Positions 1 to 64,000 of a stretch of 64,000 nucleotides of DNA are shown here, in pieces (position 1 is the first letter of the stretch; each line of letters begins with the position of its first letter). Origin of the DNA: Hyphomicrobiales bacterium. GTDB lineage: Bacteria; Pseudomonadota; Alphaproteobacteria; Rhizobiales; Methyloligellaceae. The DNA is taken from assembly GCA_021775555.1 (NCBI GenBank), contig JAJFHP010000003.1, positions 1 to 64,000 of the forward strand, in the 5' to 3' direction. The notes below the pieces were generated by a model. That model searched no databases and was not told the origin of the DNA. It worked only from the letters and a program-made list of their open reading frames with translations. A program made the translations under genes and the position numbers.

Positions 1-1
1 C

Positions 2-157
2 TCGGAAGCCGAAGCGCGGCGATTCTTCGCCGTTCCGCGCGGATTGAGCGAACATGCCTTACGCAAATTGCGCAATATCGAGCCTTTACCGGTCACTGCG
101 GCTCAAATCCTGTTTGTGGAGCGATTTGAAGAGCTTATAGCGCCGCATAATAACTGA
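2..157 (+). CDS. C-terminal end of an unidentified protein (partial)
   Basis: An open frame enters from the left edge and ends with TGA at 155-157, giving 51 residues that finish in ELIAPHNN. I do not recognise the family. The composition (Arg/Glu-rich, amphipathic, no membrane segment) and codon use resemble the neighbouring genes, and the next gene starts about 85 bp downstream on the same strand, so it is probably the real 3' end of an upstream gene. The start lies outside the window. Confidence 0.5.
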   Translation, partial: SEAEARRFFAVPRGLSEHALRKLRNIEPLPVTAAQILFVERFEELIAPHNN

Positions 158-242
158 TTTCGGGTTTTTTAGCCCCATGCAGTGGGCAAAATACGCGACC
201 TGCCGTGCAAGTGCCGCAAGAGTGGGCTATTCTGACGCTTGG

Positions 243-770
243 ATGAGTGGAGAGATTATATATGTCGGACCATTGAGCGCCGTCGCCAGCACGGTCGAGG
301 CTTCGGGCGTGGGCTATCTCGTCACGCTCATGAACGATCAGATGATGGTCGAGAGACCACCTTCTATCCAACCTGAACGCCATCTGCGTCTGGTCATGAA
401 CGACATTTCCGAACCCCGGCCGGGCCTCGTGCCGCCGAATGACTCCCATGTTCAGGATCTCATCGATTTCGTTGTCGACTGGGATCGCCAACTGCCAATG
501 CTCATCCATTGCTGGGCCGGCATAAGCCGCTCGACCGCGGCAGCTTACATCACTCTTTGCGCGCTCAATCCCGGTATTGATGAAACGCACCTGGCGCAAA
601 CCCTGCGCGCCGCGTCACCGACCGCCACGCCCAACACACGGCTGGTTCTTCTGGCGGACGGGCTGCTCAAGCGCCGCGGGCGCATGAGCCATGCGGTTGA
701 GAGGATCGGGCGCGGGCAAACCACCATGGAAGGCACTCCGTTCCAGCTTCCGGCCCGCGTAGCTGCCTAA
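243..770 (+). CDS. Small tyrosine/dual-specificity phosphatase-like protein
   Basis: A 175-aa protein of the cysteine-dependent phosphatase superfamily. The signature loop HCWAGISRS (residues 89-97) fits HCx5R(S/T), with Cys90 as nucleophile and Arg96 binding phosphate. An Asp that could act as general acid lies upstream in the MNDISEP segment. The frame stays open upstream to an ATG at 177, but the family's first strand begins at IIYVGPLS, so the ATG at 243 is preferred; neither start has a strong ribosome site. It lies 3 bp ahead of the NadQ-like regulator and is probably co-transcribed with it. The substrate is unknown, and a role in NAD metabolism would be a guess from position only. Confidence 0.75.
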   Translation: MSGEIIYVGPLSAVASTVEASGVGYLVTLMNDQMMVERPPSIQPERHLRLVMNDISEPRPGLVPPNDSHVQDLIDFVVDWDRQLPMLIHCWAGISRSTAAAYITLCALNPGIDETHLAQTLRAASPTATPNTRLVLLADGLLKRRGRMSHAVERIGRGQTTMEGTPFQLPARVAA

Positions 771-773
771 GCC

Positions 774-1742
774 ATGATTACCCAAGCCAGCATCGAAATC
801 GGTCTTAACGCCGCGATTGTGAGCGTGCGTGAAGGGCAGCCACACATTCTTGTCACGCGTGAAGGCAATCAGTGGGATGCCCTCCCCTACGGTCCCTTCA
901 CGCCAATCGATCACCGGACACTTGATATCGGACTGCGAAACTGGGTGCGCGAACAAACCGGACTTGAGCTCGGTTATGTCGAACAGCTTTACACTTTTGG
1001 CGATCGGGGCCGTCATGCGATGCCGGACGACACCGGCCCGCACATTGTTTCAGTGGGCTATCTGGCCCTGATTTCCGAGGATCCGATGGAGCCGCTGGAA
1101 AGTGCGTCCTTTGCCCGCTGGTATGGCTATTTGCCGTGGGAGGACTGGCGCAAAGGCAAGCCTGAAATTCTCACAGCCGAACTCGAACCCCGTCTGAAGC
1201 GCTGGGCCGCTCAGCCCGACCAGGACGATAGCCGCGATTCAGTGCTCACGCGGCCTGAACGCCTGCGCATCTGTTTTGCCATGGAAGGCGCCGGCTGGGA
1301 CGAGGAAAAGGTGCTGGAGCGCTTCGAGTTGCTTTATGAGGCAGGGCTTGCAGCTGAGGCAAAACGTGACGGGCGCGAGGCGGTCAAGCAATGGGATGGC
1401 CTCCCCCAACTGGGCCGCCCCATGCAGTTCGACCATCGCCGGGTACTGGCCACCGCCATGAGCCGACTGCGCGGCAAACTCAAATACCGTCCCGTGATAT
1501 TCGAACTGCTGCCCGATTCTTTCACGCTTTTCGAATTGCAGAAAATTGTGGAGGCCATTCTTGGCCATCACCTGCACAAGCAGAACTTCCGCCGTCTGGT
1601 GGAGAGTGCGGGGCTTGTCGAACCAACCGGTGGCGTCAGCACGCAGACAGGAGGGCGACCGGCTAAACTGTTCCGGTTCCGCCGCGACGTGTTGCTCGAG
1701 CGGCCCTCTACCGGCGTGAAGATGAAAGGAGGACAAATCTGA
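774..1742 (+). CDS. nadQ: Nudix-related transcriptional regulator, NadQ/NrtR type (COG4111-like)
   Basis: A 322-aa protein with an N-terminal Nudix-like half (about residues 1-150; it lacks an intact catalytic Nudix box, so it is probably a ligand sensor) and a C-terminal winged-helix half (about 225-305, ending in a basic GGRPAKLFRFRR segment that looks like a DNA-binding wing). This architecture matches the NrtR/NadQ regulators of NAD metabolism; from memory, NadQ (COG4111) is the predicted repressor of nadABC in Alphaproteobacteria. The nadABC operon lies 3 kb downstream and carries a perfect palindrome just before nadA. The ATG is 3 bp after the phosphatase stop, so translation is probably coupled. 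The assignment rests on architecture and context; an ADP-ribose or NAD ligand is inference. Confidence 0.7.
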   Translation: MITQASIEIGLNAAIVSVREGQPHILVTREGNQWDALPYGPFTPIDHRTLDIGLRNWVREQTGLELGYVEQLYTFGDRGRHAMPDDTGPHIVSVGYLALISEDPMEPLESASFARWYGYLPWEDWRKGKPEILTAELEPRLKRWAAQPDQDDSRDSVLTRPERLRICFAMEGAGWDEEKVLERFELLYEAGLAAEAKRDGREAVKQWDGLPQLGRPMQFDHRRVLATAMSRLRGKLKYRPVIFELLPDSFTLFELQKIVEAILGHHLHKQNFRRLVESAGLVEPTGGVSTQTGGRPAKLFRFRRDVLLERPSTGVKMKGGQI

Positions 1743-1827
1743 GACCTCCTGTGAGGCCTTTAATTGAGTATAAAAAAGCCTATGTTCTCCCGAACAGGTC
1801 TGTCTGGTAAGTGCAATTGGAAGCCAC

Positions 1828-4551
1828 ATGTTCGATCTCATCGGGTTTGCACTGACCGTCCTCGCCATTCTTGTCATCCTCCCCATTGTCGCATTGGTGA
1901 GCACATCCAAGCTCCGCAAACGCGTCTTTTTTCTCGAAAACGAAATCCACACCCTTCGCAAACGCCTGGATGATCCCTCAACTGGCCTGCAAGCAGGCGA
2001 GAGTGAGGACGATGAGGAATCGCTTGAGCCGGACGAAGACGAAGATGCGCCTGAATCGGAAATTCCCCCTGAAATTGCTGCCGGTGACGATGATACATCC
2101 GGCAGACCGCCACAAATTGCGCTTTCGGGTGCGGATGGGGCAAGCGTGTCCATACGCTCTGCGCCCACCAGAAACATGGAGCAAACGCTCGGCACCAAAT
2201 GGACCGTCTGGGTTGGCGGTCTGGCACTGGCGCTTGGCGGCATTTTCCTGGTGCGTTACTCCATTGAGGCGGGTTTGCTTGGACCCGAGGTGCGGATCGC
2301 GCTTGGCGCTGCGTTTGCCGCCTGCCTGGCAATCGCTGGCGAATATGCCCGCCGCACTGACATGACGGCAAACCTGGCCGGTGTCCCAAGCGCCTATATT
2401 CCAGGCGTTCTCACCGCCGCCGGTGTTCTGACCGGCTTTGCGACCATCTATGCCGCCTACGCTCTTTATGAATTTCTGCCGCCGACCCTGGCTTTCATTT
2501 TGCTTGCGGGCTGCTCCTTTGCCGCCCTCTCCGCATCCTGGCTGCATGGGCCAGGCCTTGCTGCCATGGGGCTCGTCGGCAGTTACGCAACACCAGCACT
2601 CATTGCCACGCAGACGCCCAAAGCCTGGCCGCTGTTCATCTATCTCCTGTTCGTCACAGGCGCATCCTATTTTGCCGCACGGCTTAAAGGATGGCTGTGG
2701 CTCGCAGTCTCCGCCACCGCAGGCGCCGTTGCATGGGGCTTGTTGTGGTGTGCTGGAAACTGGAGCACCGGCGACATTATCCCCATGGGTTTCTACGTCC
2801 TGGCGCTCATGGCGGGTGCCGCCTATTTCCTCGCCTACATGTCTGAGGAAGAAACGAAAACAGACATAGACGAAACAAAGGACCTGGCCCTGCAGCAAAT
2901 GGACTGGGCGGCTTCCGGCGTCCTTGCGGCCATCACATTCCTCGTCCTGCCTGCTGTGCGGCAGGACGATTATTCCACGCAATCGCTTGTGCTACTGGGT
3001 GCGGCAACGCTCATGGTCCTTGCCATCGCCTGGCGTTGGCGCAACCTGTCCACGCTTATCGTCTGGGCCGCAGCCCTGTTCGGCACCCTCTATCTGACAT
3101 GGCATATCCCACAGCTTGCCGCTGCCACGCCATCTCAAGCCTATCTGGATACAACGCCCGTACCACCACCGGAACTTTGGATATTTCTATTGGTCGGAGC
3201 CGTCTTCGGCGCGGGCTTCGCAGCAGCAGGGTTTGTGAAAACAATTCACGGCACAAGCCACCCCTTCTGGATCCTCACCTCAGCAATCGTACCAATCGTC
3301 ATATTTGCCTATAGCTATCTGCGGGCGACGAACTTTGAACAGGACGTTCCCTTCGGGCTCGTCGGGCTGGCCATTGCAGCACTTTATGTTGGCGCAAGCG
3401 ATGTCATCTTCCGCAAGGGAGTTGATGAAGTATGGGGCTGGCGATCAGGCTGTTACGCGGCGGCAGCCGTTATCGCCCTGGCGCTCGCTTTCACAATCCT
3501 GCTGGAAAAAGGCTGGCTCACTATTGCGCTTGCCCTGGTGGCCCCCGGGCTTGGATGGGTGGCGCTCAAGCGCCCGGTGCCGGGCTTGCGTTATCTGGCT
3601 GCTGGCATGGCTGCCGTGGTGATGGCGCGGCTCGTCTTCGACCCCGTCATCATCGGCAACGCGATTGGCTCCACGCCCATCCTGAATTGGCTGCTATATG
3701 GCTACGGCGTGCCGGCGGCGGCATTCATCGGCGCCTCCCTGCTGTTCCGTCAGCACACAGACGACAGATGCATCCAGATATTGGAGGCCGCCGGTATTTT
3801 GTGCATCGTGGCATTGACGGGCCTGCAAATCCGCCATTTGCTGAACGATGGCAATGTGTATTCACAACATTTCGACCTCTGGGAGTTGAGCATCCACACA
3901 ATTTCCATGCTCGGCCTCGCCATCGGTCTCCAGCGGCTCTATGACCGTACCAGCCGGCTCACAGTTGAATGGGCCGCCGCCATCCTTGGCATGGCGGGAT
4001 TGGCCGCAATCCTGCTCGGCCACCTTCTTTTCTGGAACCCGGTGCTCACTGGAGATTCCATCGGTGAAGGCCGCTTCTTCAATTTGCTGCTGCTGGCCTA
4101 TGTCGTCCCTGCACTGCTCTGCTGCGCCTTATACTGGGTCTCATATGGCCGCCGTAAGGAACGCTATGTCACAGCCATCGGCGCAACGGCTCTACTCCTG
4201 CTGCTCGCTTATATCACTCTGGAAAACAGGGCCCTCTTCCATGGCGCCTATCTTCAGGCCGGCCTGACAAGCGATGCGGAATGGTACGCCTATTCAGCCA
4301 TTTGGCTGGTTTACGGTGTGGGTCTGCTCGCATCTGGAATTGTCACCAATCTCGCCGCCCTGCGCTATGCCTCGCTGGCAATCATCATCCTGACCGTCGC
4401 CAAGGTCTTCCTGTCTGATCTTTCTCATCTCTCAGGAATATTACGGGCGCTCTCATTTATCGGCCTGGGGCTGGTGCTGGTCGGCATCGGATTTTTCTAC
4501 CAGAGATTTGTCTTCCCGCATCAAGCACCGGCTCAGGAAGACGCTGGCTAA
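1828..4551 (+). CDS. DUF2339 family multi-pass membrane protein
   Basis: A 907-aa protein. An N-terminal helix (residues 1-25) is followed by a coiled-coil-like stretch and an acidic linker rich in Asp and Glu (about 50-95). About twenty or more hydrophobic segments then fill the rest of the chain. The segment starting LGTKWTVWVGGLALALGG (about 113-130) is typical of DUF2339. The function of the family is not established; it is an inner-membrane protein. Its start ATG at 1828 has no clear Shine-Dalgarno. A hairpin with a short T tract follows at 4634-4658, so it is probably not transcribed together with nadA. Confidence 0.85.
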   Translation: MFDLIGFALTVLAILVILPIVALVSTSKLRKRVFFLENEIHTLRKRLDDPSTGLQAGESEDDEESLEPDEDEDAPESEIPPEIAAGDDDTSGRPPQIALSGADGASVSIRSAPTRNMEQTLGTKWTVWVGGLALALGGIFLVRYSIEAGLLGPEVRIALGAAFAACLAIAGEYARRTDMTANLAGVPSAYIPGVLTAAGVLTGFATIYAAYALYEFLPPTLAFILLAGCSFAALSASWLHGPGLAAMGLVGSYATPALIATQTPKAWPLFIYLLFVTGASYFAARLKGWLWLAVSATAGAVAWGLLWCAGNWSTGDIIPMGFYVLALMAGAAYFLAYMSEEETKTDIDETKDLALQQMDWAASGVLAAITFLVLPAVRQDDYSTQSLVLLGAATLMVLAIAWRWRNLSTLIVWAAALFGTLYLTWHIPQLAAATPSQAYLDTTPVPPPELWIFLLVGAVFGAGFAAAGFVKTIHGTSHPFWILTSAIVPIVIFAYSYLRATNFEQDVPFGLVGLAIAALYVGASDVIFRKGVDEVWGWRSGCYAAAAVIALALAFTILLEKGWLTIALALVAPGLGWVALKRPVPGLRYLAAGMAAVVMARLVFDPVIIGNAIGSTPILNWLLYGYGVPAAAFIGASLLFRQHTDDRCIQILEAAGILCIVALTGLQIRHLLNDGNVYSQHFDLWELSIHTISMLGLAIGLQRLYDRTSRLTVEWAAAILGMAGLAAILLGHLLFWNPVLTGDSIGEGRFFNLLLLAYVVPALLCCALYWVSYGRRKERYVTAIGATALLLLLAYITLENRALFHGAYLQAGLTSDAEWYAYSAIWLVYGVGLLASGIVTNLAALRYASLAIIILTVAKVFLSDLSHLSGILRALSFIGLGLVLVGIGFFYQRFVFPHQAPAQEDAG

Positions 4552-4633
4552 GGCGTAAAGTAGTGGAAATTTGCCTGTGGCAACACACCCCGCTGGCTAT
4601 TTCTGCTCACTTCGACTATATTAAAGAATATGA

Positions 4634-4658
4634 ACCGGCCCACCTTGCCGGTCCTTTT
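4634..4658 (+). terminator. Short terminator-like hairpin after the DUF2339 gene
   Basis: ACCGGC at 4634-4639 pairs with GCCGGT at 4647-4652 across a 7-nt loop and is followed by CCTTTT. The T tract is short, so termination may be partial. The right arm overlaps a possible -35 element (TTGCCG, 4645-4650) of the nad promoter. Confidence 0.4.
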
Positions 4659-4668
4659 AACGCTCCCT

Positions 4669-4689
4669 ATATGCTCAAATAGAGCATAT
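4669..4689. promoter_or_regulatory. Perfect palindrome, probable NadQ operator of nadABC
   Basis: ATATGCTC (4669-4676) and its exact reverse complement GAGCATAT (4682-4689) flank a 5-nt AAATA spacer. The repeat ends 18 bp before the nadA start. A possible promoter, TTGCCG (4645-4650) and TATATG (4668-4673) with a 17-nt spacer, would put the palindrome over the -10 element and start site, the classic position for a repressor. That the nearby COG4111-like regulator binds it is inference. Confidence 0.65.
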
Positions 4690-4707
4690 TAAAGGCAGGA
4701 GGCTCAG

Positions 4708-5769
4708 ATGTCGATCATTGAGACCGCACCCAACGTTACGGACGCCGTGATCAAGCATGGCATTATGGATATGCCAAATCTGGAGTACACGGCTGCATTA
4801 GCCAAGGAAACCGCTCACGCTTATGAGCGCGTCTCCAGTGTGGTTCCCCCTGTCGAATGGCCGGCCTTCGCGCCTTACATCAAGGCGATCAACGAGCTGA
4901 AAAAAGAACGCAATGCAGTGATCCTGGCGCATAATTACATGACGCCAGAGATATTCCACTGCATCTCAGATTATGTTGGTGATTCGCTGCAACTGGCGAA
5001 GGAGGCCGCAAAAACAGATGCAGACATCATCGTCCAGTGCGGCGTCCACTTCATGGCTGAAACTGCAAAACTCCTTAGCCCTGAGAAGACGGTACTCATC
5101 CCCGATATGAAAGCCGGCTGCTCGCTGGCTGAATCCATCACCGGCGCCGATGTGCGCGCCATGCGTGAAGCCTATCCGGGCGTACCTGTGGTCACCTATG
5201 CCAATTGTTCCGCAGAAGTGAAAGCCGAATGCGATATCTGCTGCACGTCCGCCAATGCAGTAAAAATTGTTGAATCGCTGGGCGTACCCCGCGTCATCTT
5301 CGTGCCGGATGAATATCTTGCAAAATATGTGGCCAGCCAGACCGATGTCGAGATCATCGCCTGGAAAGGGCGCTGCGAAGTGCATGAACGCTTCACCGGT
5401 GATGAATTGCGCGCCGTGCGCGAGATCGATCCGGGTGTCAAGATTATCGCCCATCCGGAATGCCCTCCCGATGTGCTGGCGGAAGCCGACTTCACCGGCT
5501 CAACAACCGGCATGATCAACTATGTGAAAGACAACCAACCCAAGAAAGTCGTGATGGTGACCGAATGCTCCATGAGCGACAATGTGGCGGCTGAAACACC
5601 AGGTGTCGAATTTGTGAGGCCGTGCAATCTGTGCCCTCACATGAAACGCATCACGCTTCCCAAAATACTGGATTCATTGGTTTATCTCAAAGTAGAGATC
5701 ACCATTGACCCGGATGTCGCAGAGCGGGCACGAGCCTCCGTTGAGCGGATGGTGGAACTCAGCAAGTAA
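4708..5769 (+). CDS. nadA: Quinolinate synthase NadA
   Basis: This enzyme condenses iminoaspartate with dihydroxyacetone phosphate to quinolinate, the second step of de novo NAD synthesis, using an oxygen-labile [4Fe-4S] cluster. The 353-aa length is normal for the family. Motifs include AHNYMTPEI (74-82), Cys111 in [15 protein letters not shown], Cys179 in CCTSANA and the PCNLCPHMK segment near residue 305; these cysteines include the likely cluster ligands. The start ATG follows a good AGGAGG ribosome site. It is the first gene of nadA-nadB-nadC, with nadB 25 bp downstream, and is probably controlled by the palindrome at 4669. Confidence 0.97.
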
Positions 5770-5794
5770 CCTGTACCCTGCAAGGAGCTGGATC

Positions 5795-7450
5795 ATGGCC
5801 TCAGCGGTGATGAAAAAAGCTCTCCCCGCGAACGTGACCAGCGGAGAGAGCATCGTCATCATAGGTGCCGGACTTGCCGGGCTATTCACAGCCCTCAAAC
5901 TCAGCCCCCACCCCGTGATCCTGATTTCTCCCGTTCCCCTTGGGAGAGGGACATCGAGCGGCTGGGCCCAAGGCGGCATTGCTGCCGCCATCTCTGAGGG
6001 AGATACTCCGCAAGCGCATGCACATGACACGATCCGCGCCGGCGCCGGCATCGTCGATGAAGGCCTTGCATATTTACTTGCCCGCGAAGCACCCGACAGA
6101 ATCGAGGACCTGCTGCGCCTTGGCGTCCCCTTCGACAAGGACATCGAAGGCAAGCTCCAGCTTTCACGCGAGGCCGCACACAGCGCGCGGCGCATCGCCA
6201 GGGTCAAAGGCGACCTCTCAGGCAAGGCCATCATGGCTGCCGTCATGGCGGCAGTGCGCAAAACAACCTCAATCCATATCGTTGAAGGTGTAAGTGCCCA
6301 CGCACTGGCTATGGGTGATACTCGCCACGTCTCCGGCGTTCATTTGTGGCCAACAGGATCGCTCGGCCAGGGAGATGCCATCACGCTCCGAGCCAAGGCC
6401 GTTGTGCTGGCCAGTGGCGGCGTTGGGCAGCTGTTTGATATCACCACCAACCCCTCAGCCGCCCACGGCGAAGGCGTTGCCATGGCGGCACGCGCCGGTG
6501 CCGTAATTGCTGATCCTGAATTTGTGCAATTCCACCCCACTGCTCTCAATGTTGGCCGTGACCCCGCGCCCCTGGCAACAGAAGCATTGCGTGGTGAAGG
6601 CGCGGTGCTGGTGAATGGCAAGGGTGAGCGATACATGAGTGCCGTCCATGAAGATGCTGAACTGGCCCCACGCGACGTTGTTGCGCGTGCGACCTTCCGC
6701 GAGGTGCAATCTGGGCGTGGCGCTTTTCTCGACTGCCGCGAAGCCATAGGAGACCATTTTGCCGGCAAATTCCCCGCCCTGTCCGAAATCTGTGCTCAAG
6801 CCGGTATCGACCCTGTGCATGAAACGATCCCCATCGCACCTGCCGCGCACTATCATATGGGCGGTGTGCTAACGGACGCGAATGGACGCACAACGGTTGA
6901 TGGCCTGTGGGCCTGCGGTGAAGTCGCCTGCACCGGCGCACATGGCGCAAATCGCCTGGCCTCGAATTCACTGCTGGAAACCGTGGTGTTCGGTGCGCGG
7001 ATTGCGAACGATATCTCTGGTCTTGTACCCTATTTGAAAGCACAGGATTCAGACCTCCTGCCTCTTCCTGAAAGCAGCGCAACAGGGTGGGATACAGCAT
7101 CCCTTGCACCCATCTCGAAACAGATCCGGCACACCATGACGCAATATGTTGGCGTGGTGCGCGAGGATGAGGGACTGCGTAAAGCGCTTGGCAGCATCGC
7201 CAGCACATCACAAAGCAAACTCCCTCTGGCCGTGCGCAACTGGATCCTGACGGCTGAATTTATTGCCGCAGGTGCGCTGCAACGCGAAGAATCCCGCGGC
7301 GGCCAGTTCCGCAGTGATTACCCTGAGCCACGCAAGGTTTGGGCGCGCCGCACCACGCTCAAACTTTATGACATCAAGGCGATCAGCAACGCGGCAGATA
7401 CATCCATGCCCCATGCAAGCAACGTCATAAAGGTGGCCTTCGCAAAATGA
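5795..7450 (+). CDS. nadB: L-aspartate oxidase NadB
   Basis: A 551-aa FAD enzyme that oxidises L-aspartate to iminoaspartate for NadA. The dinucleotide fold is at the N terminus (IVIIGAGLAGLFTALKL, about residues 17-33), followed by the substrate/FAD motif GTSSGWAQGGIAA and the C-terminal FAD motif GANRLASNSLLE. The open frame extends upstream into nadA, but the ATG at 5795 has an AAGGAG site 8 nt upstream and gives the usual family N terminus. Its 3' end overlaps nadC by 4 bp (ATGA), so the two are probably translationally coupled. Confidence 0.96.
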   Translation: MASAVMKKALPANVTSGESIVIIGAGLAGLFTALKLSPHPVILISPVPLGRGTSSGWAQGGIAAAISEGDTPQAHAHDTIRAGAGIVDEGLAYLLAREAPDRIEDLLRLGVPFDKDIEGKLQLSREAAHSARRIARVKGDLSGKAIMAAVMAAVRKTTSIHIVEGVSAHALAMGDTRHVSGVHLWPTGSLGQGDAITLRAKAVVLASGGVGQLFDITTNPSAAHGEGVAMAARAGAVIADPEFVQFHPTALNVGRDPAPLATEALRGEGAVLVNGKGERYMSAVHEDAELAPRDVVARATFREVQSGRGAFLDCREAIGDHFAGKFPALSEICAQAGIDPVHETIPIAPAAHYHMGGVLTDANGRTTVDGLWACGEVACTGAHGANRLASNSLLETVVFGARIANDISGLVPYLKAQDSDLLPLPESSATGWDTASLAPISKQIRHTMTQYVGVVREDEGLRKALGSIASTSQSKLPLAVRNWILTAEFIAAGALQREESRGGQFRSDYPEPRKVWARRTTLKLYDIKAISNAADTSMPHASNVIKVAFAK

Positions 7451-8364
7451 GCAAAAAACCCAAACTGAAGGTTGTGCCTGGGTTTGCAGGTGATCGCGCC
7501 GCTGGCAAAGAGTCCGCTCTGTCAGCCTTACCCAACCTTCTGGTGGAGGCTGCAGTCAAAGCCGCCCTTGAGGAAGATTTGGGACTTGCCGGTGACATCA
7601 CAACCCGTGCCACCGTGCCGGCGACCACTCTTGCCAAAGCCGCCATTAGCGCACGCGAGCCCGGTCGCATTGCGGGGCTGCAATTCGCCCAGGCTGCTTT
7701 CAATTGCATTGATCCGACTGTTTCCTTTCAGACAGTTATGCATGACGGGGAAGATGCAAAGCGGGGCGATACCCTCGCGCACCTCTCGGGACCGGCAGCC
7801 GCGATCCTCACGGGCGAACGCGTGGCACTCAATTTCCTCTCTCACCTGAGCGGCATAGCCACAACAACCCATGCCTTCGTGAAGGCCATAAAAGGCACCA
7901 ATGCACATATCTGCTGTACGCGAAAAACAACGCCGGGTCTGCGCGCATTCGAGAAATATGCAGTGCGTGCGGGAGGCGGGCAAAACCACCGTTTCGGGCT
8001 CTATGACGCTGTGCTCATTAAAGACAATCACATTGCGGCTGCTGGTGGCGTCGGCGCTGCTGTGAAAAGCGCTCGCGCCCATGCCGGTCACATGATCAAG
8101 ATCGAAGTCGAGGTCGATACGCTGGAGCAACTTGATGATCTTTTGTCACTCCCAGTCGACGCGGTGCTGCTCGACAATATGGGCGTGGGAGAACTGTCGG
8201 AGGCCGTGAAACGTGTCGATGGAAAAATTGTGACCGAAGCCTCTGGCGGTGTCACGCTGGATACTGTGCGTGGGGTCGCCGAGACGGGCGTCGACCTGAT
8301 TTCGGTGGGCTCTCTTACCCACTCCCCGAAAGCGCTAGACCTCGGGCTGGACTTTCTTTCTTAA
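7447..8364 (+). CDS. nadC: Nicotinate-nucleotide pyrophosphorylase NadC
   Basis: A 305-aa quinolinate phosphoribosyltransferase making nicotinate mononucleotide from quinolinate and PRPP, the last dedicated step of the de novo pathway. Diagnostic segments are EEDLGLAGDITTRA, the catalytic-site stretch CTRKTTPGLRAFEKYAV, and VLIKDNHI. About 25 residues precede the conserved core, slightly longer than usual. It begins within the last codons of nadB. Its last 50 bp overlap the 3' end of the oppositely oriented SleB-type gene, an unusually long convergent overlap. Confidence 0.96.
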   Translation: MSKKPKLKVVPGFAGDRAAGKESALSALPNLLVEAAVKAALEEDLGLAGDITTRATVPATTLAKAAISAREPGRIAGLQFAQAAFNCIDPTVSFQTVMHDGEDAKRGDTLAHLSGPAAAILTGERVALNFLSHLSGIATTTHAFVKAIKGTNAHICCTRKTTPGLRAFEKYAVRAGGGQNHRFGLYDAVLIKDNHIAAAGGVGAAVKSARAHAGHMIKIEVEVDTLEQLDDLLSLPVDAVLLDNMGVGELSEAVKRVDGKIVTEASGGVTLDTVRGVAETGVDLISVGSLTHSPKALDLGLDFLS

Positions 8365-9430
8365 GCACGTCATCGACCTGCTCGGTCCGGACGCGGTAGA
8401 AAATATGCCGTCCAACCTGCTTGATGCGGTTCAACCCCCGACGCCAGCGCGGATTCACATAATTCGCGTGATAATGGGTCGCATGGCCGATATCCCCGAG
8501 CCAGCTTTTCCCCGACGTCATTTTCTGCGCAAGTTGATTGGCCATGAGCCATTTGCCCTTGTCTTTCGCAATATCCGCCTTGCGATCACAGGTGAATGAG
8601 AACTGGCAACCTGTGCGCCGGTGCGAACCCTGATAAACAACACCGCAAATGGTGTCGGGATAGAGCGTTGAACGCACCCGGTTCATGACCACCTGCGCCA
8701 CTGCCACCTGGCCACGGGTTGGCTCACCTCGTGCCTCGAAATAGATTGCCGTCGCCAGGCAGCGGCGCTGACGTGCCTGGTATTCGTTCTCGGTCTCACC
8801 TTTGAAAATCAAACCGCGGCTGATCTTGGATTTCTGTGGCCCCGTCTTAAACGAGGGCTTGATACGAGCAGCTTCAACTTCAGCAAACCCCGGGGCCTTG
8901 GGGCGTAGCAGCGACGACATAAACAGCGATACGCTGGTGCGCTGGGAAATTGGTATCGCCGGGAGGAGACCAAATTCCTTGGCACGATGGTCTATTGGCT
9001 CTAGCTGCCTGGGTTCGGCAGGCTGACTTGCAAGTGCTGCCACTCTTTGCGGAGCTGGTTTGGGAATAGACCCGGTAACCGTCATATCCGCCTGAATGGG
9101 TGCATTGGCAAGGACTGTGGCCTTGGTGAGCTTCGGTTCCGACTCCAGACCCTTTCTAGAACGGGTCAGCATTACGTAACGGTCCGCCCGGGGGCCTTTA
9201 TGCGGCCCGGCGAAAAGATGATCCGCCTCACCTGCAATTTTCGGCTGGGTAATATTTGTCCGGGATGAGGGAATATGACGGCTATGGACCGAGCCGGTGC
9301 CTGACAGGGTAGCATTGACTGAAATGCCCAAATTTTGCGGATCACCCGCGTAATAGCCAAGCGCCATCGCTGGCGCGACCATCATCGCGGCAAACAGTTG
9401 CCACTTTCCGCTTAAAAAGCGAATCCCCAT
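8315..9430 (-). CDS. SleB-type cell wall hydrolase
   Basis: A 371-aa exported peptidoglycan hydrolase. An N-terminal hydrophobic segment (about residues 9-30) acts as signal or anchor, a low-complexity linker of about 200 residues follows, and the C-terminal Hydrolase_2 domain (about 230-350) contains AIYFEARGEP, with the conserved catalytic Glu, plus GVVYQGSHRRTGCQFSF and THYHANYV. The family is named from spore germination, but in non-sporing Alphaproteobacteria it is a wall-remodelling lytic enzyme. The frame is open 22 codons further upstream, but those codons encode part of a direct-repeat array (9440-9498), so the ATG at 9430 is preferred. It converges on and overlaps nadC. Confidence 0.85.
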   Translation of the reverse strand: MGIRFLSGKWQLFAAMMVAPAMALGYYAGDPQNLGISVNATLSGTGSVHSRHIPSSRTNITQPKIAGEADHLFAGPHKGPRADRYVMLTRSRKGLESEPKLTKATVLANAPIQADMTVTGSIPKPAPQRVAALASQPAEPRQLEPIDHRAKEFGLLPAIPISQRTSVSLFMSSLLRPKAPGFAEVEAARIKPSFKTGPQKSKISRGLIFKGETENEYQARQRRCLATAIYFEARGEPTRGQVAVAQVVMNRVRSTLYPDTICGVVYQGSHRRTGCQFSFTCDRKADIAKDKGKWLMANQLAQKMTSGKSWLGDIGHATHYHANYVNPRWRRGLNRIKQVGRHIFYRVRTEQVDDVLKKESPARGLALSGSG

Positions 9431-9439
9431 TCCGAGCAA

Positions 9440-9498
9440 TACCCAATACACTTTTGCTCGGGTGCATACCCAATATTTGACCGGGCAGTTACCCAATA
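9440..9498. repeat. Three direct repeats of TACCCAATA upstream of the SleB-type gene
   Basis: TACCCAATA occurs at 9440-9448, 9467-9475 and 9490-9498, spaced 27 and 23 bp start to start. Each copy is followed about 7-9 bp later by a CGGG-containing block (TGCTCGGG, GACCGGG, GACCCGGG), so the unit is about 25 bp. They lie just upstream of the preferred start of the wall hydrolase, in a position suited to a regulator binding direct repeats. The binding protein is unknown. Confidence 0.6.
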
Positions 9499-9773
9499 CA
9501 CGTTACGACCCGGGAAGGCGCACTCAACTTGAGATCATGACTTCCCCTAATGCCCTTGTGGTGCGATATCCCCATCGCATTCGGGCGACACCCCCCTGGA
9601 GGGTGAAGGATTATTAGGCAGGAAAAGGTTTACATGAGTCTTAACCCCGCCAAGCTTGCTCAACACGATGTCCAGCAAGTTGGGTGAAGTATCGAAATCA
9701 ACTGTGGGTTAAATATGGATCGGGAAAAGCACGTATTTCAGCCATTTTCTCCGGTCAAAGACATGGATTGTGG
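9499..9773. other. Intergenic region between ppdK 3' end and the SleB-type gene
   Basis: Together with the repeats this leaves about 340 bp without a convincing gene. It contains a weak CACCC/GGGTG hairpin near 9590-9606 and a 17-codon plus-strand frame (9634-9687) behind a purine-rich AGGAAAAGG. I see no convincing terminator or RNA gene. Confidence 0.5.
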
Positions 9774-12479
9774 CTAGGATTTGGCTGATTTTCTGCGCAA
9801 AACGGCCTGTGCTGCTGCCAACCGCGCCACCGGCAAACGAAATGGTGAACAGGACACATAGTCCAAATCGACCTGTTCGCAGAAATCTACCGACTCCGGG
9901 TCACCCGCATGTTCGCCGCAAATGCCGAGCTTGATATCGGGTCGTGTTTCACGCCCGCGCTTGACGCCAATTTCCACCAATTCGCCCACGCCAAGCTTGT
10001 CGATCGTAATAAACGGATCCACTTCAAAGATTCCTCGAGCGGTATAATCCCCCAGGAAACTGGCCGAATCATCCCGGCTCAGGCCATAGACTGTCTGGGT
10101 CAGATCATTGGTGCCGAAACTGAAGAATTCCGCGCTCACGGCAATCTCGTGGGCGCGCAGACAGGCCCTCGGCAGCTCGATCATGGTGCCAACGCTATAG
10201 GTCAGCTTGACGCCTTTTTCTTCCTGCACGGCATCTGCCACCGCAATAATTTTTTCGCTCAGGAATTCAAATTCTTCCCGCGATGCTATCAGTGGCACCA
10301 TCACTTCGGCCTCAACCGGTTTCCCGGTTTTTTGGCCAGCGTCCGCAGCAGCTTCAAAAATGGCCCGTGCCTGCATTTCCGTGATCTCGGGGTATGTGAT
10401 GGCCAAGCGGCAGCCGCGATGGCCCAGCATCGGGTTGAATTCCTTCAACTCCCCAACACGGTATTTGAGCTTTTTCATGCTGGTGCCGAGCGCCTCTGCC
10501 ACCTCGGCAATTTCTTCATCCTCATGGGGCAGGAATTCATGCAAGGGGGGATCAAGCAGACGGATAGTCACTGGCAGTCCGCCCATGATCTCGAACAGCT
10601 CTGTGAAATCATCGCGCTGCATAGGCAGGATCTTGTCTAGCGCAGTGCGGCGTCCTTCCGGCGTCTCGGCGAGGATCATCTCACGCACGGCCAGGATGCG
10701 TTCATGATCGAAAAACATATGCTCGGTGCGGCACAGCCCGATGCCTTCCGCACCAAATTCGCGAGCCTGTTGCGCGTCACGCGGCGTGTCCGCATTGGCG
10801 CGAATGCCAAGACGGCGCACCTTGTCTGCCCAACCCATGAGCGTTGCGAAATCACCGGTGAGTTCAGGCTGGATCATCGCGACCTCGCCCTTGAGCACCT
10901 GCCCCGTGGTACCATCCACGGTGATGATATCGCCTTTGTTGAGTTGCTCGCCGCCAGAGGTCATGACCTGTGCGTCATAATCGATATGCACGGTCCCCGC
11001 ACCAGACACGCAAGGGCGCCCCATGCCGCGCGCGACAACTGCCGCGTGACTTGTCATCCCGCCGCGGGTGGTGAGGATACCAGCGGCCGCGTGCATGCCG
11101 TGAATGTCTTCCGGGCTTGTTTCGATACGCACCAGAATGACGGTCTTGCCCTGCGCCACTAGCTTTTCTGCTTCGTCCGGGTTGAAGACAATTTCGCCAA
11201 CGGCAGCGCCAGGCGAGGCTGGCAGGCCAGTTGCGAAGATGGTCCGCTCGGCTTGTGGGTCAAGAGTGGGGTGAAGCAGTGTGTCAAGCTGGTTCGGATC
11301 AATGCGCTCTACCGCTTCTTCTTTGCTGATGACACCCTCAGCGACCATATCCACGGCAATCTTGAGAGCCGCGTTGAGCGTGCGTTTTCCGCTGCGGGTT
11401 TGCAGCATCCACAGCTTGCCTTCCTGAACCGTGAACTCCACGTCCTGCATGTCGTGATAGCGCGCCTCAAGCTTGTCGTAGATGTCGTTAAGTTCCGCGA
11501 AAACGTCCGGCATCACCGTCTCAAGCGACGGCTTGTCATCACCTGCTTCAAGCCTCGCCGCTTCGGTGAGGCTTTGCGGCGTGCGGATGCCGGCAACCAC
11601 GTCTTCACCTTGTGCGTTCACCAGGAACTCGCCGTAGAGTTCCTTCACGCCGGTTGAGGGATTGCGCGTAAAGGCAACGCCTGTGGCACTGGTGTCGCCC
11701 ATATTGCCGAACACCATCGCCTGTATGTTGACAGCCGTTCCCCAGTCGTCAGGGATGCCGTGCAGGCGCCGATAGGTCTTGGCACGTGCCGTTTCCCAGG
11801 AACCAAAGACGGCAGCAACAGCACCCCAGAGCTGGGCATGGATATCCTGCGGAAATGGCTCTCCCAGCTCCTCCTCAACGCAGTTCTTGTATTGATCAAT
11901 AACTTCAACCCAGTCGTCTGCTGAGAGGTCGGTATCCAGCGAATGACCATTGAGGTTACGGTAATTTTCCAGAATGTCTTCAAACAGATGATGGCCTACA
12001 TCTAAGACAACATCTGAATACATCTGGATGAAGCGCCGGTAGCTGTCATAGGCAAAACGTTTGTCATTCGCCTGGGCTGCAACGGCCTCCACCGTTTCGT
12101 CATTCAAACCCAGATTGAGCACCGTATCCATCATGCCCGGCATGGAAGCCCGTGCACCCGAACGCACTGAAACCAGGAGCGGTTTTTCAGCGTTGCCAAA
12201 CTCACGATCTGTGACATCACCAACGGCTTTGAGCGCGTCTTCAACTTGAGACTTCAACGCATCGGGCAAGGTCCCGTCATTGTCATAGTAAGCCGTGCAG
12301 ACATCCGTGGTGATGGTGAAGCCGGGCGGGACCGGCAGGTTGAGATTGGCCATCTCGGCAAGGTTCGCGCCCTTGCCGCCGAGCAACTCCTTCATATCGG
12401 CTGAGCCTTCGCCCGTGCCGGCGCCGAAGCTGTAGACCCATTTGGGGGCGCTGGCGGATGCTTTTTGCGCCTGGCTCAT
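9774..12479 (-). CDS. ppdK: Pyruvate, phosphate dikinase
   Basis: A 901-aa enzyme of the usual family length that interconverts pyruvate + ATP + Pi and PEP + AMP + PPi. The N-terminal ATP-grasp region starts with the KELLGGKGANLAEMA segment. The central swivelling domain carries the phosphorylated His in TSHAAVVARGMGRPCV, and the C-terminal PEP/pyruvate barrel ends with FGTNDLTQ and GICGEHAGDPESV. It is the last gene of the minus-strand run containing glyQ and glyS, about 100 bp downstream of a VOC gene, so it may also have its own promoter; an AAGGAAAG ribosome site precedes the ATG. Confidence 0.97.
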   Translation of the reverse strand: MSQAQKASASAPKWVYSFGAGTGEGSADMKELLGGKGANLAEMANLNLPVPPGFTITTDVCTAYYDNDGTLPDALKSQVEDALKAVGDVTDREFGNAEKPLLVSVRSGARASMPGMMDTVLNLGLNDETVEAVAAQANDKRFAYDSYRRFIQMYSDVVLDVGHHLFEDILENYRNLNGHSLDTDLSADDWVEVIDQYKNCVEEELGEPFPQDIHAQLWGAVAAVFGSWETARAKTYRRLHGIPDDWGTAVNIQAMVFGNMGDTSATGVAFTRNPSTGVKELYGEFLVNAQGEDVVAGIRTPQSLTEAARLEAGDDKPSLETVMPDVFAELNDIYDKLEARYHDMQDVEFTVQEGKLWMLQTRSGKRTLNAALKIAVDMVAEGVISKEEAVERIDPNQLDTLLHPTLDPQAERTIFATGLPASPGAAVGEIVFNPDEAEKLVAQGKTVILVRIETSPEDIHGMHAAAGILTTRGGMTSHAAVVARGMGRPCVSGAGTVHIDYDAQVMTSGGEQLNKGDIITVDGTTGQVLKGEVAMIQPELTGDFATLMGWADKVRRLGIRANADTPRDAQQAREFGAEGIGLCRTEHMFFDHERILAVREMILAETPEGRRTALDKILPMQRDDFTELFEIMGGLPVTIRLLDPPLHEFLPHEDEEIAEVAEALGTSMKKLKYRVGELKEFNPMLGHRGCRLAITYPEITEMQARAIFEAAADAGQKTGKPVEAEVMVPLIASREEFEFLSEKIIAVADAVQEEKGVKLTYSVGTMIELPRACLRAHEIAVSAEFFSFGTNDLTQTVYGLSRDDSASFLGDYTARGIFEVDPFITIDKLGVGELVEIGVKRGRETRPDIKLGICGEHAGDPESVDFCEQVDLDYVSCSPFRLPVARLAAAQAVLRRKSAKS

Positions 12480-12579
12480 CTGGTCTTTCCTTATGTGGAA
12501 CGGCTGTTGTTCGCGCCTGTTTAGCCCCCACGCCCAAAAGACTCAATGCAGCGAACGGACAGGGACATTTTTCTCCCCA

Positions 12580-13008
12580 TCAATCGGGCAACTCCAGCAG
12601 GCCTTTTTCGCTGATCGGGAAGAAGGGATTATGCGCGATTTCCCAAACATGCCCGTCAGGGTCTGCAAAATAACCGCTATAGCCGCCCCAGAAAGTCTTC
12701 GCCGCTGGCTTGAGGATTTTCGCGTCTGACTTTTCCGCCAGTGCGATAAAGGCATCCACCGCTTCTTCGCTTTCAAGGTTTTGCGCTACCGTCATCCCCC
12801 CCTGCCCGGTCCAGTGATCCTGCAAGCAGCCATCCTCGATCAGCGGCTCCTTGCCGAACAGCCCTAGCACGACGCCTGCACCTTTAAAGAAGGTGACGTT
12901 TGGATTGCTCGCGGCTTGTGACTTCACGAAGCCGAGCTTTTCGTAAAAAGCCGTGGCTGAAGCGATGTCGGACACACTGAGAGTGACGATGTTAATGCGG
13001 GCTGTCAT
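12580..13008 (-). CDS. VOC (glyoxalase/bleomycin-resistance fold) family protein
   Basis: A 142-aa single-module protein. It starts with the first beta-alpha unit IVTLSVSDIASATAFYEKLG and ends with the SGYFADPDGHVWEIAHNP segment typical of the vicinal oxygen chelate superfamily. Metal-binding and substrate residues cannot be assigned with confidence. The ATG at 13008 is chosen over an upstream in-frame start at 13044 because it has a GAGGAC site and avoids overlap with glyS, whose stop is 7 bp away. It is the second VOC gene next to glyS. Confidence 0.8.
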   Translation of the reverse strand: MTARINIVTLSVSDIASATAFYEKLGFVKSQAASNPNVTFFKGAGVVLGLFGKEPLIEDGCLQDHWTGQGGMTVAQNLESEEAVDAFIALAEKSDAKILKPAAKTFWGGYSGYFADPDGHVWEIAHNPFFPISEKGLLELPD

Positions 13009-13015
13009 GGCGTCC

Positions 13016-15097
13016 TCATCCCTCGATCTTGGAGAAATCGGCAACGGCGAGAGTCGCTTCTCTGATCTGATTGAGCAACTTCAGGCGGTTCTCGCGCAGC
13101 TTGGGATCGTTCGCATTGACCGTGACGTTGTCGAAGAATGCATCGACGGGGGCGCGGAGCTTTGCCATAGCAGCCATAGCGCCTTCGAAGTCTTCTTTTT
13201 CGACTGCGGCGTTGGCGGCCATGGTTGCTTCGTCTATAGCCTTGGAGAGAGCTTTTTCCTGTTCCTGTTGAAAAAGGCTAGGCTCGGTGAAACCTTCCAG
13301 CAACTTGCCGTCCTTTTTCTCCTCGATCTCAACAATGTTCTCTGCTCGCTTTGCGCCAGCTAGCAGGTTTGTTCCGTCAGCCGTTGAGAGAAAATTATTC
13401 AATGCATCCGCTCGACGTATCGTTGAGAGCAAACCTGTCTGTGATGATCTTATGCGTAAAACTGCGTCAACATAGTCGTGAGGAATACCGTGATCTCTGA
13501 GTTGAACCTTGAGTCTATCATTGAAGAAATTCTGAAAATCGTCAGCTATCGATGCAAACTCACGATAATCAACATCAGGATGGAAAAGCGTCATATAAAT
13601 TTCGAAAACACCACGTGGATACAGTTCAACATTATTCTCACGTATGATCCGGATCACGCCCAAAGCTGCCCGACGAAGTGCATATGGGTCTTTTGATCCA
13701 GTCGGTTTTTCATCGATAGTCCAGAAACCGACGAGGGTGTCGAGCTTGTCTGCAAGCGCGACGGCGATTGAGACGGGATCGGTTGGCACCGCATCATTTG
13801 GTCCCTGCGGGCGGTAATGCTCCTGGATGGCGACTGCCACGGAAGCATCCTCGCCCTGATCGAGGGCGTAGTATCGACCCATCAGCCCCTGCAAGTCCGG
13901 GAACTCGTTGACCATGTCGGTGACAAGATCGGCCTTGGCAAGAGCGGCAGCGCGTTCAGCAGCCTGCTTATCGGCACCAACAGCTTCAGCCAACTGACCA
14001 GCCAGAGCTTTGAGCCGCTCCACCCGCTCCGCTTGCGTGCCAAGCTTTTCGTGGAAGATGATGTCCTCTAGCGCGGGAAGTCGGTCTTCCAGTTTGATCT
14101 TGCGATCCTGATCCCAGAAAAATTTCGCATCTGACAATCGCGCACGGACAACGCGCTCATTGCCGGCGATGATGGCCTTGCCGCTATCGTCTGCAATCAG
14201 GTTGGAAACCATGATGAATTTATTCGCGAGCTTGCCTGTTTTACCATCGCGTAAAGAAAAGCATTTCTGGTGCTTCTTGATCGCCGTGATGATGACTTCC
14301 GGCGGCACGTCGAGGAATTCCTCGTCAAACGCACCCATGAGCACTATGGGCCATTCGACCAGACCGGCCGCCTCGGCCAGAAGGGCTGAATCTTCCACGA
14401 GTTCAAGGGACGCCTTTTTCGCAGCCGTTTGAGCCCCTTCAAGTATGAGTTTTTGCCGCTCATCAGCATCAAGGATCACATGCGCTTCGCGCAGTTTTTT
14501 CTCATAGTCGTCGAAGTCTGAAACCGTGATGGGCCCCTCGCTGAGGAAGCGGTGACCGAGCGTTTCGTTACCGCTGGTGATGCCATCCACATCGAAAGGA
14601 ACCAGGCTGCCGTTAAGCAGGCAGAGGATTGAATGCAGTGGCCGCACCCATCTGAGCTTGCCCGAACCCCAGCGTTGCGACTTTGGCCAGGGGAATTGCC
14701 GGATAACAGACGGAACCAACTCCGCGATCATATCGCTTGTCGCCCGACCCGGCTTCTCGATGCGGGCGACGTAGTAATCGCCCTTCTTTTCATCGGAAAC
14801 AATCTCGGCCTCATCCACTGAAGCAAGACCGGCCCCGCGCAGAAAACCTTCGATCGCCTTGTCCGGCGAGCCAACACGGGGGCCCTTGCGTTCATCGGAA
14901 ACGTCAGGTGATTTGTCCGGCAAACCTTCAATCACCAGCGTCAACCGCCGTGCCCCGGCGAAGTTCCTGGTGGACTTGAACTCAAGCCCCGCTTCTTTCA
15001 ACCCGTCACAGACAAGCCGCTGCAAATCCTCTCCTGCGCGCGCCTGCATGCCAGAGGGTATTTCTTCACAGAAGAGTTCAAGCAGGAAATCACTCAT
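13016..15097 (-). CDS. glyS: Glycyl-tRNA synthetase beta subunit
   Basis: A 693-aa tRNA-binding and editing-like subunit of the bacterial alpha2beta2 glycyl-tRNA synthetase. The N terminus [17 protein letters not shown], the WPKSQRWG segment and the C-terminal anticodon-binding region are as in the family, and the length is normal. Its ATG overlaps the stop of the preceding VOC gene by 4 bp. The alpha subunit glyQ lies just beyond that gene, so glyQ and glyS are separated by an intervening reading frame yet tightly coupled. Confidence 0.96.
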
Positions 15098-15501
15098 GTC
15101 GCGCCTCCGGCGGGATCGAAATCCTGCCCAAATGCAATGTCCTGATTGTCGAGGTCCTGAATACCGAATTCCAGAACCCCGTAAGGCTTCTCGTGCAGTT
15201 CGTAATCGATCCGGGCACCACGCTCGATCAACTCGTCGTACATAGTGCGGGCATCATCAACCCAGAAATAGGCATTCCACATCTTGTCCCTGACCTGCCA
15301 ATGAGGGGTAATCTCGTGGCCCTCTGGCGCCTTGCTCAGCATCAAATGCGCGTTGTCCCGGGCAAGAATGGAAAAGTCGGGAGGCTCACCCCAGACGCCG
15401 AGGGTTTTGAACCCGACCTGATTGGTCCAGTAGTCGATGCCCTTGAGTAAATCGCTGACAAACAGGATCGGAGCCTGCTGGATAATGCGCGCCTTCGCCA
15501 T
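15094..15501 (-). CDS. VOC family protein inserted between glyQ and glyS
   Basis: A 135-aa protein of the vicinal oxygen chelate superfamily resembling bleomycin-resistance-like single-domain members. It has [20 protein letters not shown] near the start, [20 protein letters not shown] in the middle and a final [13 protein letters not shown] strand. The TAATG junction with glyQ (1-bp overlap) and ATGA junction with glyS (4-bp overlap) imply translation in series with both synthetase subunits. No substrate is predictable. Confidence 0.82.
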
Positions 15502-16433
15502 TACGCAGCCCCTCCAGCTTCCGTATTAAGCCACGCAGTGCAGCAGGCTTTTGAGAGATCCCTCACACGCAGGATATAGGCCTGGCGCTCGGTAACGGAG
15601 ATCACACCGCGAGCATCGAGCAGATTGAAAATATGGCTCGCCTTGATGCACTGGTCATAGGCCGGGAGAACGCATTCGTGCATTTTGCCATCGCCCCGGT
15701 CACCGGCTTCAAGCAATGCCTTGCATTCAGCTTCCGCGTCCCGGAAGTGAGTGAGCAGACGGTCGGTATTGGCATATTCGAAATTATGCCGGGAATATTC
15801 CTGCTCCGCCTGAAGGAACACATCGCCATAGGTGACCTTCCTGTCGCCTTCGCCGCCGTTGAAATTGAGGTCATAAACATTGTCGACCCCCTGGCAATAC
15901 ATGGCGAGGCGCTCAAGGCCATAGGTCAACTCACCCGCAACCGGGTCGCAGTCAAAACCACCAACTTGCTGGAAGTAGGTGAACTGTGAAACTTCCATGC
16001 CGTCACACCACACTTCCCAGCCCAAACCCCACGCACCGAGTGTCGGGCTCTCCCAGTCATCTTCGACAAAGCGGATGTCGTGGTTTTTCGGGTCGATGCC
16101 GATGGCATAAAGCGAATTGAGATAAAGGTCCTGAATATCCGGGGGGCTGGGCTTCAGGATCACCTGGTATTGGTAATAATGCTGCAGCCGGTTCGGGTTC
16201 TCCCCGTAACGCCCGTCGGTCGGGCGGCGCGAGGGTTGTACGTATGCGACGTTCCACGGTTTGGGCCCAAGTGCGCGCAAGGTCGTCGCGGGGTGGAAGG
16301 TGCCTGCCCCTACTTCCATGTCATAAGGCTGGAGCAGCACGCAGCCATGGGCGGCCCAATATTGCTGGAGCACCAGGATCAGATCCTGAAAGGATTTTTC
16401 CGGCCGCAACTGGGCGGGTTGAGCATTGGCCAT
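15501..16433 (-). CDS. glyQ: Glycyl-tRNA synthetase alpha subunit
   Basis: A 310-aa catalytic class II subunit that activates glycine. Class II motifs are visible as [20 protein letters not shown] and [20 protein letters not shown] near residues 39-95, with the [20 protein letters not shown] segment further on. The length is normal. It is followed without a gap by a VOC gene and then glyS. About 115 bp separate it from the small gene upstream, enough for its own promoter, though none is obvious. Confidence 0.97.
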
Positions 16434-16548
16434 TGAACGCGCCTAAGGATTCGTATGTCGTCCCGGACTTGTTATGCGGGCGGGGGTACGCGACGCAACC
16501 ACTTCTTGCGGGTTATTCAGGATGCAAGTCCCAGGACCAGCTCAAATC

Positions 16549-16743
16549 TCACTTCTCCAGAGGCCCGTAAACGCCCGTGTCAGGGTCACGTTTCAGTGTC
16601 GGAATGGACTTCTCATCGCGTCGCCTCAGCTCCTCTTCCGCCTGGCCGAGCGCATCCCGAACGCGCTCCTGCTCCTTGCGGTACCAGCCATATCCGGCCC
16701 AGATGCCAGCGCCGGCAAGAAGGACAAGTAACAAATGGGGCAT
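16549..16743 (-). CDS. Small single-pass membrane protein of unknown function
   Basis: A 64-aa protein with one N-terminal transmembrane helix (HLLLVLLAGAGIWAGYGWY, about residues 3-21), a charged amphipathic stretch (about 22-45) and a C-terminal TLKRDPDTGVYGPLEK. The tail resembles short hypothetical proteins found beside sppA and glyQ in Rhizobiales-type genomes. The ATG at 16743 is 7 bp after the sppA-like stop and defines the domain cleanly; a longer upstream frame overlaps sppA and is not credible. No clear ribosome site, so translation may depend on the upstream gene. Confidence 0.65.
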   Translation of the reverse strand: MPHLLLVLLAGAGIWAGYGWYRKEQERVRDALGQAEEELRRRDEKSIPTLKRDPDTGVYGPLEK

Positions 16744-16750
16744 GTCAGGA

Positions 16751-17614
16751 TTACAATCCGAAACGCGACCAGAGCGCACGCGCCTCGATTGACGAGATAA
16801 GATCGTCAGCAAAGCTGGGTACAGAAACTTCCATGTCGGCCAGCTCATTGGAGCGGGCAAAAACGCCGCGTAGCCGCCTCCCGAACAGGCCCTTTTTCGG
16901 AGTGACAAGCTTCAGGCGCACATTCGTGCCGAGCATCTCGCGCATTTTCGAGCGCACATCGGCAATCCCGTCCACAAGTCCAAGTTCAACGGCCTTTTTG
17001 CCGGACCAGAATTCCCCGGTGAACAACATATCGCCGGCCTTGTGAATGCGTCTTCCCCTGCGTTCCTTCACAAGATCGACAAAGGTTTCATGCACATCGG
17101 CCTGGAGCTGCTTCAGCCGCACGATATCATCAGCCTTTTCAGGCTGAAACGGATCAAGCGACACCTTCTGCTCGCCAGCCGTGTACACCCGACGTTCGAT
17201 TCCAAGCCGCTTGATTGCCTTGTCAAACCCGAACCCGGAAGCCACGACGCCGATTGAACCGATGATGGAACTTGCATCCACATAAATTTCATCCCCCGCC
17301 AGCGCGATGAGATAGCCGCCAGACGCAGCCACATCCTCTGTGAACACATATACGGGCAGGTCTTTTTCTTCAGCCAGGTCCCGGATGCGCTTGTAGATCA
17401 GCATCGACTGTACCGCCGAGCCGCCCGGAGAATTGATCTGGATGGCAACAGCTTTTGCGCCCTTCATGGAAAAGGCACGGCTTATGGACCCCGCCATGGT
17501 GGACAGAGACAGGCCGGGCCGCAGCGGCGTCACCGCACCAATAGCGCCGCCCATGCGCAGCACCGGCACAACCGGTCCCGATCTGAAAAGTGAACTTATA
17601 AAGGGTATTCTCAA
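16751..17614 (-). CDS. sppA: S49-family signal peptide peptidase (SppA-like)
   Basis: A 287-aa single-domain serine protease of the SppA/SohB family that degrades cleaved signal peptides or membrane protein fragments. The Ser-Lys dyad is visible: Ser98 in DVAASGGYLIALAGDEI and Lys150 in AGEQKVSLDPF. INSPGGSA (60-67) is the conserved oxyanion-region motif. It is half the length of E. coli SppA, as usual in this class. No strong N-terminal membrane helix is present. The start is a TTG at 17614 behind a weak AGGG; a nearby ATG is out of frame. First gene of the minus-strand block leading to glyQ and glyS. Confidence 0.9.
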   Translation of the reverse strand: MRIPFISSLFRSGPVVPVLRMGGAIGAVTPLRPGLSLSTMAGSISRAFSMKGAKAVAIQINSPGGSAVQSMLIYKRIRDLAEEKDLPVYVFTEDVAASGGYLIALAGDEIYVDASSIIGSIGVVASGFGFDKAIKRLGIERRVYTAGEQKVSLDPFQPEKADDIVRLKQLQADVHETFVDLVKERRGRRIHKAGDMLFTGEFWSGKKAVELGLVDGIADVRSKMREMLGTNVRLKLVTPKKGLFGRRLRGVFARSNELADMEVSVPSFADDLISSIEARALWSRFGL

Positions 17615-17633
17615 CGCATCACCCTATCGCCGC

Positions 17634-17661
17634 AAAAAAAGGAAAACCGCTTGGCGCGGCT
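17634..17661 (-). terminator. Rho-independent terminator after the TrmN6-like gene
   Basis: Read on the minus strand, AGCCGC (17661-17656) pairs with GCGGTT (17650-17645) around a 5-nt loop, with one G-U pair, and is followed by TTCC and a run of seven T. It sits 37 bp after the methyltransferase stop and just before the sppA-like start, separating the two transcription units at least partly. Confidence 0.65.
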
Positions 17662-17697
17662 CTTAGTTCCCCATACTTAGCCTGCACGCTCGCATAA

Positions 17698-18492
17698 TCA
17701 AGCCTGTGCCCTGATATGCAAGTCTGCTTCGCCGCGTAAAATTAAATCGGCCTGCTTCGTATATGAACCATCCGCCTCATGTAAAATCATGCCCGGCAGC
17801 ATCTCAAGCGGCGCGCGGCTGCCCTTGAGACCCTGTATCAGAACGCGTTTGGCTGGCAGCCCCGGCTTGGGAAACAGCGGATATACGGCTAGTGCGCCGA
17901 ACCGGCCCTTGAGCAGTGCCAGAAGGTCTTCAAGTGCATCGGCTTTGTGAATGAGTGTTAGTGATCCGCGCGGCGCGGCCATCGCGGAAAGAAACTTAAT
18001 CCACTTTTCCAGATCACCCGGGTGGGCGGTATAGGCACGCGCTGTGGAAGGCTCAAGCTGCTCCCTCGCCTTGCCTGTTGTATAATATGGCGGATTTGCC
18101 GCGACATGATGATAGCCCTCACGAATTAATCCCGCAGCCGACAGTGCTTCTCCCGATGATGTGATATCCGCCTCCACCAGCGTAACCCGGTCCTCGAAGT
18201 TGTTCAGGATCACATTTTCCCGGGCCAGAGCAAGAAGTTCGCATTGCACTTCGACACCGGTCACATGGCAGTCATGTATCCGGCTGCAGAGCGCCAGAGA
18301 CGCAATTCCGGTGCCAGTACCTGCTTCGAGAACGGTTTGCACATTGCCGGATGCAGCAGGAATTGCGGCGGCCAGGAACAAAGCATCTATGGCAGCTCGC
18401 GGACCGTTTTTTGGTTGCAGCATGGTGAGCCTGCCATCAAGAAAGGCATCGCGCGTGGTCGTTGGCGTGAGGTCAGTCCTGGCCGAAGACAT
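17698..18492 (-). CDS. TrmN6-like tRNA (adenine-N6) methyltransferase
   Basis: A 264-aa SAM-dependent methyltransferase. Motif I is VLEAGTGTGIASLAL (about residues 54-68), an acidic residue for ribose follows in GVEVQ, and the amino-methylating motif NPPYY (133-137) is intact. This matches the tRNA1(Val) A37 N6-methyltransferase family (TrmN6/YfiC); the actual substrate is not proven. The ATG at 18492 (or a TTG two codons upstream) overlaps the end of the DUF2007 gene by about 20 bp, so the pair is probably co-translated. Confidence 0.85.
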   Translation of the reverse strand: MSSARTDLTPTTTRDAFLDGRLTMLQPKNGPRAAIDALFLAAAIPAASGNVQTVLEAGTGTGIASLALCSRIHDCHVTGVEVQCELLALARENVILNNFEDRVTLVEADITSSGEALSAAGLIREGYHHVAANPPYYTTGKAREQLEPSTARAYTAHPGDLEKWIKFLSAMAAPRGSLTLIHKADALEDLLALLKGRFGALAVYPLFPKPGLPAKRVLIQGLKGSRAPLEMLPGMILHEADGSYTKQADLILRGEADLHIRAQA

Positions 18493-18697
18493 GTTCAAGA
18501 TCAGCTTCTTTCAGAATACGGCGGGCTTGCGCCCATTCATCTTCTGCAACGAGCATGCGGCGCGGCAAAACGCCAAGAGAGCCCTCCATAATGCTCATAT
18601 AGCTATCGGCGATCTGATGCGCGACACCTGCATCAGATAAAATTGCCTCAACAAATGACAGCAGAACCGCGTCATTGCTGCGAAACAGTTCCTTCAA
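18473..18697 (-). CDS. DUF2007 family small protein
   Basis: A 74-aa protein beginning LKELFRSNDAVLLSFVEAIL and including the DAGV segment and MRRMLVAEDEW-like C-terminal part typical of DUF2007 (putative PII-like ferredoxin-like fold, function unknown). A TTG start at 18697 fits the family N terminus and has AGGAGA 6 nt upstream. Longer upstream frames run into the divergent ispB promoter region. Co-directional and overlapping with the TrmN6-like gene. Confidence 0.8.
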   Translation of the reverse strand: MKELFRSNDAVLLSFVEAILSDAGVAHQIADSYMSIMEGSLGVLPRRMLVAEDEWAQARRILKEADLEHVFGQD

Positions 18698-18779
18698 TCG
18701 ATACTCTCCTGAAATTCCCGAAGATGGTCCGGAATGACGCCGCATCGGGTGGATGCGACAGCAAGGCACCCCAACCGGC

Positions 18780-18810
18780 TTGACCACAGACCCCGCCAAA
18801 AGAATATACT
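18780..18810 (+). promoter_or_regulatory. Possible sigma-70 promoter of the octaprenyl synthase gene
   Basis: TTGACC at 18780-18785 and TATACT at 18805-18810 are separated by a rather long 19-nt spacer. The -10 is good and the position, about 35 bp before the start codon, is suitable. It lies in the 147-bp divergent gap shared with the DUF2007/TrmN6 unit. Confidence 0.35.
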
Positions 18811-18844
18811 GCTATCAAATCGAAGCACCAAGGGGGAGCCAGTC

Positions 18845-19861
18845 TTGGGCGTAGTAATTCCACTAGCGGGTACGAGAGAGCCGAAAGCCAGTCTACAGCT
18901 TTTGTTTGATCTGGTTGGCGATGACATGGCGGGCGTTAATCGCATCATCATGGACAAGGCCCGTTCCGATGTTGATTTGATTCCCAAGCTTGCACGGCAT
19001 CTGATCGATTCAGGTGGCAAGCGCCTGCGCCCCATGCTGACCATCGCGGCGGCACGCATGTGCAGCTATGAGGGCGAGAACCATGTGCAGTTGGCGGCCA
19101 GCGTCGAATTCATGCACACGGCAACACTGCTACACGACGATGTGGTCGACGAAAGCGATCTGCGACGCGGAAAGAAATCAGCGCGTATTCTGTGGGGCAA
19201 CGAGGCCAGCGTCCTCGTAGGGGATTTCCTGCTGGGACAGGCTTTCAAAATGATGGTCGATGTTGGTTCTCTGGAGGCATTGCGTATCCTGTCAAATGCG
19301 GCAGCCGTAATTGCCGAAGGCGAGGTTATGCAGCTGATCGCCTCAAAGAACACCGAGACCAATGAAGATGAATATCTTGCGGTCATTAACGCCAAGACAG
19401 CAGCGCTGTTCTCCGCTGCCGCGGAGGTCGGGGCGGTACTTGCCGAGAGGCCCAAGGCGGAACAGGCGGCACTGCGCTCCTATGGCAAGAATCTCGGTAT
19501 CGCCTTCCAGCTTCTCGATGATGTACTGGATTATTCCGGCAATCAGGACCAATTAGGCAAATCCGTCGGCGATGACTTCCGCGAAGGTAAAATTACGCTC
19601 CCCGTCGTTTTGTCCTATCGCCGGGGTAGTGATGAGAACCGGGAATTCTGGCGTCGGGTGCTTCAGGAAGGTGATGTTCAGGAAGGAGATCTGAAACAGG
19701 CAATCTCACTCATGAATGGGTGCGGGGCCATTGAAGATACAATTGAACGCGCGCGCCACTATGGTTCCATTGCCCATGACGCGCTGGCAATCTTCCCTGA
19801 GACAAATTACAAGGCCGCCCTGCTGGATGCGGTGGCCTTCTGCATCGAACGGGCGCACTAG
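18845..19861 (+). CDS. ispB: Octaprenyl diphosphate synthase-like polyprenyl synthetase
   Basis: A 338-aa long-chain trans-prenyl diphosphate synthase that probably makes the ubiquinone side chain by adding isopentenyl units. Both aspartate-rich motifs are present: LLHDDVVDESD and QLLDDVLDY, with GGKRLRPML before the first. The start is set at TTG 18845 because AAGGGGGA precedes it and the protein begins as in its relatives; an ATG at 18734 would place about 37 unrelated residues in front. Chain length (C40, C45 or C50) cannot be read reliably. It converges on ispE with only 7 bp between stops. Confidence 0.9.
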   Translation: MGVVIPLAGTREPKASLQLLFDLVGDDMAGVNRIIMDKARSDVDLIPKLARHLIDSGGKRLRPMLTIAAARMCSYEGENHVQLAASVEFMHTATLLHDDVVDESDLRRGKKSARILWGNEASVLVGDFLLGQAFKMMVDVGSLEALRILSNAAAVIAEGEVMQLIASKNTETNEDEYLAVINAKTAALFSAAAEVGAVLAERPKAEQAALRSYGKNLGIAFQLLDDVLDYSGNQDQLGKSVGDDFREGKITLPVVLSYRRGSDENREFWRRVLQEGDVQEGDLKQAISLMNGCGAIEDTIERARHYGSIAHDALAIFPETNYKAALLDAVAFCIERAH

Positions 19862-19868
19862 AGCAGAC

Positions 19869-20735
19869 TTACTCCATTCTGGTTGAAGCCACCCACCAGT
19901 CCGGATGGGCTTTTAGCAGGCGCTCGCGCGCGCTTGCTGCTTGCCCGGCATTGGCGAATATACCGAAACATGTTGATCCACTTCCAGACATCTGCGCTGC
20001 AGCACACCCTTCCAGGCTCGATAATGCGTCAAGTACATCGCCAATCACCGGGACCAACATGACAGCCGGTTGTTCCAGATCATTACCCACTTCGGACATA
20101 TGCTTCAGCAGTTCACCAGCCGAAGCAAAAGACATTCGACGACAATGCCCTGCTGAAGATTCATCACCTAGGCTAGGAGCGTCCAGAGCAGCATAAATAT
20201 CTCCGGCGCGCATAGGAATGCCGGGATTGACCAACACGGCATCAAGCACGGGGAATTGCTTTAGCGGTGAGAGTTTCTCACCCCGCCCACGCATCACAGT
20301 GGTATGGGACATCAGGCAGGCCAGCACATCGGACCCCATTTCACACGCTGTATCCTCAACGATCTGTGGCGGGATGAGGCCAGGATTTGCCTTGCTGATC
20401 AGACGTATCGCGGCGCCTGCATCGGCTGACCCGCCACCAAGACCTGCGGCCACTGGTAAGTTTTTCTCCAATGAAAATGCGCCGACTTGGATGCCAGGAC
20501 AGCGTTCAGTCAGAAGACTCGCTGCTCTGAGGATGAGATTGTCATCTCCTCCCAGGGCCGAGGCAAACGGGCCATATGTCTTTAGTGAAAGCTCCCCATC
20601 AATTGTGAGGGAAAGCGCATCTCCGAGACCGGCAAATGCAACCAGACTTTCGATTTCATGAAAGCCGTCGGGCCGGCGGCCCAGCACCTGAAGTGAAAGG
20701 TTGATTTTCGCCGGCGCGTGTTCATCAATTTTCAT
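19869..20735 (-). CDS. ispE: 4-diphosphocytidyl-2-C-methyl-D-erythritol kinase IspE
   Basis: A 288-aa GHMP-superfamily kinase of the MEP isoprenoid pathway that phosphorylates CDP-methylerythritol. The N-terminal APAKINLSLQVLGRRPDGFH and the ATP loop LPVAAGLGGGSADAGAAIR are diagnostic, with the third motif AQMSGSGSTCFG near the C terminus. The length is normal. Convergent neighbour of the prenyl synthase and downstream of the TPR/LysM gene, as commonly found in Rhizobiales-type genomes. Confidence 0.95.
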   Translation of the reverse strand: MKIDEHAPAKINLSLQVLGRRPDGFHEIESLVAFAGLGDALSLTIDGELSLKTYGPFASALGGDDNLILRAASLLTERCPGIQVGAFSLEKNLPVAAGLGGGSADAGAAIRLISKANPGLIPPQIVEDTACEMGSDVLACLMSHTTVMRGRGEKLSPLKQFPVLDAVLVNPGIPMRAGDIYAALDAPSLGDESSAGHCRRMSFASAGELLKHMSEVGNDLEQPAVMLVPVIGDVLDALSSLEGCAAAQMSGSGSTCFGIFANAGQAASARERLLKAHPDWWVASTRME

Positions 20736-20798
20736 GTGACAATTACCGCGTCATCACGCCTGCCGGAACAGGTTAAACTCTCCACCGGTAATGCTTCC

Positions 20799-22790
20799 TT
20801 ACGGTTGCTCGGGAATCTTGAGTTTTTGCCCGGCAAAAATTGAACCTGCTTCCTTGAGGATGGCTTCATTGGCACGGTAGATCACGTCAAATTTGCTGCC
20901 ATCCTGATAATATTCCAGTGCCAGGTCCCAAAGTGATTCACCTTCTTTCACCACATGGATGTGCGGCTTATCTGCTTCTTTGACAGCTTTTTTTATCTCA
21001 TCGGGTTTTGCTTCCAGAACCACAACACTTTCCGGGGCTTTGGTTGCGGCATTGGCATCGGTTTTTTTCTCCGACAGGGAGGCAACGATGACCTTGGGTC
21101 TGTCCTGGGCTTGCAGGCCGTTGGCAATTTTCTCCCTGATCTTGACCTCGTCTTCCGGCTCGGGCTCAAGCGTCAACGCCTGTGACCATTGATATTTAGC
21201 CTCCAGCGTCCGCCCAACTCTCCAGTAGGCATCTCCCAGATGATCGTTGATTACCGGGTCATCGGGGCGCAGTTCCACCGCGCGCTCCAGATGCTTTGCC
21301 GCCTTATCATATCTGCCAAGGCGGTAATGGGCCCAGCCCAGGCTGTCGACGAAGTAGCCGTCATCGGGTTTAAGCTTCACGGCCTTGCGAATGAGGTCCA
21401 TCGCACGCTTGAGATTGAGTCCCTGATCAACCCATGAATAACCCAGATAATTCAGAATTAAGGGCTGAGTGGGCGAGAGCTTGAGCGCCATTTGCAGATC
21501 ACGCTCAGCGTCCTTCCAGTTCTTGAGCCGTTCTCGGGATACTCCGCGTGCATAAAACAGTGTCCAGTGCTGCTTCTTCGGCTTTTTCAAGAGTTCAATG
21601 GCGCGGGTGTAATAATGTTCAGCCTCTTCATAACGCTGGGCTGAACGCATAATGCTACCCAGTGCGTCATATGCGCGGGTTGCATTTTCCGGGCTGTCAG
21701 CAAGACTTTCCAGCAGAGCCTTGGAGTCCTCGATCTTCTCAAGAGAATTCAAAACATAGGCTTTGCGAATCTGGACATTCATCCAGATCGGCGATGATTT
21801 TGGCACCAAATCATATGACGTGAGTGCCTGCTCAAACCTTTCTGTCTTGTCGTAAACCTCACCAATAGCGAGATTGGCAAGTGGAAATTCTGATTTCAGA
21901 TAAAGCGCAATGCGAAGATAAACCAGACCGATTTCTGTACTGTCCTCACCGGTTAGTGCATCGCCGATGGCATAGAATACTTCTGCAAGTCCATGTGCCG
22001 GTGTGGTGACCAGTAAGGAGGGTTTCTGGCCAGCGTTGATATCCTCAAGCAGGGCCAAGGATACAGGATGACCCCTGGATTTGCCGATATGTTTCTTCAA
22101 AATCTTCTTGGCCAGCTTGGTATCGCCTGCATGGGCGGCATGTCGTGCATAGGCTTCCGCGATACGCAGTGTGCGTGGACGTGATTTGAAAGCAGCGCTC
22201 AGCGAAGTGCGTGCAATCTTTTTCTTCTTCGCGACGTCGGCAATGAGGCCCTTATGGTATTGCTGATAAAACAGAGACCAATCAGCCTTTTTCATCTCCG
22301 CTAATTCTTTAAGGGCGCTATCTGAATCATCATCCGCCAGGTAGGTCCAGGACCGAGACAGCCGGGCAGTTAAATTGGATAATGTCCCCTTGCGCGCGGA
22401 TGCAAAATGTTTGCCCGCTGCCTTGTAGTCGCCCTGCTTGAATTCTTTGACACCGAGCAGAAAGCGGGCGATCTGGTGAGAATTTTCGTTGGCAGCCACA
22501 TCCTTGGCTAGCCGAAGCGCCCTGTCCCAGTTGCCGGCGATGGCTTCGAGCAGGAATGTGCGCTCCAGGATAAGCTCATTTTCAGGATCTTTAGCGAGCG
22601 CATTTTCATAGAATTTCGCCGCCTTGGAGTTATCACGCTGCGAACGCGCAAGACGTCCGGCAAGGTAGCTGCCAAGCAACGAACGGGTCTCATCACTGCG
22701 TTCGTCAACCCAGGCCACATTAGAGACCGGGGCAGCCAAAAGTGTAATCAAGACAGCAAGGCCGAAAACCCGGCATGCTTTGCCCAACAT
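20799..22790 (-). CDS. Exported TPR-repeat protein with C-terminal LysM-like domain
   Basis: A 663-aa protein. It has a signal peptide (about residues 1-27: KACRVFGLAVLITLLAAPVS), then an array of tetratricopeptide repeats to about 550, clearest in LSPTQPLILNYLGYSWVDQG and LRPDDPVINDHLGDAYWRVG. A charged linker follows, and a C-terminal LysM-like segment (HVVKEGESLWDLALEYYQDG, about 605-650) suggests peptidoglycan binding. Plausibly a periplasmic scaffold. The ATG at 22790 has an AAAGGA site and a clean signal peptide; nine codons further upstream are open but unlikely. The exact function is unknown. Confidence 0.85.
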   Translation of the reverse strand: MLGKACRVFGLAVLITLLAAPVSNVAWVDERSDETRSLLGSYLAGRLARSQRDNSKAAKFYENALAKDPENELILERTFLLEAIAGNWDRALRLAKDVAANENSHQIARFLLGVKEFKQGDYKAAGKHFASARKGTLSNLTARLSRSWTYLADDDSDSALKELAEMKKADWSLFYQQYHKGLIADVAKKKKIARTSLSAAFKSRPRTLRIAEAYARHAAHAGDTKLAKKILKKHIGKSRGHPVSLALLEDINAGQKPSLLVTTPAHGLAEVFYAIGDALTGEDSTEIGLVYLRIALYLKSEFPLANLAIGEVYDKTERFEQALTSYDLVPKSSPIWMNVQIRKAYVLNSLEKIEDSKALLESLADSPENATRAYDALGSIMRSAQRYEEAEHYYTRAIELLKKPKKQHWTLFYARGVSRERLKNWKDAERDLQMALKLSPTQPLILNYLGYSWVDQGLNLKRAMDLIRKAVKLKPDDGYFVDSLGWAHYRLGRYDKAAKHLERAVELRPDDPVINDHLGDAYWRVGRTLEAKYQWSQALTLEPEPEDEVKIREKIANGLQAQDRPKVIVASLSEKKTDANAATKAPESVVVLEAKPDEIKKAVKEADKPHIHVVKEGESLWDLALEYYQDGSKFDVIYRANEAILKEAGSIFAGQKLKIPEQP

Positions 22791-22958
22791 GACTATCCTT
22801 TCCGGCATGACAGCCAACTGCGCCAGTGAATTGCTGCATCACAATTCGAGTGGCGCGCGCAGTGTGCCCAGAACAATTACGCTAAATCCGAGTTGCCGCA
22901 AGTCCCAATCAGACCATATCACTCTAGCGTCATAAATGGCCCGCTAAAATCATGCAAC

Positions 22959-23930
22959 TCATGCCAATTCGGGCGTCCCGCCATTTATTACTGTGCCAAA
23001 TGCTGCGGCATCGATATTTCCGCCACTCAAAACAACGCCAATCTTCTTGCCTCCCGAAATCCCACGTTCCTTCAAAAGTGCTGCGAGTGAGGCTGCCCCG
23101 GCACCCTCTGCAAGATTATGTGTATCGCTATAGTAGGCCCGTATGGCTGATGCGATCTCATCTTCTGAAACCTTCACGATCCGCTCCGCTCCCTTGCAGA
23201 TGATATCCAGCGCATCCGGTGAAGGCACCCGGCAGGCCATACCGTCAGCAAATGTCGCAGCGCTGTTCGTCTCACGCACTTCACCCGCATCGAACGACAT
23301 GGCGTATGCCGGAGCATTTTCCGCCACGACCCCGACAATATTCGTCTTCAGTCCGAGCAGATCACGCGCCATGATAAGCCCGCAGAGACCTGAACCCATG
23401 CCAACCGGCACATAGACCCTGTCCAGATCTTTTACCGCGCGGAAGAATTCCAGTGCGTAAGTAGAGACACCCCTTACGAGCCATGGATGAAATGATGGAA
23501 CCAAATGCAGGCCTTTTTCCTGTGCCAGCCGGCCGGACTCGACGCGCGCCTCGTCAAAATCCACACCAAATTCGATCAACTCGGCACCAAAGGCGCGCAT
23601 TGACGTGTTTTTCTCGACGCTGTTCCCGTGGGGCACCAAAATTGTCGCTGACAGGCCAAATTGGGCGCTCGCCAGCGCGATGCTCTGGCCGTGATTGCCA
23701 CGCGTTGCCGTGATGACTCCTGATACAGGCTCGTCACAACGCGATAGTTCATTGAAATAAACGAGACCGCCGCGCAGCTTGAACGCCCCTATGGGAGTGT
23801 GGTTTTCGTGTTTGACCCATACCTCGCAGCCAGCCCGCTCGCCCAATAGAGGCCAGGCATATTGCGGTGTCGGCGCCATAACACCATGGACGGTTCCTGC
23901 GGCCGCTTCCAGTTCATCAAGGGAGAACAT
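22959..23930 (-). CDS. Threonine/serine dehydratase-like PLP enzyme
   Basis: A 323-aa fold-type II PLP enzyme. The Schiff-base Lys is K51 in PIGAFKLRGG, the Asn loop is TATRGNHGQSIA and a C-terminal VVLSGGNIDAAAF closes the phosphate site. There is no ACT regulatory domain, so it resembles catabolic threonine/serine dehydratases rather than biosynthetic IlvA. Related racemases and hydroxyaspartate ammonia-lyases share these motifs, so the substrate is uncertain. Minus strand, 25 bp beyond the ETF-QO gene, possibly co-transcribed. Confidence 0.85.
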   Translation of the reverse strand: MFSLDELEAAAGTVHGVMAPTPQYAWPLLGERAGCEVWVKHENHTPIGAFKLRGGLVYFNELSRCDEPVSGVITATRGNHGQSIALASAQFGLSATILVPHGNSVEKNTSMRAFGAELIEFGVDFDEARVESGRLAQEKGLHLVPSFHPWLVRGVSTYALEFFRAVKDLDRVYVPVGMGSGLCGLIMARDLLGLKTNIVGVVAENAPAYAMSFDAGEVRETNSAATFADGMACRVPSPDALDIICKGAERIVKVSEDEIASAIRAYYSDTHNLAEGAGAASLAALLKERGISGGKKIGVVLSGGNIDAAAFGTVINGGTPELA

Positions 23931-23955
23931 AAAATTTCAGCCTCATGCAGTTCAG

Positions 23956-25635
23956 TTACATATTTGGATAATTTGGCCCGCCACCGCCTTCAGGCGTCAC
24001 CCATGTAATATTCTGTTCCGGGTCCTTGATATCGCAGGTTTTGCAGTGGACGCAATTTTGCGCATTTATTTGAAGGCGCGGTTCACCGCCTTCGCCTTCC
24101 ACGATCCATTCATAAACCCCGGCGGGGCAATAACGGGCTGATGGCCCGGCAAAACGGTCATATTCACTTGCTCGCTGTAATTCCGGATCAGCGACTTTCA
24201 GATGCACTGGCTGATCTTCCTCGTGATTGGTCGCGGACAGGAAAACGGAGGAGAGTTTGTCGAATGTGAGAGCACCATCGGGCCGTGGGTAATCGATAGG
24301 CTTGAAACCGGATGCAGACTGCAATGTCGCATGATCCGGCTTGCCGTGCCCAATTGTATGCTTCAGGAAGGGCAACAGCGTATTGACCCACATGTCCATG
24401 CCCCCAAGCATGAGCCCAAGCCGCGTACCAAAGCGTGACCATAGCGGCTTGGCGTTTCGCACGCGTTTCAAATCTTTTGCTATACCACTGGATTCATAGG
24501 CTTTTTCGTAAGATGCGAGCACATCTCCGGTGCGGTTTGCACCCAGTGCCTCAAATGCAGATTCACCCGCCATGATCCCGCTCAGCATGGCGTTATGAGA
24601 GCCTTTTATACGCGGCACATTCATAAACCCCGCGCCGCAGCCAATGAGCGCACCACCGGGAAATGCGAGCTTTGGTACGGATTGAAACCCACCCTCGGTG
24701 AGTGCGCGCGCACCATAAGCCACCCGATTGCCATCCTCGAAGGTGTCCCGGATAGCAGGATGCGTCTTGAAACGCTGAAACTCTTCATAGGGTGCAAGAT
24801 AAGGATTGGCGTAATTCAGATGAACGACGAAACCGACTGAAACCAGATTTTCGCCGAAATGATAGAGGAATGAGCCTCCGCCAATCGCATCATCAAGTGG
24901 CCAGCCCATTGAGTGTTGCACCAGGCCGGGCTGGTGTTTGTCCGGTGCCACTTCCCAAAGCTCCTTGAGCCCAAGACCGTATTTCTGAGGCTCACGCCCC
25001 GTGTCCAGTTCAAACTTTGCGATGATCTGTTTCGTGAGCGAGCCGCGCGCACCTTCGCCAAGCAGCGTGTATTTGCCGGTAAGCTCCATGCCGCGCATGA
25101 AAGTGTCTTTTGGCGAGCCGTCTCCAGCCACGCCCATATCGCCAGTGGCCACGCCGCGCACCGCGCCTGCCTCATCATAAAGAACCTCGCTCGCAGCAAA
25201 GCCTGGGTAAACTTCCACGCCGAGCGCTTCGGCCTGCTCTCCAAGCCAGCGGCACAGATTGCCGAGACTGACGACATAATTACCGTGATTGCTCATCAGC
25301 GGCGGCATAAGGAAATTAGGTAGGGAGATGCTTTTCCCGGATGTGAGATAGAGGAATTTGTCTTGGCTAACCAGTGTATCCACGGGCGCGCCTTGCTCTC
25401 GCCAGCCCGGGATGAGCGTATCGAGGCCAACAGGATCAATCACCGCGCCTGACAGGATATGCGCACCGACCTCGGAGCCTTTCTCCAATACAACGACAGA
25501 AACCTCGTTGTCGTTCTCCAGTGCCAGTTGTTTCAACCGAATGGCAGCGGAGAGCCCGGCCGGACCGGCCCCGACAATCACGACGTCAAATTCCATCGAT
25601 TCCCGGTCGGATACGGGATTTTGCGAATCTAGCAT
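23956..25635 (-). CDS. Electron transfer flavoprotein-ubiquinone oxidoreductase
   Basis: A 559-aa membrane-associated flavoprotein passing electrons from ETF (fatty-acid and amino-acid dehydrogenases) to ubiquinone. The FAD fold VVIVGAGPAGLSAAIRLK lies at about residues 19-36, and GWPLDDAIGGGSFLYHFGEN and VSVGFVVHLNYANPYL are ETF-QO segments. The C-terminal ferredoxin-like domain has NCVHCKTCDIKDPEQNITW, supplying three cluster cysteines, with a further Cys in RYCPAGVYEW. The length is normal. Divergent from the ClC gene. Confidence 0.96.
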   Translation of the reverse strand: MLDSQNPVSDRESMEFDVVIVGAGPAGLSAAIRLKQLALENDNEVSVVVLEKGSEVGAHILSGAVIDPVGLDTLIPGWREQGAPVDTLVSQDKFLYLTSGKSISLPNFLMPPLMSNHGNYVVSLGNLCRWLGEQAEALGVEVYPGFAASEVLYDEAGAVRGVATGDMGVAGDGSPKDTFMRGMELTGKYTLLGEGARGSLTKQIIAKFELDTGREPQKYGLGLKELWEVAPDKHQPGLVQHSMGWPLDDAIGGGSFLYHFGENLVSVGFVVHLNYANPYLAPYEEFQRFKTHPAIRDTFEDGNRVAYGARALTEGGFQSVPKLAFPGGALIGCGAGFMNVPRIKGSHNAMLSGIMAGESAFEALGANRTGDVLASYEKAYESSGIAKDLKRVRNAKPLWSRFGTRLGLMLGGMDMWVNTLLPFLKHTIGHGKPDHATLQSASGFKPIDYPRPDGALTFDKLSSVFLSATNHEEDQPVHLKVADPELQRASEYDRFAGPSARYCPAGVYEWIVEGEGGEPRLQINAQNCVHCKTCDIKDPEQNITWVTPEGGGGPNYPNM

Positions 25636-25776
25636 CTGAGATCACCTTCTTCCTAAATGAGGTGGATAATGCGCTTGTCCACTTGGCGTCAATCGGTCGA
25701 ATGACGGCCCCAGCTTTCAATTGTACGGAATCTGACCTCTAATGCCGATGCACAATGCGAGGGGAAGGCAGCTTTA

Positions 25777-27540
25777 ATGCCATCGCAACGTCAAAAAAGG
25801 CGATCAATCCGTGCGCGCCTGCGCACGGCATTTGGCAATGAATATGTCTTGCTGCTGATCTTTTCGGTCTTGATCGGCTTGGCGGTTTCGCACGGCATTG
25901 TCGGTTTCCGTAAGCTGGTAGGGTTATTCCAGCTCGCCGCATTCGCATCGGAAACCGAGAAGTATTTCGCGACAGTCGCCGCCGTCTCCTCATGGTGGCA
26001 TTTGCTTCTGGCGCCAACCCTTGGCGGCCTGCTGGTGGGCTTGTTCATTTATTATTTCATGCCGGACAGACGCAACCAGGGCATTCCCGATATCATGGAA
26101 GCCTGCGCTTACCGCGGCGGCAGGATGGACATGAAAGCCAGTTTAGGAGCGGCTCTGGCCTCGGCAGCCTCGATTGGCGCTGGTGCATCGGTTGGGCGTG
26201 AAGGGCCGGCTGTCCATATCGGCGCCAGCATCAGCAGCTGGATTACGGAGCGACTGAAATTCAGCCGCTCCTTTTCACTCACCTTGCTGGGTTGTGGTGT
26301 CGCCTCGGCTGTTTCCGCATCCTTCAATGTGCCCATAGCAGGCGTATTCTTTGCGCTGGAAGTCGTGATCGGCCAGTACACGTTGAGCGTCTTCGCACCA
26401 ATCGTTATTGCTTCGGTGGTTTCAGCGGTCGTGATCCGTAACTATTTTGGCCATTACCCGGCCTTCGTGGTCCCGGAATATTTTATCGATTCGCTGATCG
26501 AAGTGCCGCTTTTCCTGGTCCTGGGCCTGGTTTGTGCACTTGTTGCGTGCGTCTTCATGTATTGTGTGTTCGCCGTCCAGGATGGTGTGGGTAAACTCCC
26601 GATACCCGTCTGGATGCGCCCCGCCATAGGCGGCCTCGCAGTCGGCTGCATTGCCCTCGCCTACCCGCAAATCCTCGGCGTTGGTTACCAGGCGACGGGG
26701 CTGGCGCTGAAAGAGGCGATGCCGTTCGCTCTCATGTTCGCCCTGATTCTGGCCAAGTTGGCCGCGTCCTCAATCTCGCTGGGATCGGGTTTTGCCGGTG
26801 GGATATTCAGTCCTTCTCTTTTTATTGGCGCCATGACCGGTGGTTCTTTCGGCCTGGCCGTTGCGCAAATCCTGCCCAACTTTGCCTCGACACATGGCGC
26901 CTATACGGTTCTCGGCATGGTAGGCGTGGCTTCCGCCGTCCTCGGTGCGCCCATCTCGACAATGCTGATTATCTTCGAACTCACCAACAATACCCAGATG
27001 ACGGTCGCCGTGATGGTCACGGTCACGACAGCGACCGTGGTCACCCAGCAAATTACTGGTCGAAGGTCATTCTTCGTGTGGGTGCTTGAGCGGCGCGGTG
27101 TGACGCTTGATGATGCCAGTGATCAGGAAGCCATGCTGTCCACAACAATAGAAAATGTCATCAGCGATGATTTCATGACGTTGCCCAAATCAGCCACTCT
27201 TAAGGAGACACGAGAATTATTCGCCAACAAGCGTCCGGGAGTTGTCTTCATCGTCGATACAAAGGGGCGGGTTGAGGGAGGGCTCACATCCGCCGGATTC
27301 CTTGAGCGCACCCACAAACCCGGCTCCAGGCGCATGACAGCCGGCAGCGCGGCAAAGCCATGCGGGACCGTAATCCTGTCCCATGCCAGTCTTGACCGTG
27401 CCCTCAAGCTTATGGCCCGGGAAAACGCGGAGTACCTGCCCGTGGTCGATGATATTCAGGCCCGTAAGGTTCTCGGTGTACTCCATCGCAAGGATCTCAT
27501 GCTTGCCTGCAGCAATGCATCCGATGATAGCAATGCCTAG
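25777..27540 (+). CDS. ClC-family chloride transporter with CBS domains
   Basis: A 587-aa membrane protein with about ten to twelve helices to residue 430, then a pair of CBS domains (about 450-580). ClC signatures are [11 protein letters not shown] (140-150, with the gating Glu) and [17 protein letters not shown]. The intact gating Glu suggests H+/Cl- exchange, but the inner proton-pathway residue was not verified. The CBS pair suggests nucleotide or ionic-strength sensing. ATG at 25777 follows GGGGAAGG. Divergent from ETF-QO. Confidence 0.93.
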
Positions 27541-27593
27541 AGCGAACGCCCCTGCCATGCTATGTCACGCGTAATAATGCTCCGGACCCATCC

Positions 27594-28415
27594 ATGACCA
27601 TGACCGACACCTCCTCTGCTGCTGCCCTGCTCGACTGGTACCGGGCAATGGGCGTGGACGAAATCATTGAAAATGCGCCTGTCAACTGGTTTGAAGCCGC
27701 CGCAACTGCAAAGGCAAGTGAGCAGCAGCCTTCAAACAAAAGTTCCCGCCAACCGGCACCACGAGAACAACCTGCAACACCCCGGCCCGGCTTCAACAAC
27801 ATTGCCCCCGACGAAGCAGTGATGGATGCCCGAAAGCGGGCTTCAAAGGCCAAGTCGCTTGAAGAGTTGGAGACAGCACTTGCAGGTTTTGACGGGTGTC
27901 CATTGAAAGCGACGGCCAAAAACACATGCTTCAAGCGCGGGAATGATGAAGCGCGCATCATGCTCATCGGTGAAGGCCCGGGGCGTGATGAAGATTTGCG
28001 GGGACTGCCCTTTGTCGGCCGCGCAGGGCAATTGCTCGACAAGATGCTTGGCGCAATTTCACTCACCGAAAAGGACGTTTACATCACCAACATCGTCTAT
28101 TGGCGTCCACCGGGAAACCGGACACCTTCGACGCAGGAAGTGGAAGCCTGCCTGCCCTTTCTCAACCGGCAGGTGGAATTGCTGGACCCGGAAATCATCG
28201 TCCTGATCGGGGGTCCCGCGTCACACACCCTGCTCGGGACAAATGAAGGTATCACCCGCTTGCGGGGTAAATGGCGCGATACCGAGATCGGCGGCAAGAC
28301 GCGCCGTGTCATGCCCATATTACATCCGGCCTACTTGCTGCGCACGCCGGCGGCCAAGCGCCACGCATGGCGAGATTTGCTAAGCCTGAAGGCTGCACTC
28401 AAACCACGGGACTAA
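27594..28415 (+). CDS. Uracil-DNA glycosylase, family 4-like
   Basis: A 273-aa UDG-superfamily base-excision enzyme. Motif 1 is [20 protein letters not shown] (125-144) and motif 2 is ILHPAYLLR near the C terminus; [15 protein letters not shown] is also typical. The N-terminal 70 residues are low-complexity. Classical family 4 enzymes hold a [4Fe-4S] cluster with four cysteines; I can find only three in the whole protein (Cys102, Cys112, Cys186), so a complete cluster looks impossible. Only 4 bp separate it from the nitroreductase gene. Confidence 0.88.
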
Positions 28416-28419
28416 AAAC

Positions 28420-29250
28420 ATGAGCCAGATTGACGACGCCCTGAAGCAGCGCTTCGGGCCAGACACACCCTCGACACCGGATATCCTCGGCCAATATGAA
28501 TTTCCGGTCCAGCTTGCCTCCCGGCGATCGCATCGGCAATTCAAACCCGACCCGCTCGACCCGGAGCTTGTACACTCCTTGTGCGCTCTCGCCATGTGCG
28601 CACCTGCCAAGAGCGATTTGCAGCAACGTGACATCGTCATCGTTGAGGATCCGGACCAACGTGCGAAGCTTCTGGAGATCATCCCGGGCAATGCCTGGAT
28701 GGAAACCGCACCCGCCTTTCTCGTTTTCTGCGCCAACAACCGCCGGCAAAGACAATTGAATGAATGGCGAGGGCCTCCTTTCGTCAACGATCATCTGGAC
28801 GCCTTTTTCAATGCATCCGTGGATGCCGGGATCGCGCTGGCTACTTTCATGATGGCAGCCGAGTCGGTCGGGCTCGGCTGTTGCCCGGTGAGCGCCATCC
28901 GCAACGAGTCGCAAAAGGTGAGCGACCTGCTCGGATTACCGGACCATGTGTTTGCCGTCGTGGGCATGGCGCTTGGATGGCCTGAGCAAGAGGGCTGGAT
29001 CAGCATGCGCCTTCCTCTCGCCGCAACGGTTCACACCAACCGGTTTTCAGAAGAAGGATTGTCAGACCGGATTGACGCCTATGACCAAGCCCGCGCGAAA
29101 GTGCATTCCTATTCCAGCCAGCGCAATGTTGAGGAATTTGGTCAGGCAGAATTCTATGGCTGGTCAGAGGATAAAGCGCGGCAATATGCACACCCCGACC
29201 GTGCTGACTTCGGCGATTTCATTCGCGCCAAGGGTTTTAATCTGAGCTAG
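28420..29250 (+). CDS. Nitroreductase-family FMN oxidoreductase
   Basis: A 276-aa protein of the NfsA/FRP-like nitroreductase family. The N-terminal FMN motif is LASRRSHRQFKPDPLD, and VDAGIALATFMMAAESVGLG plus GMALGWPEQE are typical central and late motifs. It probably reduces nitro, quinone or flavin substrates with NAD(P)H; the physiological substrate is unknown. The start is 4 bp after the glycosylase stop, so the two are in one operon, with moaB 28 bp further on. Confidence 0.88.
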   Translation: MSQIDDALKQRFGPDTPSTPDILGQYEFPVQLASRRSHRQFKPDPLDPELVHSLCALAMCAPAKSDLQQRDIVIVEDPDQRAKLLEIIPGNAWMETAPAFLVFCANNRRQRQLNEWRGPPFVNDHLDAFFNASVDAGIALATFMMAAESVGLGCCPVSAIRNESQKVSDLLGLPDHVFAVVGMALGWPEQEGWISMRLPLAATVHTNRFSEEGLSDRIDAYDQARAKVHSYSSQRNVEEFGQAEFYGWSEDKARQYAHPDRADFGDFIRAKGFNLS

Positions 29251-29278
29251 AGTCCCGCGAACAGCACGGAGTGCCAAC

Positions 29279-29809
29279 ATGTCCAGAATTGACGAAAGCC
29301 GCCCGTTCATCCCGGTCAACATTGCCGTGTTGACGGTCTCCGACACGCGCACGCAAAGGGAAGACAAGTCCGGCGCGTCACTTGAAAAGATGCTTACCCA
29401 AGCCGGTCACAAGCTCGCTGAACGCAGCATCGTGAAGGATGACATTCCGCTTATCGGGAAACAGGTACAGGACTGGATAGACTCACCCGACATTGATGTG
29501 GTGATCACCACAGGCGGCACTGGCTTTACCGGACGCGATGTCACCCCTGAAGCCATACGCCCCCTGTTCGAGAAAGAGATTGAGGGCTTTTCGACCGTCT
29601 TTCACATGCAGAGCTACGACAAGGTTGGAACATCCACGATCCAGTCACGTGCTTGCGGTGGTGTCGCCAATGGAACTTATATTTTTTGTGTGCCCGGCTC
29701 CCCCGGCGCCTGCAGGGACGCGTGGGACGGCATTTTGAAATATCAGCTCGACAACCGGCACCGACCCTGCAATTTCGTGGAAATCATGCCGCGTCTGCTG
29801 GAAAAATAA
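29279..29809 (+). CDS. moaB: Molybdenum cofactor biosynthesis protein MoaB
   Basis: A 176-aa MoaB/MogA-like protein, which adenylylates or stabilises molybdopterin before molybdate insertion. The fold's signature loops are TTGGTGFTGRDVTPEA (about residues 78-93) and CVPGSPGACRDAW near residue 140. Length and N terminus (FIPVNIAVLTVSDTR) match MoaB. Third gene of a probable udg-nitroreductase-moaB unit; no other molybdopterin genes are in the window. Confidence 0.93.
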   Translation: MSRIDESRPFIPVNIAVLTVSDTRTQREDKSGASLEKMLTQAGHKLAERSIVKDDIPLIGKQVQDWIDSPDIDVVITTGGTGFTGRDVTPEAIRPLFEKEIEGFSTVFHMQSYDKVGTSTIQSRACGGVANGTYIFCVPGSPGACRDAWDGILKYQLDNRHRPCNFVEIMPRLLEK

Positions 29810-29921
29810 CAACAGCACAAGCTCCCGTCTCATCACCTACCTGCCAGATAACATCTATCTTGCGGATAAAAAGCGTGCTGAAATAATCTCCTGACTGCAA
29901 TGATAAAAGAGGAGTGTGCTC

Positions 29922-30281
29922 ATGAGCATTTTCGGAATGATTAAGGATGCGATTTTCGGCAAGTCAGCTGAAGCCGCAGAAACAGAGACTGCAGGTGGCG
30001 GTAGCGCCGGCAGCTCAGGTGGCGGCGTTGATGTTGCCGCGATCATGAATGACCTTGCCAGCAAAAATAAGCAAAAGCTCAACTGGAAAACTTCTATTGT
30101 TGATTTGATGAAGCTGCTGGATATGGATAGCAGCTACTCAAACCGCAAAGCACTGGCCAAAGAGTTGAACTTTGACGGCGATATGAATGACTCAGCTTCC
30201 ATGAACATCTGGCTTCATAAGCAGGTGATGAAGGAATTGGCTGAAAATGGCGGCGTGATCCCCGACGACCTCAGGGATTGA
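29922..30281 (+). CDS. DUF3597 family protein
   Basis: A 119-aa protein beginning MSIFGMIKDAIFG, with a Gly/Ser-rich linker (about 28-38) and a conserved C-terminal domain (about 40-119) containing WKTSIVDLMKLLDMDSS and MNIWLHKQVMKELAENGG. This matches DUF3597, sometimes likened to LysM-associated small proteins; function unknown. ATG at 29922 has GAGGAG 7 nt upstream; a GTG two codons earlier is less likely. Isolated transcription unit. Confidence 0.85.
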   Translation: MSIFGMIKDAIFGKSAEAAETETAGGGSAGSSGGGVDVAAIMNDLASKNKQKLNWKTSIVDLMKLLDMDSSYSNRKALAKELNFDGDMNDSASMNIWLHKQVMKELAENGGVIPDDLRD

Positions 30282-30615
30282 CGTCAGGGCGTATCGTAAG
30301 ATTGGTGAGAACGGCGAAACATTGGACTGCAGGTCATCTTGAAGCCAATGTGAGGATGGTTTCTTCCTCACTCACCATCTACTCTTCCCACCCCACTGGA
30401 AACTCTCACTAAAACGTCGGTGTCCGATGATGGTGCTAAAGCCTGCATGCAAGATATTAGAGGCTGGAGGTGCCAATACGCACCTCCATCACTCCCGACA
30501 TTGTGAAGCACGAGTATATATGCTTCTTCAATTCCGGCATTACACGGCCATTTTATTCAGCGTATGATTTGACGTTCCAAATACGCATCAAGATGATTTT
30601 GATGGAGTAACGCTG
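30282..30615. other. 334-bp intergenic region with a perfect 9-bp inverted repeat
   Basis: No coding frame of note. The arms TGGAGGTGC (30465-30473) and GCACCTCCA (30480-30488) form a perfect inverted repeat around a 6-nt CAATAC loop with no T tract after it, so an operator or RNA hairpin is more likely than a terminator. The segment upstream (30282-30420) is unremarkable. Confidence 0.5.
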
Positions 30616-31614
30616 ATGTCTGACATTCGCCACAAATTTTCACGACGCGGCCTTCTGACAGGTGCCGCCGGTGTTGCAGCGGCAGCCTCGCTCCCGCACG
30701 GACTTATTGCACCGGCTTCCGCCAAAGCCCCCATGCTCGGCGCCTCGCGCCCGACCCATTACCGCTTCAAGCTTGGGGATTTCGAAGTCACCACCCTGTA
30801 TGACGGCGCGCTGGCCATCCCCAAAGTCCACCCCATCTTTGGCAAGAACCAGAAAATCGAGGATGTTCAGGCCTACCTCACGGCCAACAATCTGCCGACC
30901 GACAAGATGACCATCTCCTTCACACCGGTGATCGTAAACACCGGCAAGGATCTGGTGATGTTCGATTCCGGCTATGGCGAAGAGCGCCGCGCCAAGGGCG
31001 CAGGTCAGGCCGCGGCTGCTCTTGCATCGGCCGGGTTTACCCCTGACCAGATCGACGTCATCGTCATCACCCACGCCCACCCTGACCATGTTTCTGGGCT
31101 GATGGAAAACGGCAAGGCGGTATATCCCAATGCACGCTATGTGGTTGGCGACGTGGAGTATAATTTCTGGTCCCCGAAATCGCTTCTTGATAGCAGCAAC
31201 AAGAATATGGTTCGCCGGGCACAGGCGGTTCACAACAACCTTGTGCCGCTGGCTGAAAAAGCCACCTTCATCAAACCGGGCGCGGATGTTGTGACCGGCA
31301 TCACATCTGTCCAGGCCTTCGGGCACACACCGGGGCATATGTGCTTCCATATTGAAAGTGCCGGCAAACGCTTCCTGATTTTTGCCGATACGACCAACCA
31401 TTATGTGGCGTCGCTGGCGAAACCGGACTGGCACTGTGCCTTTGACATGGACGCGGAAGCCGCCGTTAAAACACGAAAGAAAATCCTCGACATGATTGCT
31501 TCCGACAAGATCCCGTCGGCGGGATATCACATGCCCTTCCCGGCCGTTGGATATGTCGACAAGATGGGTTCAGGTTACCGGTGGGTCCCGGCGAGTTACC
31601 AGCTCGATCTCTAG
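30616..31614 (+). CDS. Tat-exported metallo-beta-lactamase-fold hydrolase
   Basis: A 332-aa MBL-superfamily protein. The N terminus has a twin-arginine signal (FSRRGLLTGAAGVAAAASLP, cleavage probably after PASAKA near residue 38). Zinc ligands are seen in THAHPDHVSGL (H153, H155, D157, H158), GHTPGHMCFHI and FADTTNH. It is a periplasmic hydrolase, similar to lactonase- or quorum-quenching-like members, substrate unknown. The ATG has GGAG 9 nt upstream. It is the last ordinary gene before the MuF-module insert, which begins 40 bp beyond its stop. Confidence 0.88.
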   Translation: MSDIRHKFSRRGLLTGAAGVAAAASLPHGLIAPASAKAPMLGASRPTHYRFKLGDFEVTTLYDGALAIPKVHPIFGKNQKIEDVQAYLTANNLPTDKMTISFTPVIVNTGKDLVMFDSGYGEERRAKGAGQAAAALASAGFTPDQIDVIVITHAHPDHVSGLMENGKAVYPNARYVVGDVEYNFWSPKSLLDSSNKNMVRRAQAVHNNLVPLAEKATFIKPGADVVTGITSVQAFGHTPGHMCFHIESAGKRFLIFADTTNHYVASLAKPDWHCAFDMDAEAAVKTRKKILDMIASDKIPSAGYHMPFPAVGYVDKMGSGYRWVPASYQLDL

Positions 31615-31653
31615 CGACGAAGCAATACGTCCAGCCCGTAGGTCTTCCTGTTC

Positions 31654-31923
31654 TCACAGAAGCAGGGTTTCAGATATCTGGCGGGCGAAATCGGAGACTT
31701 CCGGGAAATAGGCCTCCGCCCGGCTGCGGCAGCCGAAGTCCTCACCCGGGTAGCCCGTGGGCGGCGGGTCATCCCAGGAAAAAACCTTGCCATCGGTGGC
31801 CAGGTGCGAGGCGCGCACCTTGCCGTCGCCTTGGGTGCGCCAGATATAGCGGGTGGTCGAGGTGGTCTCGCTCTCGGCTCTGGCCTTGACCTCCTGCATC
31901 GTGATCGGCTCGCCGGTGCGCAT
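31654..31923 (-). pseudogene. Truncated copy of a phage MuF/SPP1 gp7-like head-protein module
   Basis: The 89 codons from an ATG at 31923 encode the conserved end of a MuF-type phage minor head protein: YIWRTQGDGKVRASH, DGKVFSWDDPPPTGYPGEDF, then CRSRAEAY. It is about 80% identical, by eye, to residues 44-125 of the intact copy at 32705-33787 and lies in the same direction. Upstream, partial similarity continues (TFESY against AFEAY) beyond an in-frame TGA, so the 5' part is broken. The second Cys of the usual CRC motif is Ser. After FARQ, where the other copy switches to its unique C-terminal domain, this copy stops within eight codons. Confidence 0.75.
31678..31923 (-). repeat. Direct repeat A of the MuF module
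   Basis: This 246-bp segment matches 33407-33658 in the same orientation, differing by a two-codon deletion and scattered substitutions. The two copies flank the four-helix membrane protein gene and the unique C-terminal domain, so recombination between them would delete both. Confidence 0.75.
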
Positions 31924-32110
31924 ATAGCTTTCGAAAGTATGGGCTCAGGTACGGTTGCGTGCTAGATTCGACCCGCCTGAAAGAACCGCGATCTGGAAGA
32001 TTATGTTAAATTTCTGATGTGGCCGCGGACCCTGGCGGTGCCATTCATTGTCTTTTGGGCGAGACCAGCAAGCCCTCCCGTCTTGCGCATCCAAAGAATA
32101 TTCCAGAGCC

Positions 32111-32653
32111 ATGTTTGAACAAATATACCCGCTGTTTAAATATCTCACGGACATACCCGTAAACTTCTGGTCCTATCTCCTGCTGGCCATACCTCCGATC
32201 CTGGTGTTCAGTATCAGACCTGATGCAAATGTCTGGTTACGCATCGGACGATTGCTGCTGGCAATAGTCTGCACATATGTTCTGATCAATTTGACACTCC
32301 ACACAAGCCGAGCCTTACAGTGGAAAGCATATGAGCAATGCCGCAGCGAAAGCCAGCATCGCATCGACAGCCATGAAATGCATGAGGAATGCAAATACAA
32401 CATCGACATCGCTGACGGCGCGAGCAACATATTTTATCTTTATTTTGGCTGGATTCCTGCAACTGCATACATTGGATTATGGGAATACGTTTGGCGCCGC
32501 GTATATGGCCGCTCCATTGCGGCAACCGCAGATCATGACTGGGGTGAAAAAATTAGCGCAATTGTTGGCAGATGTACGCGCATAACTCCTCTTATTTTAA
32601 TACTCTTCTTATTACAATTATTCTTTATTATAGCTATAAATAAACTGCTCTAA
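32111..32653 (+). CDS. Four-helix membrane protein in the accessory insert (possible immunity protein)
   Basis: A 180-aa protein with four predicted membrane helices: VNFWSYLLLAIPPILVFSI, IGRLLLAIVCTYVLINLTL, IFYLYFGWIPATAYIGLW and LILILFLLQLFFIIAINKLL. A hydrophilic Glu/His/Cys-containing loop (about 75-105) lies between helices 2 and 3. I do not recognise the family. AT content is clearly higher than in flanking genes, especially at the 3' end, which indicates transfer. It sits between the two MuF copies where an immunity gene is expected, but it converges on the toxin-like gene rather than following it. The ATG at 32111 is preferred over an upstream TTG; neither has a good ribosome site. 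Confidence 0.6.
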   Translation: MFEQIYPLFKYLTDIPVNFWSYLLLAIPPILVFSIRPDANVWLRIGRLLLAIVCTYVLINLTLHTSRALQWKAYEQCRSESQHRIDSHEMHEECKYNIDIADGASNIFYLYFGWIPATAYIGLWEYVWRRVYGRSIAATADHDWGEKISAIVGRCTRITPLILILFLLQLFFIIAINKLL

Positions 32654-32704
32654 TATTATTCAAATAATACGAATAATTTACAAACTTAAAACACAAAGAT
32701 AACT

Positions 32705-33787
32705 TTATTTTTGCGCTGCTAATACACACGCCTCGAATTCCGTCTGCCACGATCCGGTTATCGGAAAACGTTCTGTAATCACCCCATCCGTGATTCTAAC
32801 CAGAATGTCCCCCGCGACGTCGACTCCAAGGTCCCGAGCTAAGCTCAACCCATTCAAGAGAGCATTGACTGACGGAGTCTTGACGAAAAATTCGTCGGTA
32901 TAGGACTCAAGGGCATCTATCAGTATGGAAAATAACGGACTTACGAGCGAAGGGGTCTTGCGTACGATTTTGGCAATAAACCTGTCTACTTCATCGGGAC
33001 TGGATGATCCTAATAATATCTGCCTGAAATCTAACGGATCGGTGAATTCATCACTAAAGTGATATTCGACCGTTCTTGAGATTATCAAAATAGTGTCGTC
33101 TAGCGTAGCTGCTCCCTTGAACTCACCGCTGACCGTCCCTCCGCCAAATACAGGGTGGATGGCACCAAAAAAATCGTAGCTCCTGTTAAAATCATGAGAG
33201 AAACGGCCCGGTCCCGCCTCGCGGCCTGCGTCCTTAATTTGCTGGTTGAGCGCACTGTAACGATTCTCGGCACACAGATCGATCACATCTTGCAAAAATC
33301 CGATTTCCTGTAGAGTCACGGCAGCTCCGCCGCCAGTCAAAAAATGCCAGCTAAAATCGAACGTATCCCATTTTTTCCCCGTATCATTCACCGTACTCGT
33401 CAGCGTCTGGCGGGCGAATTCGGAGACCTCCGGCTCATACGCCTCCGCCCGGCAGCGGCAGCCATAGTCCTCGCCTGGGTGGCCCGTGGGCGGCGGGTCG
33501 TCCCAGGGAAAAATCTTGCCGTCATTTGCGCGGTGCGAAGCGCGGACCTTGCCGTCGCCTTGCGTGCGCCAGATATAGTGGGCGGTCGAGGCACCTTGCA
33601 TTTCCCTCCGAGCGCGCGCCTTGACCTCCTGCATCGCGATCGGCTCACCCGTGCGCATATACGCCTCGAAGGCGTTCTTATAGGCACGGCTCTTTCGCAA
33701 GACGTCCGGATCGCCGGTTTCTTTCGAGCTTGATGGCGGCTGTTGCTTTGCGGCATGTCTCGTTGGCTCAGGTGATCGATGGCGCAA
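32705..33787 (-). CDS. MuF-type phage head module fused to an unrecognised C-terminal domain (possible toxin)
   Basis: A 360-aa frame. Residues 1-43 are a degenerate hydrophilic lead. Residues 44-125 are the terminal part of a MuF/SPP1 gp7-like minor head protein (YIWRTQGDGKVRASH, GHPGEDYGCRCRAEAY). From about residue 130 a different, lower-GC domain of about 230 residues begins, with WHFLTGGGAAVTLQEIGF, SHDFNRSYDFFGAIHPVFGG, TVEYHFSDEFTDPLDF and MTM-free acidic helices; I do not recognise it. MuF proteins fused to C-terminal toxins are a known class of polymorphic toxin in prophages. Here most of the MuF N terminus is missing and the only start is a TTG without a ribosome site, so it may be a displaced cassette or decaying gene. 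Confidence 0.6.
   Translation of the reverse strand: MRHRSPEPTRHAAKQQPPSSSKETGDPDVLRKSRAYKNAFEAYMRTGEPIAMQEVKARARREMQGASTAHYIWRTQGDGKVRASHRANDGKIFPWDDPPPTGHPGEDYGCRCRAEAYEPEVSEFARQTLTSTVNDTGKKWDTFDFSWHFLTGGGAAVTLQEIGFLQDVIDLCAENRYSALNQQIKDAGREAGPGRFSHDFNRSYDFFGAIHPVFGGGTVSGEFKGAATLDDTILIISRTVEYHFSDEFTDPLDFRQILLGSSSPDEVDRFIAKIVRKTPSLVSPLFSILIDALESYTDEFFVKTPSVNALLNGLSLARDLGVDVAGDILVRITDGVITERFPITGSWQTEFEACVLAAQK
33407..33658 (-). repeat. Direct repeat B of the MuF module
   Basis: The counterpart of 31678-31923, inside the intact fusion gene; about 80% identical at protein level. The right end of similarity fades a few codons upstream of the MRTGEP segment. Confidence 0.75.
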
Positions 33788-33843
33788 TCATAAGTTCTGC
33801 GGGAAAGGCGGGGATAAAAGCGCGCGGCCTGACCTGATATTGC

Positions 33844-34494
33844 CTAATGTTGATGCCAGGGCGGCAGCACGATGCGGGCTGCGGCGTGTCCCAGCCGCCG
33901 GTGACCCGGCCCGTCATCCACATCGCCCAAATGGTCAATCAGCGACACGCGTGAGCGCCTCAGATTGGTGAGCGTATCATCGAGGGTATGGGGGCTGGAC
34001 CAGCGCACACCCGCAAAGATGTTGAGAATTTTTGGGGTCCGCCTCTGCCCAACGAGCCAATAGCCGCCGTCCTCGCACGGCCCCAGAACAGCATCATGGG
34101 CCCCCAGTGCCGCAAAGGCCCTGGAAATATGCCGGTTTGATATCTCGGGGATATCGGTGCCGATAATGACAACCGGCCCTTTCGGCAAACAGTCAAACAC
34201 GCGCTGCATCCGCGCGCCCAAATCTCCATCACCCTGCCCTATGAGATCGGGCCCGGGAGGCCAGGCAGGTGAGCCAATAGACGTATCGGGCGATACAGAA
34301 ATCAGCGTGTTCCAACGCGGATCATTCGCAAGCCGGGCCGATACATTGGCCAGCGTGCGCCGGTAAAACCCTGTTGCTTTTACCGCTCCAATATCTCTGG
34401 CGAGACGCGTCTTGACCGCACCGCAACGCGGTTCCTTGGCCATGACCACGAGCGAGCGCCGGAGCCCTCTTTCAGGTTTCACACTTTCAGCCAT
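33844..34494 (-). CDS. DUF2064/TIGR04282-type glycosyltransferase-like protein
   Basis: A 216-aa protein of the family annotated as TIGR04282 (COG3222, DUF2064), a nucleotide-sugar-transferase-like fold. Typical segments are VVMAKEPRCGAVKTRLARDI at the start, VVIIGTDIPEI in the middle and VLGPCEDGGYWLVG. The start is ATG 34494, 8 bp inside the upstream glycosyltransferase gene; an extra 20 codons upstream are open but overlap more. It pairs with the TIGR04283-like gene. Members are sometimes labelled arsenosugar biosynthesis, but no arsenic genes are here, so the substrate is open. Confidence 0.85.
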   Translation of the reverse strand: MAESVKPERGLRRSLVVMAKEPRCGAVKTRLARDIGAVKATGFYRRTLANVSARLANDPRWNTLISVSPDTSIGSPAWPPGPDLIGQGDGDLGARMQRVFDCLPKGPVVIIGTDIPEISNRHISRAFAALGAHDAVLGPCEDGGYWLVGQRRTPKILNIFAGVRWSSPHTLDDTLTNLRRSRVSLIDHLGDVDDGPGHRRLGHAAARIVLPPWHQH

Positions 34495-35176
34495 ACAGTC
34501 GGACAAGCGTTGCGGGCGGCACCCGCAGATAATAGAGCGACAGGCAGGTGGCATTTCGCACTATGCGAGAAAAATAGCCGTTCCTTTTATAACGCGCAGC
34601 ACTGGTGACGGCTTTTGATCGCATCATCATCAGCCTCTTTCTCCCCAGCCTGCGCACCAGATCAACATCCTCCATCAAAGGCATTGAGCGATAGCCACCA
34701 ATGGAATTGTAAAGCTGCTTTGGAATAAGAAGGCCCTGATCGCCATATGGCAGAGAGAACAGTGCGCAGCGCATCCCGACGATGGCCTCCAGCATGCGCG
34801 GCTTGGCGCCGAAATCATCCAGTGCAAAGGAAAAGGCTGCCGCCGAAAGAGGCCTGTCGCCGATATCGACGTGCTCCATGAACGTGGCGGCCTCCGCCTC
34901 CCATCCTGTTTGCGGCACGGTGTCGGCATGGAGAAACAGCAGCCATTTCGAGCGTGCCGCATCAGCTCCGGCGGCAAGTTGGACCCCGCGCCCGCGCTCA
35001 CTGCGGATAAAATTGGCACCCGCCACATCGGCGATTTCAGCCGTCGCATCGCTTGAGCCGCCGTCAGAAATGATCACTTCCTTGATGAGCCCCTGCACGG
35101 TCGCCGGCACAAGCGCGGTGAGCGTCGCGGTAAGCCCGGCATCGGCATTCAGCGTTGGGATGACGACGGAAATCAT
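34487..35176 (-). CDS. TIGR04283-type family 2 glycosyltransferase
   Basis: A 229-aa GT-A fold glycosyltransferase. It opens with ISVVIPTLNADAGLTATLTA, has the DGGSSDATAEIA nucleotide site, the DXD-like LLFLHADT and the later YRSMPLMEDVDLVRRL segment. This is the usual partner of the DUF2064 protein immediately downstream, with which it overlaps by 8 bp. Acceptor and donor sugar cannot be predicted. Divergent from the radical SAM gene. Confidence 0.88.
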   Translation of the reverse strand: MISVVIPTLNADAGLTATLTALVPATVQGLIKEVIISDGGSSDATAEIADVAGANFIRSERGRGVQLAAGADAARSKWLLFLHADTVPQTGWEAEAATFMEHVDIGDRPLSAAAFSFALDDFGAKPRMLEAIVGMRCALFSLPYGDQGLLIPKQLYNSIGGYRSMPLMEDVDLVRRLGRKRLMMMRSKAVTSAARYKRNGYFSRIVRNATCLSLYYLRVPPATLVRLYG

Positions 35177-35241
35177 GGGCGCGGATCATAGTGTTTGCAA
35201 GAGGGCTCAACAAGACCGCGATGACCCGGTCATCTTATTAT

Positions 35242-35256
35242 GTTCTTGATTTGTTC
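35242..35256. promoter_or_regulatory. SOS box (LexA site) upstream of the radical SAM gene
   Basis: GTTC at 35242-35245 and GTTC at 35253-35256 are separated by exactly 7 nt, the direct-repeat operator GTTC-N7-GTTC that is characteristic of alphaproteobacterial LexA. It lies 25 bp ahead of the start codon at 35282 and overlaps the AT-rich promoter region (TATATAAG at 35265-35272). Functional binding is inference. Confidence 0.75.
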
Positions 35257-35281
35257 TTTATCCTTATATAAGCTCCTCTAC

Positions 35282-36421
35282 ATGGACCTGCAGCCCCCTC
35301 AAACCCCGCCGGTCCGGCAAACGTCGGCGCCCGGATCAGGTGAACTCCCTGAAGAAATCCCGTCCGGGCGCCGCCGTGGCCGTGGGTCGGTGTCAAACCA
35401 TACTGGCCGTTTTGAGCAGCAAATCCGCAGCCAGAGCGACGATGGATGGGAGAGCCTGGGAGACCTCGATGCCTTCTCCACATCTGTGCAGGAAGAACGG
35501 GCCAAGAGCATAATTTCCAGCAACAAATCGCCCGATATCGGGTTTGACCAGTCCATCAACCCTTATCGCGGTTGCGAGCATGGCTGCGTCTATTGCTACG
35601 CCCGGCCCACCCACGCGTTCTTAGGTCTTTCTGCGGGGCTGGATTTTGAAAGCAAGCTGTTTGCAAAAGTCAACGCCCCGGAGCTTCTGGAACGCGAGCT
35701 GGCAAAGCCCGGCTATAAGGTGAAAACAATTGCGCTGGGCACCAACACCGACCCCTACCAGCCTATTGAGCGGCAATACCGGATCATGCGGCGGTTGCTG
35801 GAAATACTGGAGCGGGCCAATCACCCTGTCGGCATTGTCACCAAGTCCGCACTCATTCTGCGCGACAAGGATATCCTCACCTCAATGGCAAAACGCGGGC
35901 TTGTGAAGGTCGCGCTCTCCATCACAACACTCGACCGCAAGCTCGCCCGTGCCATGGAGCCGCGCGCCTCGACACCGCAAAAGCGGCTGGATGCACTGGA
36001 AGACCTCTCAAGTGCCGGCATCCCCACCGCCGTCATGGTTGCACCCATCATCCCCGCCCTGAACGATCCGGAAATAGAAACCATCCTTACACGAACCCAT
36101 GCGGCTGGAGCGTGCGAGGCCGGCTATGTGATGCTGCGCCTGCCGCTGGAGATTGCAGATCTGTTCCAGGAGTGGCTCAACAAGAACGCACCTGACCGCG
36201 CCAAACGCGTCATGTCTCTGATGCGCTCCATGCGCGGCGGCAAGGACTATGATGCGCAGTGGGGCAAGCGCATGCGCGGGCAAGGCCCCTATGCCTGGCA
36301 GATCGGCCGGCGGTTTGAACTTGCCACAAGGAGACTTGGCCTCAACGCCAAGAGTTTTGATCTGAGACGTGATCTGTTCGAGCCGCCTGTCCTGCCGGGC
36401 CAGCAAATGTCCCTGCTTTAG
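35282..36421 (+). CDS. PA0069-family (SplB-like) radical SAM protein
   Basis: A 379-aa radical SAM enzyme. The cluster motif is in YRGCEHGCVYCYARPTHAF (CxxxCxxC, about residues 98-106), followed by GTNTDPYQPIERQYR. Distantly related to spore photoproduct lyase SplB (COG1533), although the repair substrate is unknown. The ATG at 35240 lies at the SOS box itself, so the ATG at 35282 is chosen. No ribosome site is visible, so the mRNA may be nearly leaderless. The LexA-type box suggests DNA-damage induction. RNase HII begins 38 bp downstream and may be co-transcribed. Confidence 0.9.
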   Translation: MDLQPPQTPPVRQTSAPGSGELPEEIPSGRRRGRGSVSNHTGRFEQQIRSQSDDGWESLGDLDAFSTSVQEERAKSIISSNKSPDIGFDQSINPYRGCEHGCVYCYARPTHAFLGLSAGLDFESKLFAKVNAPELLERELAKPGYKVKTIALGTNTDPYQPIERQYRIMRRLLEILERANHPVGIVTKSALILRDKDILTSMAKRGLVKVALSITTLDRKLARAMEPRASTPQKRLDALEDLSSAGIPTAVMVAPIIPALNDPEIETILTRTHAAGACEAGYVMLRLPLEIADLFQEWLNKNAPDRAKRVMSLMRSMRGGKDYDAQWGKRMRGQGPYAWQIGRRFELATRRLGLNAKSFDLRRDLFEPPVLPGQQMSLL

Positions 36422-36459
36422 CATTTGCCTGAAGTCTTCCCCCCCGGCACAGTGCGCCC

Positions 36460-37080
36460 ATGCCGAGTCTGGACCATGAGAACGAACTGGTGCGCCAATA
36501 TGGCGGCCCCGTTGCGGGCATTGACGAAGCCGGTCGAGGCCCCTGGGCAGGGCCTGTGGTGTCTGCCGCCGTGATCCTCGACATCGCCCATGTGCCGGAA
36601 GGGCTGAATGACTCTAAAAAACTTACCGAGAACGCCCGTGAAGCGCTTTTTACACAGATCATGGCGCGGGCCCAGGTTGGTGTCGGTATCGGGGATGTTG
36701 CACGCATTGACCGCGACAACATTCTGCAAGCCACCCTTTGGGCCATGGATCAGGCCTGCAAGGCGCTCCCCGAAAAACCGGCTGCAGCCCTCATTGACGG
36801 CAATCGCTGCCCGACACTCAACTGTTCCGCCCAGTCCCTCATCAAGGGAGACGCCCTGTCCCTCAGTGTTGCCGCAGCTTCAATCATCGCCAAGGTCACG
36901 CGCGACCGCATCATGGTGGACCTGGCCAAAGCCCATCCCGGATATGCCTGGGAGCGCAACAAGGGATATGGCACGCGCGCACATTCAGATGGCCTGATGC
37001 GCCTGGGCGTGACACCTCATCACCGCCGCTCCTTCAAACCCGTTCAGGCGATCCTCCTGCAAAATAGCAAGTGCGATTAA
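36460..37080 (+). CDS. rnhB: Ribonuclease HII
   Basis: A 206-aa RNase HII that nicks RNA/DNA hybrids and single embedded ribonucleotides. The catalytic motif GIDEAGRGPWAGPVV (about residues 18-32) supplies the Asp-Glu pair. Other conserved segments are LNDSKKL, AALIDGNRCP, KGDALSLSVAAASIIAKVTR and YAWERNKGYGTRAH. The length is normal. It follows the SOS-boxed radical SAM gene and precedes ccrM. Confidence 0.96.
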   Translation: MPSLDHENELVRQYGGPVAGIDEAGRGPWAGPVVSAAVILDIAHVPEGLNDSKKLTENAREALFTQIMARAQVGVGIGDVARIDRDNILQATLWAMDQACKALPEKPAAALIDGNRCPTLNCSAQSLIKGDALSLSVAAASIIAKVTRDRIMVDLAKAHPGYAWERNKGYGTRAHSDGLMRLGVTPHHRRSFKPVQAILLQNSKCD

Positions 37081-37096
37081 GTCCGCCTTTACCTTG

Positions 37097-37123
37097 TTAA
37101 CGGCACATTAGGCGCCTAGACTC
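37097..37123. promoter_or_regulatory. CtrA-like box and GANTC site upstream of ccrM
   Basis: TTAA (37097-37100), 7 nt, TTAG (37108-37111) matches the CtrA consensus TTAA-N7-TTAA at seven of eight positions. GACTC at 37119-37123 is a CcrM methylation site. Both lie within 75 bp of the ccrM start. In Caulobacter, ccrM is CtrA-activated and methylation-sensitive; the same logic here is inference. Confidence 0.6.
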
Positions 37124-37168
37124 GAATGGCCCTGTTTGAGGTCTGTGTGTCGCGTATCGGGGTTGTGT

Positions 37169-38278
37169 ATGAGTAAGCGTAAAAGTCAAAGCCCGGTGAC
37201 GGGTGTCAACCGGATTATTCTCGGTGACTGCATCGAGGAGCTGCGCGCCCTGCCCAAGGGCTGTGCCGATCTCGTGTTTGCCGACCCACCCTATAATCTC
37301 CAGCTCGAAGGTGAGCTGATGCGTCCCAACAATACCCGTGTCGACGGGGTTGATAACGACTGGGACAAATTCACTGATTTCTCCACCTATGACGCTTTCA
37401 GTCGTGACTGGCTCAATGCTTGTCGTGAGTTGCTCAAGCCCAACGGTGCGTTGTGGGTCATCGGCAGCTACCATAATATTTTCCGCGTCGGCACACAGCT
37501 TCAGGATCTGGGCTACTGGATTTTGAACGATATTATCTGGCGCAAGACGAACCCGATGCCGAACTTCCGGGGCAAGCGCTTTACCAACGCCCATGAAACA
37601 CTGATTTGGGCGGCCAGGAGCGAGAAAAGCCGCTGTACTTTCAACTATGAAGCCATGAAGGCGCTCAACGAAGACATCCAGATGCGCTCTGATTGGCTGT
37701 TCCCGATTTGCTCAGGTCCTGAGCGGTTGAAGAACTCGCAGGGCAAAAAAGCCCACCCAACGCAAAAACCGGAAAGCCTGTTGCAGCGTATCTTGCTGGC
37801 CTCGACCAATCCGGGTGATGTTGTGGTGGATCCTTTCTTTGGTACGGGAACGACCGGCGCGGCAGCTGCACGTCTTGGGCGTCACTGGATTGGTATCGAG
37901 CGCGAAAAATCCTACGCTCGAGTGGCGCAAAAGCGCATTGACGCAATTGAACCACTTGATGAGCAATCGCTCAGCATCACGCAGAGCAAGCGCGCAGCCC
38001 CCCGTGTACCATTTGGTACGCTCATCGAGCTTGGCATCATCAAGCCAGGCGCGACCCTCTATGACCACCGGGCCAAACATGAAGCCCATGTGAAGGCCGA
38101 CGGCTCCATTGCGTGTGCCGGCGAACAGGGGTCTATCCACAAGATCGGGGCCCATGTTCAGGGTGCCCAAGCCTGCAATGGCTGGACGTTCTGGCACTAT
38201 GAGGCAGGCGGTAAACTCAAGCCTATCGACGCTTTGCGAGATGAGGCGCGGAGCCATCTCGGTATCAGCGCCAATTGA
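37169..38278 (+). CDS. ccrM: Cell-cycle-regulated adenine methyltransferase CcrM
   Basis: A 369-aa beta-class N6-adenine methyltransferase, expected to methylate GANTC. The catalytic motif [13 protein letters not shown] lies near residues 38-50, in the N-terminal half, and the SAM motif [17 protein letters not shown] follows near 226-242, the beta-class order. The C-terminal domain (about 285-365, with [18 protein letters not shown] and the NGWTFWHYE segment) is the CcrM-specific DNA-recognition domain. The ATG at 37169 is preferred over a TTG 11 codons upstream. An orphan methyltransferase: no restriction gene is nearby. Confidence 0.95.
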
Positions 38279-39355
38279 TCAGCGCGTGGTGTAATCCAGT
38301 GCATGGGCAACAACTTTTCGCATGACCGACGGCAGGGCCTGAGCATCAAGTTCACGCCGTGGCACCCACATGTATCGCTCAAGGGCCACATCTTTACCCG
38401 TGCAACTACCCTCCTCGGTATGTGCCAGATACACAGACAGCTCCAGGTGAAAATGCGTGAATGTGTGGCGCACAATCCCCGGCACACGCTCCCATGTTGC
38501 ATCTATAGGGCCATCGGACATGACCATCTCGCCTTCACGCCACTCTGAGCCCGGCACCTCGGTCATACCACCGAGCAGACCCTTAGCAGGGCGTTTGCGG
38601 AGCAGGATTGCACCGTCTGAACGCTGGATAAAATATGCAAAACCGTGCCGCGTTGGTTTGGCTTTCTTCGGCGTCTTGTAGGGCAACACCGACGCCAACC
38701 CCGATGCGAAACCCGCACACCGTGATTTCCACGGACAGCGTGCGCATGAGGGACTGCGCGGCGTGCAAATGGTTGCCCCAAGATCCATCATCGCCTGCGC
38801 AAAATCACCCGGTCTCTCCCCCGGGGCCAGGGTTTCCAGCATGGCGCGCAATTCCGGCTTTGCACCCGGCAAAGGCGCCTCAACAGCATAAACCCGGGCA
38901 AGAACCCGCTCCACATTGCCATCCATAACCGCAGCTGGATTGTCAAACGCGATGGCAGCAATCGCTGCTGCCGTGTATGACCCCACCCCGGGCAGCGTCA
39001 AAAGCTCTTTCTCCGTTTCAGGAAAGCGCCCGGAATAGACATCCGCAACAGCACGTGCGCAGGCATGAAGGTTTCGTGCCCGAGCATAATATCCAAGGCC
39101 TGCCCACGCCTGAAGCACATGCTCCAGCTCAGCTTCCGCCAAATCTTCAACCCTTGGCCAGCGTTTGAGAAATGCAGTGAAATAAGGCCCGACCACCTTC
39201 ACGGTCGTCTGCTGCAACATGATTTCGCTCAGCCACACGGCATAGGCATCAGATGATTCGCCCGGTGCAGCGCGCCATGGCAGTTCACGGCGGGATTGAT
39301 CATACCAGTCCAGCAGTGTTCTCGCAGCCCACGCAGAATCGGGGGTTGCCGACAT
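38279..39355 (-). CDS. mutY: A/G-specific adenine glycosylase MutY
   Basis: A 358-aa base-excision enzyme removing adenine from 8-oxoG:A mispairs. The helix-hairpin-helix/GPD core has EIMLQQTTVKVV, LLTLPGVGSYTAAAIAAIAF and a catalytic VMDGNVERVLARV. The four cluster cysteines are in CTPRSPSCARCPWKSRC (C-X6-C-X2-C-X5-C). A C-terminal Nudix-like domain recognises 8-oxoG. ATG 39355 follows GGGGA; an alternative ATG is at 39373. Its stop adjoins the ccrM stop (convergent, no gap). Confidence 0.94.
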   Translation of the reverse strand: MSATPDSAWAARTLLDWYDQSRRELPWRAAPGESSDAYAVWLSEIMLQQTTVKVVGPYFTAFLKRWPRVEDLAEAELEHVLQAWAGLGYYARARNLHACARAVADVYSGRFPETEKELLTLPGVGSYTAAAIAAIAFDNPAAVMDGNVERVLARVYAVEAPLPGAKPELRAMLETLAPGERPGDFAQAMMDLGATICTPRSPSCARCPWKSRCAGFASGLASVLPYKTPKKAKPTRHGFAYFIQRSDGAILLRKRPAKGLLGGMTEVPGSEWREGEMVMSDGPIDATWERVPGIVRHTFTHFHLELSVYLAHTEEGSCTGKDVALERYMWVPRRELDAQALPSVMRKVVAHALDYTTR

Positions 39356-39453
39356 GTTTTCCCCATGGCTCATCTTCGTGCTGCCTCGCCACATCATGAT
39401 TGGGTATGATAGGAGCATTGCAGCTTCAGGAAAACGGTCGAAACCAGACTAAT

Positions 39454-39975
39454 ATGAGCAATCCACTGAAAAAAAAGTTCGGCAAAAGACGCGGCGGTAG
39501 CCCGATGGCAATCGGGGCCTATGTGCCTGCCATTGCCGCCAAGGCTTTTGAAGCCCACGGTTTTCCCTCCGCCAGCATCCTCTCGGACTGGCCGGAAATT
39601 ATCGGTGCCGAATTTGCAGCGATCACAGCTCCTGAAAAGCTCGTGTGGCCGAGGCGTGGCATTCAGTCTCACGGGATAGAAGAAGATCTGCAACAACCAC
39701 CTTCGCGCCGTCGCTCGGGCGCCACCCTCGTTCTGCGGGTGGACGGTCCGCGCTCACTGGAAATCCAGCATATCGCGCCTCAATTGCTTGAGCGCATCAA
39801 CATCTATTTTGGTTACCGCGCGGTTGCTGAACTCAGGATCATTCAGGGCCCGGTCATACGCGAAACCCCACTAGAGCCTCCTCAGCACAAGGTGAAAGAG
39901 GTAGAACTGGATACAGATATTGAGGATGAGAAGTTGCGCAGGGCTCTGGAAAAACTGGGGGGCAGCCTGGACTAA
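39454..39975 (+). CDS. DUF721 (DciA-like) protein
   Basis: A 173-aa protein with the DUF721 core (about residues 25-125), including SILSDWPEIIGAEFAAITAP and LVLRVDGPRSLEIQHIAPQL. DUF721 is the domain of DciA, the helicase-loading factor found in bacteria without DnaC, so a replication role is plausible but not provable here. The ATG at 39454 gives the family N terminus; 18 upstream codons are open. Divergent from mutY and followed by two dsbA-like genes, a conserved arrangement in this class. Confidence 0.8.
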   Translation: MSNPLKKKFGKRRGGSPMAIGAYVPAIAAKAFEAHGFPSASILSDWPEIIGAEFAAITAPEKLVWPRRGIQSHGIEEDLQQPPSRRRSGATLVLRVDGPRSLEIQHIAPQLLERINIYFGYRAVAELRIIQGPVIRETPLEPPQHKVKEVELDTDIEDEKLRRALEKLGGSLD

Positions 39976-40115
39976 CCCCGTTTAATCACACGACTTTACA
40001 CATCCTTGTGAGTGTGCATTTCCACAATCCTGCTATATTCGCACGAAATATTACTGCAGAAGCCGGGTTGAAATTTTCACCAGGCACAAAAGCCAGATAG
40101 ATAAAGGAGTTGGTT

Positions 40116-40811
40116 TTGTCAGATTCAAAATCATCCAATGCCAAGGGTTTGTCCCGTCGCAACACCATCATGGGTTTGGGTGCCCTGGCCTTAGCCGGAG
40201 CAGGCGGCGCCTATTACGTTATGGCGCAAAGCAGTCAGAAGCCGATGAGCTCGGACAAAATGAGCAAAATCGACGTCATGGCGGTTGATCCGAAAAACGA
40301 TAACATCGTTGGCGATGTGAATGCGCCAATTACACTCGTGGAATATTCTTCCATGACCTGCCCGCACTGCGCGAACTTCCATCAGCTCACTGTGCCTGAG
40401 TTGAAGAAGAAATATATCGATACGGGCAAGGTCCGCTATGTGATCCGTGAGTTTCCGCTCGACCGTGTTGCTTTCGCTGCCGCCGCGCTGGCGCGATGTG
40501 CCGGTGAGAAAAAATTCTTCCCCTTTATGGAAATGCTCTTCCGCCAGCAGGACAGCTGGGCCAGGGGTCCTGGCTCTCCCGCCCCACGCCTGTTCAAGAT
40601 GGCCAAGCAGGCCGGATTTGATGAGAAATTCTTCAATGAATGCATGCGCAACAAGGACGTCTCCGACCGGATTGAAAAGGTCATGGCAAAAGGGCGTGAT
40701 GAGTATCAGGTCACCTCGACACCTACGCTGTTCATAAATGGCAAGAAAGTCGAAGGCGGGAACAGCCTGGCTGATCTGGAAAAAGCAATGGAGCCTTATC
40801 TAAAAGGTTGA
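40116..40811 (+). CDS. DsbA-like thiol:disulfide oxidoreductase 1 (CPHC)
   Basis: A 231-aa exported thioredoxin-fold protein. The N terminus has RRNTIMGLGALALAGAGGAY, a twin-arginine-like signal or anchor. The active site CPHC lies in EYSSMTCPHCANFHQ, and a late STPTLFINGKKVEGG includes the cis-Pro loop. It probably forms or isomerises disulfides in the periplasm. The start is a TTG at 40116, placed by AAAGGAG 6 nt upstream. The second paralogue follows within about 26 bp. Confidence 0.9.
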   Translation: MSDSKSSNAKGLSRRNTIMGLGALALAGAGGAYYVMAQSSQKPMSSDKMSKIDVMAVDPKNDNIVGDVNAPITLVEYSSMTCPHCANFHQLTVPELKKKYIDTGKVRYVIREFPLDRVAFAAAALARCAGEKKFFPFMEMLFRQQDSWARGPGSPAPRLFKMAKQAGFDEKFFNECMRNKDVSDRIEKVMAKGRDEYQVTSTPTLFINGKKVEGGNSLADLEKAMEPYLKG

Positions 40812-40837
40812 ATAAACCTTATTTGGGGGACAATGCC

Positions 40838-41506
40838 GTGTTGCTAGACCGGCGCGTTTTTGTAGGTGGAATACTGGCCGTTGGCGCGGGCAGCCTGTCA
40901 GGCTGTGCGGGTGGTGGCTCGCGCCAATCTGCGCAAATAGGCCCGCTGAACGCTGACGGCACGCCAAATCAGGCGGAACTCATGAAACCCGGGCCCTTGG
41001 GCGAAAAAGTTCTGGGCAGCGCGACAGCACCGGCCACCATTATCGAATATGCCTCGCTGACCTGTCCTTTCTGCCATAAGTTCCACCTGACCACCTATCC
41101 CCGCATCAAGAAGGAACTGATCGATACCGGTAAGGTGCGCTACATCATCCGTGAATTCCCCATTGGACGCTCAGCCGGCACGGCGGCGATTATCACGCGT
41201 TGCGCGCCGGAGAAGGATTACTTCACCCTGTATGATAAATATCTGATCCAGCAGAAAAAATGGGTCTCACAGAATGTCCGTCCTGATGCCATCTACAAGG
41301 TTGCTGCTCAGACTGGCATGACCCGCAAGGCGTTTGATGCCTGCCTGTCCAACAAGAAAGTCGAAGAAGGATTGCGGATGGTGAAAGAACGGGGCCGCGC
41401 ATTCGGCGTCTCTGGCACACCAACATTTTTCATCAATGGCAAAAAGGCCCGCGGTGCCCTCACTTTTGACCAGATCAAGGAAATGCTGGGCACACAAGTG
41501 ACTTAA
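40838..41506 (+). CDS. DsbA-like thiol:disulfide oxidoreductase 2 (CPFC), predicted lipoprotein
   Basis: A 222-aa paralogue of the preceding gene. It has active site CPFC in EYASLTCPFCHKFHL, the segment KVRYIIREFPIGRSAGTAA, and GTPTFFINGKKARGA with the cis-Pro. The N terminus RRVFVGGILAVGAGSLSGC ends in a lipobox (LSGC), so it is probably a membrane-anchored lipoprotein. The start is a GTG at 40838 behind GGGGGA; an overlapping TTG at 40808 is less likely. smc begins 100 bp further on. Confidence 0.88.
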   Translation: MLLDRRVFVGGILAVGAGSLSGCAGGGSRQSAQIGPLNADGTPNQAELMKPGPLGEKVLGSATAPATIIEYASLTCPFCHKFHLTTYPRIKKELIDTGKVRYIIREFPIGRSAGTAAIITRCAPEKDYFTLYDKYLIQQKKWVSQNVRPDAIYKVAAQTGMTRKAFDACLSNKKVEEGLRMVKERGRAFGVSGTPTFFINGKKARGALTFDQIKEMLGTQVT

Positions 41507-41605
41507 TTGTCGTATTTCTCTCTTCTCGTCGTAATTTATCTCATAATCACGAACTGATTCGCCAAAGCGGGGGTTTTGGCGTGCAGAAAAAGTGGGGAAC
41601 GCTTC

Positions 41606-44600
41606 GTGAAGATCAATCGTCTGAGGCTGTTGGGCTTCAAGTCATTTGTCGAACCGGTTGAGCTTCTGGTCGAGCCAGGTCTCACCGGTGTTGTCGGCCC
41701 GAATGGCTGCGGCAAGTCCAACCTTCTTGAAGCCCTGCGCTGGGTGATGGGCGAGACCTCACACAAATCCATGCGCGGCGCGGCGATGGATGATGTCATA
41801 TTCGCAGGTACCCAGAACCGCCCATCCCGGAACATGGCCGAAGTGACCGTGTTCATTGACAATACCGAGCGCTCGGCCCCAGCTGAATTTAACGACACCG
41901 ACCAGATTGAAGTCTCACGCCGCATTGAGCGTGAAGCCGGGTCCATATTCCGGATCAACGGCAAGGATGTGCGCGCCCGTGACGTGAGACTGCTTTTCGA
42001 AGATGCAGCAACTGGTGCGCGCTCTCCCGCCCTCGTGCGCCAGGGCCGTATCGGTGAAATCGTCAACGCCCAACCACAGCAGCGCCGACGCGTTCTCGAA
42101 GATGCTGCGGGCATTGCCGGCCTGCACAGCCGCCGCCATGAAGCGGAACTCAGACTGAAAGGCGCGGAAGGTAATATTGAACGGCTTCAGGATCTCATGG
42201 GTCAACTCAAGACCCAGATGAATTCCCTTAAGCGTCAGGCCCGGCAGGCACGGCGCTACAAGGAAATTTCAGGCGAAATTCGCTCCGGCGAAGCCTTGCA
42301 GCACCATCTGCGGTGGCAGGTTGTATGCGAGAGCGTCGACACCGAAGAGCGCGCTTTGGAAGAAGCCGTGCGCACGGTTGCACGACACACCCAGAGCGAA
42401 GCCCAAACGATCCGCACTCATACAGATGCCGCCGACGCGATGCAGCCCTTGCGTGACGAGGAAGCGACACGCGCAGCTGTACTGCACCGGCTCACCGTCG
42501 AGCGCGAGGCGCTGGACGAGGAAGAGCAACGCGCCCAGAACCGCAAACAGGAGCTGGACGACAGGCTCTCTCAGTTGGAAAGCGATCTTGAACGTGAACG
42601 CGAGCGCGAGCAGGAGGCCAAGGAGGCACTGGAGCGGCTTAGCAATGAACAAAGTGAATTCGCCGATGCGCCTGACAATAGCGAGGCCGCAACCAGAGCC
42701 GGCGAGACCATGGAAGCGCATGCAAGCGAACTGGATGATGCAGAATCCACACTCGGTTTGCTCACCGGAAAGCTTGCCAGCCTTAAAGCTGAACGCCAGC
42801 AGCTAACAGCCGCCCTGGAAAATCAACGGGAGCGCAAAGTGCGCCAGGAAGCCCGTGAAACTGAGACACAGGCACGACTGAAAGAACTTGAAGACGCGCA
42901 GGACGGCGATGCGGGCATCACCGAGCTTCGCGACAAGGTAGCGGAAATTTCCGCCAGTGCTAAAACGCTTGAACAACAGGTGATTGAAGCTGAAAAAGCA
43001 TTGAGCCTGACCCGTGAAAAAGAACGCGCGGCGCGCGAAACATCCGAAGATTTAAAATTGCGCGCGCAGGAACTGGAAACCGAGGCGCAGACCCTCATCA
43101 AACTTCTCAAACCCGCAGAAGACACCCAGTGGGTGCCTATTGTCGGCAAGGTGCGCGTCGAGCCTGGCTATGAACTGGCTTTGGGTGCCGCACTTGGCGA
43201 TGATCTCGACGCCTCGGACGATACCCAGGCCCCGGCCCATTGGGGTGCCATATCGGCGTCTGACACCGATGCTGCCCTGCCAGAAGGCGCGGAGCCCTTG
43301 AGTGCATTTGTCAAGGCACCCAAGGCACTGGCCCGGCGGCTTGCACAAATTGGCATGGTTGAGGCTGGACAAGGTGATGCCCTCCAAGGCGCGCTAAAAC
43401 CGGGCCAAAGGCTTGTTTCAAAAGCAGGCGATCTGTGGCGCTGGGACGGATACTCGGCAGCGGCCGATGCACCGACGGCCTCGGCCAAGCGGCTATCAGA
43501 GCGCAACCGGCTGGACTCGTTGAGCGCTGAAGCAGACTCCGCACGCAAGGATGCGCAAAAATCAGAAGCGCAATTGGCAACTCTTTACGAGCAGGTTTCC
43601 AAGGCTGAGCAGGCTGACAGCGATGCCAGTGATGCATGGCGCAAGGTCCAGGGAGAACTTGGAGAGGCTCGCGATAATCTGGCGGCGGCGGAGCATGACG
43701 CACAATCATCAAGCAAGGAACTGGGTGCACTGGTCGAGGCCAGGAGCCAAACACAAGAGGCGCTGGAAGAAACCCGCACCGCGATAGTGGCCACTCAAAG
43801 CGCGCTGGATGAACTGGGACCGGAAACGGCGCTGGATGCAGAGCTGACCGCACTACAGGCCAGCGTCGCTGAAAAGCGCATCGCCTATTCGGATGCCCGC
43901 GCCAAGCATGACAATATTGAGCGCGAGCAGCAACTTCGCGCCGACCGCATTGCCACGGTAACCCGGGAACTTGAACAATGGACCGAGCGTCAGGAAAGTG
44001 CCTCGCGGCAAATCGAGACGCTGAAGGATCGCTTTGAGGAAACCCGCAGCGAGATTGAAAGTTTTGCCGATTTGCCGGGCCAGGTGGAAGCGAAGCGCTC
44101 GCGTCTACTGGACGAAATCGACAAGGCAGACAAGGAGCGCCAGAAGGCCGCCGATACCTTGGCCCAGGCTGAAATCAGCCTGCGCACATGTGAAAAAGCA
44201 ATGCGCGAGGCACAAGCGGCACTTTCAGAAGCGCGCGAAAGCCGCGCCCGCATCGAGGCCCAGCTGGAAGCTGCCCGCGAACGGCGCGCCGACCAGGCCA
44301 GGTTGATCTCGGAGCAACTCGAATGCGCGCCTGAGGAGTGCCTGTCCATCGCCGACCTCGACCCCGATGCCGCACTTCCCGAACTGCCCGAAATTGATGC
44401 CAGGATTGCCGCGCTGAAAGCCGACCGCGAGCGCCTGGGTGGTGTCAATCTGGGCGCGGAGGAAGCGCTTGTGGAGGTCTCGAGTGAACTTGAGGGCATG
44501 GGCGCGGAACAGGAAGACCTCGAAGAAGCCATTGCTCGGCTGCGGCAGGGCATCTCAAAGCTGAATCGCGAGGGCCGCAAGCGGCTGCTCGACGCCTTTG

Positions 44601-45061
44601 ATGAGGTCAACGGACACTTTCAGTCCCTGTTCAAAACCCTGTTCGGCGGCGGCGAAGCGGAGTTGCAGCTTGTCGAAAGTGATGATCCGCTGGAATCGGG
44701 ACTGGAAATCCTCGCCCGCCCGCCGGGTAAGAAACCACAGGTGCTCACCCTGCTCTCTGGTGGTGAGAAGGCACTGACGGCGATGGCGCTGATCTTTGCC
44801 GTGTTCCGCACCAACCCTTCACCGATCTGCGTGCTCGATGAGGTTGATGCACCGCTCGACGACACTAATGTGGAGCGCTTCTGCCTGTTGATGGAGGAAA
44901 TGAAACGGGCGACGGATACCCGTTTCCTGATTATCACCCATCACCCGATGACAATGACACGCATGGACCGCTTGTTCGGCATCACCATGGCCGAACGCGG
45001 CGTCAGCCAACTTGTTTCGGTTGACCTTGAGACGGCGGAGCGGTTCCGGGATACGGGCTGA
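41606..45061 (+). CDS. smc: Chromosome segregation ATPase SMC
   Basis: A 1151-aa SMC protein, the core of bacterial condensin. The N-terminal head has Walker A GVVGPNGCGKSNLLEALRW near residue 30. Two long coiled coils flank a hinge-like globular region (about 490-640). The C-terminal head has the signature LLSGGEKALTAMALIFAVF and Walker B ICVLDEVDAPLDD. The start is a GTG at 41606 with GGGGA 7 nt upstream; ten further codons upstream are open but not conserved. No kleisin genes (scpA, scpB) are in the window. Confidence 0.97.
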   Translation: MKINRLRLLGFKSFVEPVELLVEPGLTGVVGPNGCGKSNLLEALRWVMGETSHKSMRGAAMDDVIFAGTQNRPSRNMAEVTVFIDNTERSAPAEFNDTDQIEVSRRIEREAGSIFRINGKDVRARDVRLLFEDAATGARSPALVRQGRIGEIVNAQPQQRRRVLEDAAGIAGLHSRRHEAELRLKGAEGNIERLQDLMGQLKTQMNSLKRQARQARRYKEISGEIRSGEALQHHLRWQVVCESVDTEERALEEAVRTVARHTQSEAQTIRTHTDAADAMQPLRDEEATRAAVLHRLTVEREALDEEEQRAQNRKQELDDRLSQLESDLEREREREQEAKEALERLSNEQSEFADAPDNSEAATRAGETMEAHASELDDAESTLGLLTGKLASLKAERQQLTAALENQRERKVRQEARETETQARLKELEDAQDGDAGITELRDKVAEISASAKTLEQQVIEAEKALSLTREKERAARETSEDLKLRAQELETEAQTLIKLLKPAEDTQWVPIVGKVRVEPGYELALGAALGDDLDASDDTQAPAHWGAISASDTDAALPEGAEPLSAFVKAPKALARRLAQIGMVEAGQGDALQGALKPGQRLVSKAGDLWRWDGYSAAADAPTASAKRLSERNRLDSLSAEADSARKDAQKSEAQLATLYEQVSKAEQADSDASDAWRKVQGELGEARDNLAAAEHDAQSSSKELGALVEARSQTQEALEETRTAIVATQSALDELGPETALDAELTALQASVAEKRIAYSDARAKHDNIEREQQLRADRIATVTRELEQWTERQESASRQIETLKDRFEETRSEIESFADLPGQVEAKRSRLLDEIDKADKERQKAADTLAQAEISLRTCEKAMREAQAALSEARESRARIEAQLEAARERRADQARLISEQLECAPEECLSIADLDPDAALPELPEIDARIAALKADRERLGGVNLGAEEALVEVSSELEGMGAEQEDLEEAIARLRQGISKLNREGRKRLLDAFDEVNGHFQSLFKTLFGGGEAELQLVESDDPLESGLEILARPPGKKPQVLTLLSGGEKALTAMALIFAVFRTNPSPICVLDEVDAPLDDTNVERFCLLMEEMKRATDTRFLIITHHPMTMTRMDRLFGITMAERGVSQLVSVDLETAERFRDTG

Positions 45062-45153
45062 TAAACTCAAGCCACAGATAAACCTGCCACCGCCGACGGC
45101 AATGCGGTAATTTAATCAACAAATACAAAAGCTTATATGTCCATCACGGGTTC

Positions 45154-45182
45154 TTGACACGCCCAGAACGCCCTTCTATGGT
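45154..45182 (+). promoter_or_regulatory. Strong sigma-70-type promoter of the F0 operon
   Basis: TTGACA (45154-45159) is a consensus -35; TATGGT (45177-45182) is a good -10, with an ideal 17-nt spacer. It is about 60 bp before atpI, in the 181-bp gap after smc, and probably drives atpI-atpB-atpE-atpF'-atpF. Confidence 0.7.
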
Positions 45183-45242
45183 GCGCCCGGCTGAGGCTCA
45201 ATTCTGGGGCTTGGCTGCAATTGTGCTGATGAGGCGCATGTG

Positions 45243-45605
45243 ATGGCGGGCTCCGCCAAAAGTTCTGAATCCGATACCACATCCGACGCTGATGCTATTC
45301 AACGTCGGCTCACGGATTTAGATCGACGGCTGGACCAGACCAAAACACGCCGCGAGGCACAAAATGTCAGACCCGCAAGACAGTCAGGCGGGTTTGTCCT
45401 GGCCGTTAGGGCTGTAAGTGAGCTGATTGCCGCTGTCCTCGTTGGCAGCGTGATTGGATGGGGGTTGGACTGGGGGCTGGGAACGTCACCTGTTCTTCTT
45501 CTGGTGTTTTTTCTTTTCGGCTTTGCCGCCGGTGTCGTGAACGTGGTTCGTGCCACGAAACACAACAAGACCGGAGTGGCGGATGCCGAGGGTGGACCTA
45601 GCTAG
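45243..45605 (+). CDS. atpI: F0F1 ATP synthase assembly protein AtpI
   Basis: A 120-aa membrane protein. A hydrophilic, charged N-terminal part (1-48) is followed by two helices with the family motif VGSVIGWGLDWGLGTSPV and a second helix VLLLVFFLFGFAAGVVNVV. AtpI helps assemble the c ring. The ATG at 45243 is preferred over the GTG directly ahead. First gene of the F0 operon. Confidence 0.92.
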   Translation: MAGSAKSSESDTTSDADAIQRRLTDLDRRLDQTKTRREAQNVRPARQSGGFVLAVRAVSELIAAVLVGSVIGWGLDWGLGTSPVLLLVFFLFGFAAGVVNVVRATKHNKTGVADAEGGPS

Positions 45606-45656
45606 CCGCAATTGCTTCATTGCGTGCAGGTAAAAGTCATCTGAGAGGGAAGTTCA

Positions 45657-46439
45657 GTGGCGAGCGATAAAGCGCATAGTCCGGAAGGCGCCATGCCGGA
45701 TCCGATTCATCAGTTCGAGATCAAACGGATTCTTGAACTTGACCTGTTCGGTATTGATGCCTCCTTCACCAATTCCGCTCTCTGGATGGTCGTCGCTGTC
45801 GTCCTGATCTCCCTACTGACCATATGGGGCATGGGCGGTCGTGCCCTGGTACCAAACCGCCTGCAATCTGTTGCCGAGATTTCCTACGAATTTATTGCCA
45901 ACATGGTGCGCGATATCGTGGGCGTATCGGGTATGAAGTTTTTCCCGTTCGTGTTTACGATTTTCATGTTCATCCTGTTCCTGAACATGCTCGGATTGCT
46001 CCCAGGTGCCTTTACGGCGACAAGTAGTATTTCCGTCACTGCGGCACTTGCACTGCTGGTGTTCTTCACCGTCATCATAGTCGGGTTTGCCAAAAACGGG
46101 CTTGGATTCCTAAAGCTTTTTGTCCCTTCAGGAATTCCGAAAATCCTGTTGTTGCTGGTGGTGCCGATCGAGATCATTTCGTTTCTCTCGCGCCCCGTCA
46201 GTCACTCTGTGCGCCTGTTTGCCAACATGCTGGCCGGGCACATCACGCTAAAAGTCTTCGGCGGCTTCGTCACCATGCTGATCGGCACGGGCGGCGCACT
46301 GGCTGCCGTTGCAATATTCCCGCTCACAATGGCTCTCGCGTTGACCGCGCTTGAGGTGCTGGTAGCCTTCCTGCAGGCCTATGTGTTCGCCATGTTGACA
46401 TGTATGTATCTGCACGACGCATTGCACCCTGGCCACTAG
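45657..46439 (+). CDS. atpB: ATP synthase F0 subunit a
   Basis: A 260-aa integral subunit forming the proton half-channels. The essential Arg is in [17 protein letters not shown] (helix 4), and [12 protein letters not shown] is also diagnostic. About five to six membrane helices. The start is a GTG at 45657 with GAGAGGGA upstream; an ATG at 45693 is an alternative. Second in the F0 operon. Confidence 0.96.
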
Positions 46440-46514
46440 GGCCGGATATCACGATAATTACGGACACTAGAACGCAGACAACAACTCAATGAATGCCTCA
46501 AAGGAGATGGTTTA

Positions 46515-46739
46515 ATGGATCCAGCAGCAGCAAAACTTATCGGGGCCGGCCTTGCAGCCATTGGCACCGGCGTCGCCGCAATCGGCGTGGGAACACTCTT
46601 CGGACAATTTCTTTCCGGAGCTTTACGCAACCCATCCGCCGCACCCGGACAATTCGCTAATCTGATCTTTGGATTTGCCGTGACGGAAGCGCTGGGGATT
46701 TTTGCGCTGCTGATCGCGTTCCTGCTGCTGTTTACCTGA
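46515..46739 (+). CDS. atpE: ATP synthase F0 subunit c
   Basis: A 74-aa hairpin of two helices forming the rotating c ring. The proton-binding Glu is E58 in [12 protein letters not shown], with the polar loop [11 protein letters not shown]. The residues expected for sodium binding are not present, so it is a proton enzyme. Start ATG is behind AAGGAGATGG. Third in the F0 operon. Confidence 0.97.
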
Positions 46740-46830
46740 GCAAAGGCGGAACGCTTTTAAAAACACGCAACACTGGCCTGTTGGCCCGTGACGATGTGTG
46801 CAAACAAGCGCCCGGTTACAGGATCGTATA

Positions 46831-47388
46831 ATGGCTGAGAAAAAGACGAACCAACAAACGAGTACGGAAGTCTCGCATGGGAATGCCACCCATGAGAAAT
46901 CTTTCCCACCTCTCGATCCCTCTACCTTTGCGCCCCAACTCGTCTGGTTGGCAATAACGTTCGTCACCCTCTACATCATCATGGCGCGCGTGGCTCTGCC
47001 CCGCATCTCGACGGTGCTGGAGGAACGGCGAGACCGTATAGCATCCGACCTTGATCAAGCTGAACAACTCAAGCAGCAAACCGAACAGGCGATAGCAGCC
47101 TATGAGGAAGCACTGACACAAGCTCGCAACAAGGCTATTGGCATTGCCCAGGAAACCCGCGATGCACTCACCGGTGAGGTCGAAGCTGAAAAGCTGGAAG
47201 TTGAGAAGCAGATCGCTGAGAAAACCATCGAAGCGGAGAAGCGTATTCAGGATGCCAAAACCGCAGCACTTACCCATGTAAACGAAGTTGCGGGCGATGT
47301 CGCTCAATCAATCGTACAGGAATTAATCGGCGGCAAACTGACCAGTGCAGAAGTCAACCAGGCCGTTTCAAGGGCCTTGGCCAGCTAG
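46831..47388 (+). CDS. atpG: ATP synthase F0 subunit b' (AtpF')
   Basis: A 185-aa peripheral-stalk subunit. About 27 extra hydrophilic N-terminal residues precede the membrane helix LVWLAITFVTLYIIMARVAL (about 38-57), and a long Glu/Ala-rich coiled coil fills the rest. The paired b'/b arrangement is that of alphaproteobacteria and photosynthetic organisms. The ATG at 46831 has AGGAT upstream. 11 bp before the b gene. Confidence 0.93.
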   Translation: MAEKKTNQQTSTEVSHGNATHEKSFPPLDPSTFAPQLVWLAITFVTLYIIMARVALPRISTVLEERRDRIASDLDQAEQLKQQTEQAIAAYEEALTQARNKAIGIAQETRDALTGEVEAEKLEVEKQIAEKTIEAEKRIQDAKTAALTHVNEVAGDVAQSIVQELIGGKLTSAEVNQAVSRALAS

Positions 47389-47399
47389 GGGAAACCAAG

Positions 47400-47891
47400 A
47401 TGGATTTAATGTTGAATCCGGCATTTTGGGTTGGCCTGTGTTTCGGTGTCTTCCTGCTGTTGCTGATCTACAAGAAAGTCCCGGCCACAGTTGCCGCTTC
47501 GCTGGATAACCGCGCCGAACTAATACGTAACGAACTTGATGAAGCCCGGCGCCTGAGAGAAGAAGCCCAGGCGCTGTTGGCGGATTACGAGCGCAAACAG
47601 CGAGGCGCTGAAAAAGAAGCTGAATCCATCATTACCCTTGCACGGGAAGAAGCCGAAGCGCTTGCCGCAGAAACCCGCGAGAATTTGAAGGAATCACTCG
47701 AGCGACGAGCCAGGATTGCCGAAGACAAGATCGCTCGCGCCGAAGAGCAGGCGCTCGGCGAAGTCCGCACCGCGGCCGTCAATGTCGCAATTGCAGCCGC
47801 AGAGCAGATTATCTCCAAGAAGATGACTGCGGCGGCATCTAAGAAGCTGGTCGATCAGTCGATCAAGGACCTCAAAACCAAGCTGAACTAG
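47400..47891 (+). CDS. atpF: ATP synthase F0 subunit b
   Basis: A 163-aa stalk subunit with an N-terminal membrane helix (NPAFWVGLCFGVFLLLLIY, residues 6-24) and a continuous charged coiled coil. Last gene of the F0 set; the F1 genes are elsewhere, as is usual in this class. The stop lies 25 bp from the converging gcvPB stop. Confidence 0.94.
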   Translation: MDLMLNPAFWVGLCFGVFLLLLIYKKVPATVAASLDNRAELIRNELDEARRLREEAQALLADYERKQRGAEKEAESIITLAREEAEALAAETRENLKESLERRARIAEDKIARAEEQALGEVRTAAVNVAIAAAEQIISKKMTAAASKKLVDQSIKDLKTKLN

Positions 47892-47916
47892 ACAGCACTT
47901 TTCATCTCACTTATTG

Positions 47917-49479
47917 CTATTCTGCTGCCTCCGCATGTGCTTCCGGGCTCCAGCGCAGAACCGGATCGCGCGCGGCACGGGTCTCGTCGAGTCGTGCCAT
48001 GGGGGCGTGATGAGGCGCACCGGTGAAACGAACCAGATCTCCGTCCTTGGTTCCCTGAACCAGATCCCGCAAGGTTGCGATGAACTGATCGAGGGCTGCT
48101 TTCGATTCTGATTCGGTTGGTTCTATCAACATCGCCCCGTGCACAACCAGCGGGAAATACATGGTCATCGGGTGAAAGCCCTCATCGATCATCGCCTTGG
48201 CGAAGTCGAGTGTGGTGACACCGCTGTCCTTCAGGAAGCTGTCGTCAAAAAGGACTTCATGCATACACACCTGGTCGCCAAAAGGCTGGGACATGACATC
48301 GCGCAACCCGGCACGAATGTAGTTGGCATTGAGCACTGCGTCTTCCGAAGCCTGACGCATACCATCCGAGCCGTGGCTCATCATGTAGCTCAAGGCCCTC
48401 ACGAACATACCCATCTGCCCGTGGAAAGCCGTCTGCCGTCCGAAGGGATGAGCACCATCCGCCGCTTCCACGCTCTCCACCAGCGAGAATGCATCGCCGT
48501 TGCGCACCACGTAAGGCACTGGTGCATAAGGCGCGATCGCTTCTGAAAATACGACAGGACCGGATCCCGGCCCTCCTCCGCCATGGGGCGTTGAAAAGGT
48601 CTTGTGCAAATTGATATGCATGCAATCGACGCCCAGATCACCAGGCTTCGCTTTACCGACGATAGCGTTGAAGTTCGCGCCATCGCAGTAGAAGTATGCG
48701 CCCGCCTCATGCACTGCGTCGGCAATAGCAACGATATCTCGCTCAAACAGCCCGCAGGTATTGGGGTTGGTGAGCATGATGCCGGCCACATCCGTGTCCA
48801 GCGCTTCTTTAACGGCCTCAGGACTGACGGTTCCGTCCTCGCGGGCCGGAATATCGCGCACCTTGTAGCCAAGCAAAGCCGCGGTTGCCGGGTTGGTGCC
48901 ATGAGCAGATTCAGGCACCAGCACCACCGTGCGTGCATCACCCTTGGCAATTTGCGCCGACTTGATTGCGGCCATACCGCAAAACTCGCCATGGGCCCCG
49001 GCCTTTGGCGACATTGCAACACCGGCCATGCCCGTCATTTCAAGCAGCCATGCCGCGAGGGTATCGATCAATTCCAGAGCCCCCTGGACGGTGCTCTCCG
49101 GCTGGAGGGGATGGACATCCCCGAATCCGGGAAGCCGGGCCATTTTTTCATTCAACCGGCCATTATGTTTCATGGTGCAGGAGCCAAGCGGATAGACCCC
49201 GGCATCAATAGCAAAATTTTTCTGACTGATGCGCACATAGTGGCGCATGACCTCGGGTTCAGTGAGACCCGGCAGTCCAATTTTCTGCCGTTCCAAACCA
49301 CCAAGGCGCATCTCATGGGGCTCGGGGTCAGGGAAATCGACGCCAGTTTTGCCCACATCACCTACCTCGAAGATCAACGGCTCTTCGATTTGCAGGGCTT
49401 TGTTTCCGGTGAATGTCGGGTGATCGGACGACTGCCCGCCTTGTGCGGAAGTTGGGCGTCCTGCCTTGTTCATGCTCAT
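47917..49479 (-). CDS. gcvPB: Glycine dehydrogenase subunit 2 (P protein, C-terminal half)
   Basis: A 520-aa PLP subunit of glycine decarboxylase, catalysing decarboxylation and aminomethyl transfer to GcvH. The Schiff-base Lys is in [29 protein letters not shown] and [12 protein letters not shown] are conserved. A split P protein, common in Caulobacter-type alphaproteobacteria. It overlaps gcvPA by 4 bp. Last gene of the gcv operon. Confidence 0.96.
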
Positions 49480-50822
49480 GATAGCACCTCCGTGAGCGCC
49501 TTCACATAGGCTTTTCGGTCCTCAGCCGTGTTGACCTCGGTTGCGGCTACGATGATGAAATCTTGGAGGTTCTTTTCACCGGGCACCAACCGCGCGACCG
49601 GCACTCCTCCCAAAACACCCTTGTCAACCAGCGCTTCGATCACATCCACGCCCCTGCCAGGAACGCGGATCGTGAACTCGTTGAAGAAGCTTGGTGTGAG
49701 CACATCCACACCCTTGATGCCGGCAAGCGCATCGGCGAGCATCACGGCATTCGCATGATTGATACTGGCCAGCTTCATCAGTCCTGCCTCGCCGAGAAGA
49801 GACAAGTGAATTGTGAAGGCGAGCGAACACAAACCTGAATTCGTGCAGATATTGCTGGTCGCTTTCTCGCGGCGGATATGCTGCTCACGGGTCGAAAGGG
49901 TAAGCACGAAACCACGCTTGCCGTTGGCATCCACGGTTTCTCCGCAAACGCGCCCAGGCATCTGGCGCAGATATTTCTGACGGGTCGCCAGCAAACCCAC
50001 ATAAGGTCCGCCGAAACTTAACCCGACACCGATGGACTGCCCCTCGGCAACAACGATGTCCGCACCCATTTCCCCAGGTGGTTTAAGCGCGCCAAGAGAA
50101 ATGACCTCCGTTACCACCGCTATAACCAGGGCACCTTTTTCATGCGCCGCAGCGGCAACAGCACTCAGATCGCGCACCCGTCCGAACACGTCTGGCGACT
50201 GCACCACAACACACGCGGTTTCATCGTCAATCGATGCGATGATGTCCTCAGTTCCTTCTGGATCTGCGGCAAGCGTCTCCAGGGACGTTTCAGACAAGTC
50301 CGACAACATCGAGACAACATCTCTGTACTGGGGGTGCAGGCTACCTGAAAGTACAGCCTTTGAGCGGCGAGTCAGACGTTGCGCCATAAGCACCGCCTCA
50401 CCGCAGGCCGTGGAGCCGTCATACATCGACGCGTTGGCAACCTCCATGCCCGTGAGCAGCGCCACCTGGGTTTGAAACTCGAACAGATATTGGAGTGTGC
50501 CTTGCGAAATTTCCGGTTGGTATGGCGTGTAGGCGGTCAGGAACTCAGAACGTTGGATCAAGTGATCGACGCTAGCTGGCACATGATGCTTGTAAGCTCC
50601 GCAACCGACGAAAAACGGCGCTGAAGACGCGGGCGTATTTCGTGCCGCCATTTCTCCCAGCTGGCGTTCCACCTCAAGTTCGCTTGCATGGCGCGGAAGA
50701 TCGATCAGTTCTTTCAAACGCATATCTTCGGGAATATCGGCAAACAGATCATCAATATTCTGCACACCGATGTCCGCGAGCATCGAGCGCCGGTCGTCAT
50801 CCGTGAGCGGCAGATAACGCAT
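49476..50822 (-). CDS. gcvPA: Glycine dehydrogenase subunit 1 (P protein, N-terminal half)
   Basis: A 448-aa partner of GcvPB. Segments [36 protein letters not shown] and [14 protein letters not shown] are typical. It has no PLP Lys of its own, as expected for the N-terminal half. The TGATG junction with gcvH and ATGA junction with gcvPB show coupled translation. Confidence 0.96.
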
Positions 50823-51199
50823 CAGCCTTGCTCCGCTACGAACTTGGCATAGCCATCGGCGTCCATCATGCCATCAAGTTCGCTCTTGTCGGATATTTTG
50901 ATCTTCATAAACCAGGCTCCACCCTCAGGATCCTCATTAACGAGACCAGGATTGCCCTCAAGGTCCCCATTGGCCTCGACAACCTCTCCCGACACGGGAG
51001 CGTAAACCTCGGCAGCAGCCTTGACTGATTCAACGACCGCAGCCTCGTCTCCCTTGGCGACAGCCTTGCCAACTTCCGGCAACTCGACAAAAACCACATC
51101 ACCAAGTTGCTCCTGTGCATGTTTGGTAATGCCAACCGTTGCGACATCTCCCTCAATGCTCAGATATTCATGATCGTCCGTATATTTGATATCTGCCAT
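50822..51199 (-). CDS. gcvH: Glycine cleavage system H protein
   Basis: A 125-aa lipoyl carrier that shuttles the aminomethyl group between P, T and L proteins. The lipoylation site is the Lys in [22 protein letters not shown] 51199 has GAGAGGAACC upstream; an upstream frame of 25 codons overlaps gcvT and is spurious. Follows gcvT by 22 bp. Confidence 0.97.
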
Positions 51200-51221
51200 G
51201 GTTCCTCTCCCCTCAATCAAA

Positions 51222-52373
51222 TCACTTTGGTTTCCGGTAATAACGATGTGGCACGATCGGCATCTGGGCCACATGTGCGGGACGCGCCTCGCCGCGCACC
51301 ATTAATCCAATCCCAGTGTCAGGGGCTGCATGTGCACTTTGCACATACCCCATCGCGACAGGTCCTTCTGCACTCGGTCCAAACCCGCCACTGGTCACAA
51401 CTCCAATCCGGTTTCCGCCCTCGTCAACAATCTCGGTGCCCTCGCGTGCGGGTGCCCTGCCTTCGGGCTTGATGCCAACGCGCACCCGGCCTGGGCCATC
51501 TCGCAATTCACGTTGAATTCTTTCTGTCCCCGGGAAACCGCCTTCCTCACGACGGCGTTTACTCATGGACCACACCAGGTCTGCCTCAACAGGCGACGTG
51601 GTGTCGTCAATGTCATGGCCATAGAGACATAAACCCGCTTCCAGGCGCAGGGAATCGCGCGCGCCAAGACCGATCATCTCCACATCGTCATGGGACAGAA
51701 GCGTACGGGCGATCTGATCAGCCTTGTCTGTCGCCACGGATATTTCATAACCGTCTTCGCCCGTATAACCGCACCGGCTGACATGGCAGTCGATCCCGTC
51801 AAACTGTGTGCTGGACGCGGTCATGAAGCCCATATCAGTTGCCTGAGGGCACCATTTTGCCATCACGGAGGACGCGGCCGGCCCCTGAAGGGCCAGCAGG
51901 GCGCGGTCCTCGACCGCTGTCAGCTTTACGCTGTCAGGCAGTTTTGCCTGCATATGAGCATAGTCGGCATCCTTGCAGGCCGCATTGACCACCAGCATAA
52001 GCCGTCCATCGTCTTCAGGGGCAACTGATCGGGTGACCATCAAATCATCGAGAATGCCGCCTTCATCATTGAGAAACATGGTGTAGCGCATACGCCCCAG
52101 GCCCAGTTTGGTGATTTCACCGGGCACTAAAGCCTCAAGCGCCGCCGCCGTGGTCTCATGATCGGGGCCGGACAGGAATGCCTGGCCCATATGAGACACA
52201 TCGAACAGCCCAGCCTTGTTACGCGTGTGAAGATGTTCATTCAGGACCCCGAGCGGATACTGGACCGGCATTTCATACCCGGCAAAAGGCACCATCTTGC
52301 CGCCCAGTTCCGTGTGGAGCTCGAATAATGGTGTTTGTAATAGCGTTTCGCTGGAATCCGCCCCGTGAGCCAC
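51222..52373 (-). CDS. gcvT: Aminomethyltransferase (glycine cleavage T protein)
   Basis: A 383-aa tetrahydrofolate-dependent enzyme releasing ammonia and methylene-THF. [27 protein letters not shown] and [11 protein letters not shown] are diagnostic. The start is a GTG at 52373 behind AGAAGGGA; the TTG at 52418 would lie in the riboswitch leader. First gene of the operon; expression is controlled by the tandem glycine riboswitch upstream. Confidence 0.95.
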
Positions 52374-52406
52374 GGCTTTTCCCTTCTGGTTAACAGACGC
52401 ACCGCC

Positions 52407-52426
52407 ACCCGGGCTCAAGCTCGGGT
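52407..52426 (-). other. Hairpin between glycine riboswitch and gcvT
   Basis: Read on the minus strand, ACCCGAGC pairs with GCCCGGGT (one mismatch) around a TTGA loop. It lies between the second aptamer and the gcvT ribosome site and has no T tract, so it may be part of the expression platform rather than a terminator. Confidence 0.45.
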
Positions 52427-52433
52427 AACGCCT

Positions 52434-52625
52434 CCTCTGTCACGGAACCTGAGAGATTTCACCCGCAGAAATGTGTTTCCCGCGAGCCTATCCCCTTCGG
52501 TGAGCCGGTATGTCCCTGCGGACACCGGCTGCTTTCCAGAGAGCCATCCCCCATGCGGTCCTTTTGCCTGAGAGTTTCCGAGGCGGTTGCTCCTTCGGCG
52601 CCGGTAAAAACCGATCTCTCCCGCT
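52434..52625 (-). ncRNA. Tandem glycine riboswitch
   Basis: On the minus strand, two aptamers lie in series ahead of gcvT. Aptamer 1 (about 52625-52555) has GCGGGAGAG, GCCGAAGGAGCAA and AACTCTCAGGCAAAAGGACC. Aptamer 2 (about 52543-52434) has GGCTCTCTGG, CACCGAAGGGG and AATCTCTCAGGTTCCGTGAC. These are the core motifs of gcvT-type glycine riboswitches, which turn on gcv genes when glycine is high. Confidence 0.95.
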
Positions 52626-52738
52626 GGGGTCATATGGACATATATGTGCTGCCCTGAGGCAACGGTTGGAATGATAGGTGGTCTTGGCGGTGTGTCAACA
52701 CGACCTTCGCCAGAACTTCATGTGGATGATGGTTGGTA

Positions 52739-53332
52739 TTAGCCGGAACCTGGGCCGCTGCGATCAAAGGCGATGAAAAGCTTGAAGTCTCCCGGGGGCA
52801 CTCCAGCGGGAAGTGCAAAGGAAACTTCCCTGACGGCAGAAAAGTAACCTACTGGATTGCCTGCAGGAATCGTAACGGCCAAGGCAACATCCTGGGTCGA
52901 AACAATTTTCCGGTTATGGTCAGTCACATGTATTTTCATGGGCATCTTCACCTGACCTGCACGCCCGCGTGGCCCAAGCAGGACCCTCCCCGCAAATCCG
53001 TATTTGACCGTAACGTGATTGGGCTGAATCTGGCATTCACGCGCGGTCTTGGTGATCTCACCACGATATTGAATGGCCAGACCATCGCCCACCCGACCAA
53101 TATCATAGACCGTCAGTAATCGGTCCTGCGGCCAGATTTTGAACTGCGGGCAACCGGTGATGGCCATTTCCATGGACACCTGGCCGCTTGTATCCGTGCG
53201 TGCAGCTTCCAGCAGACGCGCCTCGCTCACCGATGGCTCAATGTTTTGGTGTTTTTCCTTGGATCTGAATGGAGATGTGATTTGCGACACACCGCACGCT
53301 GACAGAATAACTGCTGTCAGCACCAACGCCAT
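52739..53332 (-). CDS. Conserved secreted lipoprotein of unknown function
   Basis: A predicted lipoprotein of 197 aa. ALVLTAVILSACGVSQ gives a lipobox LSAC within the first 15 residues. A mature domain with several beta-rich segments (GDGLAIQYRGEITKTARECQ) follows. I do not recognise a family. The start at ATG 53332 has GGAG 4 nt upstream but leaves no basic residue before the hydrophobic stretch; a TTG at 53374 would add an RR-containing n-region. Divergent from ispH. C-terminal part (ALPAGVPPGDFKLFIAFD) is well ordered. Confidence 0.65.
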   Translation of the reverse strand: MALVLTAVILSACGVSQITSPFRSKEKHQNIEPSVSEARLLEAARTDTSGQVSMEMAITGCPQFKIWPQDRLLTVYDIGRVGDGLAIQYRGEITKTARECQIQPNHVTVKYGFAGRVLLGPRGRAGQVKMPMKIHVTDHNRKIVSTQDVALAVTIPAGNPVGYFSAVREVSFALPAGVPPGDFKLFIAFDRSGPGSG

Positions 53333-53546
53333 TGCGCTCCTGGCCCTCCTGGCCAGTACTGGTCCACAAACTCTCAACGCTTCCCCATTCACTATCTTGT
53401 TTGGCCTTGCCCGCGAGGATGTATAAACTCGCGGGCAACTTGCCTCTTGTATTCTTGTGTCTTGTGATAGTGACCCTGAGCACATCTGGCAATACCTACA
53501 TCGTCAAAGGCTTGTAAAAGCTTTGAAATTCAGGACCATTGGCCGC

Positions 53547-54548
53547 ATGAACGAGATAAAAAACATCCAGCCACCAACACGGCAGAGAGAGAAAGAAGGA
53601 CGACCTCCCTTGACTATCTTGCTCGCGGTCCCGCGCGGTTTTTGCGCCGGTGTCGACCGCGCCGTGCAAATTGTAGAACTGGCGCTCGAAAAATACGGCT
53701 CGCCGGTCTATGTGCGCCACGAAATTGTACACAATCGTTACGTCGTCGAATCCCTGCGCGACAAGGGCGCCATATTCGTCGAAGAATTGGACGAAATTCC
53801 GGATACGGATGCACCTGTCGTTTTTTCTGCCCATGGCGTCCCAAAATCTGTTCCAGAGAACGCTACAAAGCGGAAAATTTTCTTCCTTGACGCCACCTGC
53901 CCCCTCGTCTCCAAGGTCCACATGGAAGCAGAACGCCATCACCGACAGGGCCTTGAAATTGTTCTCATAGGCCATGCCGGCCACCCTGAAGTGATCGGTA
54001 CCATGGGGCAATTGCCGGATGGTGTGGTCAAACTCGTGGAATCTGCCACCCAGGCGCGCACATTCGAGGCCAAGGATCCGGAAAAGCTCGCCTATATCAC
54101 ACAGACCACACTCTCCATCGACGACACCAAGGAGATCGTCGACATTTTGCGTGAACGGTTTCCGGCAATTCTGAGCCCCCACAAGGAAGACATCTGTTAC
54201 GCTACGACCAACCGGCAGGTCTCCGTGAAGAATATCGCGCCGCGCTGCGACCGACTGATCGTTGTTGGCGCGCCCAACAGCTCTAACTCACAGCGACTGG
54301 TCGAAGTGGCGCAGCGGGCCGGCTGCAAGCATGCGACCCTTTTGCAACGCGCCGAGGAGATTGACTGGAGCGATTATCAGGACATCAACACCATTGGTGT
54401 GACCGCGGGAGCCTCGGCACCCGAAGTGCTGGTCGATGAAATCATTGCAGCCTTTGGCGAACGATTTGAGACCAGGGTTGAGGCCGTTTCGACTGCTGAT
54501 GAAAATGTCTCCTTCAAGCTTCCGCGCGAACTGCTCGGTTCCAGCTAA
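53547..54548 (+). CDS. ispH: 4-hydroxy-3-methylbut-2-enyl diphosphate reductase IspH
   Basis: A 333-aa iron-sulfur enzyme for the last MEP-pathway step, making IPP and DMAPP. Cluster cysteines are in [24 protein letters not shown] and [19 protein letters not shown] region (upstream CYATTNRQ). The catalytic Glu lies in [12 protein letters not shown]. The ATG at 53547 is chosen because an upstream frame is not conserved. thrB starts 2 bp after its stop. Confidence 0.96.
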
Positions 54549-54550
54549 TT

Positions 54551-55519
54551 ATGGCTGTCTATACGGAAGTTACCGACGATGATTTGACTCAATTCATCGC
54601 CGGGTATGACCTTGGACAAGCACTGTCTTTCAAGGGCATCGCCGAGGGCGTCGAGAACACCAACTACCTCGTCCACACCGAAGCAGGACCGCATATTCTC
54701 ACTCTTTATGAAAAACGGGTCGCGGTCGAGGATCTCCCCTTTTTTCTGGGGTTGATGGAGCACCTTGCTGATGCCGGTCTTGCCTGCCCCGTCCCGGTTC
54801 GCGACAGGAATGGAGTAATGCTGCGCGAGTTGGCCGGACGTCCGGCCGCCATTATTACTTTTCTGGACGGATTATGGGTTCGCCGGCCATCGGTTGAGAA
54901 TTGCGCAGCACTTGGGGAAACACTAGCAAAACTGCACCTTGCCGGCCAGACATTCGACATGACGCGAAAAAATGCACTGTCTGTGTCGGGGTGGGGTCCG
55001 CTGCACGAAGCCGCGAAAGGCGGCGCCGACACGATTGCACCCGGCCTCAATGCTGAAGTTGTAGAGGAACTTCACGCATTAGAGTCTTCATGGCCACGCA
55101 ACCTGCCTGCCGGGATCATTCATGCGGACCTGTTCCCCGACAATGTCTTTTTCCTCAATGATCAACTTTCCGGCGTGATAGATTTTTATTTCGCCTGTAA
55201 CGATGCGCTTGCCTATGACATTGCCATATGTCTGAACGCCTGGTGTTTTGAGATCGACAATTCGTTCAACATCACCAAAGCACGGGCTCTGTTGCGCGCA
55301 TATGACGGCTTGCGTCCTTTCACGCACAAAGAATTCGAAGCCCTTCCCATGCTTGCGCGCGGGGCAGCACTGCGTTTCCTTCTGACCCGCATATATGACT
55401 GGCTGAACACGTCGGCAGACGCGCTGGTAAGGCCAAAGGACCCAATGGAATATGTACGCAAACTGCGTTTTCACCGCAACGTCAAGTCTGCGCGTGATTA
55501 TGGACTTGGAGATAATTAG
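54551..55519 (+). CDS. thrB: Homoserine kinase ThrB (APH-fold type)
   Basis: A 322-aa kinase of the aminoglycoside-phosphotransferase-like ThrB family, phosphorylating homoserine for ThrC. The catalytic loop is [14 protein letters not shown] and the metal motif [11 protein letters not shown]. The N-terminal [17 protein letters not shown] is typical. Translation probably coupled with ispH (2-bp gap); rnhA follows 14 bp later, the ispH-thrB-rnhA order common in this class. thrC lies 8 kb away. Confidence 0.95.
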
Positions 55520-55533
55520 CAGGAACGCCACCC

Positions 55534-55974
55534 ATGCAGCAGGTTGAAATCTACACGGATGGAGCATGCTCCGGAAACCCTGGCCCGGGCGGTTGGGGAG
55601 CGGTCCTGATATTTGGAGATCATCGCAAGGAACTCAAGGGCGGTGATGTGGAAACCACCAACAACCGCATGGAAATGACTGCGGCAATCGAGGCCCTGAA
55701 AGCACTGAAACAACCCTGCACAGTCGAATTGTACACGGACTCAAATTATCTGCGCGGCGGCATCACCAGCTGGATTGCCAAGTGGAAGGGAAACGGCTGG
55801 CGTACTGCCAACAAGAAACCTGTCAAAAACGTGGAGCTGTGGCTGGCGCTCGAAGAGGCACATGCCCGCCACGACGTAAGCTGGCACTGGGTCAAAGGCC
55901 ATGCCGGCCACCCTGAAAACGAGCTTGCGGACGAACTTGCCCGCGAGGGCATGGCACCCTATCAGGTGCTTTAG
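55534..55974 (+). CDS. rnhA: Ribonuclease HI
   Basis: A 146-aa RNase H with the DEDD active site: Asp in [17 protein letters not shown], Glu in [16 protein letters not shown], Asp in ELYTDSNYL and Asp in [11 protein letters not shown]. The [14 protein letters not shown] loop is intact. Degrades RNA in RNA/DNA hybrids. Its stop overlaps the converging peroxiredoxin stop by 4 bp. Confidence 0.97.
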
Positions 55975-56456
55975 AGTGCTTCGAGAATGTTCTCGGCTGA
56001 GCTCGCATCGACCACCTTGGGCGCTTGCTCTATATTGAGAACCTTCACCACGCCATCATCGACCAGCATTGCGTAGCGCTGCGAACGCGTGCCAAGGCCG
56101 TTTCCGGACGCATCGAAGTCCAGTCCGGCTGCAATTGTAAATTCCGCATTGCCATCTGCAAGAAACAGGATTTTTCCGTCCGCAGCAGTCTTCTTCGCCC
56201 ACTCTTGCAAAACGAAGGCATCATTCACTGAGAGACAGGCAACTGTATCAACGCCCTTTTCCCTGAAAGCATCCAGGCTGCCTAGAAAATTCGGAATGTG
56301 CATTGCCTGACAGGTCGGAGTAAAAGCGCCGGGTACTGCGAAAACAACGACTTTTTTGCCGGCGAACACATCGCCAGTTGTCATGTCCGACAGCCCATCA
56401 TCCGTCATCACCTTGAACGTCACATCCGGCAAACGGTCACCAACACTGATTGTCAT
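55971..56456 (-). CDS. Peroxiredoxin (Prx5/AhpC-TSA type)
   Basis: A 161-aa thiol peroxidase. The peroxidatic Cys is in [14 protein letters not shown] (about residue 49). A second Cys (VACLS, about 74) could be a resolving residue, but members of this type often use glutaredoxin or glutathione. Ends in the [15 protein letters not shown] strand. Convergent with rnhA. Confidence 0.92.
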
Positions 56457-56579
56457 ATCTCTTCCTCCGACGCGGTATGAATTTTGCCGGTAACATATCC
56501 GCGTACCGGGCTCCAGCCAAGCGGCATGTCAGTGAGAGATGTTTCAATGAATAGAGGATTATAAGAAACTGGTTGATGC

Positions 56580-57458
56580 CTATTCGATGTGCCAGGTGGT
56601 TTCAGCCTGCGCATCATGTGAAACGAGCGTGAGGGTAACGGTCTTGCCTTTCAAATCCTTGGGATCATCACCCTGGGTCAGGTCGACATTAAAACGGATC
56701 ATACCCTTGCCAGGCTTGCCGACCGGCTTTGCAGGTGCGAGATAAAATCCCTCGGGGCCCTCGATGAACAAATCAGCACCCTTGAACCCTTTAGGGAAAC
56801 GGGCGTCGATTGTCAGATAAGGCGCTTTCCCAGTGAGCTGTGCCTTGGTGTGAGAAACGCTCAGGCCAGTATTGATCCCTGGTGCCTTCTTCTCCGGTAC
56901 ACGCTGAAGAAAACGAGTCAGCAGCGGCGCATAGTTACTGGAGAAAAAACTGTCTCTTCCTACCTTCAGTTGCAAATCGGCTTCCGCCGGTATGCAGATA
57001 TCAGCGCAAACGGCAAACTCCATTTTCAGCTTCAAATCGATCGGCTGGTCTGCCTTGACCGGTTCGATAAGGACCGGAAAGACCACTTCCGTCTTATAAC
57101 CGATGGATGTGCCCGCACTATCGAGATAGCGTTTGGGCGCTGGCCACAGCACTTTCGCTGATTTCAGATTGCTCGATCCCGACCAGTCGAAACGCGGCGG
57201 CAAACCTGAATCTCCGGGATATCGCCAATACGTCTTCCACCCCTTATCGAGCTTGATATGGATCCCTGCTACAAGAGTTTTTTTCTTGTTTTGCCAAGGA
57301 GTTGCGTCGGCAATAAGTCGCGTACTCGCATGGTTTTTAGATGTCCAGGAGGTGGCCGTTCCGGCTCGCGCGTTTGATAGTGCACTAACAGCCAGAATAA
57401 GTGCCGATACACCAATGGCCGCGCTTAATGCTCTCAATCGGTAGGTTGGTCTCAACAT
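56580..57458 (-). CDS. Secreted DsbD N-terminal-domain-like protein
   Basis: A 292-aa exported protein. The signal peptide (about 1-31) has RLRALSAAIGVSALILAVSA; the mature part resembles the DsbD N-terminal/DUF255-like domain (DKGWKTYWRYPGDSGLPPRF, EFAVCADICIPAEADLQL with a CxxxC-type pair). No membrane reductase domain follows, so it stands alone. Probably a redox or folding partner in the periplasm; not proven. The ATG at 57458 is preferred over a frame 32 codons longer. Divergent from yqgE. Confidence 0.8.
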   Translation of the reverse strand: MLRPTYRLRALSAAIGVSALILAVSALSNARAGTATSWTSKNHASTRLIADATPWQNKKKTLVAGIHIKLDKGWKTYWRYPGDSGLPPRFDWSGSSNLKSAKVLWPAPKRYLDSAGTSIGYKTEVVFPVLIEPVKADQPIDLKLKMEFAVCADICIPAEADLQLKVGRDSFFSSNYAPLLTRFLQRVPEKKAPGINTGLSVSHTKAQLTGKAPYLTIDARFPKGFKGADLFIEGPEGFYLAPAKPVGKPGKGMIRFNVDLTQGDDPKDLKGKTVTLTLVSHDAQAETTWHIE

Positions 57459-57657
57459 CGCGTGCCGTAACTTCTGCCCTGTTATTAAGTACTGTTTACC
57501 AGTGATACCAGATGCACAGTTTACATTCGGTGACCGGGTTTTTCGACCATGCAAACATGACAGACCATCACTCTTGTGTGTACTGGCCGCCCCCGGCAGG
57601 ACGAAACCTGTCCGTCAAGCCTTCACAAAGCAGGCGTCAAATGGTTAGTCTGTGGTC

Positions 57658-58275
57658 ATGGCACGCAGTGATACAGAAAACGGGATGGCGTCTGGACAAA
57701 GGTTTCTCGATGGTCAAATGCTGATCGCGATGCCCGGCATGGCCGATCCGCGATTCTCGCGTTCCGTGATCTATCTGTGTGCGCATTCCGATGATGGCGC
57801 AATGGGCATTATCATCAACCAGCATGCTCCCAACATCAATTTCATAGAGCTGCTTGACCAACTTAATATCTCCTCCGATGAGGACGCCATCCACATGCCG
57901 CCGTCGTTGCAAGCAGTAGATGTTCATGTGGGGGGGCCAGTAGAGACAGGCCGCGGCTTCGTCCTGCATTCCACAGATTATTATCTCGAAGACAGCACCC
58001 TGCCCATCAATGAAGGTGTCAGTCTGACTGCAACACTAGATATATTGCGCGCCATTGCATCTGGTGATGGTCCCGACAAGGCCCTTCTTGCCCTTGGCTA
58101 TGCCGGTTGGGCACCGGGACAGCTGGAAATTGAATTCCAATCCAATGGGTGGCTGCATTGCCCGGCGGACCAGGACGTCCTGTTCGACAGCGATATCGAC
58201 ATGAAATATCAGAGGGCCCTGGAGACCATCGGTATAGACCCGGCGCGTCTGGTAAATGATTCAGGTCACGCCTGA
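57658..58275 (+). CDS. YqgE/AlgH family protein (UPF0301)
   Basis: A 205-aa protein. [20 protein letters not shown] and [14 protein letters not shown] are hallmarks, plus [17 protein letters not shown] and [18 protein letters not shown]. Family function is not established. ATG 58658-type codon at 57658; an alternative ATG is at 57685. It ends 10 bp past the stop of the GGDEF/EAL gene on the other strand, so the two converge. Confidence 0.9.
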
Positions 58276-61200
58276 CGCGGTGAAGTGACCCCGCCCGCAG
58301 GCAATGCCGCCACAGCCGGAGCAGCGGTAGCAGTCCTCTTTCCAGCACTTTCCTTTGCTACTGGCGGCCGCGCTGCGGGCTCTGCCGGTGCTGGCAAAGG
58401 CTTTGGCGCATTACGGGCAGCGCGCGCCTGCTTTGAGTTCTGCTTCTTTTGGGCTTTCGCCAGTGCAGTGACAAGGCTCATCGCACCCTTTTCACTCATC
58501 GGTTCACCGAAATAGAAACCCTGTGCAAACTCGCATCCGATGCTTCGCAGATAGTCGGCATCCGCGGAACTTTCGATACCTTCCGCAACAACCTTCTTGC
58601 CCAGCTCATGCGACATGGCAACGATAGAGCGCAGAATGACCGGTGTCGTGCCATCATTCGCCGCATCGCGAACAAACGACTTGTCGATCTTGATGGTGTC
58701 GACAGGAAAGCGGTGCAGATAATTGAGTGAGGAAAAACCGGTGCCGAAATCATCGAGTGAGAGCCCGGCTCCTAATTCCTTCAGGAGCTTCATGATTTCA
58801 ATGGCCTGTTCGGGATTCTCCATCACCATGGATTCAGTGACTTCAAGCCATAGGGTTTTCTTCGGAACAGCATCGCGAGACAGTATCGAGCGAATTTGCT
58901 GCAACAGGTCCTGGCGGAACAGCTGGCTGCTCGAAACATTGACCGAAACGAATAGCGGAGCCTGAGGTCTTGGCAATGCCTTCTGCCACCGCGCGGCCTG
59001 CTTCACCGCCTGCTCCAATACATAGCCTCCCAGCTCGGAAATGAGACCGGTTTCCTCGGCAATCGGTACAAAGTCATCCGGATTGAGACGCCCATGCTTG
59101 GGATGATCCCAGCGCATCAGCGCCTCGAAGCCCGATAGCGTATTGATCTCCAGATTGGTGATTGGCTGGTACAGCACCTTGATCTGCTTGCGTTCGATAG
59201 CGCGGCGCAATTCGCTCTCTAACGGCAGGCGTCCCTGCTCGGACCCGCGCATACTGGCCTTGAAAATATCTATTCTGTCCGCGCCGGCGCGCTTGGCCCG
59301 GAACATGGCGATTTCCGCTTCTTTCAACAGGTCCTGGTGGGTCTCTTGCTGGCCGTCATACACGGCGATACCGATTGAGCCGGTCAGAATGATCTCCTTG
59401 CCCGATATCCGCATGGGGCTCCTGAGCGATCGGCGAATACGCTCGGACAGAAGTGCGATGTGCTGGGGTTCGGATTCCGACACGATCAGCACGGCAAACT
59501 GGTCGCCGCCTACTCGGGCCATGGTGTCCTGCGGGTTCAGGTGCCGGGAAAGACGCCGTGCAACTGTGAGCAACATACTGTCGCCGACCACCAGACCCAG
59601 GCTCTTGTTCACATTCTTGAAGCGGTCAATGTCGATGAACAAAACCGTCGGCCGGTTGCCATTGCCTTCCGCGGCCCGCATCACAGCACCGCTCAACCTG
59701 TCGAAAAACAGCTCCCGGTTAGGAAGTCCGGTCAGGCTGTCATGAACCGCGTCATGCAGCAGCCGTTCCTGTGTCCGCTTCGGCCCGGAAACATCGCGCA
59801 TAAGACCGACGCAGCGCTGGGCAGAATCAGACATGGCGCTTTCCACCGAATGGGCACGCAGTTCAAACCACAGATAGGAGCCGTCGGAGCGTTGCATGCG
59901 AACATCGGTGTTCAAATCTCCACCGCCCTTCTCCTGAAGCGCCCAGAGCAGCAGGCGAAAGCGGTCCCGGTCAGCCGGGTGGATATGACGAAGCCATTCT
60001 TCAAGACTGCCCTCGAGCATGCCTTCGGGTAGTCCAAGAGCCTCTTCGACCTCGACGCCAACCGTGATCTCGCCGCGGCGCATGTTCCATTGCCAGATCG
60101 CCGTGTCAGAGCCTTCCAGCGCCAGCGAGCTCAGCTGCATTTGTCCCGGTGGTCCACCATGGAAAGGCGTGCCGCCGCGAAACGCATATTGGGTAACCGT
60201 GAAACCAAGCAGAACGATCAGCAGCACAAGCCCCGCCAGCAGTCCTGAAACGATAACCTCACCGGTGAGCTGGCCCAGGATGACCAGCCCGCCACCGAAT
60301 ATCCATACCAGAACCAGTATCCAGGTGGGCACCAGCGACATGGCCCGTTCTTGCCCGCGCAAGGCAAGGTAAGTAATTAAAAGGGCGCCCATAGTGCCGA
60401 TGCCAGCCAGTGAAGCACGTGCCAGACCGGACGCCAGTCTCGGGTCGATAACCGTCATGCCAATAAGCGCCACTTGCGCCAATATCCATGCTCCGAAGGC
60501 AAGCCTGATCCAGTTGTGCCACAACCGCACCCGCAAGAAGGCATAAAGGAAAACTACGAGACTGGCCGCAAATGCGGCTTCGGATGCAGCGCGGTAGACC
60601 GCGTTATCTTCAGCGCTCAGCTTGAACAACTTATGCCAAAACCCGAAATCAACACAGAACAGCGCCAGTGCTGTCCATGCCACCAGTGCGGCCGCGGGGA
60701 AGATTGACTTGTGATTGGCGGCGAAGACGGCTGTTAGGAAAATCGCAGTCAGGCCGATGATGCCAAGCAGAATGCCGTTGAACAGCATCCGGTCCTTCAG
60801 CTGCCGCTCGTAAGCTTCAGCCTTCCACAAATTCAGCCTGGGCACCTGCTGGGAGCTCATTTCCACAATAAATGTGATAATGGCGCCAGGCTCGATGGTC
60901 AGGCGGAAGATATCTGCACGGTCATCGGGAATGCGCTCGGGTCGAAAGCCGAGTGATGGGGTAACGGCAGCCACACGGCCTGAATCGAGATCAGGCCAGA
61001 ACACCGCAGAGCCCACCAGCGTGTAGCGCTGCGCGGTGAGCCAGCGCACGATCGGCTTATCAGTGCCATTCTTGAGCGCAAACACGATCCAGTTCGGATT
61101 GGTGCCTGTGGTAGACGCCTCAACGGCCATGCGTCCGACAATGCCATCTGGCCCGGGCACGGTCTCTATTTGCAACTTGTCGCCGCGTCCTTCGTATAGT

Positions 61201-61364
61201 TCGCCAAGCGCCGTAACATCGATACGATCCTTGCCTGGATCAATCAGGATAGGCTCCAGCGCATGGGCCGGCGCCAGGGTGATGAACAAAAGTGCGAGGA
61301 CGGCCCAAAGGATTCCACAGCGCGCATGCAGGCGACGCATGTTACGGCGTTTGGATGAGCGCAT
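58266..61364 (-). CDS. 7TM receptor with PAS, GGDEF and EAL domains (c-di-GMP phosphodiesterase)
   Basis: About 1032 aa. A signal peptide ending APAHA is followed by a 7TMR-DISM-like periplasmic domain (about 40-180), seven to eight helices (about 195-395), a PAS domain (about 415-530), GGDEF (about 535-695) and EAL (about 705-960), then an Ala/Pro-rich tail. The cyclase motif is GGDQF (619-623), so synthesis is doubtful. The EAL domain keeps [37 protein letters not shown] and QGFYFGEP, so hydrolysis of c-di-GMP is likely. The start is uncertain; ATG at 61364 gives a basic n-region; 61340 is an alternative. Adjacent GNAT gene overlaps a longer start. Confidence 0.88.
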
Positions 61365-61437
61365 CCATCCTATGAGAGTTCCATAACGCACTTTCCGGAG
61401 TGTCCTTATTTCGTTTCCATTGCGCCACCGCCTGAAC

Positions 61438-62025
61438 TCAACGGTGGATATCATCTTCAAGTAACGCGAAGGTCACATGGTCTTGCCAGATGCTGTTGAT
61501 CTTCAGATAACGGCGCGCCATGCCTTCGCGGGTGAACCCTGTCCGTTCCAGTAATTTTACGGAAGCTTCATTGTGCGGCAGGCAGGCGGCCTCCAGCCGG
61601 TGAAGGCTCAGCGTCTCGAACACGAACGGTATGATCGCACTCACACCGGCGGTCATAAATCCTTGCCCGGCATGCGTCGTCCCTATCCAGTAGCCCAAAG
61701 TGCAGGCTTGTGTCACACCGCGGCGCACATTGGAGAGTGTGAGGCCTCCCAGAAGGGTATCGTCATCCTTCTCGAACAGAAAAAAGGCGTACCCCAAATC
61801 TTCTTTAAAATCGCGCGCGTAATATTTAAGCCGGCGGCGAAAGGATGTTCGGGTCAACTCACTGCTGGTCCAGGCCGGTTCCCACGGCGTGAGAAACTCC
61901 CGGCTTTGGGCCCGCAACTCTGCCCATGAGGAATAGTCACTCATTTGTGGCATACGCAAATAGACATCGTCCCCGTGCACGACAGGACCGGTCTCAGGCG
62001 GCGTGACAGATCTCAAGAATGCCAT
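61438..62025 (-). CDS. RimJ/RimL-type GNAT acetyltransferase
   Basis: A 195-aa N-acetyltransferase. The acetyl-CoA site is in LGYWIGTTHAGQGFMTAGVS, with VFETLSLHRLEAACLPHNEA and KLLERTGFTREGMARRYL. It resembles ribosomal-protein N-acetyltransferases (RimJ/RimL/S5-alanine), but the substrate is unassigned. 18 bp after the M16 peptidase stop; same operon as thrC. Confidence 0.88.
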   Translation of the reverse strand: MAFLRSVTPPETGPVVHGDDVYLRMPQMSDYSSWAELRAQSREFLTPWEPAWTSSELTRTSFRRRLKYYARDFKEDLGYAFFLFEKDDDTLLGGLTLSNVRRGVTQACTLGYWIGTTHAGQGFMTAGVSAIIPFVFETLSLHRLEAACLPHNEASVKLLERTGFTREGMARRYLKINSIWQDHVTFALLEDDIHR

Positions 62026-62043
62026 CTGCGACCACCTCCCTCC

Positions 62044-63330
62044 CTATTCCGCTGCCCTGACGGGGCGCGAAATGTGTCCGTGAATGAGTGCCTCCAGGGC
62101 AGCCTCGTCCTGTAACGGGCCAACTGCGGATACGCTCGGTATTGCGGACAGTATAATATCGCCTGCAAGAGTGCGCACAGTCTCTTTGCTGACAGCTTCA
62201 ACCTTTTCGACAAGTTCGTCGATGTCGCGCGGTGCACCAAATGCAAGCGTCTGGCGCGCCACCTGCTCAACCCGTGCGCCAGAACTCTCAAGGCTCATGA
62301 GAAGTCCCGATTTGAGTTGCGCCTTGGCGCGCGCGAGTTCCTCATCGCTTACCGGTTCACTGGCTAGCTTCTCAAGCTCAGCCATTATCACACCTGCCAA
62401 CTCCAGCATCTGCTCCGCACCCGTTGCGGCATGAATGCCAAACAGTCCTGTGTCTGTCAGGCCCCAGCAATAGGAATAGATCGAGTAGCAAAGCCCGCGC
62501 GTTTCGCGCGCTTCCTGGAAAAGCCGCGATGACATGCCTCCGCCAAGCATGCTGGAGAGGATCTGGCCTGTATACATGGCCTCATCGCGGTAGGACGGCC
62601 CCTGAAATGAAACCACGATATGAGACTGCTCAAACGTCTTGCCGGAGCGGGCAAACCCACCAACATATTTTGCCGGCTCGCAAACATGCAGCGCTGAAGC
62701 GACCATATCGCCAAAAGCAGCCTCCGCCAGTTTGACCAGCTTTTCATGATCGACGGCACCCGCGGCCGCCAGCACCATGGCGCCCGGCGCATAATGGGAA
62801 TTCATATAGGCGGTCAGGTCATCAGAGGTGAACGAGCACACGCTTTGCGGTGTCCCGAGGATCGGACGGCCCACGGGTTGATCCGGAAAGGCAGCCTCCT
62901 GCACCAAATCATAGGCCACATCGTCCGGACTGTCCCCGGCAGCGGCTATTTCCTGAAGAATAACATCTTGCTCACGGGCGAGTTCACCATCGTCAAATTT
63001 AGGATCGCGAACAATGTCAGCAATGATGTCGACACCAAGCGGAATATCCGCTTTGAGCACGCGGGCATAATAGGCCGTGGTTTCAAGACTGGTGGCGGCG
63101 TTGAGATCACCACCGACGGATTCAATTTCTTCAGCGATCTCGCGCGCGCTGCGCCGTGCCGTACCTTTGAACGCCATATGTTCCAAAAGGTGGGAGATGC
63201 CATGTTGGCCAGCTGCTTCAGAACGCGCCCCGGCGCCAACCCAGACACCGAGTGAAGCGGATTCCAGATGTGGCATGGCATGTGAAACCACCCGCAATCC
63301 ATTTACCAGCGCAGTCTTCTCGATGCTCAT
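62044..63330 (-). CDS. M16-family zinc peptidase (mitochondrial processing peptidase-like)
   Basis: A 428-aa peptidase with the inverted zinc motif HLLEHMAFKGT (HxxEH, near residue 48) and the downstream Glu in an AEEIESVGGDLNAATS segment. The length is the single-subunit form. Related to mitochondrial processing peptidase beta; in bacteria its role is unsettled. It overlaps thrC by 4 bp (ATGA), a neighbourhood common in alphaproteobacteria. Confidence 0.94.
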   Translation of the reverse strand: MSIEKTALVNGLRVVSHAMPHLESASLGVWVGAGARSEAAGQHGISHLLEHMAFKGTARRSAREIAEEIESVGGDLNAATSLETTAYYARVLKADIPLGVDIIADIVRDPKFDDGELAREQDVILQEIAAAGDSPDDVAYDLVQEAAFPDQPVGRPILGTPQSVCSFTSDDLTAYMNSHYAPGAMVLAAAGAVDHEKLVKLAEAAFGDMVASALHVCEPAKYVGGFARSGKTFEQSHIVVSFQGPSYRDEAMYTGQILSSMLGGGMSSRLFQEARETRGLCYSIYSYCWGLTDTGLFGIHAATGAEQMLELAGVIMAELEKLASEPVSDEELARAKAQLKSGLLMSLESSGARVEQVARQTLAFGAPRDIDELVEKVEAVSKETVRTLAGDIILSAIPSVSAVGPLQDEAALEALIHGHISRPVRAAE

Positions 63331-64000
63331 GAGGTAGTCTCGCTAACCGCGCGGACGCGTGATTCAATAAACTCCGTGAGTAAGTCATAATTATTCTCAA
63401 GCACCGTGAAACGTTCCTCTGCGCCGAATCGTTGTTCCAGGCGCGGCGGTACATCGGGGCGTTTTCCGGTCGCGGCCTCAACGGCATCCGGGAACTTGGC
63501 TGGATGGGCCGTGGACAATGTGACCATAGGCACACCTTCACTTTGTGTGCGGCGCGCAGCGGCGATGCCCACGGCGGTGTGCGGATCGCAGACATAACCT
63601 GTTTCGCGAGCAAGATCGCGGATGGTGGTTTCGACTTCAGCTTCATCCACTGCCATGGCGGAAAACAGCCCCCTCAGTGATGAAAGCTCCTCTTCAGACA
63701 GGGTGAAACCACCCTGCTGGCCGAGACTATCCATCAACTGGCAAACGCGGGTTCCGTCCCGTCCGGCGGCCTCGAAAATCAGCCGTTCGAAATTACTCGA
63801 TACTTGTATATCCATACTCGGGCTCGAGGTCGCAATGACCTCATTCGGCTGATAAGAACCGCTCTTCAACACACGCACCAAGATATCATTCACATTCGTG
63901 GCTATAACGAGGCGATTAATCGGTAACCCCATCCGCGATGCCGCGTAACCTGCGAAAACATCACCAAAATTTCCCGTGGGTACGCAAAAGTTCACGGCCC
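63327..64000 (-). CDS. thrC: Threonine synthase ThrC (5' part beyond window)
   Basis: The C-terminal 223 or so residues of the enzyme converting O-phosphohomoserine to threonine. VNFCVPTGNFGDVFAGYAAS, the PLP-phosphate region, is at the right edge; RDLARETGYVCDPHTAVGIA and LSTAHPAKFPDAVEAATG follow. The reading frame continues past 64000 without a real start, so the gene is cut by the window edge. Together with thrB it completes threonine synthesis from homoserine. Confidence 0.96.
   Translation of the reverse strand, partial: AVNFCVPTGNFGDVFAGYAASRMGLPINRLVIATNVNDILVRVLKSGSYQPNEVIATSSPSMDIQVSSNFERLIFEAAGRDGTRVCQLMDSLGQQGGFTLSEEELSSLRGLFSAMAVDEAEVETTIRDLARETGYVCDPHTAVGIAAARRTQSEGVPMVTLSTAHPAKFPDAVEAATGKRPDVPPRLEQRFGAEERFTVLENNYDLLTEFIESRVRAVSETTS

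Follow-up and report, generated by a model that had tools for sequence, protein, structure and literature searches.

A conserved putative LexA operator ahead of a PA0069-family radical SAM gene in Alphaproteobacteria

The locus described here raises the question of whether a radical SAM gene that is preceded by an exact GTTC-N7-GTTC repeat belongs to the SOS response and, if so, what type of enzyme would be produced upon DNA damage. In the window, i.e., the whole stretch of 64,000 nt that was analyzed and from whose first letter all coordinates are counted, this repeat lies, as the earlier note had claimed, 25 bp (35257-35281) ahead of an in-frame ATG at 35282 (Table 1). The reading that best explains the evidence, and which we consider very probable, is that a LexA operator represses a PA0069-family gene, that this gene is induced by damage with the adjacent rnhB gene carried along, and that its product, an enzyme with the fold of spore photoproduct lyase (SPL), acts on damage.

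Table 1. Features of the radical SAM locus and its surroundings
Feature	Coordinates	Strand	Basis or remark
TIGR04283 glycosyltransferase gene, divergent	34487..35176	-	TIGR04283 205.5 bits, cut-off 182
LexA operator GTTCTTGATTTGTTC (GTTC-N7-GTTC), putative	35242..35256	+	exact match; conserved in relatives
Probable -35 hexamer TTGATT, within operator	35246..35251	+	predicted from 139 aligned boxes
Probable -10 hexamer TAAGCT	35269..35274	+	predicted; 17 bp after -35, 7 nt before ATG
PA0069-family radical SAM gene	35282..36421	+	379 aa; NF033668 and PF04055; cluster motif CEHGCVYC
rnhB, RNase HII; probable read-through passenger	36460..37080	+	PF01351 153.1 bits; 38-bp gap after radical SAM gene
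CcrM-like DNA methyltransferase gene; not assigned to the regulon	37169..38278	+	PF01555 222 bits; NF050803 624.2 bits, below cut-off 830

The longest mechanically called frame of the radical SAM gene begins with an ATG at 35240 and overlaps the box. The ATG at 35282 was preferred because the alignment to the family model begins 31 residues beyond it and because close relatives share this start, their proteins beginning with MDLQPP- or MDLHPS-like sequences after the box. The assignment of the product to the PA0069 type, previously made from the sequence alone, is confirmed by the model of that family, NF033668, which is covered from position 1 to 348 of 348 and scores 569.1 bits against a cut-off of 360; furthermore, a Radical_SAM domain (PF04055) was found. 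The next-best family is that of Rv2578c (NF038135; 240.1 bits across residues 68-315), of which the window protein is not regarded as a member since this score lies under the cut-off of 430. Its own family is held above cut-off by 205 of 397 genomes spread across the phylum, and the cysteines of the CxxxCxxC cluster motif (C98, C102 and C105) are present in all 40 family sequences that were compared.

An AlphaFold model of the protein, built from 49 sequences, is of moderate confidence (mean pLDDT 72.6, pTM 0.74), with 82 residues under pLDDT 50, including residues 99-124 behind the cluster motif. The solved structures that best match this model are six SPL entries, with Z-scores of 15.9-16.5, followed by lipoyl synthase at 13.7; for example, the SPL fold 4rh0 aligns to this moderately confident model with a Z-score of 16.5 and an rmsd of 4.5 over 280 residues. 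Foldseek returned an E-value of 2.9e-6 against SPL, with TM-scores of only 0.40-0.50. The likeness to SPL (4FHC-type structures) resides in the fold of the predicted model and in a CxxxCxYC cluster motif, and is also apparent at the profile level, where hhalign aligned the family to three SPL-like proteins across 82 columns (E 8.2e-6); this alignment is confined to residues 197-281 and does not reach T154. A sequence search of solved structures using the single protein returned nothing relevant, and such a search using a 40-row profile returned SkfB as its best hit (E 1.4e-4), with no SPL chain among the matches listed.

It is these structural and profile similarities that favor the strongest of the alternative explanations, namely that the protein represents a true SPL-type enzyme and that the locus encodes an SOS-controlled direct reversal of the thymine photoproduct, as proposed in PMC3323433. 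We nevertheless consider this unlikely. Membership of the SPL family was rejected as the scores fall far under the relevant cut-offs (16.2 bits against 400 for TIGR04070, and 11 bits against 437.55 for TIGR03886), and a search of the window's genome returned no TIGR03886 match. In the SPL reaction C141, the hydrogen donor in B. subtilis, and Y99 have been described as radical relays, and the corresponding cysteine of Clostridium acetobutylicum SPL sits elsewhere (PMC5368176). Among the 40 PA0069-family sequences, by contrast, no cysteine apart from the three of the cluster is invariant, and any other column has cysteine in at most 11 of the 40. Position 154, which faces the hydrogen-donor cysteine in a motif-based pairing made by eye, is occupied by T, A, I, V or G, and never by C; three SPL-like proteins from the same order read SCY(T/A)DP opposite the GTNTDP of the window protein. 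Similarly, the SPL-like proteins have a tyrosine directly after the last cluster cysteine, where 28 of the 40 have F, although the window protein has Y. As the PA0069 family, unlike SPL, is without a conserved fourth cysteine, the 'photolyase' label is doubtful.

Four genomes of the window's order were found to encode both kinds of protein, and in these the PA0069 gene is preceded by the box in 4/4 cases, as opposed to 0/7 for the SPL-family or SPL-like genes (four that exceed the TIGR03886 cut-off and three lower-scoring ones of SPL-like appearance). Among the four genomes, L327 has its box at a greater distance than the rest, 412 bases ahead of the profile match. Since the box is associated with PA0069 genes rather than SPL genes, and since the SPL residues are missing, the SOS-controlled gene is best described as a PA0069-family gene whose product has an SPL-like fold; judged from its residues, this enzyme probably employs a chemistry that differs from that of SPL.

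The earlier note had suggested that the box be sought in orthologous promoters, and that is indeed where it was found. From a scan of named genomes the best 80 relatives were taken (61-69% identity), of which L102, with only 37 bases upstream, was excluded, leaving 79 with a full 350 bases. A forward GTTC-N7-GTTC is present upstream of the gene in 77 of these 79, the two relatives without it being L055 and L109, the latter of which reads ATTCTTGTTATGTTC. Control spacers of 3-6 and 8-13 occur in at most 4/79 of the same upstream stretches, other orders of the half-site letters in at most 3 of 79 on the forward strand, and the box in reverse orientation in 1/79; in an earlier control, the scrambled half-site GACA-N7-GACA was seen on the other strand in 10/80 upstream stretches. 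Control stretches from the relatives' own loci, which are mostly coding, contained the box in 0/603 cases.

The family is present in 28 of 31 close genomes, and all 28, the window's own genome included, carry the box, so that its absence from close relatives, which the earlier note would have taken as contrary evidence, was not encountered. This count leaves out G021, whose match is MoaA, and treats L196 and L198, which represent one genome, as a single case; in L171 the distance from the box to the cluster motif is greater than elsewhere. In the same-family genome represented by G018, L196 and L198, the radical SAM gene falls into two matches in different frames, reflecting either a frameshift or an assembly error, and the box is intact. 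Beyond the order, 40 alphaproteobacteria were hand-picked among the matches listed so as to spread over families, though 16 belong to one family. The forward box was found in 34 of these 40 genomes and in 11 of the 14 sampled families. Of the six genomes without an exact forward box, L200, L201 and L213 exhibit variants that differ by one or two bases, L220 carries the box in reverse orientation, L212 has a reverse match with a GC-rich spacer, and L228 displayed no box variant in its upstream DNA. One genome of the window's own order (L194, 1296-1321) has three tandem GTTC half-sites at a pitch of 11 bases, GTTCTTATTATGTTCTTGTAATGTTC, ahead of the gene.

The box might alternatively serve a neighboring gene. 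In 74/80 relatives the radical SAM gene is followed by rnhB on the same strand, the rnhB alignment beginning within 400 bp in 52 of them, and on this ground the operator could belong to RNase HII or to an rnhB-ccrM block, with the radical SAM gene merely situated in between. This is very improbable, and rnhB was rejected as the operator's target: in the other alphaproteobacterial orders only 5/40 genomes have rnhB on the strand of the radical SAM gene and within ~2 kb past it, 30 of the 34 box-bearing radical SAM genes are unlinked from rnhB, and none of 20 unlinked rnhB genes (20 of 35 having been fetched) has a box in the 450 bases preceding the domain match. The earlier suggestion that RNase HII is perhaps part of the response therefore stands at most as a locally shared transcript, and does not extend to rnhB elsewhere. 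Since the 105-bp intergenic region also lies ahead of the divergent TIGR04283 glycosyltransferase gene, that gene could in principle own the operator, yet this has hardly any probability and was likewise rejected, as a homologue was found in only 28/80 relatives compared to the box in 77, and the box keeps its orientation relative to the radical SAM gene (77 forward and 1 reverse, n=79). According to these comparisons of sequenced genomes, the box follows the radical SAM gene and not its neighbors. A short inverted repeat, GATGACCCGGTCATC, is located at 35220-35234, just 5' of the operator and between the divergent genes. Furthermore, the block at 33844-39418 (TIGR04282, TIGR04283, radical SAM, rnhB, ccrM-like and a putative mutY, the last label assigned by eye) has matches in Tepidicaulis and in two Parvibaculum genomes (L071, L089 and L099).

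The earlier note had reasoned that the operator is long enough to make a chance match in a promoter unlikely. For one pre-chosen promoter of 105 bp this is correct, the probability of such a match being ~0.3% by arithmetic from the genome counts; genome-wide it is not, as many matches are expected. The window contains two exact GTTC-N7-GTTC motifs against 1.62 expected from shuffles, and the whole genome contains 87 against 116 for a reversed-pattern control, and the rarity or length of the motif was consequently rejected as evidence. Of the 87 genomic motifs, 71 fall within some open frame of at least 120 codons, the window's own box being counted among them because of the frame start at 35240. 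It is because of its conservation in orthologous promoters, and not because of its length, that the box stands above chance: that it is a functionless coincidence, as these window and genome counts would allow, has next to no probability given its presence in 77/79, 28/28 and 34/40 orthologous promoters and in 0/603 control stretches.

The genomic context is in agreement with a LexA operator that controls the radical SAM gene. The genome encodes lexA, and exact boxes are located at lexA itself (L027), recA (L150), a YifB/ComM gene (L120) and a dinB-like gene (L161); those of lexA and recA are in reverse orientation, while that of the dinB-like gene lies inside the first codons of its longest frame. 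These boxes at known SOS genes are among the genomic ones with a T before the second GTTC. Taken together, the conserved box and the boxes at the genome's own lexA, recA, comM and dinB-like genes strongly support, at the level of sequence, membership of the radical SAM gene in the SOS regulon, and thus the earlier proposal that it takes part in the response to DNA damage.

Alignment of 139 distinct boxes indicates how such repression may be achieved. Spacer positions 5-7 are T, T and G, at 84% each, and a TANNNT element starts 11 or 12 bases past the box in 56/139 cases, compared with 22 cases at offset 18 and 10 at offset 0, all other offsets giving at most 4. Such a pattern would be expected if a -35 element, TTGNNN, were embedded in the operator and followed at 16-17 bp by a -10 element. 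The TAAGCT of the window is a weak match to the sigma-70 consensus, and a generic promoter scan returned no sigma-70 promoter in 35100-37300. An ATG is found 23-25 bases after the box in 19/19 fetched genomes of the window's family, the window's own included (four rows also gave an earlier ATG), and this distance makes a leaderless transcript likely. The operator thus probably overlaps the -35 element of a leaderless gene. In the sequence of events that we propose, LexA would occupy 35242-35256 and, by covering the -35 element, keep RNA polymerase from the promoter; DNA damage would lead to RecA-driven cleavage of LexA and free the promoter; transcription would begin at or beside the ATG and, after the 38-bp gap, would continue through rnhB. 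This would yield a radical SAM enzyme with an iron-sulphur cluster and an SPL-like fold that acts on a DNA lesion or on damage-related nucleic acid, its chemistry probably being other than the published SPL radical-return path.

The control of the gene was also followed outside the class, in a second set of 40 genomes that was hand-picked among the matches listed from other classes and spread over families (18 from one family; L248 offering only 197 bases upstream). In these, the alpha box was found upstream of the gene in 0/40, CTGT-N8-ACAG in 25/40, and TTAG-N6-TACTA, a LexA motif of Xanthomonas, in 2/40, with neither of the latter two present in the remaining 13/40. Conversely, CTGT-N8-ACAG occurs in 0/40 of the alphaproteobacterial set, and changing the spacer of CTGT..ACAG to 7 or 9 leaves 0/40 of the other-class genomes with a match. 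Of the 25 genomes with CTGT-N8-ACAG, 18 are from one family; counted by family, this motif is present in 5/13, with TTAG-N6-TACTA in one more. Five genomes without the tested LexA-type boxes, from two families outside the class (L245, L246, L253, L269 and L270), display a TGAGAC element close upstream of the gene. CTGT-N8-ACAG has been described as the beta- and gammaproteobacterial LexA motif, and GTTC-N7-GTTC as that of the alphaproteobacteria (PMC3323433). As the operator type differs by lineage, the gene would have stayed under a LexA-type regulator in several lineages even as the operator was altered; its control thus seems, from sequence comparison, to follow LexA through changes of binding motif, an inference that was also drawn in the 2012 paper for alpha versus beta (PMC3323433).

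SOS control of such a gene is not new, as it was reported for splB in alpha- and betaproteobacteria in 2012 (PMC3323433). That paper presents splB as a predicted alphaproteobacterial SOS gene and comM as a Caulobacter SOS gene, names the splB product a photolyase, and gives the regulation as not observed in gammaproteobacteria. Its splB resembles the present gene in kind, in the alpha GTTC-N7-GTTC, in the possession of another LexA motif in another class and in the company of comM in the regulon, and we infer that it belongs to the PA0069 family; the present analysis differs in naming that family and in counting the operator change on 40 + 40 sampled genomes. Radical SAM genes under LexA have also been described, in other phyla and with other operators, for the Bacteroidetes SplB COG1533 (PMC8565304), for Gram-positive bacteria and Balneolaeota (PMC7739468), and for vnz_31145 of Streptomyces venezuelae, which is tabulated beside columns of mitomycin RNA-seq and LexA ChIP-seq (PMC9380542); the likeness to these genes is that of a radical SAM gene under LexA. 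A 2025 Caulobacter paper gives GTTCN7GTTC, its main text being devoid of splB, radical SAM and photolyase (PMC12700426); the same three terms are absent from the main text of a 2026 Caulobacter paper (PMC13384398), and the main text of a Dinoroseobacter paper is without splB or radical SAM (PMC6473078). A 'DNA repair photolyase' that depends on RecA is named in a 2021 paper on M. tuberculosis, in which the term Rv2578 is absent (PMC8151990). Our literature search did not find PA0069, or Rv2578c, together with LexA. Older papers are said to have identified P. aeruginosa PA0069 and M. tuberculosis Rv2578c as LexA targets. One paper that mentions PA0069 uses it only as a tag site.

The common 'photolyase' label fits the residues of the PA0069 family badly, and the SOS link points to where the lesion of its enzyme is to be sought. 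Since the control seems to track LexA and the label misfits the residues, a biochemical hunt for that lesion is worthwhile. A more far-reaching proposal, which we offer tentatively and rate at somewhat less than an even chance, is that the PA0069-family enzyme is a core, light-independent SOS repair enzyme of the radical SAM type that has a chemistry of its own and reverses or processes a DNA lesion other than the spore photoproduct, and that it matters enough for its SOS control to have survived at least one, and perhaps two, rewirings of the LexA operator in one phylum.

Two further boxes of the window's own genome lie close to genes of other kinds. One, GTTCTATATTTGTTC (L137; C50, 59124-59138), is located ~88 bases before the gene of a 151-aa protein for which no match was found in Pfam or NCBIfam. 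The other, the near-ideal box GTTCTTGTTTTGTTC (L026; C15, 120200-120214), overlaps the longest-frame start of a 141-aa DUF2958 protein, the gene of which is possibly an SOS gene.
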